A stretch of DNA of 36,255 nt. It comes from Candidatus Thalassarchaeum sp. (GTDB lineage: Archaea > Thermoplasmatota > Poseidoniia > Poseidoniales > Thalassarchaeaceae). A program made the translations under genes and the position numbers. The notes beneath the pieces are model-generated. The model was not told where the DNA came from. It did no database searches and saw only the letters and a list, made by a program, of their open reading frames with translations. The stretch is from assembly GCA_030748335.1 (NCBI GenBank), contig JASMMD010000013.1, positions 1 through 36,255 on the forward strand, read 5' to 3'. Every line of letters starts with the position of its first letter. Position 1 is the first letter of the stretch. Shown piece after piece: positions 1 through 36,255 of this stretch.

Positions 1-3000
1 AAACCTTCGCCGGCGACTACAGCTGGGTTTTGAACTACTCGGGCTCGACCTGGCTGCAACCAGCCGAGGCAGTCGACGTGATACGAATCCAGGGTAGGGC
101 CAATGCCACCGTCCAATTAGGGCTCGATTGGACACCTAGGGGGGCAACCAATTGGGTGTCAGGGTTCGCCAACGATATCTTCCACGATTTCCCGATAGTA
201 GGCAACAACTCTTCTGTGGTGGCGCAGTTACTGGTGCCGTCCACCCTGCCCCCAGCGCCTGACGGTTCCCCGGCCCCGCCAGTGATTCACAGACTTGCTT
301 CGGGTTGGATTGACAATACGACCGGGGGTTACAACCTCAGCTTCGATATGCCCTCGGGCGTAGGCTCCGGAGTGTATGATCTGAGAGTAGTGCTCGACTT
401 CAACCAGAACCCACCCTCCGGCGGAGTCTACTTCAAGGTCCAGGACGATGCCGTCTACGATGCCGGTATACAGACGGAGTTCGTGGTCGATGCCGCTCCG
501 AGCGCACTGATTGTGGTAGCCGGCTCGACCATGATAGTCAATGCCACCATAACTGACGTCGAGGACAACTCCCTGCTGCAGGGGGTGTTCGCTAACATCT
601 ACTTCGACTGGGGTGGCCCTTCCGAGGCAATCATGGAGAACCAGACCACCGGGTCAGATGGAATCGCGTCGTTCAGTCCGGTGATTCCCGCGGATACGGC
701 TCCCGGATACTACACCGTCAGGGTACACGCGCCCGATGATAAGTCGGACAACCTTACAGTTGCTGACGCAGGCAGGTGGCTCGGTAACGACAGCCTAGTC
801 AATCTCACGGTGCAAGTATCCAGTTTCGTCGAGATAGACAGCATTCCCACTGAGGTCACGGCGGGGCAAGCATTCGCCCTCAGCGGCAGGGTAATCGATG
901 CGATCGACGCCAACAGGACCGTCAACGGACCAATGTCAGTAGAGGTATTCTTCCTCTTCGATTCCAGCGAGATTCTGGTGCCGAGCGCCACCACTACGAG
1001 CAACGGCTCATTCGCAATCTCAGTACCCACGGACCCGCTGGGCGACGGCGTTACCAGCGGCCTCAAGACTGTGATTGTCAGCGTCATCAACGGTAGCACA
1101 CCGTTCTACCTCACTGGCACAGGAAACGCCTCGATACTCGTGCGAGGGGTGACTCAATTCGTAGACAAGAGCCCGATTATCAACACGGTCGCAGATCGTG
1201 GCTCATCAATCAACTTCGGGGCCCGACTTGTGGAGTCGAGCGACAACGACAGGCAGATTGGCAACGCCACCATAGGGGCGAAGTTCCACGACACGTGGCT
1301 GCCGGAGATTCAGACGAACGGTGTGGGCGTGGTCAACTTCTCGTTCGCTATACCACATTCCCATCCACTCGGACTGATAGCCATCACGCTGTTCTTCAAC
1401 GGCTCATCAACTCTGCACTCCACCACCACCACCATCACGACCATCACTGTCAGGTCCCCGACCATCCTCACCGTCGACCCAATCACGGACAATCCTGCGG
1501 CGGGCGATTCATTCTCGGTCAACGGCACGCTGACTTCCAGCAACGGCAGTGGCATAACAGACCGCGATGGCAACAGCCTCGCCCTGTCCCTGACGTTCTC
1601 AATCGACGGGCAGAGTAACACTTTCACAGTTCCACACGGGCATGCGCACTTCACGCCTAACGGCTCTTGGCACGTCGAGATACGCCTAGATCTCACCTTC
1701 CCGAGAGGTACCCACGACCTGATGGCCACCTATACTCCCAATGTGAACTACTACGGTGCAAGCTCAGGCAACTCGACCTTCGACAGCCGTGGGTACTCGC
1801 TGCTGACCATCACCGACCCCCAGGACCTCGACCCGGACAGCAGGACCATCCGAGGAGATGTAATCAGCGTGAACGTCTCACTAATCGACAACGCCGGTCA
1901 GCCAATCGTGACAGAGCCGGTCGACATCCTGATTGACGGCGTCTTCGCCTCGAGGGGCCACACTGACATCAACGGCAGCATGAATGCGCTTATCGATGTC
2001 AACATCACCAGAGCGCCCGGCCCGATGACGATAACCGCCGACTTCGCCGGAATCAGCGGCACCACTGGACTGCTGGGAGATGAGTCCTGGACCCGCGTCA
2101 TCATCCTCGCACCGACCGAGCTGGAGATTACTTCCATCACCGGTTCGGCCATAGCCGGCGAGAGCGTGACCTTCAGCGGCACCCTGCTCGACGAGCACGC
2201 CCAGTTCCTAATCCACGGGGGCAACCCACGAGGTGGAATCATCCACCTTGAGATAGACGGTACCACTGTCGGTCCGGTTTACTCCACGCAGTCCAACGCC
2301 AGCACCGGAGAGTGGTCGATAACCTACGACCTGCCGCTGGACGTAGACTACGGCTTGCACACAGTCACGGTCAGGTTCCTTGGAGGATTCACATGGGTGG
2401 ATCCGATGGGCCAAGGCGACTCGCTCAACCCCGAGTACTACCTACCCTCGTCACACACGACGACTTTCAACGCAACCCAGACCTCTCAGGTGGTCCTGAC
2501 GACTCCACCAGGGGAGGTTGACAGGAACGAACTACTCCTGATTGAGGGTATGCTGACCGACGGCTCGGGCAGGGTACTTCCAAACAGGAACCTAGAGGTC
2601 TCGATGAATGGGGAGTTCCTGACCGGACTCTCTGTGGGTGAAAACGGGACCTTCAGCCTGTACATCCCTGTGCCCCCTGACATGGAGCTGGGGCCACGAA
2701 TAGTACTAATCACGTACCAAGGAGAGGAGTTTGTACTGGGCTCCAATTCCTCGACCATCTTCACTGTGTACGGGCCTGTCGAAATATCCGTGGTTCAGCC
2801 CCAGGCCGTAGCGGTCGGGGACCCGCTGATGCTTAGCGGGACGGTCAGGGACAACCTGCCGGGGGGCTGGCTCTCCAACCACTCGCTACAGATCTTCATC
2901 GACGGGATTCTCGTTGGAATCACCAGTTCAGACGAAAACGGCGAGTGGTCGTACCTTTGGACCGTCTCGGACTTCCTCGAGGTAGGCAACCACACCTTGA

Positions 3001-4544
3001 CAATCAGGGCACCCGAGCAGGGCTACCACCGGGTCGGCTCCACCGAGACTGTCCTGATAATCGCCTACCACACGGGAATGACCCTGCAGGTCGATTCTCC
3101 CGTAGTAACGAGAGGAGGCTCTTGGAACTTCACCGGGCGTCTGTTCGACGAGGACTCTTCAGGCCGTCCGGGGCTCGAGGATAGGGAGTTGACCGTACGG
3201 ATTGATGGCGAGGTCGCAGGGACTGTCACCACATCCATCGATGGCACCTTCAGTTACACTCACGATTTGGGGTACACAATCGCACGCGGACCACACAACA
3301 TAGCCTTCGCCTTCCTTGGCGAAACCTACTACCTACCAGTCCAGTACAACGTCACAGTATACGTCAGGGCGGACATAGAGATTGAGGTGTTCTCCAACAA
3401 CCTCGACATAATCCGAGGGGACCCATTCGCCAAGATTAGGCTGCAGGGTCGGATTCTTGAGATAGGAGGGGAGTCCAACGTGATGAGCAACATGACGATA
3501 TCATTGCACTGGGACGATCTGATTCTACCGCTGTCCGGGAACCCCTGGGACGATGACGGGACCGAGCACTTCGGCCTCGCCACCAACGCAATTCACAGCA
3601 TGCCCCCGGGTCCATTGACCCTGACTGTGAGGGTCGAACCCGACGGCTCGAGGTACCTCAACGGCGCCACCGTCGAGGTCGAGGTCGAGATTCTGATATC
3701 CGTGGCCTACCGATTCAATCCCGAGTCCCTGTTCGTAGCCGAGGACCAGAGGCTGCTGTCAGGCTCAATCAACGTCACTGCGCTCGACACCGGGCAGGTG
3801 GTGCCCGACTTCCCGATTTCGGCCTATCTGGTGAACGGCAGCTGCGTCAACAAGGACTCGCCGCACTTCGCCGTGGTCGGGCTCACCGACCAGAATGGCC
3901 TGTTCACCTACCAGTTCGAATCGTTCACCGGACTTCCATCATTCTACAACCAGACCTTCTGGGGCGGGCTGCGGGTGTGTTTCGCAACTGACTCCGAATT
4001 TGTCGATCCGATTAACAAGACATGGCCCCCTATGTTCCGCGACGGACTCGACGTCGAGTACGAGCAGCAGTCAGGCAAGGCCTTCGGATTCTCGACCATC
4101 CTGCTGGCCGCGCTGCTCGCCCTCGCGCTGCTGACAGGGGCGGCCATGCTGATGCGTAGGCGCAAGCAGGCCGCCATAGATGAGTTGGCTGGTGTGTTCA
4201 GCTACACGGCCGAGCTACTTGCTGCCGGCGACGAGGTCAGGGAGGCCATCTTCAACTGCTACGAGAGCCTGTGCCAGATTCTGATGCGCAGAGGGTTCTT
4301 GCGCCGGGACTTCGAGACCGTACGCGAATTCGAGCTGGCGATTCGCAACGCCTTACCAATCAGCGAGCAGGCCCTAATCGCGCTCGACAGGATTTTCGAG
4401 GAGGCTAGGTACTCCAGTCACGTGCTCGGGGAGCCCCATCGGCAGAACGCGCAGATGGCACTGTCCACCGTCCTACAGGAGATCGACGAGCTGCAAGAGG
4501 TCCCGGAAAGAGACTCCTACGTGGTCGACGATGGAATCAGGTGA
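1..4544 (+). CDS. Giant Ig-repeat surface protein with C-terminal DUF4129-like domain (5' partial)
   Basis: The reading frame is open from the first bases of the window (codons from base 3), so the TTG at base 30 is not the true start and the gene begins upstream. The visible part, over 1500 residues, consists mainly of roughly 90-110-residue beta-sandwich units resembling Ig-like/MG2 domains. They share a pattern of 'GD/GE..-SG-L-D' followed by 'DG-aliphatic' and 'T-NGTFS', and carry many N-x-S/T sequons. Counted from base 30, a single hydrophobic helix lies near residues 1351-1373, followed by a basic stop-transfer run (MRRRKQ). The last ~110 residues (FNCYESL, RRGFLRRDFETVREFE, FEEARYS) resemble the DUF4129 domain found at the C terminus of archaeal and bacterial transglutaminase-like membrane proteins. 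This suggests an outward repeat stalk with a cytoplasmic DUF4129 tail. Whether a transglutaminase domain lies upstream cannot be seen. The 3' end overlaps the convergent gene by 8 bp. Confidence 0.85.
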   Translation, partial: TFAGDYSWVLNYSGSTWLQPAEAVDVIRIQGRANATVQLGLDWTPRGATNWVSGFANDIFHDFPIVGNNSSVVAQLLVPSTLPPAPDGSPAPPVIHRLASGWIDNTTGGYNLSFDMPSGVGSGVYDLRVVLDFNQNPPSGGVYFKVQDDAVYDAGIQTEFVVDAAPSALIVVAGSTMIVNATITDVEDNSLLQGVFANIYFDWGGPSEAIMENQTTGSDGIASFSPVIPADTAPGYYTVRVHAPDDKSDNLTVADAGRWLGNDSLVNLTVQVSSFVEIDSIPTEVTAGQAFALSGRVIDAIDANRTVNGPMSVEVFFLFDSSEILVPSATTTSNGSFAISVPTDPLGDGVTSGLKTVIVSVINGSTPFYLTGTGNASILVRGVTQFVDKSPIINTVADRGSSINFGARLVESSDNDRQIGNATIGAKFHDTWLPEIQTNGVGVVNFSFAIPHSHPLGLIAITLFFNGSSTLHSTTTTITTITVRSPTILTVDPITDNPAAGDSFSVNGTLTSSNGSGITDRDGNSLALSLTFSIDGQSNTFTVPHGHAHFTPNGSWHVEIRLDLTFPRGTHDLMATYTPNVNYYGASSGNSTFDSRGYSLLTITDPQDLDPDSRTIRGDVISVNVSLIDNAGQPIVTEPVDILIDGVFASRGHTDINGSMNALIDVNITRAPGPMTITADFAGISGTTGLLGDESWTRVIILAPTELEITSITGSAIAGESVTFSGTLLDEHAQFLIHGGNPRGGIIHLEIDGTTVGPVYSTQSNASTGEWSITYDLPLDVDYGLHTVTVRFLGGFTWVDPMGQGDSLNPEYYLPSSHTTTFNATQTSQVVLTTPPGEVDRNELLLIEGMLTDGSGRVLPNRNLEVSMNGEFLTGLSVGENGTFSLYIPVPPDMELGPRIVLITYQGEEFVLGSNSSTIFTVYGPVEISVVQPQAVAVGDPLMLSGTVRDNLPGGWLSNHSLQIFIDGILVGITSSDENGEWSYLWTVSDFLEVGNHTLTIRAPEQGYHRVGSTETVLIIAYHTGMTLQVDSPVVTRGGSWNFTGRLFDEDSSGRPGLEDRELTVRIDGEVAGTVTTSIDGTFSYTHDLGYTIARGPHNIAFAFLGETYYLPVQYNVTVYVRADIEIEVFSNNLDIIRGDPFAKIRLQGRILEIGGESNVMSNMTISLHWDDLILPLSGNPWDDDGTEHFGLATNAIHSMPPGPLTLTVRVEPDGSRYLNGATVEVEVEILISVAYRFNPESLFVAEDQRLLSGSINVTALDTGQVVPDFPISAYLVNGSCVNKDSPHFAVVGLTDQNGLFTYQFESFTGLPSFYNQTFWGGLRVCFATDSEFVDPINKTWPPMFRDGLDVEYEQQSGKAFGFSTILLAALLALALLTGAAMLMRRRKQAAIDELAGVFSYTAELLAAGDEVREAIFNCYESLCQILMRRGFLRRDFETVREFELAIRNALPISEQALIALDRIFEEARYSSHVLGEPHRQNAQMALSTVLQEIDELQEVPERDSYVVDDGIR

Positions 4545-5013
4545 ACTCGAGACTCAACTCGCCTTCCGACCACACGGCCCTCGCCAGTGCGCTACCCTCC
4601 GGCAGGGCGAACTTCCTGAGGATGCCTCCAAAACGCTCCGGTGCGATGAGTCGGACCACATCTCCCTGCTCATTAGCCAGCCTCTCTACTACCAACTCCT
4701 CGGGGAGGACCGAAGGAAGGGGAATACTGATCCTGTCGGCACTCAACGAGCCACCCAGCTCAGCTAGCATCTCGTCCAGAGGCTGGATGTCTCTGGCTAG
4801 GGACTTGGCTGCCTCAATTGGCTCGGAGATTTCTGACACCACCTTGGCATGCTCTCCGCGCACCTCCTCGAGGTGAGGCAGATCGGCGAGGAACTCCTCG
4901 TGCATCCGCTCCGCCCCCAAATCGAGGCCCGGTGTCATGACACCGAGGGATGACTCATGTCCTCTTGGCCCGGGCATCTCTATCTGCACCCGAGACCATT
5001 GCATGCGCACCAT
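4537..5013 (-). CDS. Hypothetical protein downstream of XPD-like helicase
   Basis: This is an unrecognised protein of about 158 residues. The open frame runs further upstream (to 5145), but that part lies inside the helicase gene. The ATG at 5013 (MVRMQWSRVQ) is 32 bp past the helicase stop and gives a sensible start; a GTG two codons upstream or a CTG nearer the helicase stop are alternatives. The protein is acidic and mostly helical in the middle (residues ~40-85, probably coiled-coil), with a more beta-like C terminus ending SEGELSLEFT. No catalytic motif, signal peptide or membrane segment is visible. Its position suggests it is the last gene of the minus-strand chain that includes the helicase and the dikinase-like gene. 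Its final 8 bp overlap the 3' end of the convergent Ig-repeat gene. No function is proposed. Confidence 0.7.
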   Translation of the reverse strand: MVRMQWSRVQIEMPGPRGHESSLGVMTPGLDLGAERMHEEFLADLPHLEEVRGEHAKVVSEISEPIEAAKSLARDIQPLDEMLAELGGSLSADRISIPLPSVLPEELVVERLANEQGDVVRLIAPERFGGILRKFALPEGSALARAVWSEGELSLEFT

Positions 5014-5044
5014 CACGAGAGCCGCACTCGGATGAACCCATTGC

Positions 5045-7159
5045 TCATTCAGTATGCCTGGCTGGGTCAGGAAATTTCCTGAAGAAGCGCCCCGCGTGCC
5101 TCGCGGTCCTGTCCGAATCGACCGATTCCACCGCGTGGATTCCATCAGGCATGCAAATCCTGAAGCCGCGCTGGAGCAGGCGCTTCTCCAGCAGCACCAC
5201 TAGGGCGCGGTCGGCCGCTTTCCTGATTGGCCTACCAATGGCTTGCAGGAGCCTATTCACTGCTGGCTGGGAGCCGGCGTACCTCCACGCCCGCGCACTG
5301 TCGTACTCATCCTCGTAGTACTCCCTTAGAGCGTCTTGGCGGGCGCTGGGAGGAGGCAGAGGCAAGCCGATACATATCACCGCGTCGAGGATGTTCCCTG
5401 GGTAGTCGACGCCCTCGGCCAGTTTGCCACCTAGGACTCCCGCGAGCAGCGCAGGAGTCTTCGAGCGCCTCAGTTGGTGTAGCCTGTCAACCATACTATC
5501 CATCTGCTCCTTAGAGGCTCCCGAACGTTCTTCCAACAGTTGACGACTGCGCACCACCCAGTCCTGGTCCTCCAGTACTATCTGCTCCAGCAGGGCGTAG
5601 CTCGGGGCGAACACGGCGACGTGCCCAGGTGTCTGACGCAGCACGGAATGAATATGCTCACGAATCCTAGCGGTGTTCTCCTCGCCTCGCTCGGCGTACC
5701 GGCTGGTGACGTCCTTCGCGATTAGCACCGGTCGCCTCTCGGACAGGAAGTGGGAGGTGTACTCCTTGACTATTGAGACCCTAGACTCGGGGACATTGAG
5801 GAGATCGTAGTACATCCGCGGGGGAAACAGGGTACCTGACATCATCACAGCGCCTCGGCACTGGTCAAGCAATTCTCCGCTTACGACACCCGGATCCAGT
5901 AGGTGTGTGGTCAGTCTGTGCTCCTCCTCACCTAACTTGTCATGGACAAGGGCGAAGGCAGGGCTGTCGTGGTTCTGCATGCAGGTTTGTAGCAGAATGG
6001 CCAGCCGCATGCAGGCCGTCTCCTCCTCGATCTCATCATCGTCCTCATCGATATCCACCCTTATCGACTGTAGCAGTCCGACCAGAGCACTGAGCTCGAC
6101 GGCCCGTTCGATGTCCTCGGCCATTATCGCAGATACCCGGCCGAGGAAGTCCGTCATCGAGACCCTCTGGTCATCAGTCCTGCTCGAGGAGAGCCCGCCG
6201 TCTATCTCAGTGAACCACTTCGGCAACTCACTCCTTAGCCTGAGCATCGCAGCCCTCATCCTTCTGAGTCTGTCCAGCTCGGCATCGTTCGAATCAGATT
6301 CGGCCCCGTCGAGTAAGGCACCCTCCGACTGAGTCCTCTCGGTGTGCTCCTCAATCTCGAAGATGGCGTCCCTGACTACCTTCATCGTCAACCTGCGCTC
6401 AAAGCCCCTGCGAATCCTGTCAGGGAGGTTGTGTGCCTCATCAACCACAAGCAGCGTGTTCCCCAACTCTATGCCCATCGCTGTGAGGGAGGACTCCCTA
6501 ACGGCCTCCACGAACACGTGGTTGTAGTCGCAGACCACCACATCGGCAGATGAAGCCGACTCCCTTGCCGCCTTCCACGGACAGATGCCGTGGGGCATCC
6601 CCTCGTCTCCAGCCGTACACATCGAGACGAGCTCGTCTACATGCAATGGGTCGCGCAGTATCCGGGGGCGGATAAGATTGGCATCGGCGAGCCACGGTCG
6701 ACAGGTACGCGAGCCGCGCTTCTCGGCACACAGCCTTGAGAACAACGCCCGGTGTTCGTGCCTGATCTCGTTGATGCACATTCCCTGCTGCCCTATCAGG
6801 TCCACCAGTCTGACCCCCGGAGTGTCGGGATTGAGCCTCTCGTTGATTCTGCGAACCGTGTCAACCACTATCCTGTGCTGCGACTGACGGCTAGTCAGGA
6901 ACATCACCACAGGTGGCTCCTCCGAACTCCTCGCGACCTCGATAGCAGCGGCTAGGGCCGCTGCCGTCTTGCCGATGCCCGTCGGCGCGGCGGCCAGCAG
7001 GAACCCCCCGACTCCGAGTGCTGCGATACCGTCGCCAATCATCTCGGCCTGGGCGTCGCGGAGGTCCTCGTGGGCGACGAACCTCCCTGCACCTGACGAT
7101 GGACCCGCCCTCATAGAAGCGGACCTGATGATAGACCGACCAAGAAGATTGGCCATCAT
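5045..7159 (-). CDS. XPD/Rad3/DinG-family superfamily 2 DNA helicase
   Basis: A 704-residue ATP-dependent helicase of the XPD/DinG group, whose members unwind DNA 5'-3' in repair or recombination. Visible motifs: Walker A APTGIGKT at residues 58-65; motif Ia near FLTSRQ (87-92); DEAH box 240-243 in LLVVDEAHN; motif VI QAIGRPIR at 639-646. Between Walker A and DEAH lie cysteines 128, 144, 153, 181 and 193, the last in GICPWKAAR. Their spacing resembles the four-cysteine 4Fe-4S pocket of XPD, so an iron-sulfur domain is likely. The acidic linker near residues 375-395 would belong to the Arch-like insertion. The start ATG overlaps the upstream gene's stop (ATGATGG), indicating translational coupling. 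Another methionine at residue 16 is possible. DinG rather than XPD identity cannot be excluded. Confidence 0.92.
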   Translation of the reverse strand: MMANLLGRSIIRSASMRAGPSSGAGRFVAHEDLRDAQAEMIGDGIAALGVGGFLLAAAPTGIGKTAAALAAAIEVARSSEEPPVVMFLTSRQSQHRIVVDTVRRINERLNPDTPGVRLVDLIGQQGMCINEIRHEHRALFSRLCAEKRGSRTCRPWLADANLIRPRILRDPLHVDELVSMCTAGDEGMPHGICPWKAARESASSADVVVCDYNHVFVEAVRESSLTAMGIELGNTLLVVDEAHNLPDRIRRGFERRLTMKVVRDAIFEIEEHTERTQSEGALLDGAESDSNDAELDRLRRMRAAMLRLRSELPKWFTEIDGGLSSSRTDDQRVSMTDFLGRVSAIMAEDIERAVELSALVGLLQSIRVDIDEDDDEIEEETACMRLAILLQTCMQNHDSPAFALVHDKLGEEEHRLTTHLLDPGVVSGELLDQCRGAVMMSGTLFPPRMYYDLLNVPESRVSIVKEYTSHFLSERRPVLIAKDVTSRYAERGEENTARIREHIHSVLRQTPGHVAVFAPSYALLEQIVLEDQDWVVRSRQLLEERSGASKEQMDSMVDRLHQLRRSKTPALLAGVLGGKLAEGVDYPGNILDAVICIGLPLPPPSARQDALREYYEDEYDSARAWRYAGSQPAVNRLLQAIGRPIRKAADRALVVLLEKRLLQRGFRICMPDGIHAVESVDSDRTARHAGRFFRKFPDPARHTE

Positions 7160-10089
7160 CTAGTGATGATGGCTTCGGAATCACGGCTGTCTAAGATTAC
7201 CTTCATCGGTTCATCCAAGCTGACATGGCGGAGGGCCCCGGAATCGGTTGAAGCCGCAATCGAGTCCAGCCACTCCCAGTCGACGAAGTCGTCTGGACCT
7301 ATCGTGAGATAGCCGATGTTGAAGGTGATGATGTTCTGGAAGAAATGGGTGCCCTGCGAGGGCTCGACGTGAATGTCCGTCATGGGCACCTCGACAATCA
7401 CACTGGAGCCCATGATGTGTTCCCACTGGGCCGGGATGCCCAGTGAGGGATCTGATGACCCCCATCTGCCCGGTCCAATCAGCACGTAGGCCCTGTCCTC
7501 CGCCCTCAGGGCTGCATCTATGGCAGCAATCTCGGAAATCAGGTCCGTCGTCCGCATCCTATCCAGCCTCTCTGGGTGGACGTACACTACGTCCCTGATG
7601 CCCTCAATGACTCCGTTTCCGAGGGACTGGCTGCATATGCACATCGCCTTTGAGCGATCGACATCGGCTAGGTCGATGTCTATGTCGACAGATTCCTCCA
7701 TCATCGGCCTGACCTGTAGGATGGCGAATCTCTGCCTCCCCGAGTCCTGATTGATGGACATCGCGAACTCGAGCTCGACTGGGGAGCCGATGTAGTTCTG
7801 GCAGGTGTTGAGGACGTGGCTGAGTATCTCCGAGAGCGGGAACCTTCCGTGCTTGAGTACGGGGGCGAAGGTGACGACCCTCGGGCCACCATCCACAGCC
7901 AGGGAGTCGATCATGCGGTCGTCCGAGACAACGTAGGTCGAGCCTACGAGAGCTAGGCAACCGTCCTCCTCGGCCTCAGCCAGACCAAGGTTGAGCAGGT
8001 TGTCCTCCTCGTCAGCGTGGACCTCTCCGTCTTCCTGCCTCATTGGAATGGCGAAGAAGTTGCGTTGCGAGGTGTCCAGAGTGGCTTGATTGCTGTGGAA
8101 CTGGTGGATTCTGCGAGGCTGGCCCGGACTGTACCTCAGGCACTTGCCTCCGTTGGAAACCTGACGACCCAGTCCTATGCATATCGCGGCAATTCCTTCT
8201 TCTGCTACAAGGGGTTCGATGGGGTAGTGATTACGACTCCTAGCAGCCCCCGATATGGTCGGGTAGAAGCGCCCGTTGACCTCGTCGCCGACTAGGTCCT
8301 GTATGACCACAGCCATGCGCTCGTCCTCGATAGTACTCGGCGTGGCTGCGACGTACGCCTTGGCCCTGCGGTAGTATGTAGACGCGTAGACCAGTTTAAT
8401 CGCCTCAAGGACTCTCTTCAGCCTGACCACGGGGTCCGGGTGGTCGTTGGCCAGCATGTAGGTCGCGTACACCCCTGCGAAAGGCTGGTGGCTTGAATCC
8501 TCAAGCAGGCTCGACGAGCGGACGGCCAGTGGCCACTTCGTCTGTTGCAACATCACCGAGATCTTCTGGGCCATCTCATCTGTGAAACCGGCTTTCAGGA
8601 AGGCCTCGTTGACCACCGCGTCCTCGTGGTCCTCGTGAGCGAATCTGCCAAGGTCATTGTCCTCTACAAACTCCTCGAACACGTCAGTGCCGATTACCAC
8701 CGACCTTGGCACCACGAATTCGACATCGGGGAACTCGCTGCCCAGCCCCAAGTCAAGCATGCGGGTGAATAGAAAGGCCAGCCCCCTGCCCTTGCCACCC
8801 AGACTGCCCCTCCCTATCCTCTGGAAGCCAGCACCCTCGCGCTTGGAGTCGTAGTCCCCAATCGTGCGCATCCTGACTTGGACGATATGACTCCTTACGG
8901 AGTCGGCAATATACTTCCTAATTCCCTCTGTGGTATCGAAGTCACCAATCTTCTTCGGCCTCATCCCTGAAGCTAGGCTGAACTCCGAACGCGTCCTCAG
9001 CCAATGAGAGAACTGATTCCTCCCGGCATGGTACTCAATCGAGTCAATCGGCGCGCTCTCGAGCCCGTGTATGAATTCCTCTAGGTTCGAAGCCCTAGTG
9101 ACCTCGCTCCCGTCAGGCATCCTGAATACGAAGTCGCCAAAGTTCATCTCATCGACCATGAACTCCTCTATCCTCCTGTACAATTGGGAGTCCTCCTTGT
9201 GCAGGAAGCGGACACCCAGTGCCTCAGCATCCTCCTTCAGTTCGATGTTCTTCGACTGGAACAGTATAGGCATGTAGCGATGACCCTCCTGAGCGTAGCG
9301 CACCAGCTCAAGCCCAGCTGTGTCTCTCTGCCCACCTTGGTTGGGGAACTTGCCGTCGGTGAAAATTCCGATTATGTTGTTGTGATACCTGTCAATGATT
9401 GACTTGGCGGAATTCATGTCGGAGGCCAGTAGAATCTTGGCCCTCGCCCTGAGTCTCAGCAACTTCTCATGGAGATTCCCTCCCTCTCCCATCAGACGCG
9501 TCGTCTGCTCCACCAACTGTGTGTATAGCAATGGGAGGTACGCGGAGTAGAATCTGCGACTGTCCTCGATAAGCAGGATGACCTGAACATCGCCGTCCCT
9601 CACGTCGTTCTCGACGTTCCGCTCGTCCTCAATCAACTTGCAGATTGACAGCAGTATCCTACTATCGCCTGTCCACACGAAGATTCGGTCAATCCCCTCG
9701 CCAGCGCTCAGGGTCGCTAACTCGCGGGTGTTGTGACTCAGCATGACCACGGGAAGGCCCTCGACGATTCGCTTCGCCTCAGTTCCGAACGCCTTGACGT
9801 CTATCTCCCCGACCCTCGCCATAGTGATTACGAGATCGAACTCGCGCGTGCGTAGCAGCCCGAGGGCGTCCCGGGCATCGGGGCTGTGGATGATGCGGGG
9901 TGCCTGAGAGAGGTTGAGGTCGGAGTACTCCTCCTGCATAATCTCCGCTAGGTACCCCGATTCTTCCAGCAAGTAGTGGTCGAAGTGACTGGCGACGAGA
10001 AGGACGTCTCGGACCCTGAACGGCGTCAGTCGCTCGAAGCGACTCCAGTCGGAGATGCTCTCGCCCATGCACTCGGATGGGAGCATCAT
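7156..10089 (-). CDS. PEP-synthase-like ATP-grasp protein with two receiver-like domains
   Basis: A 977-residue protein. Residues ~25-155 and ~168-312 each look like a response-regulator receiver fold. The second has the acidic pocket (IEDS, 174-177) and a central aspartate in GIFTDGKFPNQGG; the first lacks a clear phosphoacceptor and may be a pseudo-receiver. Residues ~420-815 match the pyruvate phosphate dikinase/PEP-synthase N-terminal ATP-grasp domain: GRGSLGGKGRGLAFL near 426-440, AVRSSSLLEDS near 522-532, and the closing ILQVRPM. The C-terminal 150 residues contain a conserved-looking LIGPGRWGSSDPSLGIP. The swivelling phosphohistidine domain and the PEP/pyruvate TIM barrel of true PEP synthases are absent, so PEP synthesis is unlikely. 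It may phosphorylate another substrate under receiver control. It is followed directly by the helicase through an ATGA overlap. Confidence 0.85.
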   Translation of the reverse strand: MMLPSECMGESISDWSRFERLTPFRVRDVLLVASHFDHYLLEESGYLAEIMQEEYSDLNLSQAPRIIHSPDARDALGLLRTREFDLVITMARVGEIDVKAFGTEAKRIVEGLPVVMLSHNTRELATLSAGEGIDRIFVWTGDSRILLSICKLIEDERNVENDVRDGDVQVILLIEDSRRFYSAYLPLLYTQLVEQTTRLMGEGGNLHEKLLRLRARAKILLASDMNSAKSIIDRYHNNIIGIFTDGKFPNQGGQRDTAGLELVRYAQEGHRYMPILFQSKNIELKEDAEALGVRFLHKEDSQLYRRIEEFMVDEMNFGDFVFRMPDGSEVTRASNLEEFIHGLESAPIDSIEYHAGRNQFSHWLRTRSEFSLASGMRPKKIGDFDTTEGIRKYIADSVRSHIVQVRMRTIGDYDSKREGAGFQRIGRGSLGGKGRGLAFLFTRMLDLGLGSEFPDVEFVVPRSVVIGTDVFEEFVEDNDLGRFAHEDHEDAVVNEAFLKAGFTDEMAQKISVMLQQTKWPLAVRSSSLLEDSSHQPFAGVYATYMLANDHPDPVVRLKRVLEAIKLVYASTYYRRAKAYVAATPSTIEDERMAVVIQDLVGDEVNGRFYPTISGAARSRNHYPIEPLVAEEGIAAICIGLGRQVSNGGKCLRYSPGQPRRIHQFHSNQATLDTSQRNFFAIPMRQEDGEVHADEEDNLLNLGLAEAEEDGCLALVGSTYVVSDDRMIDSLAVDGGPRVVTFAPVLKHGRFPLSEILSHVLNTCQNYIGSPVELEFAMSINQDSGRQRFAILQVRPMMEESVDIDIDLADVDRSKAMCICSQSLGNGVIEGIRDVVYVHPERLDRMRTTDLISEIAAIDAALRAEDRAYVLIGPGRWGSSDPSLGIPAQWEHIMGSSVIVEVPMTDIHVEPSQGTHFFQNIITFNIGYLTIGPDDFVDWEWLDSIAASTDSGALRHVSLDEPMKVILDSRDSEAIITR

Positions 10090-10123
10090 GCATCAAAGTT
10101 CAGACTGCGATGGTAGGGTGTCC

Positions 10124-10138
10124 CGCACGAGACGTGCG
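10124..10138. repeat. Inverted repeat CGCACG-AGA-CGTGCG
   Basis: Perfect 6-bp arms separated by 3 nt, about 35-50 bp upstream of the start of the minus-strand dikinase-like gene. In the minus-strand transcript it would form a hairpin in the 5' leader, or it may be an operator. The neighbouring GCGAGAC (10136-10142) can also pair with GTCTCGC (10180-10186), so alternative folds exist. Confidence 0.5.
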
Positions 10139-10149
10139 AGACGGTGTGT

Positions 10150-10162
10150 GTTGAAATTCAAC
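10150..10162. promoter_or_regulatory. A/T-rich palindrome GTTGAAATTCAAC (possible promoter/operator)
   Basis: This perfect odd-length palindrome is the most A/T-rich point upstream of the minus-strand dikinase-helicase genes. It could be the TATA element for that transcript, which would place the transcription start near 10125-10130. Its symmetry would also suit a dimeric repressor such as the tandem ribbon-helix-helix protein encoded just upstream. Both roles are inference. Confidence 0.35.
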
Positions 10163-10352
10163 GAAGATGCTCCCGATCGGTCTCGCGCGACTTTCCTCTG
10201 ACAGTCCTCGGCACATCACGGGCGTCATAGCCAATCGCGTCGGAGAGCTTGGCCCGGGCTCGCAGGCCCTCTAGGCCACAGAGAATGGGTTGGGCGAGGG
10301 GGCGTCGGTGACGCCCCCCCGCGTTGTTCTCGTGCATCCCATCATCGCTCAT
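10158..10352 (-). CDS. Possible small ORF (64 aa), doubtful
   Basis: An ATG at 10352 lies 9 nt after the ribbon-helix-helix gene's stop and is preceded by a strong Shine-Dalgarno-like run (GGTGAGAGG). The product would be 64 residues, arginine-rich, without hydrophobic segments or recognisable motifs. Against it: the sequence contains a 9-bp GC hairpin near the start codon and other self-complementary stretches, so the spacer may instead be untranslated RNA. A small protein after a ribbon-helix-helix protein recalls antitoxin-toxin order, but nothing in this sequence looks like a known toxin. Confidence 0.25.
   Translation of the reverse strand: MSDDGMHENNAGGRHRRPLAQPILCGLEGLRARAKLSDAIGYDARDVPRTVRGKSRETDREHLR
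10298..10318. repeat. Strong GC hairpin with 3-nt loop
   Basis: GGGGGCGTC (10298-10306) and GACGCCCCC (10310-10318) are perfectly complementary over 9 bp with a GGT loop. It lies about 45-65 bp after the stop of the minus-strand ribbon-helix-helix gene. It could act as a transcript 3' end or stabilise the message. No T-run follows, so it is not a textbook terminator. Confidence 0.5.
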
Positions 10353-10361
10353 CCTCTCACC

Positions 10362-10730
10362 TCATAGAGCGTTCGAATCATCATCGAAGCGCGCACGCAG
10401 TTCGTCCATGCGCATGGAGAGTACCTGGTCCACGGTAGCACCCTCAAGGGTCGCCTTGGCGATGTGCTCACGGGCAGCTTGCCGCAGCACCGAGGCTGCC
10501 GACTCTCCTCGCAGCCTGCAGAAGTCCCGCATCCTCGCCGTGAGGTCGGGTCCGAGGTCAACCTCAATCCGCTCTCCCATCGAGGGCAGGGGCGAAGCGA
10601 GGTACCTCCGGACGGCCTCCCTAATCACATCGGAGCGGTTTCGCATGCCGTCGAGGCCAACCCGCTGGTCGATTTCCAGCAAGTGATCCTCAGGGACTCT
10701 AAGCGAGACCATCGGGCTGACACCGGCCAT
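10362..10730 (-). CDS. Tandem ribbon-helix-helix (CopG/MetJ-type) DNA-binding protein
   Basis: Predicted transcription regulator of 122 residues from the ATG at 10730 (MAGVSPMVSLRVPED). The open frame extends upstream to 10859, but that stretch covers the promoter region and has no protein character. The first ribbon-helix-helix unit is clear: strand MVSLRVP, helix HLLEIDQRVG, then RNRSDVIREAVRRYLAS. A second unit of the same pattern follows: strand RIEVDLG, helix PDLTARMRDFCRLRG, then SAASVLRQAAREHIAK. This implies a pseudo-dimer in one chain, as in TraY-like proteins. The C-terminal tail is helical and acidic. It is divergently transcribed from the HD phosphohydrolase, and the 178-bp gap between them is the natural place for its operator. 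Target genes are unknown. Confidence 0.85.
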   Translation of the reverse strand: MAGVSPMVSLRVPEDHLLEIDQRVGLDGMRNRSDVIREAVRRYLASPLPSMGERIEVDLGPDLTARMRDFCRLRGESAASVLRQAAREHIAKATLEGATVDQVLSMRMDELRARFDDDSNAL

Positions 10731-10908
10731 CTCCTGCTCCTCCTGAGTCCGGCAGACCCAGTGGGGGCACTTAACTGTATTGCAATTGAAAGACAAATGA
10801 AATACGATGGTTGTGAAACGACTCCGGGATTTTACGCACGTCTCCCAGCAACCCGGCAATAGTGCGTTTCAAGGCCAAACGTCCTTTCGAAGCCCCGCAG
10901 GGTCGGGC
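10731..10908. promoter_or_regulatory. Divergent control region between RHH regulator and HD phosphohydrolase
   Basis: A 178-bp gap with an A/T-rich core at about 10769-10806 (containing CAATTG and AAATGAAATA) that can serve promoters in both directions. On the HD-gene side are two mutually exclusive pairings: GAAACG (10815-10820) with CGTTTC (10865-10870), enclosing CCGGG (10824-10828) with CCCGG (10852-10856); or ACGCAC (10834-10839) with GTGCGT (10862-10867). These may be a leader structure or coincidence. Confidence 0.45.
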
Positions 10909-12225
10909 ATGAAGGTCATCAACGATGCGATACACGGCCAGTTCACGCTGGATGGAGTTCGCGGCGACCTGCTAGCCACTCCGGAGATGAACAAGCTCAG
11001 TCATATCAAGCAACTAGGGCTGGCACATCTGGTCTTTCCTGGGGCCCACCATACCAGATTTGAGCACTCCCTAGGTGTGTCGCACATCGCAGGGATGATG
11101 GCCAAGTCACTGGGCTTGGACGATCACGAGACCGACACTGTCCAAGCAGCTGCTATGCTCCACGACGTCGGTCACGGACCATACTCGCACACACTTGAGC
11201 ACATTCTGCACGAGCGCGGAGGGATGGACCACATGTCGATTACAGAGGGGATTATCCTCGGCGATTATGACGTTCTACGGGACGGCGAGCAGTCATCAGT
11301 GCCCGAACGCCAGACGATTCCGGACATTCTGGAGAAGCACGGCTTGGAACCCAAGGAGGTGGCCGATCTCATCAGGGGGCCCGGAGCCGGCGGCACAGAG
11401 CGCTCGCTGTCGACGTGGACCGAGGGCAGTGAGGACTTCGTGGACGAAGATCTGACGCTAGCGCATTTGGTTCACGGGCCGGTGGACTGCGACCAGTTGG
11501 ACTACCTACTTCGCGACTCGCACTTCACCGGCGTGACTCACGGCAAGGTGGACCACCGTCACCTAATCATGTGCCTAGAGAGGCACGGAGGTGACATCGC
11601 GGTGGAGGAAGGAGGTCTGCCAGCGCTCGAGGGCATGATGGTGGCCAGAGCGCTGATGTACAGTGCAGTGTACTTCCACAGAGTCACTAGAGTTACTGAG
11701 GTCATGCTCTCTAGGGCGGTCGAGCGGAGTTCGGATAATATGCCGGACTCGCTCGATCTGCAGCGCCGGGTCGATGCCGAGATATGGGAGGTACTCGGTG
11801 GCGCCGGAGAGTATGCTCAGGACATGATTCGCAGACTGAAGTACCGGCAACTGCTGAAGGTTTGCTGCAGCAGGCGCAGGGAAGAGCTGAGCCCCGAGCA
11901 GATAGAGCGTCTGCTCGACATCGCAACGAACCCCGATTCCCGCAGGCAGTACGAGGATGACCTAGCGCATAGGGCCGGCCTGCAGCCAGGATATGTCGCC
12001 ATCGACGTCCCCAACGTCAAGCTCCTGCTCGCTGAGCCACGGATGTCTCAGGTCGAGGTGAGGATTGTCGGTGACGACGGGCGCACTCGGTGGCTACGTG
12101 AACACACCCCCATTGCTGATGCCCTGAAGAAGCGCCAAGTGAGTCAGGCAGCGGTCTACGTGATTACTCTCCCGGGCCATCAGTCAGATGTGGCGCAGTT
12201 GGCCGAAAGGCATCTGTTCTCCTGA
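10909..12225 (+). CDS. HD-domain phosphohydrolase (COG1078/SAMHD1-like)
   Basis: A 438-residue metal-dependent phosphohydrolase of the family that includes dNTP triphosphohydrolases such as SAMHD1. The ATG at 10909 (MKVINDAIHG) matches the usual family start; an upstream ATG at 10807 would add 34 residues of unlikely sequence across the leader. Metal-binding residues are visible: H53 in HTRFEHSLG, H85-D86 in AAMLHDVGHGPYSH, and a later aspartate in DCDQLDYLLRDSHFTGV, a diagnostic COG1078 signature. The C-terminal ~130 residues form an accessory domain with beta-rich ending. It probably hydrolyses deoxynucleoside triphosphates or related nucleotides in the cytoplasm; the exact substrate cannot be read from sequence. 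It is divergent from the ribbon-helix-helix gene and followed by a GC hairpin. Confidence 0.92.
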   Translation: MKVINDAIHGQFTLDGVRGDLLATPEMNKLSHIKQLGLAHLVFPGAHHTRFEHSLGVSHIAGMMAKSLGLDDHETDTVQAAAMLHDVGHGPYSHTLEHILHERGGMDHMSITEGIILGDYDVLRDGEQSSVPERQTIPDILEKHGLEPKEVADLIRGPGAGGTERSLSTWTEGSEDFVDEDLTLAHLVHGPVDCDQLDYLLRDSHFTGVTHGKVDHRHLIMCLERHGGDIAVEEGGLPALEGMMVARALMYSAVYFHRVTRVTEVMLSRAVERSSDNMPDSLDLQRRVDAEIWEVLGGAGEYAQDMIRRLKYRQLLKVCCSRRREELSPEQIERLLDIATNPDSRRQYEDDLAHRAGLQPGYVAIDVPNVKLLLAEPRMSQVEVRIVGDDGRTRWLREHTPIADALKKRQVSQAAVYVITLPGHQSDVAQLAERHLFS

Positions 12226-12232
12226 GTTTTAT

Positions 12233-12249
12233 CGGCCCCTATGGGGCCG
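12233..12249 (+). terminator. Hairpin CGGCCCC-TAT-GGGGCCG after HD gene
   Basis: A perfect 7-bp GC stem with a 3-nt loop starts 8 bp after the HD gene's stop codon. It is preceded by GTTTTAT and followed by TTCGATT. It is placed like a transcript terminator or 3' stabiliser, although archaeal termination usually depends on T-runs. Confidence 0.45.
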
Positions 12250-13709
<1,460 letters not shown>

Positions 13710-13715
13710 AAATTC

Positions 13716-14549
13716 TCAGCGAACACGCGGCCCGGCTCCCTTACCATCGGGAACGTACCCATGTCCAATATCCTCATCGACCAATTCTTCATGAATATGC
13801 TCGGGGACTTCATCCTCGTGTAGTGACGATAGGAACTTCTTGAGCCTCTCGCTTTTTGGATTGTTGATGATTGAAGAGGGACCTTCCTCCGCAACCATTC
13901 CCTCATCCATGTAGATCACCCGGTCAGCAACATCTCTGGCGAAACCAATCTCGTGGGTGACAATCAGCATCGTCATGCCCTCGTCCGCCAGTCCCCTAAT
14001 GGTCTCGAGGACCGATCCGATTAACTCGGGGTCCAGCGCGCTGGTGGGCTCGTCGAACAGCAGCACTTCGGGACGCATCGCCAGGGCACGCGCTATCGCG
14101 ACCCTCTGCTTCTGGCCACCAGAAAGATTGCCCGGATATGCATCCACCCTGTCCAGCATGTCGACACGCTCGAGCACCGACATTGCCCGCTCCTCGGCTT
14201 CACTCTTACTCATCTTCCTGACATGTCTGAGCCCCAGCGTGATGTTGTCCAATACCCTCAGGTGGGCGAATAGCTCGAAGGACTGGAAAACCATCCCTAT
14301 CCTAGACCTCAGGTTGTTCACGTCCGTGTGAGGGGTGTTAATCTGCTCGCCCTTCAGGTAGATCTCGCCCTCGGTCGGCTCAATCAGTCGGTTTATGCAG
14401 CGCAGAACAGTTGACTTTCCGCTGCCCGAAGAGCCGATGATTGCCACCGACTCGCCTTGGTTGACTTCGAAGGATATGCCCCTGACGGCATGGACCCCGC
14501 CAGAGTAGATCATGTGCAGATCGTCTACGTCCAACACCTTGTCCGGCAA
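13716..14549 (-). CDS. Amino-acid ABC transporter ATP-binding protein (GlnQ/HisP type)
   Basis: The nucleotide-binding subunit, 277 residues, that powers the neighbouring permease at the inner face of the membrane. All ABC motifs are present: Walker [10 protein letters not shown] (39-47), Q-loop Q89 in [10 protein letters not shown], signature LSGGQ (142-146), Walker B LLFDEP (163-168) and H-loop H199. The subfamily pattern [16 protein letters not shown] is typical of polar amino-acid importers. The start is a TTG at 14549 immediately after the permease stop (TGA TTG), with a GGGGGTGA ribosome-binding site inside the permease's last codons, so translation is coupled. The last ~35 residues form an acidic then basic tail ([12 protein letters not shown]...) beyond the usual family end. 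The gene is convergent with gdhA at a 6-bp distance. Confidence 0.95.
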
Positions 14550-16736
14550 TCAATCACCCCCTGTCATCCCCAATCCCGGTATTCTGGTCTTCTCTTCCAT
14601 CCACCTGAGGAACAGTGCTAGCGTCCAAGTGACCACGAAGTATGATATCAGGACCATCCCCCAAGCGTATGCATACTGGAATGTACTGGCAACTATCAAC
14701 TTCCCCTGCCTAGTGAGCTCAGCGTACCCAATAATCATCGCGAGCGAAGAGTTGAGGACCAAGTTGACCATCTCGTTACCCATCGGAGGGATGCAGATTC
14801 TAATCGCCTGCGGCATTATCACCCTGCGCATGGTCTGCAGGTAAGTCAGGCCAACGCTCCTGCCGGCCTCCATCTGGGCCGAAGGTATGGCTTGGATTGC
14901 ACCTCTGATAGTCTCACACTGGTACGCCCCGGAATTGAATCCGAGGGCGCAGATGGCGCTGATGAACGCTGAGTCGTATAGCAGCCCGCCAATCAGCGTG
15001 CCATAATTGTCCTCGGAGTGGTCGTATGTGGCGAAGATGTCCGTGATGAAGTTGTGATCCTGCTCCAGTTTGTCGAAGCTGAAGATCTCCAAACCCGGAT
15101 CTTGGATTAGGGCGCCCAGTCGGAGTCCGAAGTGGATGAACAGGAATTGCACAATCAGCGGGGTGTTACGGAAGAAGTCAGTGTACACGGTTGCAATGGT
15201 GTTCAGAGGCCTGACTCTCCAAGGATTCAATTTGAATGACCTTATCTTGACTTTGGAGAACTTGCCGTTGTTACTAACGAAAAGCAGCCCTAGGAATGTC
15301 AGGGCAATTCCCAAGAGTATCCTAGCGAAGGACTCGGGTGCGCCTACTGGGAGGAAAATGTACTCGATTCCTTGCAGGCCGAGATCCCTAGTGCCGGGTA
15401 TGGCCGAGTTGAACAGGTAGAAGGCAATCGCCAGTATCGGAACCCCGGCAATCCTAACATGCCTAGGATTGAAGCGCTCGACGAGGTACCTCAGAGACGT
15501 AGGAGATGTCTTGCACATCGCTAGGGTCACTCCTAGGAAGAATCCGAGAATTATGCCGAAAGCGACAATCTTCACTGTTGCAATGAATCCTTCTAGAAAC
15601 ATCACCTTGGTCTCATCGACGAATACGCCAAAGTTGCTGTATTCGGGTACTACGAAACCGACTTGGTCGTCCACTCCGGCATCTTCGGTCCACAGTATCG
15701 CACCACCGTCCCCCACGGCAATTCCAATGAAACCGGTCAGCATCTGTATGTGATTGAAGTCCGATTCGTTGCCCAACGGGTTGATCTGCTGTGAGACTAT
15801 GGTTCCCCCGTTGGTGCTTATCGAGAGGTACCCGCCTGCCCCGGTCATCATCAGCTTGGTTGTGGTGACCACCTCAATCGATGTGAGCTCGACATCGAGA
15901 TCGGAGGGATTCAGGACGTACTCGTTGCTGGCAGGCGGATAGTGCCTCTCAAATTCGATTAGAGTCCAGAGGTAGCCAACCTCGGTCCCTGATACGACAT
16001 TGCTCATCGACATGAGAATCCGACCGTCACCGGTAATCGCGTAAATCCTGACGGGGCTGTAGAACTCAACCGCGACGATTTCCGCCCCGCTCGTCTCTTC
16101 AGGGGGTTCGCGGTAGTCCCAAGTCGCACCTCCATCGTCGGAGAACAGGATGGTTCCATTCGCCCCAACGATGACCCCTAACTCATCATCGTAGAACGAA
16201 ACCGCCATCAAATCGGATTCTATCGATAGTGAAACACTCTCCCATCCTCCGTTTTCGTATCTGGAGATGGCCCCTCCGTCCCCGACAACGACGACGCTCT
16301 GGCTACCGGTCAAAGAGACTCCATTCACCTGAGAGCCTTCTGGCAGGGAGATATCCAGCCAATCCGAATCTTGGTCCTGCTTAAGGAGCACCAGTCCGGA
16401 ATCCCCGGCGACCAAAAGTGCACCGAATCCCGTTTCGGAGTGGTGAATGTCGACTATAGTGGGCGACTCTGCAACCTCCCAAGTCAATCCGCTATCACTG
16501 CTGTTGAGCATCACCCCCCCGGTACCGAACGCCCACACCTGGTCACCGAAATCAACAGCGGTGAGAAGGTTCTCCGAAGTACCGCTCTCTACAATCTCCC
16601 AACTACTCTGAAACTCCTTGGCTTGACTCGGCGAGACGAGGGTGACAAGCACAATCAATGAGGCGATGGCAATTATTCGGCTAACTTTGGGTGCCATAGG
16701 TCTCGTTGACCTAGAAACCTGCTTTTGCATGGCCAT
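14550..16736 (-). CDS. Amino-acid ABC permease fused to Asp-box/YCF48-like beta-propeller
   Basis: A protein of about 728 residues from the ATG at 16736; a GTG at 16742 is equally possible and an ATG at 16697 would begin directly at the signal sequence. A hydrophobic segment (IIAIASLIVLVTLVSPSQA) is followed by ~310 residues of beta-propeller with Asp-box motifs (SSDSGLTW, SDDGGATW) and VVGDGGAI/AVGDGGAI blades, as in HCF136/YCF48-like and BNR proteins. From about residue 370 it is a GlnP/HisM-type permease: TM segment FIATVKIVAFGIILGFFLG, YTDFFRNTPLIVQFLFIHFGL, and the coupling EAA loop ETIRGAIQAIPSAQMEAGRS...PQAIRICIPPMGNEM. A ~130-residue stretch between the first TM and the FRNTPL helix adds extra hydrophobic segments, as in AapQ/BztB-like permeases. 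The propeller would sit outside the membrane, where it could contact the binding protein. Confidence 0.92.
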   Translation of the reverse strand: MAMQKQVSRSTRPMAPKVSRIIAIASLIVLVTLVSPSQAKEFQSSWEIVESGTSENLLTAVDFGDQVWAFGTGGVMLNSSDSGLTWEVAESPTIVDIHHSETGFGALLVAGDSGLVLLKQDQDSDWLDISLPEGSQVNGVSLTGSQSVVVVGDGGAISRYENGGWESVSLSIESDLMAVSFYDDELGVIVGANGTILFSDDGGATWDYREPPEETSGAEIVAVEFYSPVRIYAITGDGRILMSMSNVVSGTEVGYLWTLIEFERHYPPASNEYVLNPSDLDVELTSIEVVTTTKLMMTGAGGYLSISTNGGTIVSQQINPLGNESDFNHIQMLTGFIGIAVGDGGAILWTEDAGVDDQVGFVVPEYSNFGVFVDETKVMFLEGFIATVKIVAFGIILGFFLGVTLAMCKTSPTSLRYLVERFNPRHVRIAGVPILAIAFYLFNSAIPGTRDLGLQGIEYIFLPVGAPESFARILLGIALTFLGLLFVSNNGKFSKVKIRSFKLNPWRVRPLNTIATVYTDFFRNTPLIVQFLFIHFGLRLGALIQDPGLEIFSFDKLEQDHNFITDIFATYDHSEDNYGTLIGGLLYDSAFISAICALGFNSGAYQCETIRGAIQAIPSAQMEAGRSVGLTYLQTMRRVIMPQAIRICIPPMGNEMVNLVLNSSLAMIIGYAELTRQGKLIVASTFQYAYAWGMVLISYFVVTWTLALFLRWMEEKTRIPGLGMTGGD

Positions 16737-16815
16737 CCCCACTGCCTGAGGCGCCCAGTTGAATATAGTCTAGGCGGACCACCAATTCTAAGTCGGCATC
16801 GCAGCCCCTCGGGCC
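16737..16815. promoter_or_regulatory. Divergent promoter gap of the amino-acid importer
   Basis: A gap of about 79 bp between the permease/ATPase genes (leftward) and the binding-protein gene (rightward). It holds two A/T-rich boxes, GAATATAG (near 16764-16771) and CAATTCTAAG (near 16786-16795). The second lies about 25 bp before the binding-protein ATG and fits a leaderless promoter. Shared control of all three transporter genes is likely but inferred. Confidence 0.4.
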
Positions 16816-17796
16816 ATGAGGTGCATACCGACAGCCCTCTGCCTCGGTGTGCTGCTGCTGACAGCACCCAGCGTCTCGGCAGTAGGAGACGTCCAGTATG
16901 TAGTTGGCACTTCCGAGGAAACGCCCTCCTCGGGTCTGTTAGACCCTCACCAGCACATCACCGAGGTCACTTTCCAAGACTACGACATGGCCATGCGAGA
17001 CCTGATGGTGGGCAAGATTGACTTCTTTCTGACCACCCACTCCATCGCGGCCGACCCGGAGAACTCCGAGAACACCCCGGGCCTGTCCATCATCGGCATG
17101 GTGGAGGCAATCGAGTCTTACGTCCCGGTCGTACGGCCCGACTCTCAAAGCGTCATCGGGAGCATGGAACTACTCGACGCCATGAACGCCGCACTGGGGG
17201 AGCTGATCTCGTCCAATTCTCTGTCTGCCACATACATGACTTGGTTCATCGGGGAGTCGGAGATGGACGCATCCTCATTCGAGGGGAGCATCGGCGAGTG
17301 GCCTACTCCGACCGAGGGAGGCGTACTCGACTCGATTGTCGATAACCAGAGGGAGATGGTCGCTTGCATGTATGATCGGGACTCACCCATGTCCTGGCAG
17401 GACGCCTCCGCCAAGATGAACGGCTACGAGGCGGAAGTTGCTCAGATGATGGCGAACCGAATGGGGGCTCACTACGGGACACAGATAACCTTCAGAGGTC
17501 ATGACAGCGGTGGCGAGTTCGAAGCTATCGAGGACCTGAAGAGAGGGGACACTTGCGATTTCATCATGGCCTCCATAACCCCTCAGAAGGCCATGTCGAA
17601 GGGACTCATGGGAGGAATTCCGTATCACATCGAGGGATATGTGCTGATGGCATCCTTGGAGTCCCCTACCTTGCAGTCAGCACAGCATCTCTTTCTCTTG
17701 GCAGATGAGGGTGAGGGCAGTGAGTTCGATCAGCGATGGATTGCGATTACCTTCCTCTCAGCATTCATCGTATACCAGCTGGTCCGCAGGCAATGA
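16816..17796 (+). CDS. Amino-acid substrate-binding protein with swapped lobe order, tail-anchored
   Basis: A 326-residue extracytoplasmic protein, probably the solute-binding partner of the adjacent importer. Residues 1-22 form a signal peptide ending SVSA. Residues ~25-150 resemble the second half of family-3 binding proteins: YVVGTSEET, FQDYDMAMRDLMVGKIDFFLT, MVEAIESYVPVV, then MNAALGELISS...TYMTWFIG, which normally ends such proteins. Residues ~170-280 resemble the first half: GVLDSIVDNQRE, NGYEAEVAQMMANRMGA, EAIEDLKRGDTCDFIMASIT, IPYHIEGYVLM. The usual order is therefore reversed, as in a circular permutation. A C-terminal hydrophobic helix (WIAITFLSAFIVYQLVRRQ, 308-326) would anchor it in the membrane. 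It is divergent from the permease by 79 bp. Substrate is unknown. Confidence 0.8.
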   Translation: MRCIPTALCLGVLLLTAPSVSAVGDVQYVVGTSEETPSSGLLDPHQHITEVTFQDYDMAMRDLMVGKIDFFLTTHSIAADPENSENTPGLSIIGMVEAIESYVPVVRPDSQSVIGSMELLDAMNAALGELISSNSLSATYMTWFIGESEMDASSFEGSIGEWPTPTEGGVLDSIVDNQREMVACMYDRDSPMSWQDASAKMNGYEAEVAQMMANRMGAHYGTQITFRGHDSGGEFEAIEDLKRGDTCDFIMASITPQKAMSKGLMGGIPYHIEGYVLMASLESPTLQSAQHLFLLADEGEGSEFDQRWIAITFLSAFIVYQLVRRQ

Positions 17797-17798
17797 CA

Positions 17799-17833
17799 CG
17801 AAACCCGACCAGCAATGTTCATCGTCGGTTTCG
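17799..17833. repeat. Near-perfect inverted repeat before purC
   Basis: CGAAACCCGAC (17799-17809) pairs with GTCGGTTTCG (17824-17833) with a single bulged C and a 14-nt loop. The loop contains an in-frame ATG (17815). The structure starts 3 bp after the binding-protein stop. It could be a terminator for that gene or hide the first ATG, favouring the purC start at 17848. Confidence 0.45.
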
Positions 17834-17847
17834 CGTCAAACGGGTTC

Positions 17848-18759
17848 ATGGGAGAGTTGCTGTACCAAGGTAAGGTCAAGCAAGTTTGGAGCACCGATGA
17901 CCCGGACGTCCTCGAATTTAGGTATACTGACCAGATTTCAGTCTATGACCAAATCATCCCCTCGCTGATTCCTCGCAAGGGAGAGAGCCTCAACCGAACC
18001 ACGTGCCACTGGTTCGATCTGGTGAGCGATGAAGGGGTTTGCGAGACCCACCTAATCGAGATGAACGCCCCAGACAGATGCCTTGCCAGACGCTTTGAGG
18101 TCATCAAGGAGCCCGGCGCCATACCCCGCGACATGGAAAATGTCTTCGTACCGCTAGAGGTGATTTGCAGACACCACTTGTCGGGCTCCGGCTGGCGCAG
18201 GTATGCCAAGGGCGAGGTTGGAGCGGAAGAGTTCGGCTTTGAGCCAGGAACCGAAATCGAGGCAGGCTGTAAACTACCTCGTCCGTATCTCGAGGTGTCT
18301 ACAAAGTTCGAGGCATTCGACAGGCTTCTCGACAGAGAGGAGGCATTGCAGATATCGAACCTCACCGAACAGGAGTTCGACTCGTTGCTCGATGCAGTAC
18401 TGAGGATTGACGCCATAATTGAGCGCGAGGCCGGTAAACGAGGATTGATCCACGTCGACGGCAAGAAGGAGTTCGCCCTAGGCGCAGGCAGGAGGCCGGT
18501 TCTGGTGGATTCGTTTGGCACCTTGGACGAGGACAGGTGGTGGGATGCCGAGACCTACGCCAAGGGCCAGATAGTATCGCTTTCCAAGGAGTTCGTTCGC
18601 GAGCACTACATCGACATAGGCCACCACGAGGCCCTGTATGATGCGAGGGAGAGGGGTGACAAGGAGCCACCGATTCCCGCTTTACCACAGGAGATGATCG
18701 ACAGGACGGCGCAGTTGTACGCGTCAATGTACGAGCGACTGACCGGAGCCAAATTCTGA
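17848..18759 (+). CDS. purC: Phosphoribosylaminoimidazole-succinocarboxamide synthase (SAICAR synthetase)
   Basis: Catalyses ATP-dependent joining of aspartate to CAIR in de novo purine synthesis, in the cytoplasm. With the ATG at 17848 the product is 303 residues and starts MGELLYQGKVKQVW, matching the family's N-terminal YxGKxKxV loop. The ATG at 17815 would add 11 residues and lies within a stem-loop. Other family features: FRYTDQISVYDQIIPSLIPRKGESLNRTTCHWF (first ~60 residues), the loop around APDRCLARRFEVI, EVICRHHLSGSGWRRYAKGE, GLIHVDGKKEFALG, and VLVDSFGTLDEDRWW, where other members have a conserved D-E-x-x-x-P-D-x-x-R-x-W pattern. The protein is longer than the ~235-residue bacterial type and more like the ~300-residue eukaryote/proteobacterial form. 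It is followed by an aminotransferase gene after 7 bp. Confidence 0.93.
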   Translation: MGELLYQGKVKQVWSTDDPDVLEFRYTDQISVYDQIIPSLIPRKGESLNRTTCHWFDLVSDEGVCETHLIEMNAPDRCLARRFEVIKEPGAIPRDMENVFVPLEVICRHHLSGSGWRRYAKGEVGAEEFGFEPGTEIEAGCKLPRPYLEVSTKFEAFDRLLDREEALQISNLTEQEFDSLLDAVLRIDAIIEREAGKRGLIHVDGKKEFALGAGRRPVLVDSFGTLDEDRWWDAETYAKGQIVSLSKEFVREHYIDIGHHEALYDARERGDKEPPIPALPQEMIDRTAQLYASMYERLTGAKF

Positions 18760-18766
18760 GGTGCGC

Positions 18767-19675
18767 ATGGGCACTCACGATTACGAGGACGACTCTCGCA
18801 ACAAAGACATCCTCGTATCGGTGAACGGGGATATTGTCCTCCGTGACGAAGCCAAGGTCTCCGTGTTCGACGCCGGCTTCCTGCTGGGCGATGGGGTTTG
18901 GGAGTCGTTCAGGCTGCACAATGGAACCATCGTATTCGCCGAGGACCACCTGGACAGGCTGTTCCGTGGGGCCGAGTCGATTTCCCTCGACATTGGCATG
19001 TCGCGCAAGGAGATACTGGAACAGGTAGATCGTGTGATATTGGCCAACGGCATGCATGACGGCGTACATGTTCGTCTGGTTGTATCTCGCGGCCTCAAGC
19101 CTACTCCATATCAGGCCCCGTGGGTGATTTCGGGGCCTCCGACCCTGGTCATCATGCCTGAGTACAAGAGAGCGGACGAGCATCGGGCAGTGGATGGGAT
19201 CAAACTCGTCACGGTCGACGTTCGGAGGGGCGAGCAGAACGTCCAGGACCCTCGTATCAACAGCCTCTCCAAGCACAACTGCATCGCTGCATGCGTTGAC
19301 GCTGCAAGCAAGGGTGGCGATGAGGGCTTGATGCTCGACCCCTCAGGCAACGTGGCGACCTGCAACTCCACTCACTTCTTCGTCGTCCGCAACGGCGAGG
19401 TCTGGACCTCTACTGGTGAACACTGTTTGGATGGCATCACTCGCCGGAAGGTGCTGGAACTGTGTCACACGAACGAAATCCCCGCATTTGAGAGGGACTT
19501 CACCACCGAGCAGGTCCAGACGGCCGATGAGGCCTTCGTGACCGGCACGTTTGCCGGCCTCACTCCAGTGGTGGAGTTCGACGGCAAGCCGATGGGCAGT
19601 GGCCGGAGAGGTCCTGTGTGCGAACGCCTGCAAGCACTCTATCTGGAATTGATCAGGAGCGAGTGCGGTGGCTGA
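18767..19675 (+). CDS. PLP class IV aminotransferase (branched-chain/D-amino-acid type)
   Basis: A cytoplasmic pyridoxal-phosphate enzyme of 302 residues from the ATG at 18767, which follows a GAGGTG ribosome-binding site with good spacing; a GTG at 18761 is possible but would use that site as coding sequence. Fold-IV features: VSVFDAGFLLGDGVWESFR (about 31-49), VRLVVSRG (102-109), the Schiff-base lysine K169 in INSLSKHNCIAA, and DEGLMLDPSGNVATCNSTHFF (from 185), which positions cofactor and carboxylate. IlvE, D-alanine transaminase and aminodeoxychorismate lyase share these features, and sequence inspection cannot choose safely between them; the length and GVWESFR pattern favour a branched-chain-like transaminase. 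Its stop overlaps the following sulfotransferase-like start by 8 bp. Confidence 0.9.
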   Translation: MGTHDYEDDSRNKDILVSVNGDIVLRDEAKVSVFDAGFLLGDGVWESFRLHNGTIVFAEDHLDRLFRGAESISLDIGMSRKEILEQVDRVILANGMHDGVHVRLVVSRGLKPTPYQAPWVISGPPTLVIMPEYKRADEHRAVDGIKLVTVDVRRGEQNVQDPRINSLSKHNCIAACVDAASKGGDEGLMLDPSGNVATCNSTHFFVVRNGEVWTSTGEHCLDGITRRKVLELCHTNEIPAFERDFTTEQVQTADEAFVTGTFAGLTPVVEFDGKPMGSGRRGPVCERLQALYLELIRSECGG

Positions 19676-20402
19676 GGGCGTCAGCATCGCCATGTGGTCC
19701 GGGCCACGTAACATCTCAACGGCGATGATGTACTCGTTCGACAACCGGGGTGACTGCTTCGCGAGCGACGAACCACTCTATGCCCACTACCTCTCTCGGA
19801 CTGGCATCAAGCACCCTGATGCGGATGCCGTGATGACTCACCACGAGACCGATGCCGATGCCGTGACGGACTACCTGACAGGGGCCATCCCTGAAGCCGC
19901 TGTGACGTGGTACCAGAAGCACATGTGCCATCACATTCTCCCGGATATGGACACTGGGTGGTTGGCCTCACTCAAGAATTGCTTCCTCATACGTGATCCT
20001 AGGGAGGTCTTGCTTTCGCTGTCGAAGATAACCGACGAGGTATCCTTGTGGGCGACGGGCCTACCGCAGCAGGCGAGGCTGCTGGAGCAGGTCATCGAGG
20101 AAAGCGGAGAGATACCTCCAATACTAGATGCACGCGACGTTCTAGATGACCCTCGGGGCATGCTGGGGTTGCTCTGCGAGCGATTGCGGATACCCTTCAG
20201 CGAGGAGATGCTGTCTTGGAGGCCGGGTCCGAGGGAATGCGACGGCATCTGGGCAAAGCACTGGTACGATTCGGTCTGGGCGTCCACCGGCTTCTCCCCT
20301 TACAGCCCTAGGACGGGCGATTTAGCCCCAGAGCACGAGGCGATTCTGTCGCAGGCGACGCCGCTGTATGATGGCATGCACTCACTCAGAATGTCGCTGT
20401 AA
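19668..20402 (+). CDS. Sulfotransferase-like P-loop protein
   Basis: A 244-residue soluble protein that begins with GTG at 19668 inside the end of the aminotransferase gene (8-bp overlap), so the two are translationally coupled. The N terminus IAMWSGPRNISTAM (7-20) resembles the 5'-phosphosulfate-binding loop of sulfotransferases. CFLIRDPREVLLSLSK (around residue 105-120) resembles the 3'-phosphate-binding motif with arginine and serine. Such proteins are commonly annotated as sulfotransferase family or, because of genome context, as aminotransferase-associated proteins; the real acceptor is unknown. Pairing with a class IV aminotransferase suggests they act on a shared amino- or keto-acid metabolite. 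The C terminus ends exactly against the convergent giant gene with no intervening base. Confidence 0.82.
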   Translation: MAEGVSIAMWSGPRNISTAMMYSFDNRGDCFASDEPLYAHYLSRTGIKHPDADAVMTHHETDADAVTDYLTGAIPEAAVTWYQKHMCHHILPDMDTGWLASLKNCFLIRDPREVLLSLSKITDEVSLWATGLPQQARLLEQVIEESGEIPPILDARDVLDDPRGMLGLLCERLRIPFSEEMLSWRPGPRECDGIWAKHWYDSVWASTGFSPYSPRTGDLAPEHEAILSQATPLYDGMHSLRMSL

Positions 20403-23400
20403 TCAGTCCCGCATCAACCGCTTCAACCTAGCTTCGAAGTCATCCTCGTCAGGGCTTTCCGATTCAGGCTCTGGCGTCCGTGCCTCTTCCTCCTCATCCG
20501 GAACTCCCTCTTCCTCTTCCTCCTCAACGACTTCCCTAGCGACCTTCTGCTCGACCATCTTCTCCTCTGCAGCGGCCATGGCCATCTCCATCAGCTCCTT
20601 ACCCTCTCGGTAGTTCTTCACCATCCATGCCAGAGCCACGGACACCCCGATGACCAACAAAGCCGCGGCTAGAGAGGTCCCCATGTCGTTGTACTTGCTC
20701 GGATCTGTCTGACCTCCTGAGAGGATTATCCTGCTCTCATCATCACTCGGGTCCGAATCGACGTCCCATGGGAAGGCACAGTCAATGGTCACCACGACCT
20801 CGTCCCCGTCCTCGGCTGACCCTGGGCGATCCACCCCTACGGTCGGGGAGAATGTTCCAGTCAGGTCGACGCGATGTGTCATCGAGTGGTCTCCGGATAC
20901 CACGCTGAGGGTGCAATCGGCATTGTACTGGTCGAGCATGGCCCCGACCCCGTCTCCACGCTTCGTCAATACTCTAATCTGCTGCTCGGTACCCTCGCCA
21001 TCGAGCTCCAAGCCGACCAGACCGATGTTCCAGTCGGTCCTGCGGACTTCGAAGGCACCATCGGCAGTCGCGACCTCGACCCCACGTCCATCAAGCAGCC
21101 TCAAGGTCAGGCCCCTCATGCCCGGTTCGGGACTCCAAGACTCTGCACTGAGGTTGATAGGTCCGATGCTCGAACCCCCGGCGACGCTGCCGGAGAATGA
21201 GTCTAGCATCACCCCCTGGTCATCAACCAACAGGACGGTGAACGAGAATGAATCGGAGCCGTTGAGCACGGAGCACTGTGCTACCACCGCTGAAGACTCT
21301 CCTTGGATGCTGCAGTCGGCGCCCCTCAAGGAAGGCTGCGTGGCATGAGTATAGTACGATAGTGTCGAGCCACTCACACTGAGGGAACCATCACCGCTCG
21401 ACATCGCTGGTAGGGACCAGCCCCCACTATCGTGCCAGTCAAGCTGCTGCCCTGAGGCTGAGTTGATGACCGAACTAGATGCATCCGTGCCATGAATTCT
21501 CACTATCGCATGGTCACCGGACATCGCCACAACAATTGGGGAGGAGGCCCACGAGTATGCCGACTGTTCGGTGTCCAGCGAGACCTCACGCTGGTTCCCA
21601 GCCGAGTCCTCGGCTAGGATTCTGATGGTCTGCACGCTGCCGTCCCAGTCTGAGGCAGGAATCACCTCGATGGGAACGCCCCTAATCTCGCCGACCCCTA
21701 GGACCACGTCCGTATCTTCTGACACGGTCCAGCCGACTGGCAGACTCAGGACCTGTAGGCTAATCGTGGTGGGTGCGTTGCCGAGGTTGTGCAATTCGGC
21801 TAGGGGGCGGCCACCCTGATCGGAGACTAGCCAATCACCATGGGAACTCATGTTGAATTCGTGTAATACTGCCACCCTCAGTGGGAGGGTGATTTCCGTC
21901 AGCCCGTTGCCGTCGCCTTCGCGCAGCCTGACGTGCAGTTCGACGGCCCTGCCGTGCTGGGCCGTTTCCGGTGGGGTGATGTTGAGGATCATCGGAGCGA
22001 CCTCCCCGGGAGATAGCACCGGCAACTCGTCAGGAACTTCGACCCCCCATCCTCCTTCTCCGCTGACCCAGACGGTGGCGTACGGCTCAGAGGGCGAATT
22101 CCCTAGCTGGATTACGTCGAGGGCGACGCTTGAACCCTCGGGTCCGACCTCAAGGTTGGCTTGATCCGCTACGACTGACCAACCCGGGACATGTAAGGCC
22201 TCGACATAGAAACTGAAGTTCCCCATCGCCTCGCCCTGAGCCTCTGCAGTGACGCTGACCGACATCACCGAGCCGTTCCAAGCACCCTCCGGTATTGAGG
22301 CTTGAACGGTCATCAGGGCGGATTGGTTGACCTCAATCCCGGAGACTGAGTCTCCGCTCGCGGTCCAGTTCTGAGATGAGTCGCCATCTACCGACAAGAC
22401 GCTGTAGGAAATTATGAGCTCCAGCCCATCGATCAGATTACCCACGTTGGTGGCGTTGACGTCTATGGAGAGTCCCTCCCCCGGGGCTATTGCAAAAGTC
22501 CTGCCGTTGGCTTCGGAACCAGCCATCGCAGCCGCCAGTTCCCAGCGGTGGTCCTGACGGGCCTCCAGCGAAACCGAGTCGGAATCGCTGACCGTCTGGT
22601 CTCCCACCGAGGTCATGCGGAACATCACGTCTAGAGGAGTCCCCGCAGGGGTGTTCGCAGGAAGAATCACCGTCACGGGGATGTTAGTCAGACTTCCTGC
22701 CCCGAGGGACACCATGTCATTGGAGAACGAGACGCTAAGACCCGGGTCCTCTGTAACATTCTCGTTTAGAACGACCTCGTGACTGAGCCGATAGGTGTCC
22801 TGCCCATTGCCCTGGTTCTCCAGCCGCACCATCACCAAAGCCTCCTCGCCGACTTCGACGATGTGGGGCTGCTCAGTCGGCGATGTCACGACAATTGAAG
22901 CCCTGTGAATCTGTAGGACCTCAAGTGACAATGTTATGACATAATCAGACGACTGGTCACTGGCATCGGAGAATGAATGGAATGCAGGAGGGGCATCACT
23001 AGGGAGGTTGAGAGTCAGAGTGCCACTGGCCTGCTCCGGCCAAGAGGCTCCCGACATTACAATCGAATCTCCTACTATTGACAAATCACCCGAGGCACTC
23101 CATGACCATCCTTGGATTACCATTCCTGCGTCCGACAACGACCAAGTCAACTGACTGCCCGCTGAGGGCATGTCCGCCCGAACCTCCCAATGCAGGCCGC
23201 TGGCAGGGACGCTGCGTTGATGCACGCCCACGACGACACCGGCAGCCTCGAAGGTGAGCGAGATCGTCTGACACGACTGCTCCTCGCCGCTGCCCACGCA
23301 CATCGTCAACGGCGTGCTGACGGACTCGCCGAGAGTCGCATCCGCCGGGACCTCAAGTCTCGCGGTGAGTAGCAAGAACTCATTTGGCTCCAGCGACAGT

Positions 23401-26024
23401 GCCGGCTGCTCGACGCCATCCATGTCGTACAGCCTCAGCTCCGAGCCCGTACGGTCGTCCCAGGATGTGCTGTCCCATGAAATTGTAATCTGGTTCTCGA
23501 CCGCGTTCCCGAGGTTGTGCAGGAGCATCCAAGCTTGAGCATCGGTACCCAACAGACCGTAGCCGGTACTCGATACCGTTCCATCAGGGCCGCGCAGAGA
23601 TAGGCCCCGCGTCCGATTCGCCTCCACCGGAAGCGAGGCGGACACGCTGACGTTGCCGGGGTCTTCATCTAGGCTCAGTGTCAGACCTAGGTGACCTGCA
23701 TCCGAACCCAGAGCGTTAGCAGGGGCATGAATCCGTAACTCTGGGGTCCAAACCGCATCGACGCCTATAGCGACGCCCGTCAGACCTCCCGGGGTCTCGT
23801 CCGACCAACTCCATCCCTCTGGAAGACTGGAGTCGTCGACCGTCAGGCTCCAAGCCCCCGAGAGCCTACCGGTCGAGCGAATGTTGGGGGTGGCCAGTGT
23901 GGTATCTCCCGGAGTCACCCTGATTGGCTCTGTGGGCATCTCAAAGGTGGCGTTGTAGGGTGCCACGATGGACAGGGTCGTTATCTGTGCGTCGTTGTCA
24001 AGTCTGGATTGGGAGACGTTGGAGTAGGGGTCGAGGACCAGCTCAAAGACATGCTCGCCTAGAGGACCACTCCACTCGACGCTGAACGACTCGAACGAGC
24101 CCGAGCCAGTCGGGTCCACCGGCTCCAAGGTGCCCGCTTCGTGACTCGCGATTATCTGCCCGTTGGCGTACAGTTTGGCCTCAGTCTCGTGGTCGGTGTC
24201 TGCAGTCCCTGAGTTCTCGAACAAGGCGGTCACGGTGACAATCTCTCCGGGATCGGGCTCGCTGGGACTGAACTCAATGCTCCTCTGGTCCAAAAGAGGC
24301 CTGACGTCCGCCAAGGCGTGTGACACCACGGTGTCGCCAAGGACGACGTCAAGCATCGCGTCCCCATCGACGTCAGCTAGGGCGGGAGCCGACCAGGTCC
24401 TATGTGACAACTCGACCGGGCCGCCCCAGACGGACGTCGTAGAACCGTCTTCGCCATCGAGGGCCCATAGCGAGCGCCCGTATGCGACCAGCAGCTCCTG
24501 CTCCCCACTGCCATCGATATCCATCCAAGTCGGCGGCGCCACTGCAATCTCGTCGTTTGGCAGACCACTACTCTGCTCGAGACTCCTCTGCCAGACCTGA
24601 TCGGGACTGGAACCACTCACGTCGTGGCAGCCAGCATGCCCGTGCCTAGCTCCGGTGGTCTCCTGCGACCAAGTCACCCAGCACACCCTGTCGTGCTGAC
24701 CGTCGCCGTCAGTGTCTATCGCGACAGGGGGTGCGTCAGCGTACCCGTTGGAGGCCTCAAAGGTCCAGACCTCGTCGCCGCTACCAATCTCCATGCCGAC
24801 GAACTCGGCACCGTCCTGTCCGCTGGAGCCATCCCAATCAGTGGGAATCGTTAGAATCATCTCGAGATCATTCTGGTTCGCATCAAGGTTGGCGATGATT
24901 GGGCCAGGCAGCCGGACATGGGGGGAGTTTGTGTCGCCATCGGTATTGCCCAGCGTCAGCCCGTCCCAGTTGGAGTCTCCCGTGTCCGAGTCCAGTTTCC
25001 AGACCCACACCGCCCCACTGCTCTCCTGAGTGGTCGTTAGAAGCACGTATCCCGTACTCTCGTCGGTCTGGGCGAAAGCCGGGTCCGAGGGATGGCTACC
25101 CTTGTCGAGAGATGCGTCCCATAGTAGGCTCGCCCCCGTATCAGACAGCCCTAGGGCGACGACGACGGGGTCCTCGGAGACCTCATCTACGGCGGCTATG
25201 ACCAATTCCGCGTCACCATCGAGGTCGAGATCAGCCAGTAGCGGCTGAGCGGTCGGCCTGTGACCGCCAAGAAGGCTGGAGGTGTAAGGCCCCTGATCGC
25301 TACTAATCATCATGGATTCGTCGCTCCAAGTCCACAGCAACTGGCTTGAGTCTCCAGAAGTGGACCAGCCGGTTACCGAACAGGACAACCGAGGCGACCA
25401 GGCATCTACGTACAATGTTCCGGAAGCGTCGTAAGCGACCAGCACCTCTTGGATTCCGTCACCGTCTACATCCACTACCAACGGAGCAGCCTTGACGTAC
25501 TCGGTCAGCCCCATGTCCACCTCCCATGCTAGATCGGCGTCCTCGCCCTCGACTATTCGCAGGTAGGTATGGTCCGAATTCTCATCAGTCTGCATCAGAA
25601 TTGTGTAGAACGAGCTGCCCCCACAACGCTCAGAAGAACCCTCGTCCTTGGTCACTGAAGCAGAGAGATCTGCAACTGGTGTGGCCAACGCGTCGGTGCC
25701 GATTGAGTAGGAGCCATACATCCAGTTCACCGCGGGATCGACCACTGATCTGAGTTCAGCCGCATCGGACGGAGTGCCGTTCCCAGCGCCTCCGTCGGGG
25801 CCATGAGTGGGAACGTCAGCCATCCTGTCAGGCGTCCTGCCGGACTGCGGCCATGGCTGGCCACCATCGGTCCATGGATCCGAGGTCCCGTCGCCGACCT
25901 CCATCTTGGCCGTAGGGTCGAGGTGGACCAGGGCTGGTGACAGCGACATCAGCAGTAATAGGGCGACCCCGAGAGCCGCTTGACGGAGGCGAGAGGGGCG
26001 AATGTTCTGGGTGCACACCGTCAT
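20403..26024 (-). CDS. Giant secreted FG-GAP/CARDB-type surface protein with C-terminal anchor
   Basis: An 1873-residue protein. The N terminus RQAALGVALLLLMSLSPALVHL is a signal peptide. Residues ~170-580 contain FG-GAP/VCBS blades with calcium-loop-like motifs (DVDGDGIQEVLVAY, DLDLDGDAELVIAA, DTDGDGQHD, DIDGSGEQELLVAY, DVDGDAMLDVVLG), predicting an integrin-like propeller. A CARDB-like beta-sandwich follows (PGEIVTVTALFENSGTADTDHE), then many NEW3/CARDB-like domains with the 'LxNxGN' pattern (LENQGNGQDTYRL, LHNLGNAPTTISL). A transmembrane helix lies near 1782-1802, followed by a 71-residue cytoplasmic tail rich in glutamate. It is likely a cell-surface adhesin or binding protein. The stop codon is directly adjacent to the end of the sulfotransferase-like gene. 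The ATG at 26024 gives the signal peptide a normal n-region. Confidence 0.93.
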   Translation of the reverse strand: MTVCTQNIRPSRLRQAALGVALLLLMSLSPALVHLDPTAKMEVGDGTSDPWTDGGQPWPQSGRTPDRMADVPTHGPDGGAGNGTPSDAAELRSVVDPAVNWMYGSYSIGTDALATPVADLSASVTKDEGSSERCGGSSFYTILMQTDENSDHTYLRIVEGEDADLAWEVDMGLTEYVKAAPLVVDVDGDGIQEVLVAYDASGTLYVDAWSPRLSCSVTGWSTSGDSSQLLWTWSDESMMISSDQGPYTSSLLGGHRPTAQPLLADLDLDGDAELVIAAVDEVSEDPVVVALGLSDTGASLLWDASLDKGSHPSDPAFAQTDESTGYVLLTTTQESSGAVWVWKLDSDTGDSNWDGLTLGNTDGDTNSPHVRLPGPIIANLDANQNDLEMILTIPTDWDGSSGQDGAEFVGMEIGSGDEVWTFEASNGYADAPPVAIDTDGDGQHDRVCWVTWSQETTGARHGHAGCHDVSGSSPDQVWQRSLEQSSGLPNDEIAVAPPTWMDIDGSGEQELLVAYGRSLWALDGEDGSTTSVWGGPVELSHRTWSAPALADVDGDAMLDVVLGDTVVSHALADVRPLLDQRSIEFSPSEPDPGEIVTVTALFENSGTADTDHETEAKLYANGQIIASHEAGTLEPVDPTGSGSFESFSVEWSGPLGEHVFELVLDPYSNVSQSRLDNDAQITTLSIVAPYNATFEMPTEPIRVTPGDTTLATPNIRSTGRLSGAWSLTVDDSSLPEGWSWSDETPGGLTGVAIGVDAVWTPELRIHAPANALGSDAGHLGLTLSLDEDPGNVSVSASLPVEANRTRGLSLRGPDGTVSSTGYGLLGTDAQAWMLLHNLGNAVENQITISWDSTSWDDRTGSELRLYDMDGVEQPALSLEPNEFLLLTARLEVPADATLGESVSTPLTMCVGSGEEQSCQTISLTFEAAGVVVGVHQRSVPASGLHWEVRADMPSAGSQLTWSLSDAGMVIQGWSWSASGDLSIVGDSIVMSGASWPEQASGTLTLNLPSDAPPAFHSFSDASDQSSDYVITLSLEVLQIHRASIVVTSPTEQPHIVEVGEEALVMVRLENQGNGQDTYRLSHEVVLNENVTEDPGLSVSFSNDMVSLGAGSLTNIPVTVILPANTPAGTPLDVMFRMTSVGDQTVSDSDSVSLEARQDHRWELAAAMAGSEANGRTFAIAPGEGLSIDVNATNVGNLIDGLELIISYSVLSVDGDSSQNWTASGDSVSGIEVNQSALMTVQASIPEGAWNGSVMSVSVTAEAQGEAMGNFSFYVEALHVPGWSVVADQANLEVGPEGSSVALDVIQLGNSPSEPYATVWVSGEGGWGVEVPDELPVLSPGEVAPMILNITPPETAQHGRAVELHVRLREGDGNGLTEITLPLRVAVLHEFNMSSHGDWLVSDQGGRPLAELHNLGNAPTTISLQVLSLPVGWTVSEDTDVVLGVGEIRGVPIEVIPASDWDGSVQTIRILAEDSAGNQREVSLDTEQSAYSWASSPIVVAMSGDHAIVRIHGTDASSSVINSASGQQLDWHDSGGWSLPAMSSGDGSLSVSGSTLSYYTHATQPSLRGADCSIQGESSAVVAQCSVLNGSDSFSFTVLLVDDQGVMLDSFSGSVAGGSSIGPINLSAESWSPEPGMRGLTLRLLDGRGVEVATADGAFEVRRTDWNIGLVGLELDGEGTEQQIRVLTKRGDGVGAMLDQYNADCTLSVVSGDHSMTHRVDLTGTFSPTVGVDRPGSAEDGDEVVVTIDCAFPWDVDSDPSDDESRIILSGGQTDPSKYNDMGTSLAAALLVIGVSVALAWMVKNYREGKELMEMAMAAAEEKMVEQKVAREVVEEEEEEGVPDEEEEARTPEPESESPDEDDFEARLKRLMRD

Positions 26025-26266
26025 CAGGACCGGAGATGGCCTTCCGAATCCACTTGAACGTTCGCCCTATACCCTCTTACAGACCTACGGTCTGATTACC
26101 ATATAGGTGGTGCCGGAACCCTATTTCCATCCGTTGCGCTTATACAGGACGGGCGGGTCGCCGGGCGCACGGAACTCTCCTCCAGAGGCGCTGCCGATGA
26201 GGGACGGGAGCAAAACTCCCTCCCTCCGGCGGGTCTTTGGGCGAGTCCCGTAGGAGCACGAAGAGC
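26025..26266. promoter_or_regulatory. Divergent promoter/leader between giant surface gene and rpoE operon
   Basis: A 242-bp gap. Near the surface-protein gene are CCCTATACCC (26065-26074) and a perfect inverted repeat CAGACC (26080-26085) / GGTCTG (26089-26094) with a TAC spacer, followed by CATATAGG. Toward rpoE, CGCTTATACAGG (about 26137-26148) is a TATA-like box giving a ~95-nt GC-rich leader. The leader contains the hairpin GGGAG-CAAAA-CTCCC (26206-26220), enclosed by GGGAC (26201-26205) with GTCCC (26245-26249). The ribosome-binding site TAGGAG precedes the rpoE ATG. Confidence 0.5.
26080..26094. repeat. Inverted repeat CAGACC-TAC-GGTCTG
   Basis: Perfect 6-bp arms with a 3-nt spacer, 56 bp upstream of the giant surface gene's start and next to candidate TATA boxes. 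A dimeric regulator site is plausible. Confidence 0.45.
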
Positions 26267-26821
26267 ATGTACAGTCTCATAATCCGAGAAGACACCATCC
26301 GGATCCCAGCCGAGTACATCCGAGCGGGACGAAAACTCGAGGAGCACATCGACGAGCTGGCGCATGACGCCTTTGAGTGTAGGTTCGACGAGAACGAGGA
26401 CTTCACACTACTGACCTTCGACCACGAGGCGGTCGGCCGCGGTAAAATCATACACGGAGACGGGGCAATCTATCAGAATGTCCGTTTCAAGGCCCTGATA
26501 TTCACGATGGAGAACAACGAGGTGGTAGATGGCGCCGTGTCCGAGGTTTCAGAGTACGGTGCCTTTGTCAGGATCGGCCCCGTTGAGGCCCTGCTACACA
26601 AGTCGCAGATACTCGACGAGCCCGTTCAAGTCCACCTCGGCACGCAGAACAAGAGAATCGAAGGCTCGCAGAGCGGCAAACACCTCGAGGAGGGTAGCCC
26701 TGTGCGCTCTAGGATAGTATCCAAGTCGATTAACCAGAATGACCCGCGTTCCTCAAAGATTGGTCTGAACTGCAAGATGGATGGCCTAGGGGCCTTCGAC
26801 TGGTTGGTGGAGGACGACTGA
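26267..26821 (+). CDS. rpoE: DNA-directed RNA polymerase subunit Rpo7 (RpoE')
   Basis: The stalk subunit of archaeal RNA polymerase, homologous to eukaryotic Rpb7, which with Rpo4 helps open complex formation and binds nascent RNA. It has 184 residues from the ATG at 26267 (MYSLIIREDTIRIP), preceded by GGAG 12 bp upstream; a longer frame from 26237 is unlikely. The N-terminal half is the SHS2-like tip domain. The C-terminal half is an S1/OB RNA-binding domain: NNEVVDGAVSEVSEYGAFVRIGPVEALLHKSQI. The ending KIGLNCKMDGLGAFDWL is typical. It is the first gene of an operon with spt4 (1-bp gap), rps24e and rps27ae, a conserved archaeal arrangement. Confidence 0.97.
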   Translation: MYSLIIREDTIRIPAEYIRAGRKLEEHIDELAHDAFECRFDENEDFTLLTFDHEAVGRGKIIHGDGAIYQNVRFKALIFTMENNEVVDGAVSEVSEYGAFVRIGPVEALLHKSQILDEPVQVHLGTQNKRIEGSQSGKHLEEGSPVRSRIVSKSINQNDPRSSKIGLNCKMDGLGAFDWLVEDD

Positions 26822-26822
26822 A

Positions 26823-27041
26823 ATGGCCAAGCAGCCCTTCGCCTGCGGCGAGTGCAACAGGATTCTACCTGATCCTGAAAAGAAGAGCGACCCCCCGCAG
26901 TGTGTACACTGCCCGAGCGCCCCAGTCACTACCGACTGGCAGGGATTTGTGGTGATACTGCACCCTGAGCGCTCCGAGGTCGCAAAGAGGCTCAACGTCA
27001 CCGTGGCCGGTAACTACGCGCTCAAGGTGAACATCCGTTAG
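26823..27041 (+). CDS. spt4: Transcription elongation factor Spt4 (RpoE'')
   Basis: A 72-residue zinc protein that binds Spt5 to form the clamp-closing elongation factor of archaeal RNA polymerase. The zinc knuckle cysteines are C8, C11 (ACGEC) and C27, C30 (CVHC). The Spt5-binding part contains the diagnostic DWQGFVVILHPERSEVAKRL and ends NYALKV. The ATG lies one base after the rpoE stop, so expression is coupled with its polymerase partner. Length and motifs are complete. Confidence 0.96.
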   Translation: MAKQPFACGECNRILPDPEKKSDPPQCVHCPSAPVTTDWQGFVVILHPERSEVAKRLNVTVAGNYALKVNIR

Positions 27042-27054
27042 AGGAGGGGATTTG

Positions 27055-27417
27055 ATGCAGGTCGTTGAAAGGAAGGAGAACCCGCTGCTAGACAGGGTGG
27101 AAATCAGGTTCGTGTGGAACCACGACAGCTCCCGAACCCCATCGCGCAGGGAGATGGTGGCCGCGGCCGCCAAGGCGGAACCCGGCGCCAAGCAGGAATT
27201 CGTCTTCGTCAAGGACGTCAGTACTCGGTACGGCCGTCCTCAGACCACGGGCTTGGCACTCATATACGGCTCATCCGAGTCGGCAGCACTAGAGCCCGAG
27301 TACGTGAAGGTCAGGCACGGGGCGGAGCCCGAGCCCAAGGCCGAGACTCCGGAAGCACCCGAGCCCGCGCCAGCTGAAGAAGCAGCCGAGGGCGAGTCAG
27401 AGGATGGTGACGAGTGA
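27055..27417 (+). CDS. rps24e: Ribosomal protein eS24 (Rps24e)
   Basis: A component of the small ribosomal subunit, 120 residues from the ATG at 27055, which follows GAGGAGGGG (27042-27050) at normal spacing; a TTG codon immediately upstream is a less likely start. Family features include ERKENPLLDRVEI, the SRREMV helix after TPSR, FVFVKDVSTRYGRPQTTGLALIYGS and the ALEPEYVK helix. Unlike the usual ~100-residue archaeal protein, it ends in about 30 residues made almost only of Glu, Pro and Ala (EPEPKAETPEAPEPAPAEEA). That acidic tail probably projects from the ribosome. Its stop shares one base with the rps27ae start. Confidence 0.95.
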   Translation: MQVVERKENPLLDRVEIRFVWNHDSSRTPSRREMVAAAAKAEPGAKQEFVFVKDVSTRYGRPQTTGLALIYGSSESAALEPEYVKVRHGAEPEPKAETPEAPEPAPAEEAAEGESEDGDE

Positions 27418-27587
27418 TGGGCGAGGGGCCAAACCCGAACGGCAAGCACTCGAAGTACTCCGTCGAGGACGGGAAGATGGTCAGGAAGGGTGAGTTCTGT
27501 CCCAACTGCGGCCCCGGCGTCTTCCTAGGAATCCACGAGGACCGCAAGGTTTGCGGCAAGTGCGGCCACTCGACTCAGTCCGAGTGA
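27417..27587 (+). CDS. rps27ae: Ribosomal protein eS31 (Rps27ae), zinc ribbon
   Basis: A short gene of 56 residues beginning at ATG 27417, which overlaps the rps24e stop by one base (TGATG). Four zinc-binding cysteines are at 28, 31, 46 and 49: FCPNCGPGVFLGIHEDRKVC then GKCGHST. This matches archaeal S27Ae (FCPRCGPGVF-like pattern), a small-subunit protein that in eukaryotes is made as a ubiquitin fusion. The N terminus SKYSVEDGKMVRKGEF is also typical. It is the last gene of the rpoE operon. Its last 13 bp overlap the convergent beta-propeller gene. Confidence 0.95.
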   Translation: MGEGPNPNGKHSKYSVEDGKMVRKGEFCPNCGPGVFLGIHEDRKVCGKCGHSTQSE

Positions 27588-28489
27588 GCCTGCTTGTGAT
27601 TACTCCAGACGCCGTCGTTGGTGAGCACCCTGTCTGCTAGGAGTCCCACTCCGATCTGCCCTCTGGCGGTGCAATTGGCCACACCGTCACTCAAGACCCC
27701 GTCATGTCTCCATCCCGTCCACCTCCAACTGCCACCTTCGTAGGCCGCGTCGGTGACCGGTCCGGGCGTGTCTATCACTGACGGCTCGGACCCCAGTTCG
27801 TCGAGCAGTGCCACCCCTCCACTGTTTAGGAGCAGTAGCCATCCACCGTCCTCGCTGTACCTGACGCCACTTAGAGTGTCAGGCAGCGAGATTGTCGTAC
27901 TGAAGACCTGGTCCCCGTTTTCGATATCCAACACACAGACCCCCCCTGCAGCGGACCAGATAGCCACGCCACCATCCACCTCATTGCTTGAGACCATGTG
28001 ATCACGGGACTTGAATCTAGAGAGCTGAGCCCACTCCGGGTATGGGGTACGCCACAGCTCAGTAGCATCGAGACCTATCTTGTAGACGCCCCTGCGCAGA
28101 GTGGTGAAGACCAGTCCTCCCTCCACTCCGGAGACGGCCATGGGCTCAGCATCGAGGAATCTGGACCACACCGAGGAAGAGGGCATCAGGCCGGCCGGCT
28201 CCGCCCTCTGTCTCAGTGCGTCCCTGCCAGCCCCCGTGACCCACTCTCCGTCCAGCGGTAGAGCGGCCATCCTAGCCTGCTGCATCTCGTGCTCGACCCA
28301 GGTCCCGACCCAGATGCCATCGAGCACCGCGCCCTCGGTCACGGAGGCTGGGAACGGGGTGACAGGCTGGTGCATGGGTGCGCCCATACCATCGACCCTC
28401 ACCAACTCCCCCAAGCTGCCCACCACCACGGTGACGGAGTCTCCTCGGTCGACCCTCATCGGCTGGAAGCCCAACTGTGCTCTGCCCAT
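27575..28489 (-). CDS. Predicted beta-propeller (WD/PQQ-like) protein
   Basis: A 304-residue protein with no signal peptide or membrane segment, so probably cytoplasmic. It is built of repeating beta blades: MAVSGVEGGLVFTTLRRGVYKIGL, VDGGVAIWSAAGGVCVLDIENGDQVF, and VRYSEDGGWLLLLNSGGVALLDE are blade-like, with 'GG...LD..' turns as in WD40/PQQ-type folds. No catalytic residues stand out. It is divergently placed 38 bp from the D-aminoacyl-tRNA deacylase gene and convergent with rps27ae, overlapping it by 13 bp. The ATG at 28489 gives MGRAQLGF; the second ATG (MRVDRGDS) is possible. A binding or scaffold role is the most that can be said. Confidence 0.75.
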   Translation of the reverse strand: MGRAQLGFQPMRVDRGDSVTVVVGSLGELVRVDGMGAPMHQPVTPFPASVTEGAVLDGIWVGTWVEHEMQQARMAALPLDGEWVTGAGRDALRQRAEPAGLMPSSSVWSRFLDAEPMAVSGVEGGLVFTTLRRGVYKIGLDATELWRTPYPEWAQLSRFKSRDHMVSSNEVDGGVAIWSAAGGVCVLDIENGDQVFSTTISLPDTLSGVRYSEDGGWLLLLNSGGVALLDELGSEPSVIDTPGPVTDAAYEGGSWRWTGWRHDGVLSDGVANCTARGQIGVGLLADRVLTNDGVWSNHKQAHSD

Positions 28490-28527
28490 GGTAGACGCCT
28501 CACCCGTTCATGCTTGAAGGTGTGGCT

Positions 28528-29505
28528 ATGAGATTAAGGCGCGACCCCCGTCGCCAGCCCGTGGTAACCCTCTTGCTCGCATCGAGTGCTGACGCCGCCT
28601 CACTCAACCTGCATGATGCCGTGCTGCGTCTAGGAGGATGGGAGGAGGCCAGTGACTTGGGCCACGGAGTGCTGAGGGTTCATGGGACCTGTCCCGTGCA
28701 CCTACTTCTGATTGAGGAGTTGCACATCTATGCCGACGGCATCGACCGTACGCACGAGGAGGCCGCTGGATGCGGCGTCGACGAGGTCCTCGTGCTATCG
28801 CGCCACGTGTCGGCGACCAAAATCCCTGCATTAACTCTCCATGCCATCGGTCTGCCGGGAGAGGTCCCACACGATGAGAAGGGGCAAGCAGGCGGCACGA
28901 AGGGGTCGGTCGTACCGCCCTCGCCCCGCTTCGCATCGTTGTTCAGGTCCATGCTGACTCTAGCTCGCTCGCGCGGGCTCGACGAGGAGTTCGACCTTAC
29001 TCTAGAGACGACCCACCACGGCCCCCTGCTCGACCGGCCAGCACTGTATATCGAGATAGGCTCCACTGAGGCGGAGTGGAGTAGCGTTCCGGCAGCCGAA
29101 CTGTGGGCCGAAGTGATTTCCGACAACCTCGGCCTGTCCGGGGACGAGCCCGTTCAGTGGACCCCTGGAGGTGAGGTGATGATTGGATTGGGCGGCGGCC
29201 ACTACGCACCTCGCCACAAGGCGGTGCTCTCCGAGTCTGACCTGTGGGTAGGTCACCTGCTGGCCAACTACGCTCTTCCTTTCGAGGAGCCAATCGATGG
29301 AGAGGCGCCCGGCGGAGCATGGAGGCACTCGATTCAGGTTTCAGTGGAGTCGACGCTCTCGGCGTTTCCCGGAGCGAATTTGTTCGCTCACCTAGACAAG
29401 AAGTCGTTCAAGGGCTGGCAGAGGAGGGCAATTCTTGATCTCCTTAGCGACCTCGACGTCCCTGTGAGGCGAGGCAGGGAACTGAACCGAGCCTCGCAAT
29501 TGTGA
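28528..29505 (+). CDS. dtdA: D-aminoacyl-tRNA deacylase, archaeal/plant type
   Basis: Hydrolyses D-amino acids from mischarged tRNA in the cytoplasm, protecting translation. The 325-residue product from ATG 28528 has a GAAGGTG ribosome-binding site about 8 bp upstream; ATG 28510 would add six residues. Family signatures: VLSRHVSATKIPALTLHAIG, ETTHHGPLLDRPALYIEIGSTEAEW, IGLGGGHYAPRHKAV with its histidines (zinc/active-site region), WVGHLLANYALPF and DKKSFKGWQR. Those motifs are specific to the DtdA/GEK1 family and absent from bacterial Dtd. The C terminus ends shortly after DLDVPVRRGREL. The stop overlaps the proline dehydrogenase GTG start (GTGA), so the two are co-translated. Confidence 0.94.
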   Translation: MRLRRDPRRQPVVTLLLASSADAASLNLHDAVLRLGGWEEASDLGHGVLRVHGTCPVHLLLIEELHIYADGIDRTHEEAAGCGVDEVLVLSRHVSATKIPALTLHAIGLPGEVPHDEKGQAGGTKGSVVPPSPRFASLFRSMLTLARSRGLDEEFDLTLETTHHGPLLDRPALYIEIGSTEAEWSSVPAAELWAEVISDNLGLSGDEPVQWTPGGEVMIGLGGGHYAPRHKAVLSESDLWVGHLLANYALPFEEPIDGEAPGGAWRHSIQVSVESTLSAFPGANLFAHLDKKSFKGWQRRAILDLLSDLDVPVRRGRELNRASQL

Positions 29506-30509
29506 AGTCTCGCCCAGCGTTGCAGCATACGATGAGGCTGCTCGGGCAACTTATCGTCGGCCTGATGCCGGTCACTCCGAAGTTCTTCGTTCAGTGGGTC
29601 GCAAAGAGATATGTTGCCGGGTCTGACATGGAAAGCGCCATCCGGCTGATGAGGGAAATGAGTGAGGAAGGCGCGTGCTTCACGGTTGACGTGCTGGGCG
29701 AGGAAATCAACTCGATGGACGAGGCCGGATTCTTCATCGAGGAGTACTCGAGGCTGATTGACTCGATAGTCGAGAATGAGCTGGACGCAAACATCTCGAT
29801 CAAGCCCACGGCGTTCGGCCTGCTCATTGAACCAGAATCCGCCCTAGAAAACATCGAGGGACTCCTCAAGAAGGCAGCGGAGCATGACATGTTCGTCCGC
29901 TTGGACATGGAGGACCACAGGGTCACCGAGCCCACGATAGAAGTCTGCCAAGCCATGCACGAGAAGGGCCTCACTAACATCGGACTGGTGCTCCAAGGCA
30001 GACTGTTCAGGACCCTCTCGGATGTCACAAGAGTATGCGACATCACCGGCGAGCAAACTGACTTCAGGATCTGCAAGGGCATTTACCTCGAGCCCGAGAA
30101 CATCGCTCACACCTCCTACAGAGGGATAGTCGATGCGACCAATGATGCGATAGACGCGATGCTCGACTCGGGCGCATACACCGCCATCGCCTCGCACGAC
30201 GACCCGGTGATCTCCCATGCACTCGCCTCCCTGAGGAAGAGGGGCATGGGGCCTGATGTTCCAGACCCTAGGTATAATGAGGAGCCGCTGCGTTCGGCAG
30301 GTAAGGGGGCAGGATACGAGTTCCAGTTCCTATTAGGAGTCAGGGGTGATGTCAGACGCAAGCTCTTCGAGAAGGGACACAGAACCAGAGTGTACGTCCC
30401 CTACGGGACCAAGTGGTACGAGTACAGCATGCGCCGACTCCGCGAGAACCCGGAGGTGGCTATTCATGTCACCAAGGCACTGTTGATGCCATGGACTAAC
30501 AGGCGCTAG
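29502..30509 (+). CDS. Proline dehydrogenase (FAD-dependent)
   Basis: Oxidises L-proline to pyrroline-5-carboxylate with FAD, passing electrons toward the membrane quinone pool; the first step of proline catabolism. It has 335 residues and starts with GTG (29502) overlapping the dtdA stop by 4 bp. TIM-barrel signatures of the stand-alone PRODH family are visible: TVDVLGEEI, ISIKPTAFGLL, MFVRLDMEDH (around 145-155), NIGLVLQGRLFRTLSDV, RICKGIYLEP, YTAIASHDDPV, and YEFQFLLGVRGDVRRKL. The closing RVYVPYGTKWYEYSMRRLREN carries the substrate-binding arginines. A partner pyrroline-5-carboxylate dehydrogenase is not in the window. Its TAG stop shares the palindrome CTAG with the convergent gene's TAG stop. 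Confidence 0.94.
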   Translation: MKSRPALQHTMRLLGQLIVGLMPVTPKFFVQWVAKRYVAGSDMESAIRLMREMSEEGACFTVDVLGEEINSMDEAGFFIEEYSRLIDSIVENELDANISIKPTAFGLLIEPESALENIEGLLKKAAEHDMFVRLDMEDHRVTEPTIEVCQAMHEKGLTNIGLVLQGRLFRTLSDVTRVCDITGEQTDFRICKGIYLEPENIAHTSYRGIVDATNDAIDAMLDSGAYTAIASHDDPVISHALASLRKRGMGPDVPDPRYNEEPLRSAGKGAGYEFQFLLGVRGDVRRKLFEKGHRTRVYVPYGTKWYEYSMRRLRENPEVAIHVTKALLMPWTNRR

Positions 30510-31132
30510 TTGCCATAGCCGACCGGATGGAGGTATACCCTCCTGAGCTCCCTAGCCGTCCTGCTCCCGCGCAGCGTCCTACCTCTGCCTGTATGCAGGG
30601 CGCGAATCCTCCACTTCCTGCCTTCGACTTCAAGGACCTCTCCACACGAGAAGACCCTGTCGGGTTCGCACTCGATGCTGGAGGGAGTACTACTCTCGCC
30701 ATCGGTCAGCGTCATCCTCACCACGGCCCTGTCCCGCCTCACAGCCCACATCGCACGAATCTCAGAGGCGCCCAGTGTGTCTTGAGGCTGCGAGGCGTCG
30801 CCGTCTATGCGAGTTACCTCCCAGAGCGCGTCAGCGTGCTCAAAGAAGTCGCCCACGGAGATTACTTCGTCCTCGTCGACCTCGATGCTGCCCTGCTCAC
30901 TGTCCCTGCCATCGGACAGGGTCGCCCTAACAGTCACAGCCTTGGGGGGGCGAATTTCGATGGTGTGAACTCGGCCGCACTCAACGCATCTGGATAGGAC
31001 GTCGTCACCTTCGCCCCTACGAGTCCTGCGCAAGACCTCGTGACCGGTGCTCGTCGAGCAATCCGGGCAGATGGCAGAGCCAACCTTCTCGCCCTCGTCC
31101 TCAGTACTCACGTCACCCCGGTTTTCATCCAT
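30506..31132 (-). CDS. HVO_0476-family zinc-finger protein (COG1326-like)
   Basis: A conserved archaeal zinc-ribbon protein of 208 residues whose biochemical role is not established. Cysteines C22, C25 (ICPDC) and C49, C52 (CVECG) form the N-terminal zinc ribbon, followed by HTIEI. After it come two beta-rich segments of OB-like character: AVTVRATLSDGRDSEQGSIEVDEDEVISVGDFF and VVRMTLTDGESSTPSSIECEPDRVFSCGEVLEV, which look like an internal duplication. The C terminus is basic (RGRTLRGSRTARELRRVYL), suggesting nucleic-acid contact. The ATG at 31132 is the longest start; GTG at 31111 would fit better with an A/T-rich box at 31132-31140 if the gene is leaderless. Confidence 0.85.
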   Translation of the reverse strand: MDENRGDVSTEDEGEKVGSAICPDCSTSTGHEVLRRTRRGEGDDVLSRCVECGRVHTIEIRPPKAVTVRATLSDGRDSEQGSIEVDEDEVISVGDFFEHADALWEVTRIDGDASQPQDTLGASEIRAMWAVRRDRAVVRMTLTDGESSTPSSIECEPDRVFSCGEVLEVEGRKWRIRALHTGRGRTLRGSRTARELRRVYLHPVGYGN

Positions 31133-31169
31133 CTATTGAAGCCATCCACGCATGCGATGATTGAATAGA
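31132..31169. promoter_or_regulatory. Symmetric divergent A/T boxes
   Basis: TCTATTGAA (31132-31140) and TTGAATAGA (31161-31169) form an imperfect inverted repeat (8 of 9 positions). Each box ends 21 bp before a possible start: GTG 31111 on the minus strand and ATG 31190 on the plus strand. GCATGC lies near the centre. They may be two back-to-back TATA elements for leaderless transcripts. Confidence 0.35.
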
Positions 31170-31189
31170 AGTACCCATGAGGGATGCCC

Positions 31190-31981
31190 ATGGACTCGGG
31201 TGGCAGCGGATTCGGTCTGCCGCAGATGTCCGAGCGAGAGGTACTCGACAGGCTGCTTTGCGAGGACACCGAGCGAGGTGATTCGGAGCCAGATATCGCT
31301 GCCAGTATAGGGGAGCAGATGCTCCACATGAGCCTGAGGCCGTTGCCGCGCTCTATGAGGGCGAGGATTAGAGACGTCTGCGCAAGGGTACCTGCGAGGA
31401 ATGCCATGCTGGTCGGAGGGGGGATAGGCCATCTGTCTGCATGGCTTCTGGACCTGTGGTGCGGCGATCCTGTCAATCCCCCCGAGAAGCCCCCTCCTCA
31501 TCCCGAATCGTTCAGGATTGTCGAGCCCGGGGGCAAGTTCGCAGTCATAATCGATCGGCTGATTCGCCGTCACGGTGCCGAGGACTGGACCCAGATTGTA
31601 CAGACACCATGGGCCGAGTTGGCTGCTGAGGCAGCGACTTGGTCGGCTGCAAGCGCTTCGCTTCCCGATTTGGCAGGAACATACTCCGTGCCGCTCCCTC
31701 AGGACCTCATTATCATCGATGCCCCCGAGGCGGAACGGGCGGCTACCGCAGCCACTGCATTCGAACTTCTCTCTCCTGGAGGGGTGATGCTTGTGCAGGA
31801 GCCCGAGGTCCCGACTGGGGACGTAGGACTGCCTTCTTCGCCCTCAAGAATGACTCCCGCGCAGAGGAAGGTGGAGTCGTTCAACGCTTGGATAGAGTTC
31901 GTGAAGCATATCAGCGAGAATCATTCCCTTGGTTTCGTGGAGCTTACAGGCGGGACGCTGGCTGTGGTGCGACGGGCCTGA
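31190..31981 (+). CDS. Predicted SAM-dependent methyltransferase-like protein
   Basis: A 263-residue soluble protein. The first half is helical and charged. A Rossmann-like glycine motif follows (NAMLVGGGIGHLSAWLLDLW), then a strand-acid pattern FRIVEPGGKFAVII, then a DLIIIDAPE strand where methyltransferase motif IV would lie, and FELLSPGGVMLVQEPEVP, typical of the late strands of class I methyltransferases. The glycine loop is GGGIG rather than the usual G-x-G-x-G, and the second acidic residue is weakly matched, so SAM binding is probable but not certain. ATG 31190 has GAGGG six bases upstream; ATG 31184 would add two residues. Its last 61 bp overlap the 3' end of the convergent subtilase gene. 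Confidence 0.72.
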   Translation: MDSGGSGFGLPQMSEREVLDRLLCEDTERGDSEPDIAASIGEQMLHMSLRPLPRSMRARIRDVCARVPARNAMLVGGGIGHLSAWLLDLWCGDPVNPPEKPPPHPESFRIVEPGGKFAVIIDRLIRRHGAEDWTQIVQTPWAELAAEAATWSAASASLPDLAGTYSVPLPQDLIIIDAPEAERAATAATAFELLSPGGVMLVQEPEVPTGDVGLPSSPSRMTPAQRKVESFNAWIEFVKHISENHSLGFVELTGGTLAVVRRA

Positions 31982-33312
31982 ACTCCCTCGGATTGAGTTG
32001 CATCAAAGCCCCTCGGACCGACCGCCTCGACATCTTGGATTACTGAACTCTCGTTACCTAGTGCCTGCATCAGGAGGTCGACCCTGAGCAGTCCGTACCC
32101 ATAGTGGTCGTCGTGCTCGCTCTGTCCATCCTGCATCTGAGAGTTCTGCATGATGATGCCCTTCATCTGCGCGACCGCCGAGGCCCCGCCCGAATCACCC
32201 TCTCTCTGCATCTCGGGATGAGCTTCGAGAACCAATGCCAGCGCTCCGGACACCCAGGCGGTAGCGGCCGAGGTACCACTGGACCAACCCCACCACGCAC
32301 CGTTCCCGATTCCACTGGCCATGAGAATCGGGACCTCGTGAGCGGGGGCAACCAGTTCGGGCTTCTTGTCAGGGTCGTCGCGAGGCAGGATAGGGTTGGG
32401 CCATATCCGTCCGTTGTTGTCGCCCTCTGAACTACCTGTCCAGATGCCTCCTGACCTAGTGACACCACCCACACAGATGACATCTTCGACGGATCCCGGC
32501 GACTCCACGTCCCCGTCATCGTCCTCACCGTCGTTGCCTGCTGCGGCGACTACGAACACCCCTTCGTCGATGGCATCTTCTACGGATTCCTCGAGCGCGT
32601 CGCTGGAGAGGAAACCGGAACCGAATCCCTGATCGCCACCCAAGCTCAGGGAGACAATGTCTGCCTGATTGTCCACACACCAGTCGACGGCTAGCGCTAT
32701 CTGCTCGTCGTCACCTGTACCTCCCTCGTCGATGGCCTTGGCCACGAGAAGGTTGACTCCAGAAGCGATGCCATTCAAACCGTCATTGGCCACCACGATT
32801 CCCGCCATCGCAGTGCCGTGCCCTTCGTTGTCATACGGCTCGTCCGCACCATCCACCGCATCTAACCAGCCCGCCAGCTCTAGGTCCTCAAGGTCGGGGT
32901 GCCCCATGTCGATTCCTGAATCGACGATGCAAAGGACCACCCCTGTTCCGTCACCCTGCACCGAATCCAGTCCGGTGAGATCCCTGTATTCGTCCTCCCA
33001 AGTAAGCAGCGCCGATGCAGGCCCCCCTATACTGACGTCCTCGACCTCGGCCCAGACCCAAAGGAGCACCACCGCCACGCTCAGAAGCACGATGACGGTT
33101 GCAGATGCACCTATTACTAGGCCGAGAGCATCCTTGCTGAGCCCCTCTTCAGGAGGAGGGGAAGGAGGAAGGGGGGGAGGCTCGTCGCTGAATTCCGCAA
33201 CAGGTACTCCCTCGGAGTGCTCCGCCTCGAAAGCTTCGGCGACGTCCGAGACATCATCGTCCTGCCACCAGTCGCGCTCCACCATGCTATGCCCGCACTC
33301 GGACGCCTGCAT
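31921..33312 (-). CDS. Membrane-tethered subtilisin-like serine protease (S8)
   Basis: A 463-residue protease. The N terminus is acidic and cytoplasmic, with a proline-rich stretch (EPPPLPPSPPPEE, ~44-56). One membrane helix follows at ~62-90, then the catalytic domain outside the cell. Triad residues: D131 in VLCIVDSGIDMGHPDL, H165 in EGHGTAMAG, S348 in SSGTSAATAWVSG; the oxyanion asparagine N260 is in VVAAAGNDG. It lacks a cleavable signal peptide and a clear inhibitory propeptide, so it may stay anchored and trim peptides at the surface. ATG 33285 (MVERDWW) is an alternative start. The last ~40 residues are low-complexity and lie partly inside the convergent methyltransferase-like gene. 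It follows a zinc-ribbon membrane-protein gene by 30 bp, suggesting one operon. Confidence 0.94.
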   Translation of the reverse strand: MQASECGHSMVERDWWQDDDVSDVAEAFEAEHSEGVPVAEFSDEPPPLPPSPPPEEGLSKDALGLVIGASATVIVLLSVAVVLLWVWAEVEDVSIGGPASALLTWEDEYRDLTGLDSVQGDGTGVVLCIVDSGIDMGHPDLEDLELAGWLDAVDGADEPYDNEGHGTAMAGIVVANDGLNGIASGVNLLVAKAIDEGGTGDDEQIALAVDWCVDNQADIVSLSLGGDQGFGSGFLSSDALEESVEDAIDEGVFVVAAAGNDGEDDDGDVESPGSVEDVICVGGVTRSGGIWTGSSEGDNNGRIWPNPILPRDDPDKKPELVAPAHEVPILMASGIGNGAWWGWSSGTSAATAWVSGALALVLEAHPEMQREGDSGGASAVAQMKGIIMQNSQMQDGQSEHDDHYGYGLLRVDLLMQALGNESSVIQDVEAVGPRGFDATQSEGVQARRTTASVPPVSSTKPRE

Positions 33313-33342
33313 CCCTTGAATGCTCGGCAGCCCCGTTAGCGC

Positions 33343-34488
33343 CTACCATGCCTCGGGCCTGCTGAAGTGGCTGACTATCGTCGTGTTGGACCTGCAGCTC
33401 GGACACTCGATACGGATGGGCAGCACGGATTCGCATTCGGGGCACGGTGTACCCGGCTTACCCGAGCCTGCGCACTCCTGCGCACACGGCACCTCGATGG
33501 CCCCACTCTCGTGCCGCACCGCTGGCGTCGAACCGCTGCAAATCGGGCATTTGCCTTGCTCGACCTGGGTCACGGGACCCGTAGACTCCCCGGCCACCTC
33601 CCTCGCCCTGACCGACTGAATCCTGTCTCCGGCCCCTCCGAGCATGAAATGGGGGTACCACAGCACGTGCATCAGAAATATCGCAGATAGGAATCCAGTG
33701 ATTACGAACACCGCGACGGCCAACTCGCTGTAGTCCTCGATGGGCGGCCTCTGGGCAATCGCGTGCGAGCCGGACCAAGACATCAGGTTGACCATAATCA
33801 TCCACATTCCGAGGCTGAGACTCCATGCCCTCAGGCTGTGATCCCTCCACGCCTTTTGGACGACACGGGGATCCGGATGCGAGTGGCGCTCCTCGACGTG
33901 GATGTCTCTAGTCTCAATCACGGCGCGGTGCACGACCACGATGGACAGGAAGAACAGCACTAGGTTTGAAATCAATAGCATCGCCCAGTCCTTGCCTGAT
34001 GACCCCCATGGAAAGTCGGGTGATTCCGAGTGCGAGCTTATCGAGCCCATCTGTACAGCCATCATAGCTATCCACAAGTACACTAGGTTCTCCCTCATTA
34101 TCGGGTATCTGGTCCACAGCGTGACGAAAACCCCCACCCATGCGATTATCGAGAGCAGGGCCAGCATCAGTGACAGGTCAGACAGGTTCTGGAAGCCAGT
34201 GATGCCTACGCGGTTGTAGTCACCACCGCCGGTGAGCTCCCCTATCCCGAGGTCCCAGGCTCCGAGCAGCATGCCCGCGAAGGCCAGCGCCATGCAAGTC
34301 AGTTCACCGACCCCCCACTGCCTCCTAATCATCGCGAGGTGGAACGCGAAATCCTCTGCGAAGATGTCTAGGGGGGCCAGCCTCGGGTCCCTATCTGCGA
34401 ACCTCCAAGGCAGTTGCACGTCGGTCAGGCGCAGTGGCTCTGTGCCCGATGCAGCACCTACTGCAGGCCCATCTACGCCCTCATCCAC
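33343..34488 (-). CDS. Polytopic membrane protein with C-terminal zinc ribbons
   Basis: A 381-residue protein of unknown function. About six hydrophobic helices are visible (near residues 62-82, 104-127, 133-150, 167-190, 226-245, 254-278). They are separated by a charged loop (HVEERHSHPDPRVVQKAWRDH) that is probably cytoplasmic. The last ~70 residues are soluble and contain four Cys pairs: C314/C317, C335/C339, C349/C352 and C362/C365, arranged like two zinc ribbons or a DnaJ-like zinc finger. The N terminus is acidic and without a signal peptide. The following gene is the tethered subtilase, so an auxiliary role in surface proteolysis or redox/zinc sensing is imaginable but not shown. A TATA-like TTATGCA near 34511-34517 suits a leaderless start at 34488. 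Confidence 0.8.
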   Translation of the reverse strand: MDEGVDGPAVGAASGTEPLRLTDVQLPWRFADRDPRLAPLDIFAEDFAFHLAMIRRQWGVGELTCMALAFAGMLLGAWDLGIGELTGGGDYNRVGITGFQNLSDLSLMLALLSIIAWVGVFVTLWTRYPIMRENLVYLWIAMMAVQMGSISSHSESPDFPWGSSGKDWAMLLISNLVLFFLSIVVVHRAVIETRDIHVEERHSHPDPRVVQKAWRDHSLRAWSLSLGMWMIMVNLMSWSGSHAIAQRPPIEDYSELAVAVFVITGFLSAIFLMHVLWYPHFMLGGAGDRIQSVRAREVAGESTGPVTQVEQGKCPICSGSTPAVRHESGAIEVPCAQECAGSGKPGTPCPECESVLPIRIECPSCRSNTTIVSHFSRPEAW

Positions 34489-34559
34489 GCTAGCGCCGAA
34501 TCAAGGCACTGCATAAGGAACGCGCTGCGACGGTCCGCCTGAGCGCTGGTAGAGAGGAG

Positions 34560-34645
34560 TGGCGCCGAGAGGGAGATTTGAACTCCCGAGGGAAAATCCC
34601 ACAAGATTTCCAGTCTTGCGCAATACCAGGCTATGCGATCTCGGC
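34560..34645 (-). tRNA. tRNA-Ser (GGA anticodon)
   Basis: On the minus strand a complete class II cloverleaf can be folded. The acceptor arms GCCGAGA and TCTCGGC pair perfectly, the D-stem is GCA/TGC, and the anticodon stem CAAGA/TCTTG carries loop CTGGAAA, giving GGA, which reads UCC/UCU serine codons. A long variable arm (TGGGATTTTCCCTC) and T-stem GGGAG/CTCCC with TTCAAAT follow. Discriminator base G, as expected for serine, precedes a genome-encoded CCA. No intron. Confidence 0.96.
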
Positions 34646-34719
34646 AGGCGTTCCGGCGAGCCGCACCAGTCACTTGAGGCTGTTGCAATACTCTCTCTCC
34701 GCCACCCGGTCCGCAGTGG

Positions 34720-34725
34720 TTAAAT
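34720..34725 (+). promoter_or_regulatory. TATA box of tRNA-Thr
   Basis: TTAAAT ends 26 bp before the mature 5' end of tRNA-Thr, the spacing expected for an archaeal Box A driving a tRNA gene. It stands out in a GC-rich context. Confidence 0.65.
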
Positions 34726-34750
34726 CGCGCCTACTGATGGCCGGGACACC

Positions 34751-34825
34751 GCCACTGTGGCTTAGGGGTATAGCATCCCATTGGTAATGGGAAGGTCGGG
34801 AGTTCAAATCTCCCCAGTGGCTCCA
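34751..34825 (+). tRNA. tRNA-Thr (GGT anticodon)
   Basis: A complete cloverleaf: acceptor GCCACTG/CAGTGGC, D-arm GCT/AGC with loop TAGGGGTAT, anticodon stem TCCCA/TGGGA with loop TTGGTAA, giving GGT for ACC/ACU threonine codons. Variable loop AGGTC and T-stem GGGAG/CTCCC follow. Discriminator base T precedes an encoded CCA. No intron. It is divergent from tRNA-Ser, about 105 bp apart, and shares the same T-arm sequence. Confidence 0.97.
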
Positions 34826-34855
34826 TCATCAACCTCTCAAAGGAGCACAAACGGA

Positions 34856-34868
34856 GGAGAAAATCTCC
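34856..34868 (+). terminator. Small hairpin GGAGA-AAA-TCTCC after tRNA-Thr
   Basis: A perfect 5-bp stem with AAA loop lies 31 bp after the tRNA 3' end and is followed by CTATTTCC. It may mark the tRNA transcript's end. An alternative GGAGGA (34853-34858) with TCCTCC (34874-34879) pairing overlaps it. Confidence 0.3.
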
Positions 34869-34876
34869 CTATTTCC

Positions 34877-34895
34877 TCCTGTTCGTAGAACAGGA
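34877..34895. repeat. Inverted repeat TCCTGTTC-GTA-GAACAGGA upstream of secreted-protein gene
   Basis: Perfect 8-bp arms with a 3-nt spacer, ending 9 bp before a TATA-like box. This placement suits an operator for a dimeric regulator of the following gene. As an RNA hairpin it would not be in the mRNA if transcription starts near the ATG. Confidence 0.5.
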
Positions 34896-34903
34896 CCAAT
34901 TCA

Positions 34904-34912
34904 TTCATAATA
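34904..34912 (+). promoter_or_regulatory. TATA-like box TTCATAATA
   Basis: An A/T-rich element centred about 25 bp before the ATG at 34933 in otherwise GC-richer sequence. This is the spacing of an archaeal leaderless promoter. Confidence 0.5.
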
Positions 34913-34932
34913 CCCCAAACCCACGTAGGTGC

Positions 34933-36255
34933 ATGCCAGCCAAGCGTAAGAGACTAGCAGGAACCATCGTGTTCCTTATGCTCCTAGCACCGATTGCCAC
35001 AGCAGCCACCTCAAACTGGGTCGGACCATCTACGGTCAATCCCCAGGCAGACGAGGTGACATTGACTGGTTTCAGAGTACCGGGAAACGCCACAGTTCTC
35101 GACGGGTGGCTGCATGTCACTGACTCGCCGATGGCGACGTCTCTCGATACTGGAATAACCTGGGAGTCTGCCGACTTCTCGTCGGGGACATTCCTTGGCA
35201 CCGAGCTGATTGATGACGAGAGCCTGACCCTGGAGGATGACGGCTCGAGGTCGAACATCAGCACCTTCGAAGAGGGCGAGATTACAGTCAACCTCAACAG
35301 CGCCTACAAGTACTCGCCGGGATGGCGCCACGTCTACGACTACGGCTACTACAACACTGGCCTCTCCGAGTGCGGAGGGGGCAACGGGAGCCTGGTAGAG
35401 AGGGGTTGGGACAACGACTTCGACCAGAACCTCGATGCCGACGAGATTCTCTGGGCCGACGCCTTCTGCGACACGGACGTCAACGGCTCTACCTATGGCT
35501 ACCTCTTCCAGTTCTTCTCGGAGTCCGCCGGAACCAACTGTGAGTACGGCGGCAATCTGATGAAAGCCGGTCTTAACACCAATGGCAACAACCAATTGGA
35601 CTCCAATGAGATCACCAACCAGACCTACTTCTGCCATCAGTACAAGCTGTGGGGAGCTACCACCTTCGGCGGTCTGAACGGCACCATCTCCGGGAACCAG
35701 CAAACCCTCTCTCACGGCGTGGTCCCCGCCGCGGCAACAGAAGGGATAGTCGCTGTGGGGACGATGCCGGGTTCGCCCGTTCCAGCGGGTTCCGCAGGAT
35801 ACTTCCTGATACCCCAGTTCAACGTCCCAGCGGCAGAGGACATAAACGGCTACTACATGACTTTCGACCACTGGTACCACCTCGACAGCACCGCTTCTGG
35901 CGACGGTGACGGTGCGTGGGTTGAGTACCGGATCAACACCAACGGCTGGACAGATTGGTCGTATATCGCACCCGACGGTGGGTACCCAAGCACGATGTCC
36001 TCCAGCGCACCCACTCCCGCAGGGGCTCCGAGTGGCGCCGTCCCGGTGTTCGCTTCACCTATTCACAGCGGCTGGGTATCCAGCAACATCTCGGTGTCAT
36101 CGATACCCGACATCGCCAACGCCAGCAAGGTCCAGTTCCGGTTCCACATCTGGACCTCCCCCACCTCTACCAACGAGCGTCCCGGGTGGTTCTTGGACAA
36201 CATCCACTACAACAACGACGGCAATCAGTACGGAGCTTGGCATGGCGGATGCTAC
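34933..36255 (+). CDS. Secreted surface protein with GNG..D..E motifs (3' partial)
   Basis: An open frame of 441 codons that runs off the end of the window without a stop. It starts with ATG 34933: a basic n-region MPAKRKRLAG, hydrophobic core TIVFLMLLAPIA, and cleavage near TAATSNW, a clear signal peptide. The mature part is rich in N-x-S/T sequons. Two tandem units (around residues 125-160 and 180-215) carry a Cys-flanked acidic pattern: WDNDFDQNLDADEILWADAFC, and NLMKAGLNTNGNNQLDSNEI ending in YFC. It resembles EF-hand-like calcium loops of marine secreted proteins (DUF7151-like). Later parts are beta-rich (WVEYRINTNGWTDWSYI, VQFRFHIWTSPTS) and similar to carbohydrate- or jelly-roll-type modules. 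It is probably a large surface or adhesin protein; the C terminus is unknown. Confidence 0.88.
   Translation, partial: MPAKRKRLAGTIVFLMLLAPIATAATSNWVGPSTVNPQADEVTLTGFRVPGNATVLDGWLHVTDSPMATSLDTGITWESADFSSGTFLGTELIDDESLTLEDDGSRSNISTFEEGEITVNLNSAYKYSPGWRHVYDYGYYNTGLSECGGGNGSLVERGWDNDFDQNLDADEILWADAFCDTDVNGSTYGYLFQFFSESAGTNCEYGGNLMKAGLNTNGNNQLDSNEITNQTYFCHQYKLWGATTFGGLNGTISGNQQTLSHGVVPAAATEGIVAVGTMPGSPVPAGSAGYFLIPQFNVPAAEDINGYYMTFDHWYHLDSTASGDGDGAWVEYRINTNGWTDWSYIAPDGGYPSTMSSSAPTPAGAPSGAVPVFASPIHSGWVSSNISVSSIPDIANASKVQFRFHIWTSPTSTNERPGWFLDNIHYNNDGNQYGAWHGGCY

Follow-up and report, generated by a model that had tools for sequence, protein, structure and literature searches.

The gene at positions 16816–17796 of the forward strand, in the 36,255-nucleotide stretch of Candidatus Thalassarchaeum DNA analysed here (the window), raises the question of whether a two-lobed substrate-binding protein (SBP) can carry its halves in reverse order and, if so, how that order arose and what the protein now does. 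The window belongs to a genome bin of 1.16 Mb, 80.6% complete; the family, Thalassarchaeaceae, is marine group IIb of Poseidoniales. A preliminary description of the locus had proposed a circularly permuted SBP with a signal peptide at its start and a helix at its end, and every stretch that it quoted is indeed present, in the order given, in the 326-residue reading frame. A Sec-type signal peptide, recognised from the sequence, occupies residues 1–22 (ending in SVSA; 16816–16881). It is followed by lobe 2 with the original C terminus (residues 28–146; 16897–17253), a linker of about 35 residues joining the old C terminus to the old N terminus (GESEMDASSFEGSIGEWPTPTEGGVLDSIVDNQRE; 17254–17355), lobe 1, that is, the original N-terminal half (residues 181–295; 17356–17700), and a hydrophobic tail. 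The hydrophobic N terminus is kept across the orthologues, and neither they nor the window protein have the cysteine of an archaeal lipobox near the cleavage site. At the C terminus lies a short hydrophobic helix, RWIAITFLSAFIVYQLVRRQ, closed by a pair of arginines (17737–17784); the pattern FD.RWIAI...RR is retained among the orthologues, a low-confidence AlphaFold model places a helix at residues 295–325, and the segment may serve as a membrane anchor or a sorting signal.

The swapped order is carried by several comparisons. Membership of the family is clear, the Pfam model SBP_bac_3 (PF00497) scoring 38.2 bits against a cut-off of 26.4, and the two matching pieces lie in the wrong sequence: residues ~103–144 correspond to profile positions of about 86–130, and residues 185–283 to positions 5–94. 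A profile built from normal proteins of the phylum (the ordinary-SBP profile) matched with its positions 125–219 and then 13–41. A ten-member family profile compared with AncQR (4zv1) extended lobe 1 to AncQR position 118, placing query positions 42–144 on 135–231 and 191–295 on 22–118 (E 1.5e-14), and a search of the PDB with the single sequence gave the swapped order too. A doubled-profile test gained nothing over the single profile, as HMMER still broke the match at the linker. The collinear succession of lobe 1, hinge, lobe 2 and C terminus is absent, and each segment is found once, rotated, with the old termini joined. That the protein is an ordinary family-3 SBP in normal order, its halves merely misread by eye, we regard as practically out of the question, since every profile and PDB comparison contradicts it. 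A frameshift or an assembly chimera was likewise rejected, the same order being found in more than 20 genomes. At the level of sequence comparison, the gene product is confirmed as a circularly permuted family-3 SBP (SBP_bac_3/GlnH-like).

Orthologues from another order of the same class (f3, probably marine group III) show the arrangement at its most complete. Six genomes carry a version of 317–322 residues, one of them truncated, consisting of a signal peptide, lobe 2, a linker, lobe 1 and a short hydrophobic tail, and the PF00497 score of such an orthologue reaches 91 bits. One of them, P0004, matches the ordinary-SBP profile at 109–215 and then at 2–109, with essentially no gap or overlap, and AncQR at 120–233 and 10–116, again swapped. 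The cut thus falls between AncQR 116 and 120, at the boundary of the two lobes, where the preliminary description had expected the termini to have moved. Judged by these alignments, P0004 is a complete permutation. The families of the window's branch (f1) and of f3 are collinear over their whole length (hhalign, 300 columns, E 3.2e-18), and the orthologue in G032 likewise gives a collinear match over 10–312 (E 4e-20). The tail of the f3 orthologue at L183:1438-2466, LPGLSLLVSAGALGAIALRRRH, resembles a sorting signal of the C-terminal kind; its match to the MYXO-CTERM model stays below the cut-off.

From the sequence, such a chain would close into the usual two-lobed clamshell. Structure prediction contributed little: two AlphaFold predictions, each from nine sequences, were of low confidence (pLDDT 48.4 and 38.4, pTM 0.35 and 0.30), and the first of these models shows its strands and helices in the succession expected of lobe 2 and then lobe 1, which is weak evidence. 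Foldseek returned mostly type II binding folds for this poor model, at a TM score of ~0.25 that is not meaningful at such confidence. The want of a confident fold leaves some room for another reading, in which two truncated SBP halves, the remains of a tandem, have been fused and act as a domain-swapped dimer or as two separate single lobes. The chain does resemble the middle of a tandem protein, residues 30–283 of P0004 giving one continuous match to positions 112–341 of the SBD1–SBD2 protein 6h30. We nevertheless hold this reading to be unlikely. The pieces in P0004 sum to exactly one domain, the halves of the f3 proteins being precisely complementary; these proteins retain the ligand contacts of both lobes, expected only with one shared cleft; and a linker of ~30–35 residues is long enough to span the termini. 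Neither a collinear order nor two separate truncated copies, two of the outcomes that the preliminary description had named as speaking against it, was encountered.

Ca. Thalassarchaeum and some of its relatives in Thalassarchaeaceae have conserved the permuted protein. It was found in 10 of the 13 sampled Ca. Thalassarchaeum genomes, the same search giving one more from another genus, and further copies are present in G060, G067, G090, G353, G399 and G412; no relatives were seen among viral contigs. The arrangement is the same in 16 full-length f1 orthologues (33–92% identity in the first set) and in the six from the other order, including the truncated one. In seven close pairs, dN/dS ranged from 0.05 to 0.26, with constraint over the whole length, which indicates purifying selection and a gene that is presumably functional.

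The neighbourhood suggests a candidate transporter for the protein. Divergently from the permuted gene, on the reverse strand, lies a gene (14550–16742) for a GlnP/HisQM-type permease (residues ~500–720) with an N-terminal YCF48-like propeller (PF00528 1.6e-18, PF14870 2.9e-16; GlnP model 6.5e-35), followed on the same strand by that for the ATP-binding subunit (13716–14549; PF00005 1.6e-39). Such a divergent GlnP-type permease and ATPase, the partners of a polar amino acid (PAAT-type) importer, adjoin the SBP gene in both f1 and f3, the f3 orthologues being divergent from the propeller permease wherever the upstream neighbour was read. On one side, the SBP and importer genes are flanked by a glutamate dehydrogenase gene next to the transporter (12354–13709, forward strand; PF00208 3.7e-91), a neighbour conserved in Thalassarchaeaceae, and on the other side by the gene for SAICAR synthetase. 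The YCF48-like domain, related to a photosystem II assembly factor, is conserved at the permease N terminus in several Thalassarchaeaceae genera and in f3, and we found no paper describing a GlnP-type permease fused to such a propeller. Three genes past the permuted SBP, the reverse strand encodes a surface protein of 1873 residues (20403–26024), in which a signal peptide leads into a long extracellular region and a single membrane helix lies at the C terminus. Taken together, we think it highly probable that the window protein is a permuted family-3 SBP, tethered by its C-terminal helix, and that it would descend from the extracellular subunit of the adjacent, divergently encoded GlnP-type ABC importer with its propeller permease and ATPase.

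Whether the protein still binds an amino acid is a different matter, and here the expectation of conserved ligand residues held for part of the family only. In LAO numbering, the positions concerned are Y14, T72, R77, T121 and D161. They are kept in the ordinary proteins, in the f3 orthologues and in a second group of permuted proteins fused to LivK-like domains (PbpL, below), the sole exception being a valine for T121 in one PbpL. In the window's branch they are mostly lost: among the 16 f1 proteins, none has the equivalent of R77 (isoleucine, valine or methionine instead) or the aromatic residue at 14 (D, E, Q, G, N or S), only two have D161, and the equivalent of T121 is gone in all or nearly all. 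The window protein itself lacks the set typical of alpha-amino-acid binding (aromatic 14, R77, T121, D161), and the losses imply a receptor without the standard alpha-amino-acid site. The f3 protein, by contrast, most probably serves the propeller-permease importer as its amino-acid receptor, because both its pocket and its synteny are conserved. A cysteine pair in lobe 1, C184 and C247, is invariant in the permuted proteins of f1 and may form a disulfide; it is present also in PbpL and in normal-order copies of the domain and absent from the f3 orthologues.

For the window's branch, a pocket rewritten under purifying selection suggests a protein that has most probably kept its docking on the importer but changed its ligand. 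What points to a new ligand is only the loss of the known residues together with the constraint; it would be our first choice, and a docking subunit our second. The second would mean that, rather than receiving a substrate, the protein holds the propeller permease as a nonbinding scaffold or regulatory subunit. In its favour, the equivalents of Y14, R77 and T121 have disappeared from all or nearly all of the f1 proteins and that of D161 from 14 of them, Thalassarchaeaceae have other binding proteins (PbpL and an AapJ-like system), and related genera have dropped the SBP gene yet retain the permease and ATPase. At 21 loci (genera g4 and g7 and most loci of g9), the permease adjoins the SAICAR synthetase gene with no SBP gene between them and the ATPase kept, which we count against our preferred explanation; in Thalassarchaeaceae, the slot beside the propeller permease holds a rewritten receptor or nothing. 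We nonetheless consider a scaffold the improbable option, if one to be taken seriously, as purifying selection extends along the whole protein, and the conserved C184, C247, G203, E205 and H219-Y220 could make a putative new cleft.

Clues to the origin of the rotation come from PbpL, as we call the fusion of SBP_bac_3 to LivK-like domains in Thalassarchaeaceae. This protein of ~1050 residues occurs in nearly all members of the family that have any family-3 SBP, and it consists of a lipobox, SBP_bac_3 profile positions 38–131 and then 1–37, and the LivK-like part (Peripla_BP_6); against the ordinary-SBP profile, the match is 44–219 and then 5–36. Here the cut runs through lobe 1 and separates helix A from strand 2. 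Residues 29–214 of P0004 are ~50% identical to PbpL over 185 residues across the junction of the old C and N termini, and the remaining piece of its lobe 1 (residues ~217–287) is located upstream in PbpL. The junction linkers themselves, VVLTDDTDANTADAYP in f3 and VVLTDDTDANTATSYP in the PbpL of G105, are so alike that independent origin is unlikely, and the linker of the window protein can be aligned with both. PbpL genes were located at L007:9356-10579 and L213:5030-8131, and in the two PbpL loci that were read further, the genes that come next encode, by sequence pattern, a fused LivH/M-like permease and two ATPases resembling LivG/F. In a variant without the lipobox (L029 and L115; G036:C38), the PbpL sequence comes after a zinc-ribbon-like motif, a transmembrane helix and repeats of the calcium-binding type that are rich in aspartate. 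The genes aapJ and livK are among the most transcribed of Thalassarchaeaceae (PMC9723583); the livK of that study is probably PbpL, and the AapJ-like binding proteins of the family, ~410 residues long, are in normal order.

A third register is the normal one. SBP_bac_3 domains in normal order, with their ligand positions mostly kept, were found in proteins of 894 residues (G032:C19) and 1219 residues (G427:C3), and their first residues, YPEPSEGSSL or FPTPTEGSSL, are the motif that the permuted proteins show after the junction. At L136:3-2684 (reverse strand) and L209:1984-5640, the normal-order domain is inserted in a surface protein with repeats resembling LDL-receptor class A (CDNGEEIPASWENDGEADCYDGSDE); a relative of this repeat protein in L139 gave no PF00497 match. 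One domain is thus found in three registers, uncut, cut at the hinge between the lobes and cut inside lobe 1, and these, as far as the sequences tell, would be best explained by a tandem ancestor: a head-to-tail array of SBPs, as in the two-domain GlnPQ receptor, from which different frames of one unit each would have been kept. No intact SBP_bac_3 tandem with this linker was seen in the class, and this, too, we count against the preferred explanation. The other matches in the phylum sample were in normal order or in tandem arrays, the latter in f17 (G233:C4, G247:C1, G271:C17), with up to three head-to-tail SBP_bac_3 domains per frame of ~1040 residues.

A tree computed in the unpermuted register united all Poseidoniia sequences in one clade separate from the ordinary proteins (100%) and placed the normal-order pair as sister to PbpL (98%). 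The permuted proteins of f1 have long branches, and the maximum-likelihood tree splits them from those of f3, with support of 62–86% at the key nodes. A joint clade of f1 and f3 was not rejected (AU test, p 0.23), and its absence from the maximum-likelihood tree is a further point that we count against the preferred explanation; a single clade of all permuted forms was rejected (p 0.04). Weak as its key nodes are, the tree is compatible with at least two rotation events. On balance, we lean toward the view that a single tandem ancestor gave rise to the domain in all three registers and that in the window's branch it became a subunit of the propeller permease, either without a pocket or with a new ligand.

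The usual evidence for a natural circular permutation is a pair of distant structures. With three registers and a shared linker in related organisms, the route through duplication and trimming can be traced by sequence, and the pair of orders, with the pocket kept in one and lost in the other, provides a matched set for probing what replaces the amino acid. It also raises the question of whether termini at the hinge and an anchor at the tail alter the closing of the clamshell and its docking. Our search of the literature turned up no permuted family-3 SBP; permuted SBPs are, however, known from other subfamilies. Structure comparison by CPSARST revealed a permuted set of glycine-betaine- and molybdate-binding proteins (PMC2395249); these belong to other subfamilies, with <24% identity among members, and are not known to us to include a third register joined by a common linker. 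TpMglB-2 of Treponema pallidum, a "Cluster Bc" glucose-binding protein, resembles the window protein in combining a natural circular permutation with a membrane tether, two features that its authors suggest are linked (PMC4990184); it is, however, a lipoprotein with the Type I, cluster B sugar-binding fold and thus of a different SBP class.

The closest comparisons are within family 3 itself. With its ordinary members (PF00497/TIGR01096: GlnH, HisJ/LAO, AncQR 4zv1), both lobes are homologous, and the f3 orthologues retain R77, D161, T72, T121 and the aromatic residue at 14; here, however, the lobes are swapped, the tail is C-terminal, and most of the ligand residues are gone from the window's branch. 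In GlnPQ of Lactococcus (6h30; PMC8025302), family-3 SBPs stand head to tail on a permease of the GlnP type, and the permuted f3 protein can be aligned without a break to lobe 2 of SBD1 plus lobe 1 of SBD2; whereas the GlnPQ permease carries both SBPs in full as fused domains, the proteins studied here have the equivalent of one domain, encoded separately, beside a permease with a YCF48 propeller. PbpL shares with the window protein a permuted SBP_bac_3 and a homologous junction linker but differs in its cut within lobe 1, its lipobox anchor, its fusion to LivK-like domains, its intact ligand residues and its LIV-type neighbours.
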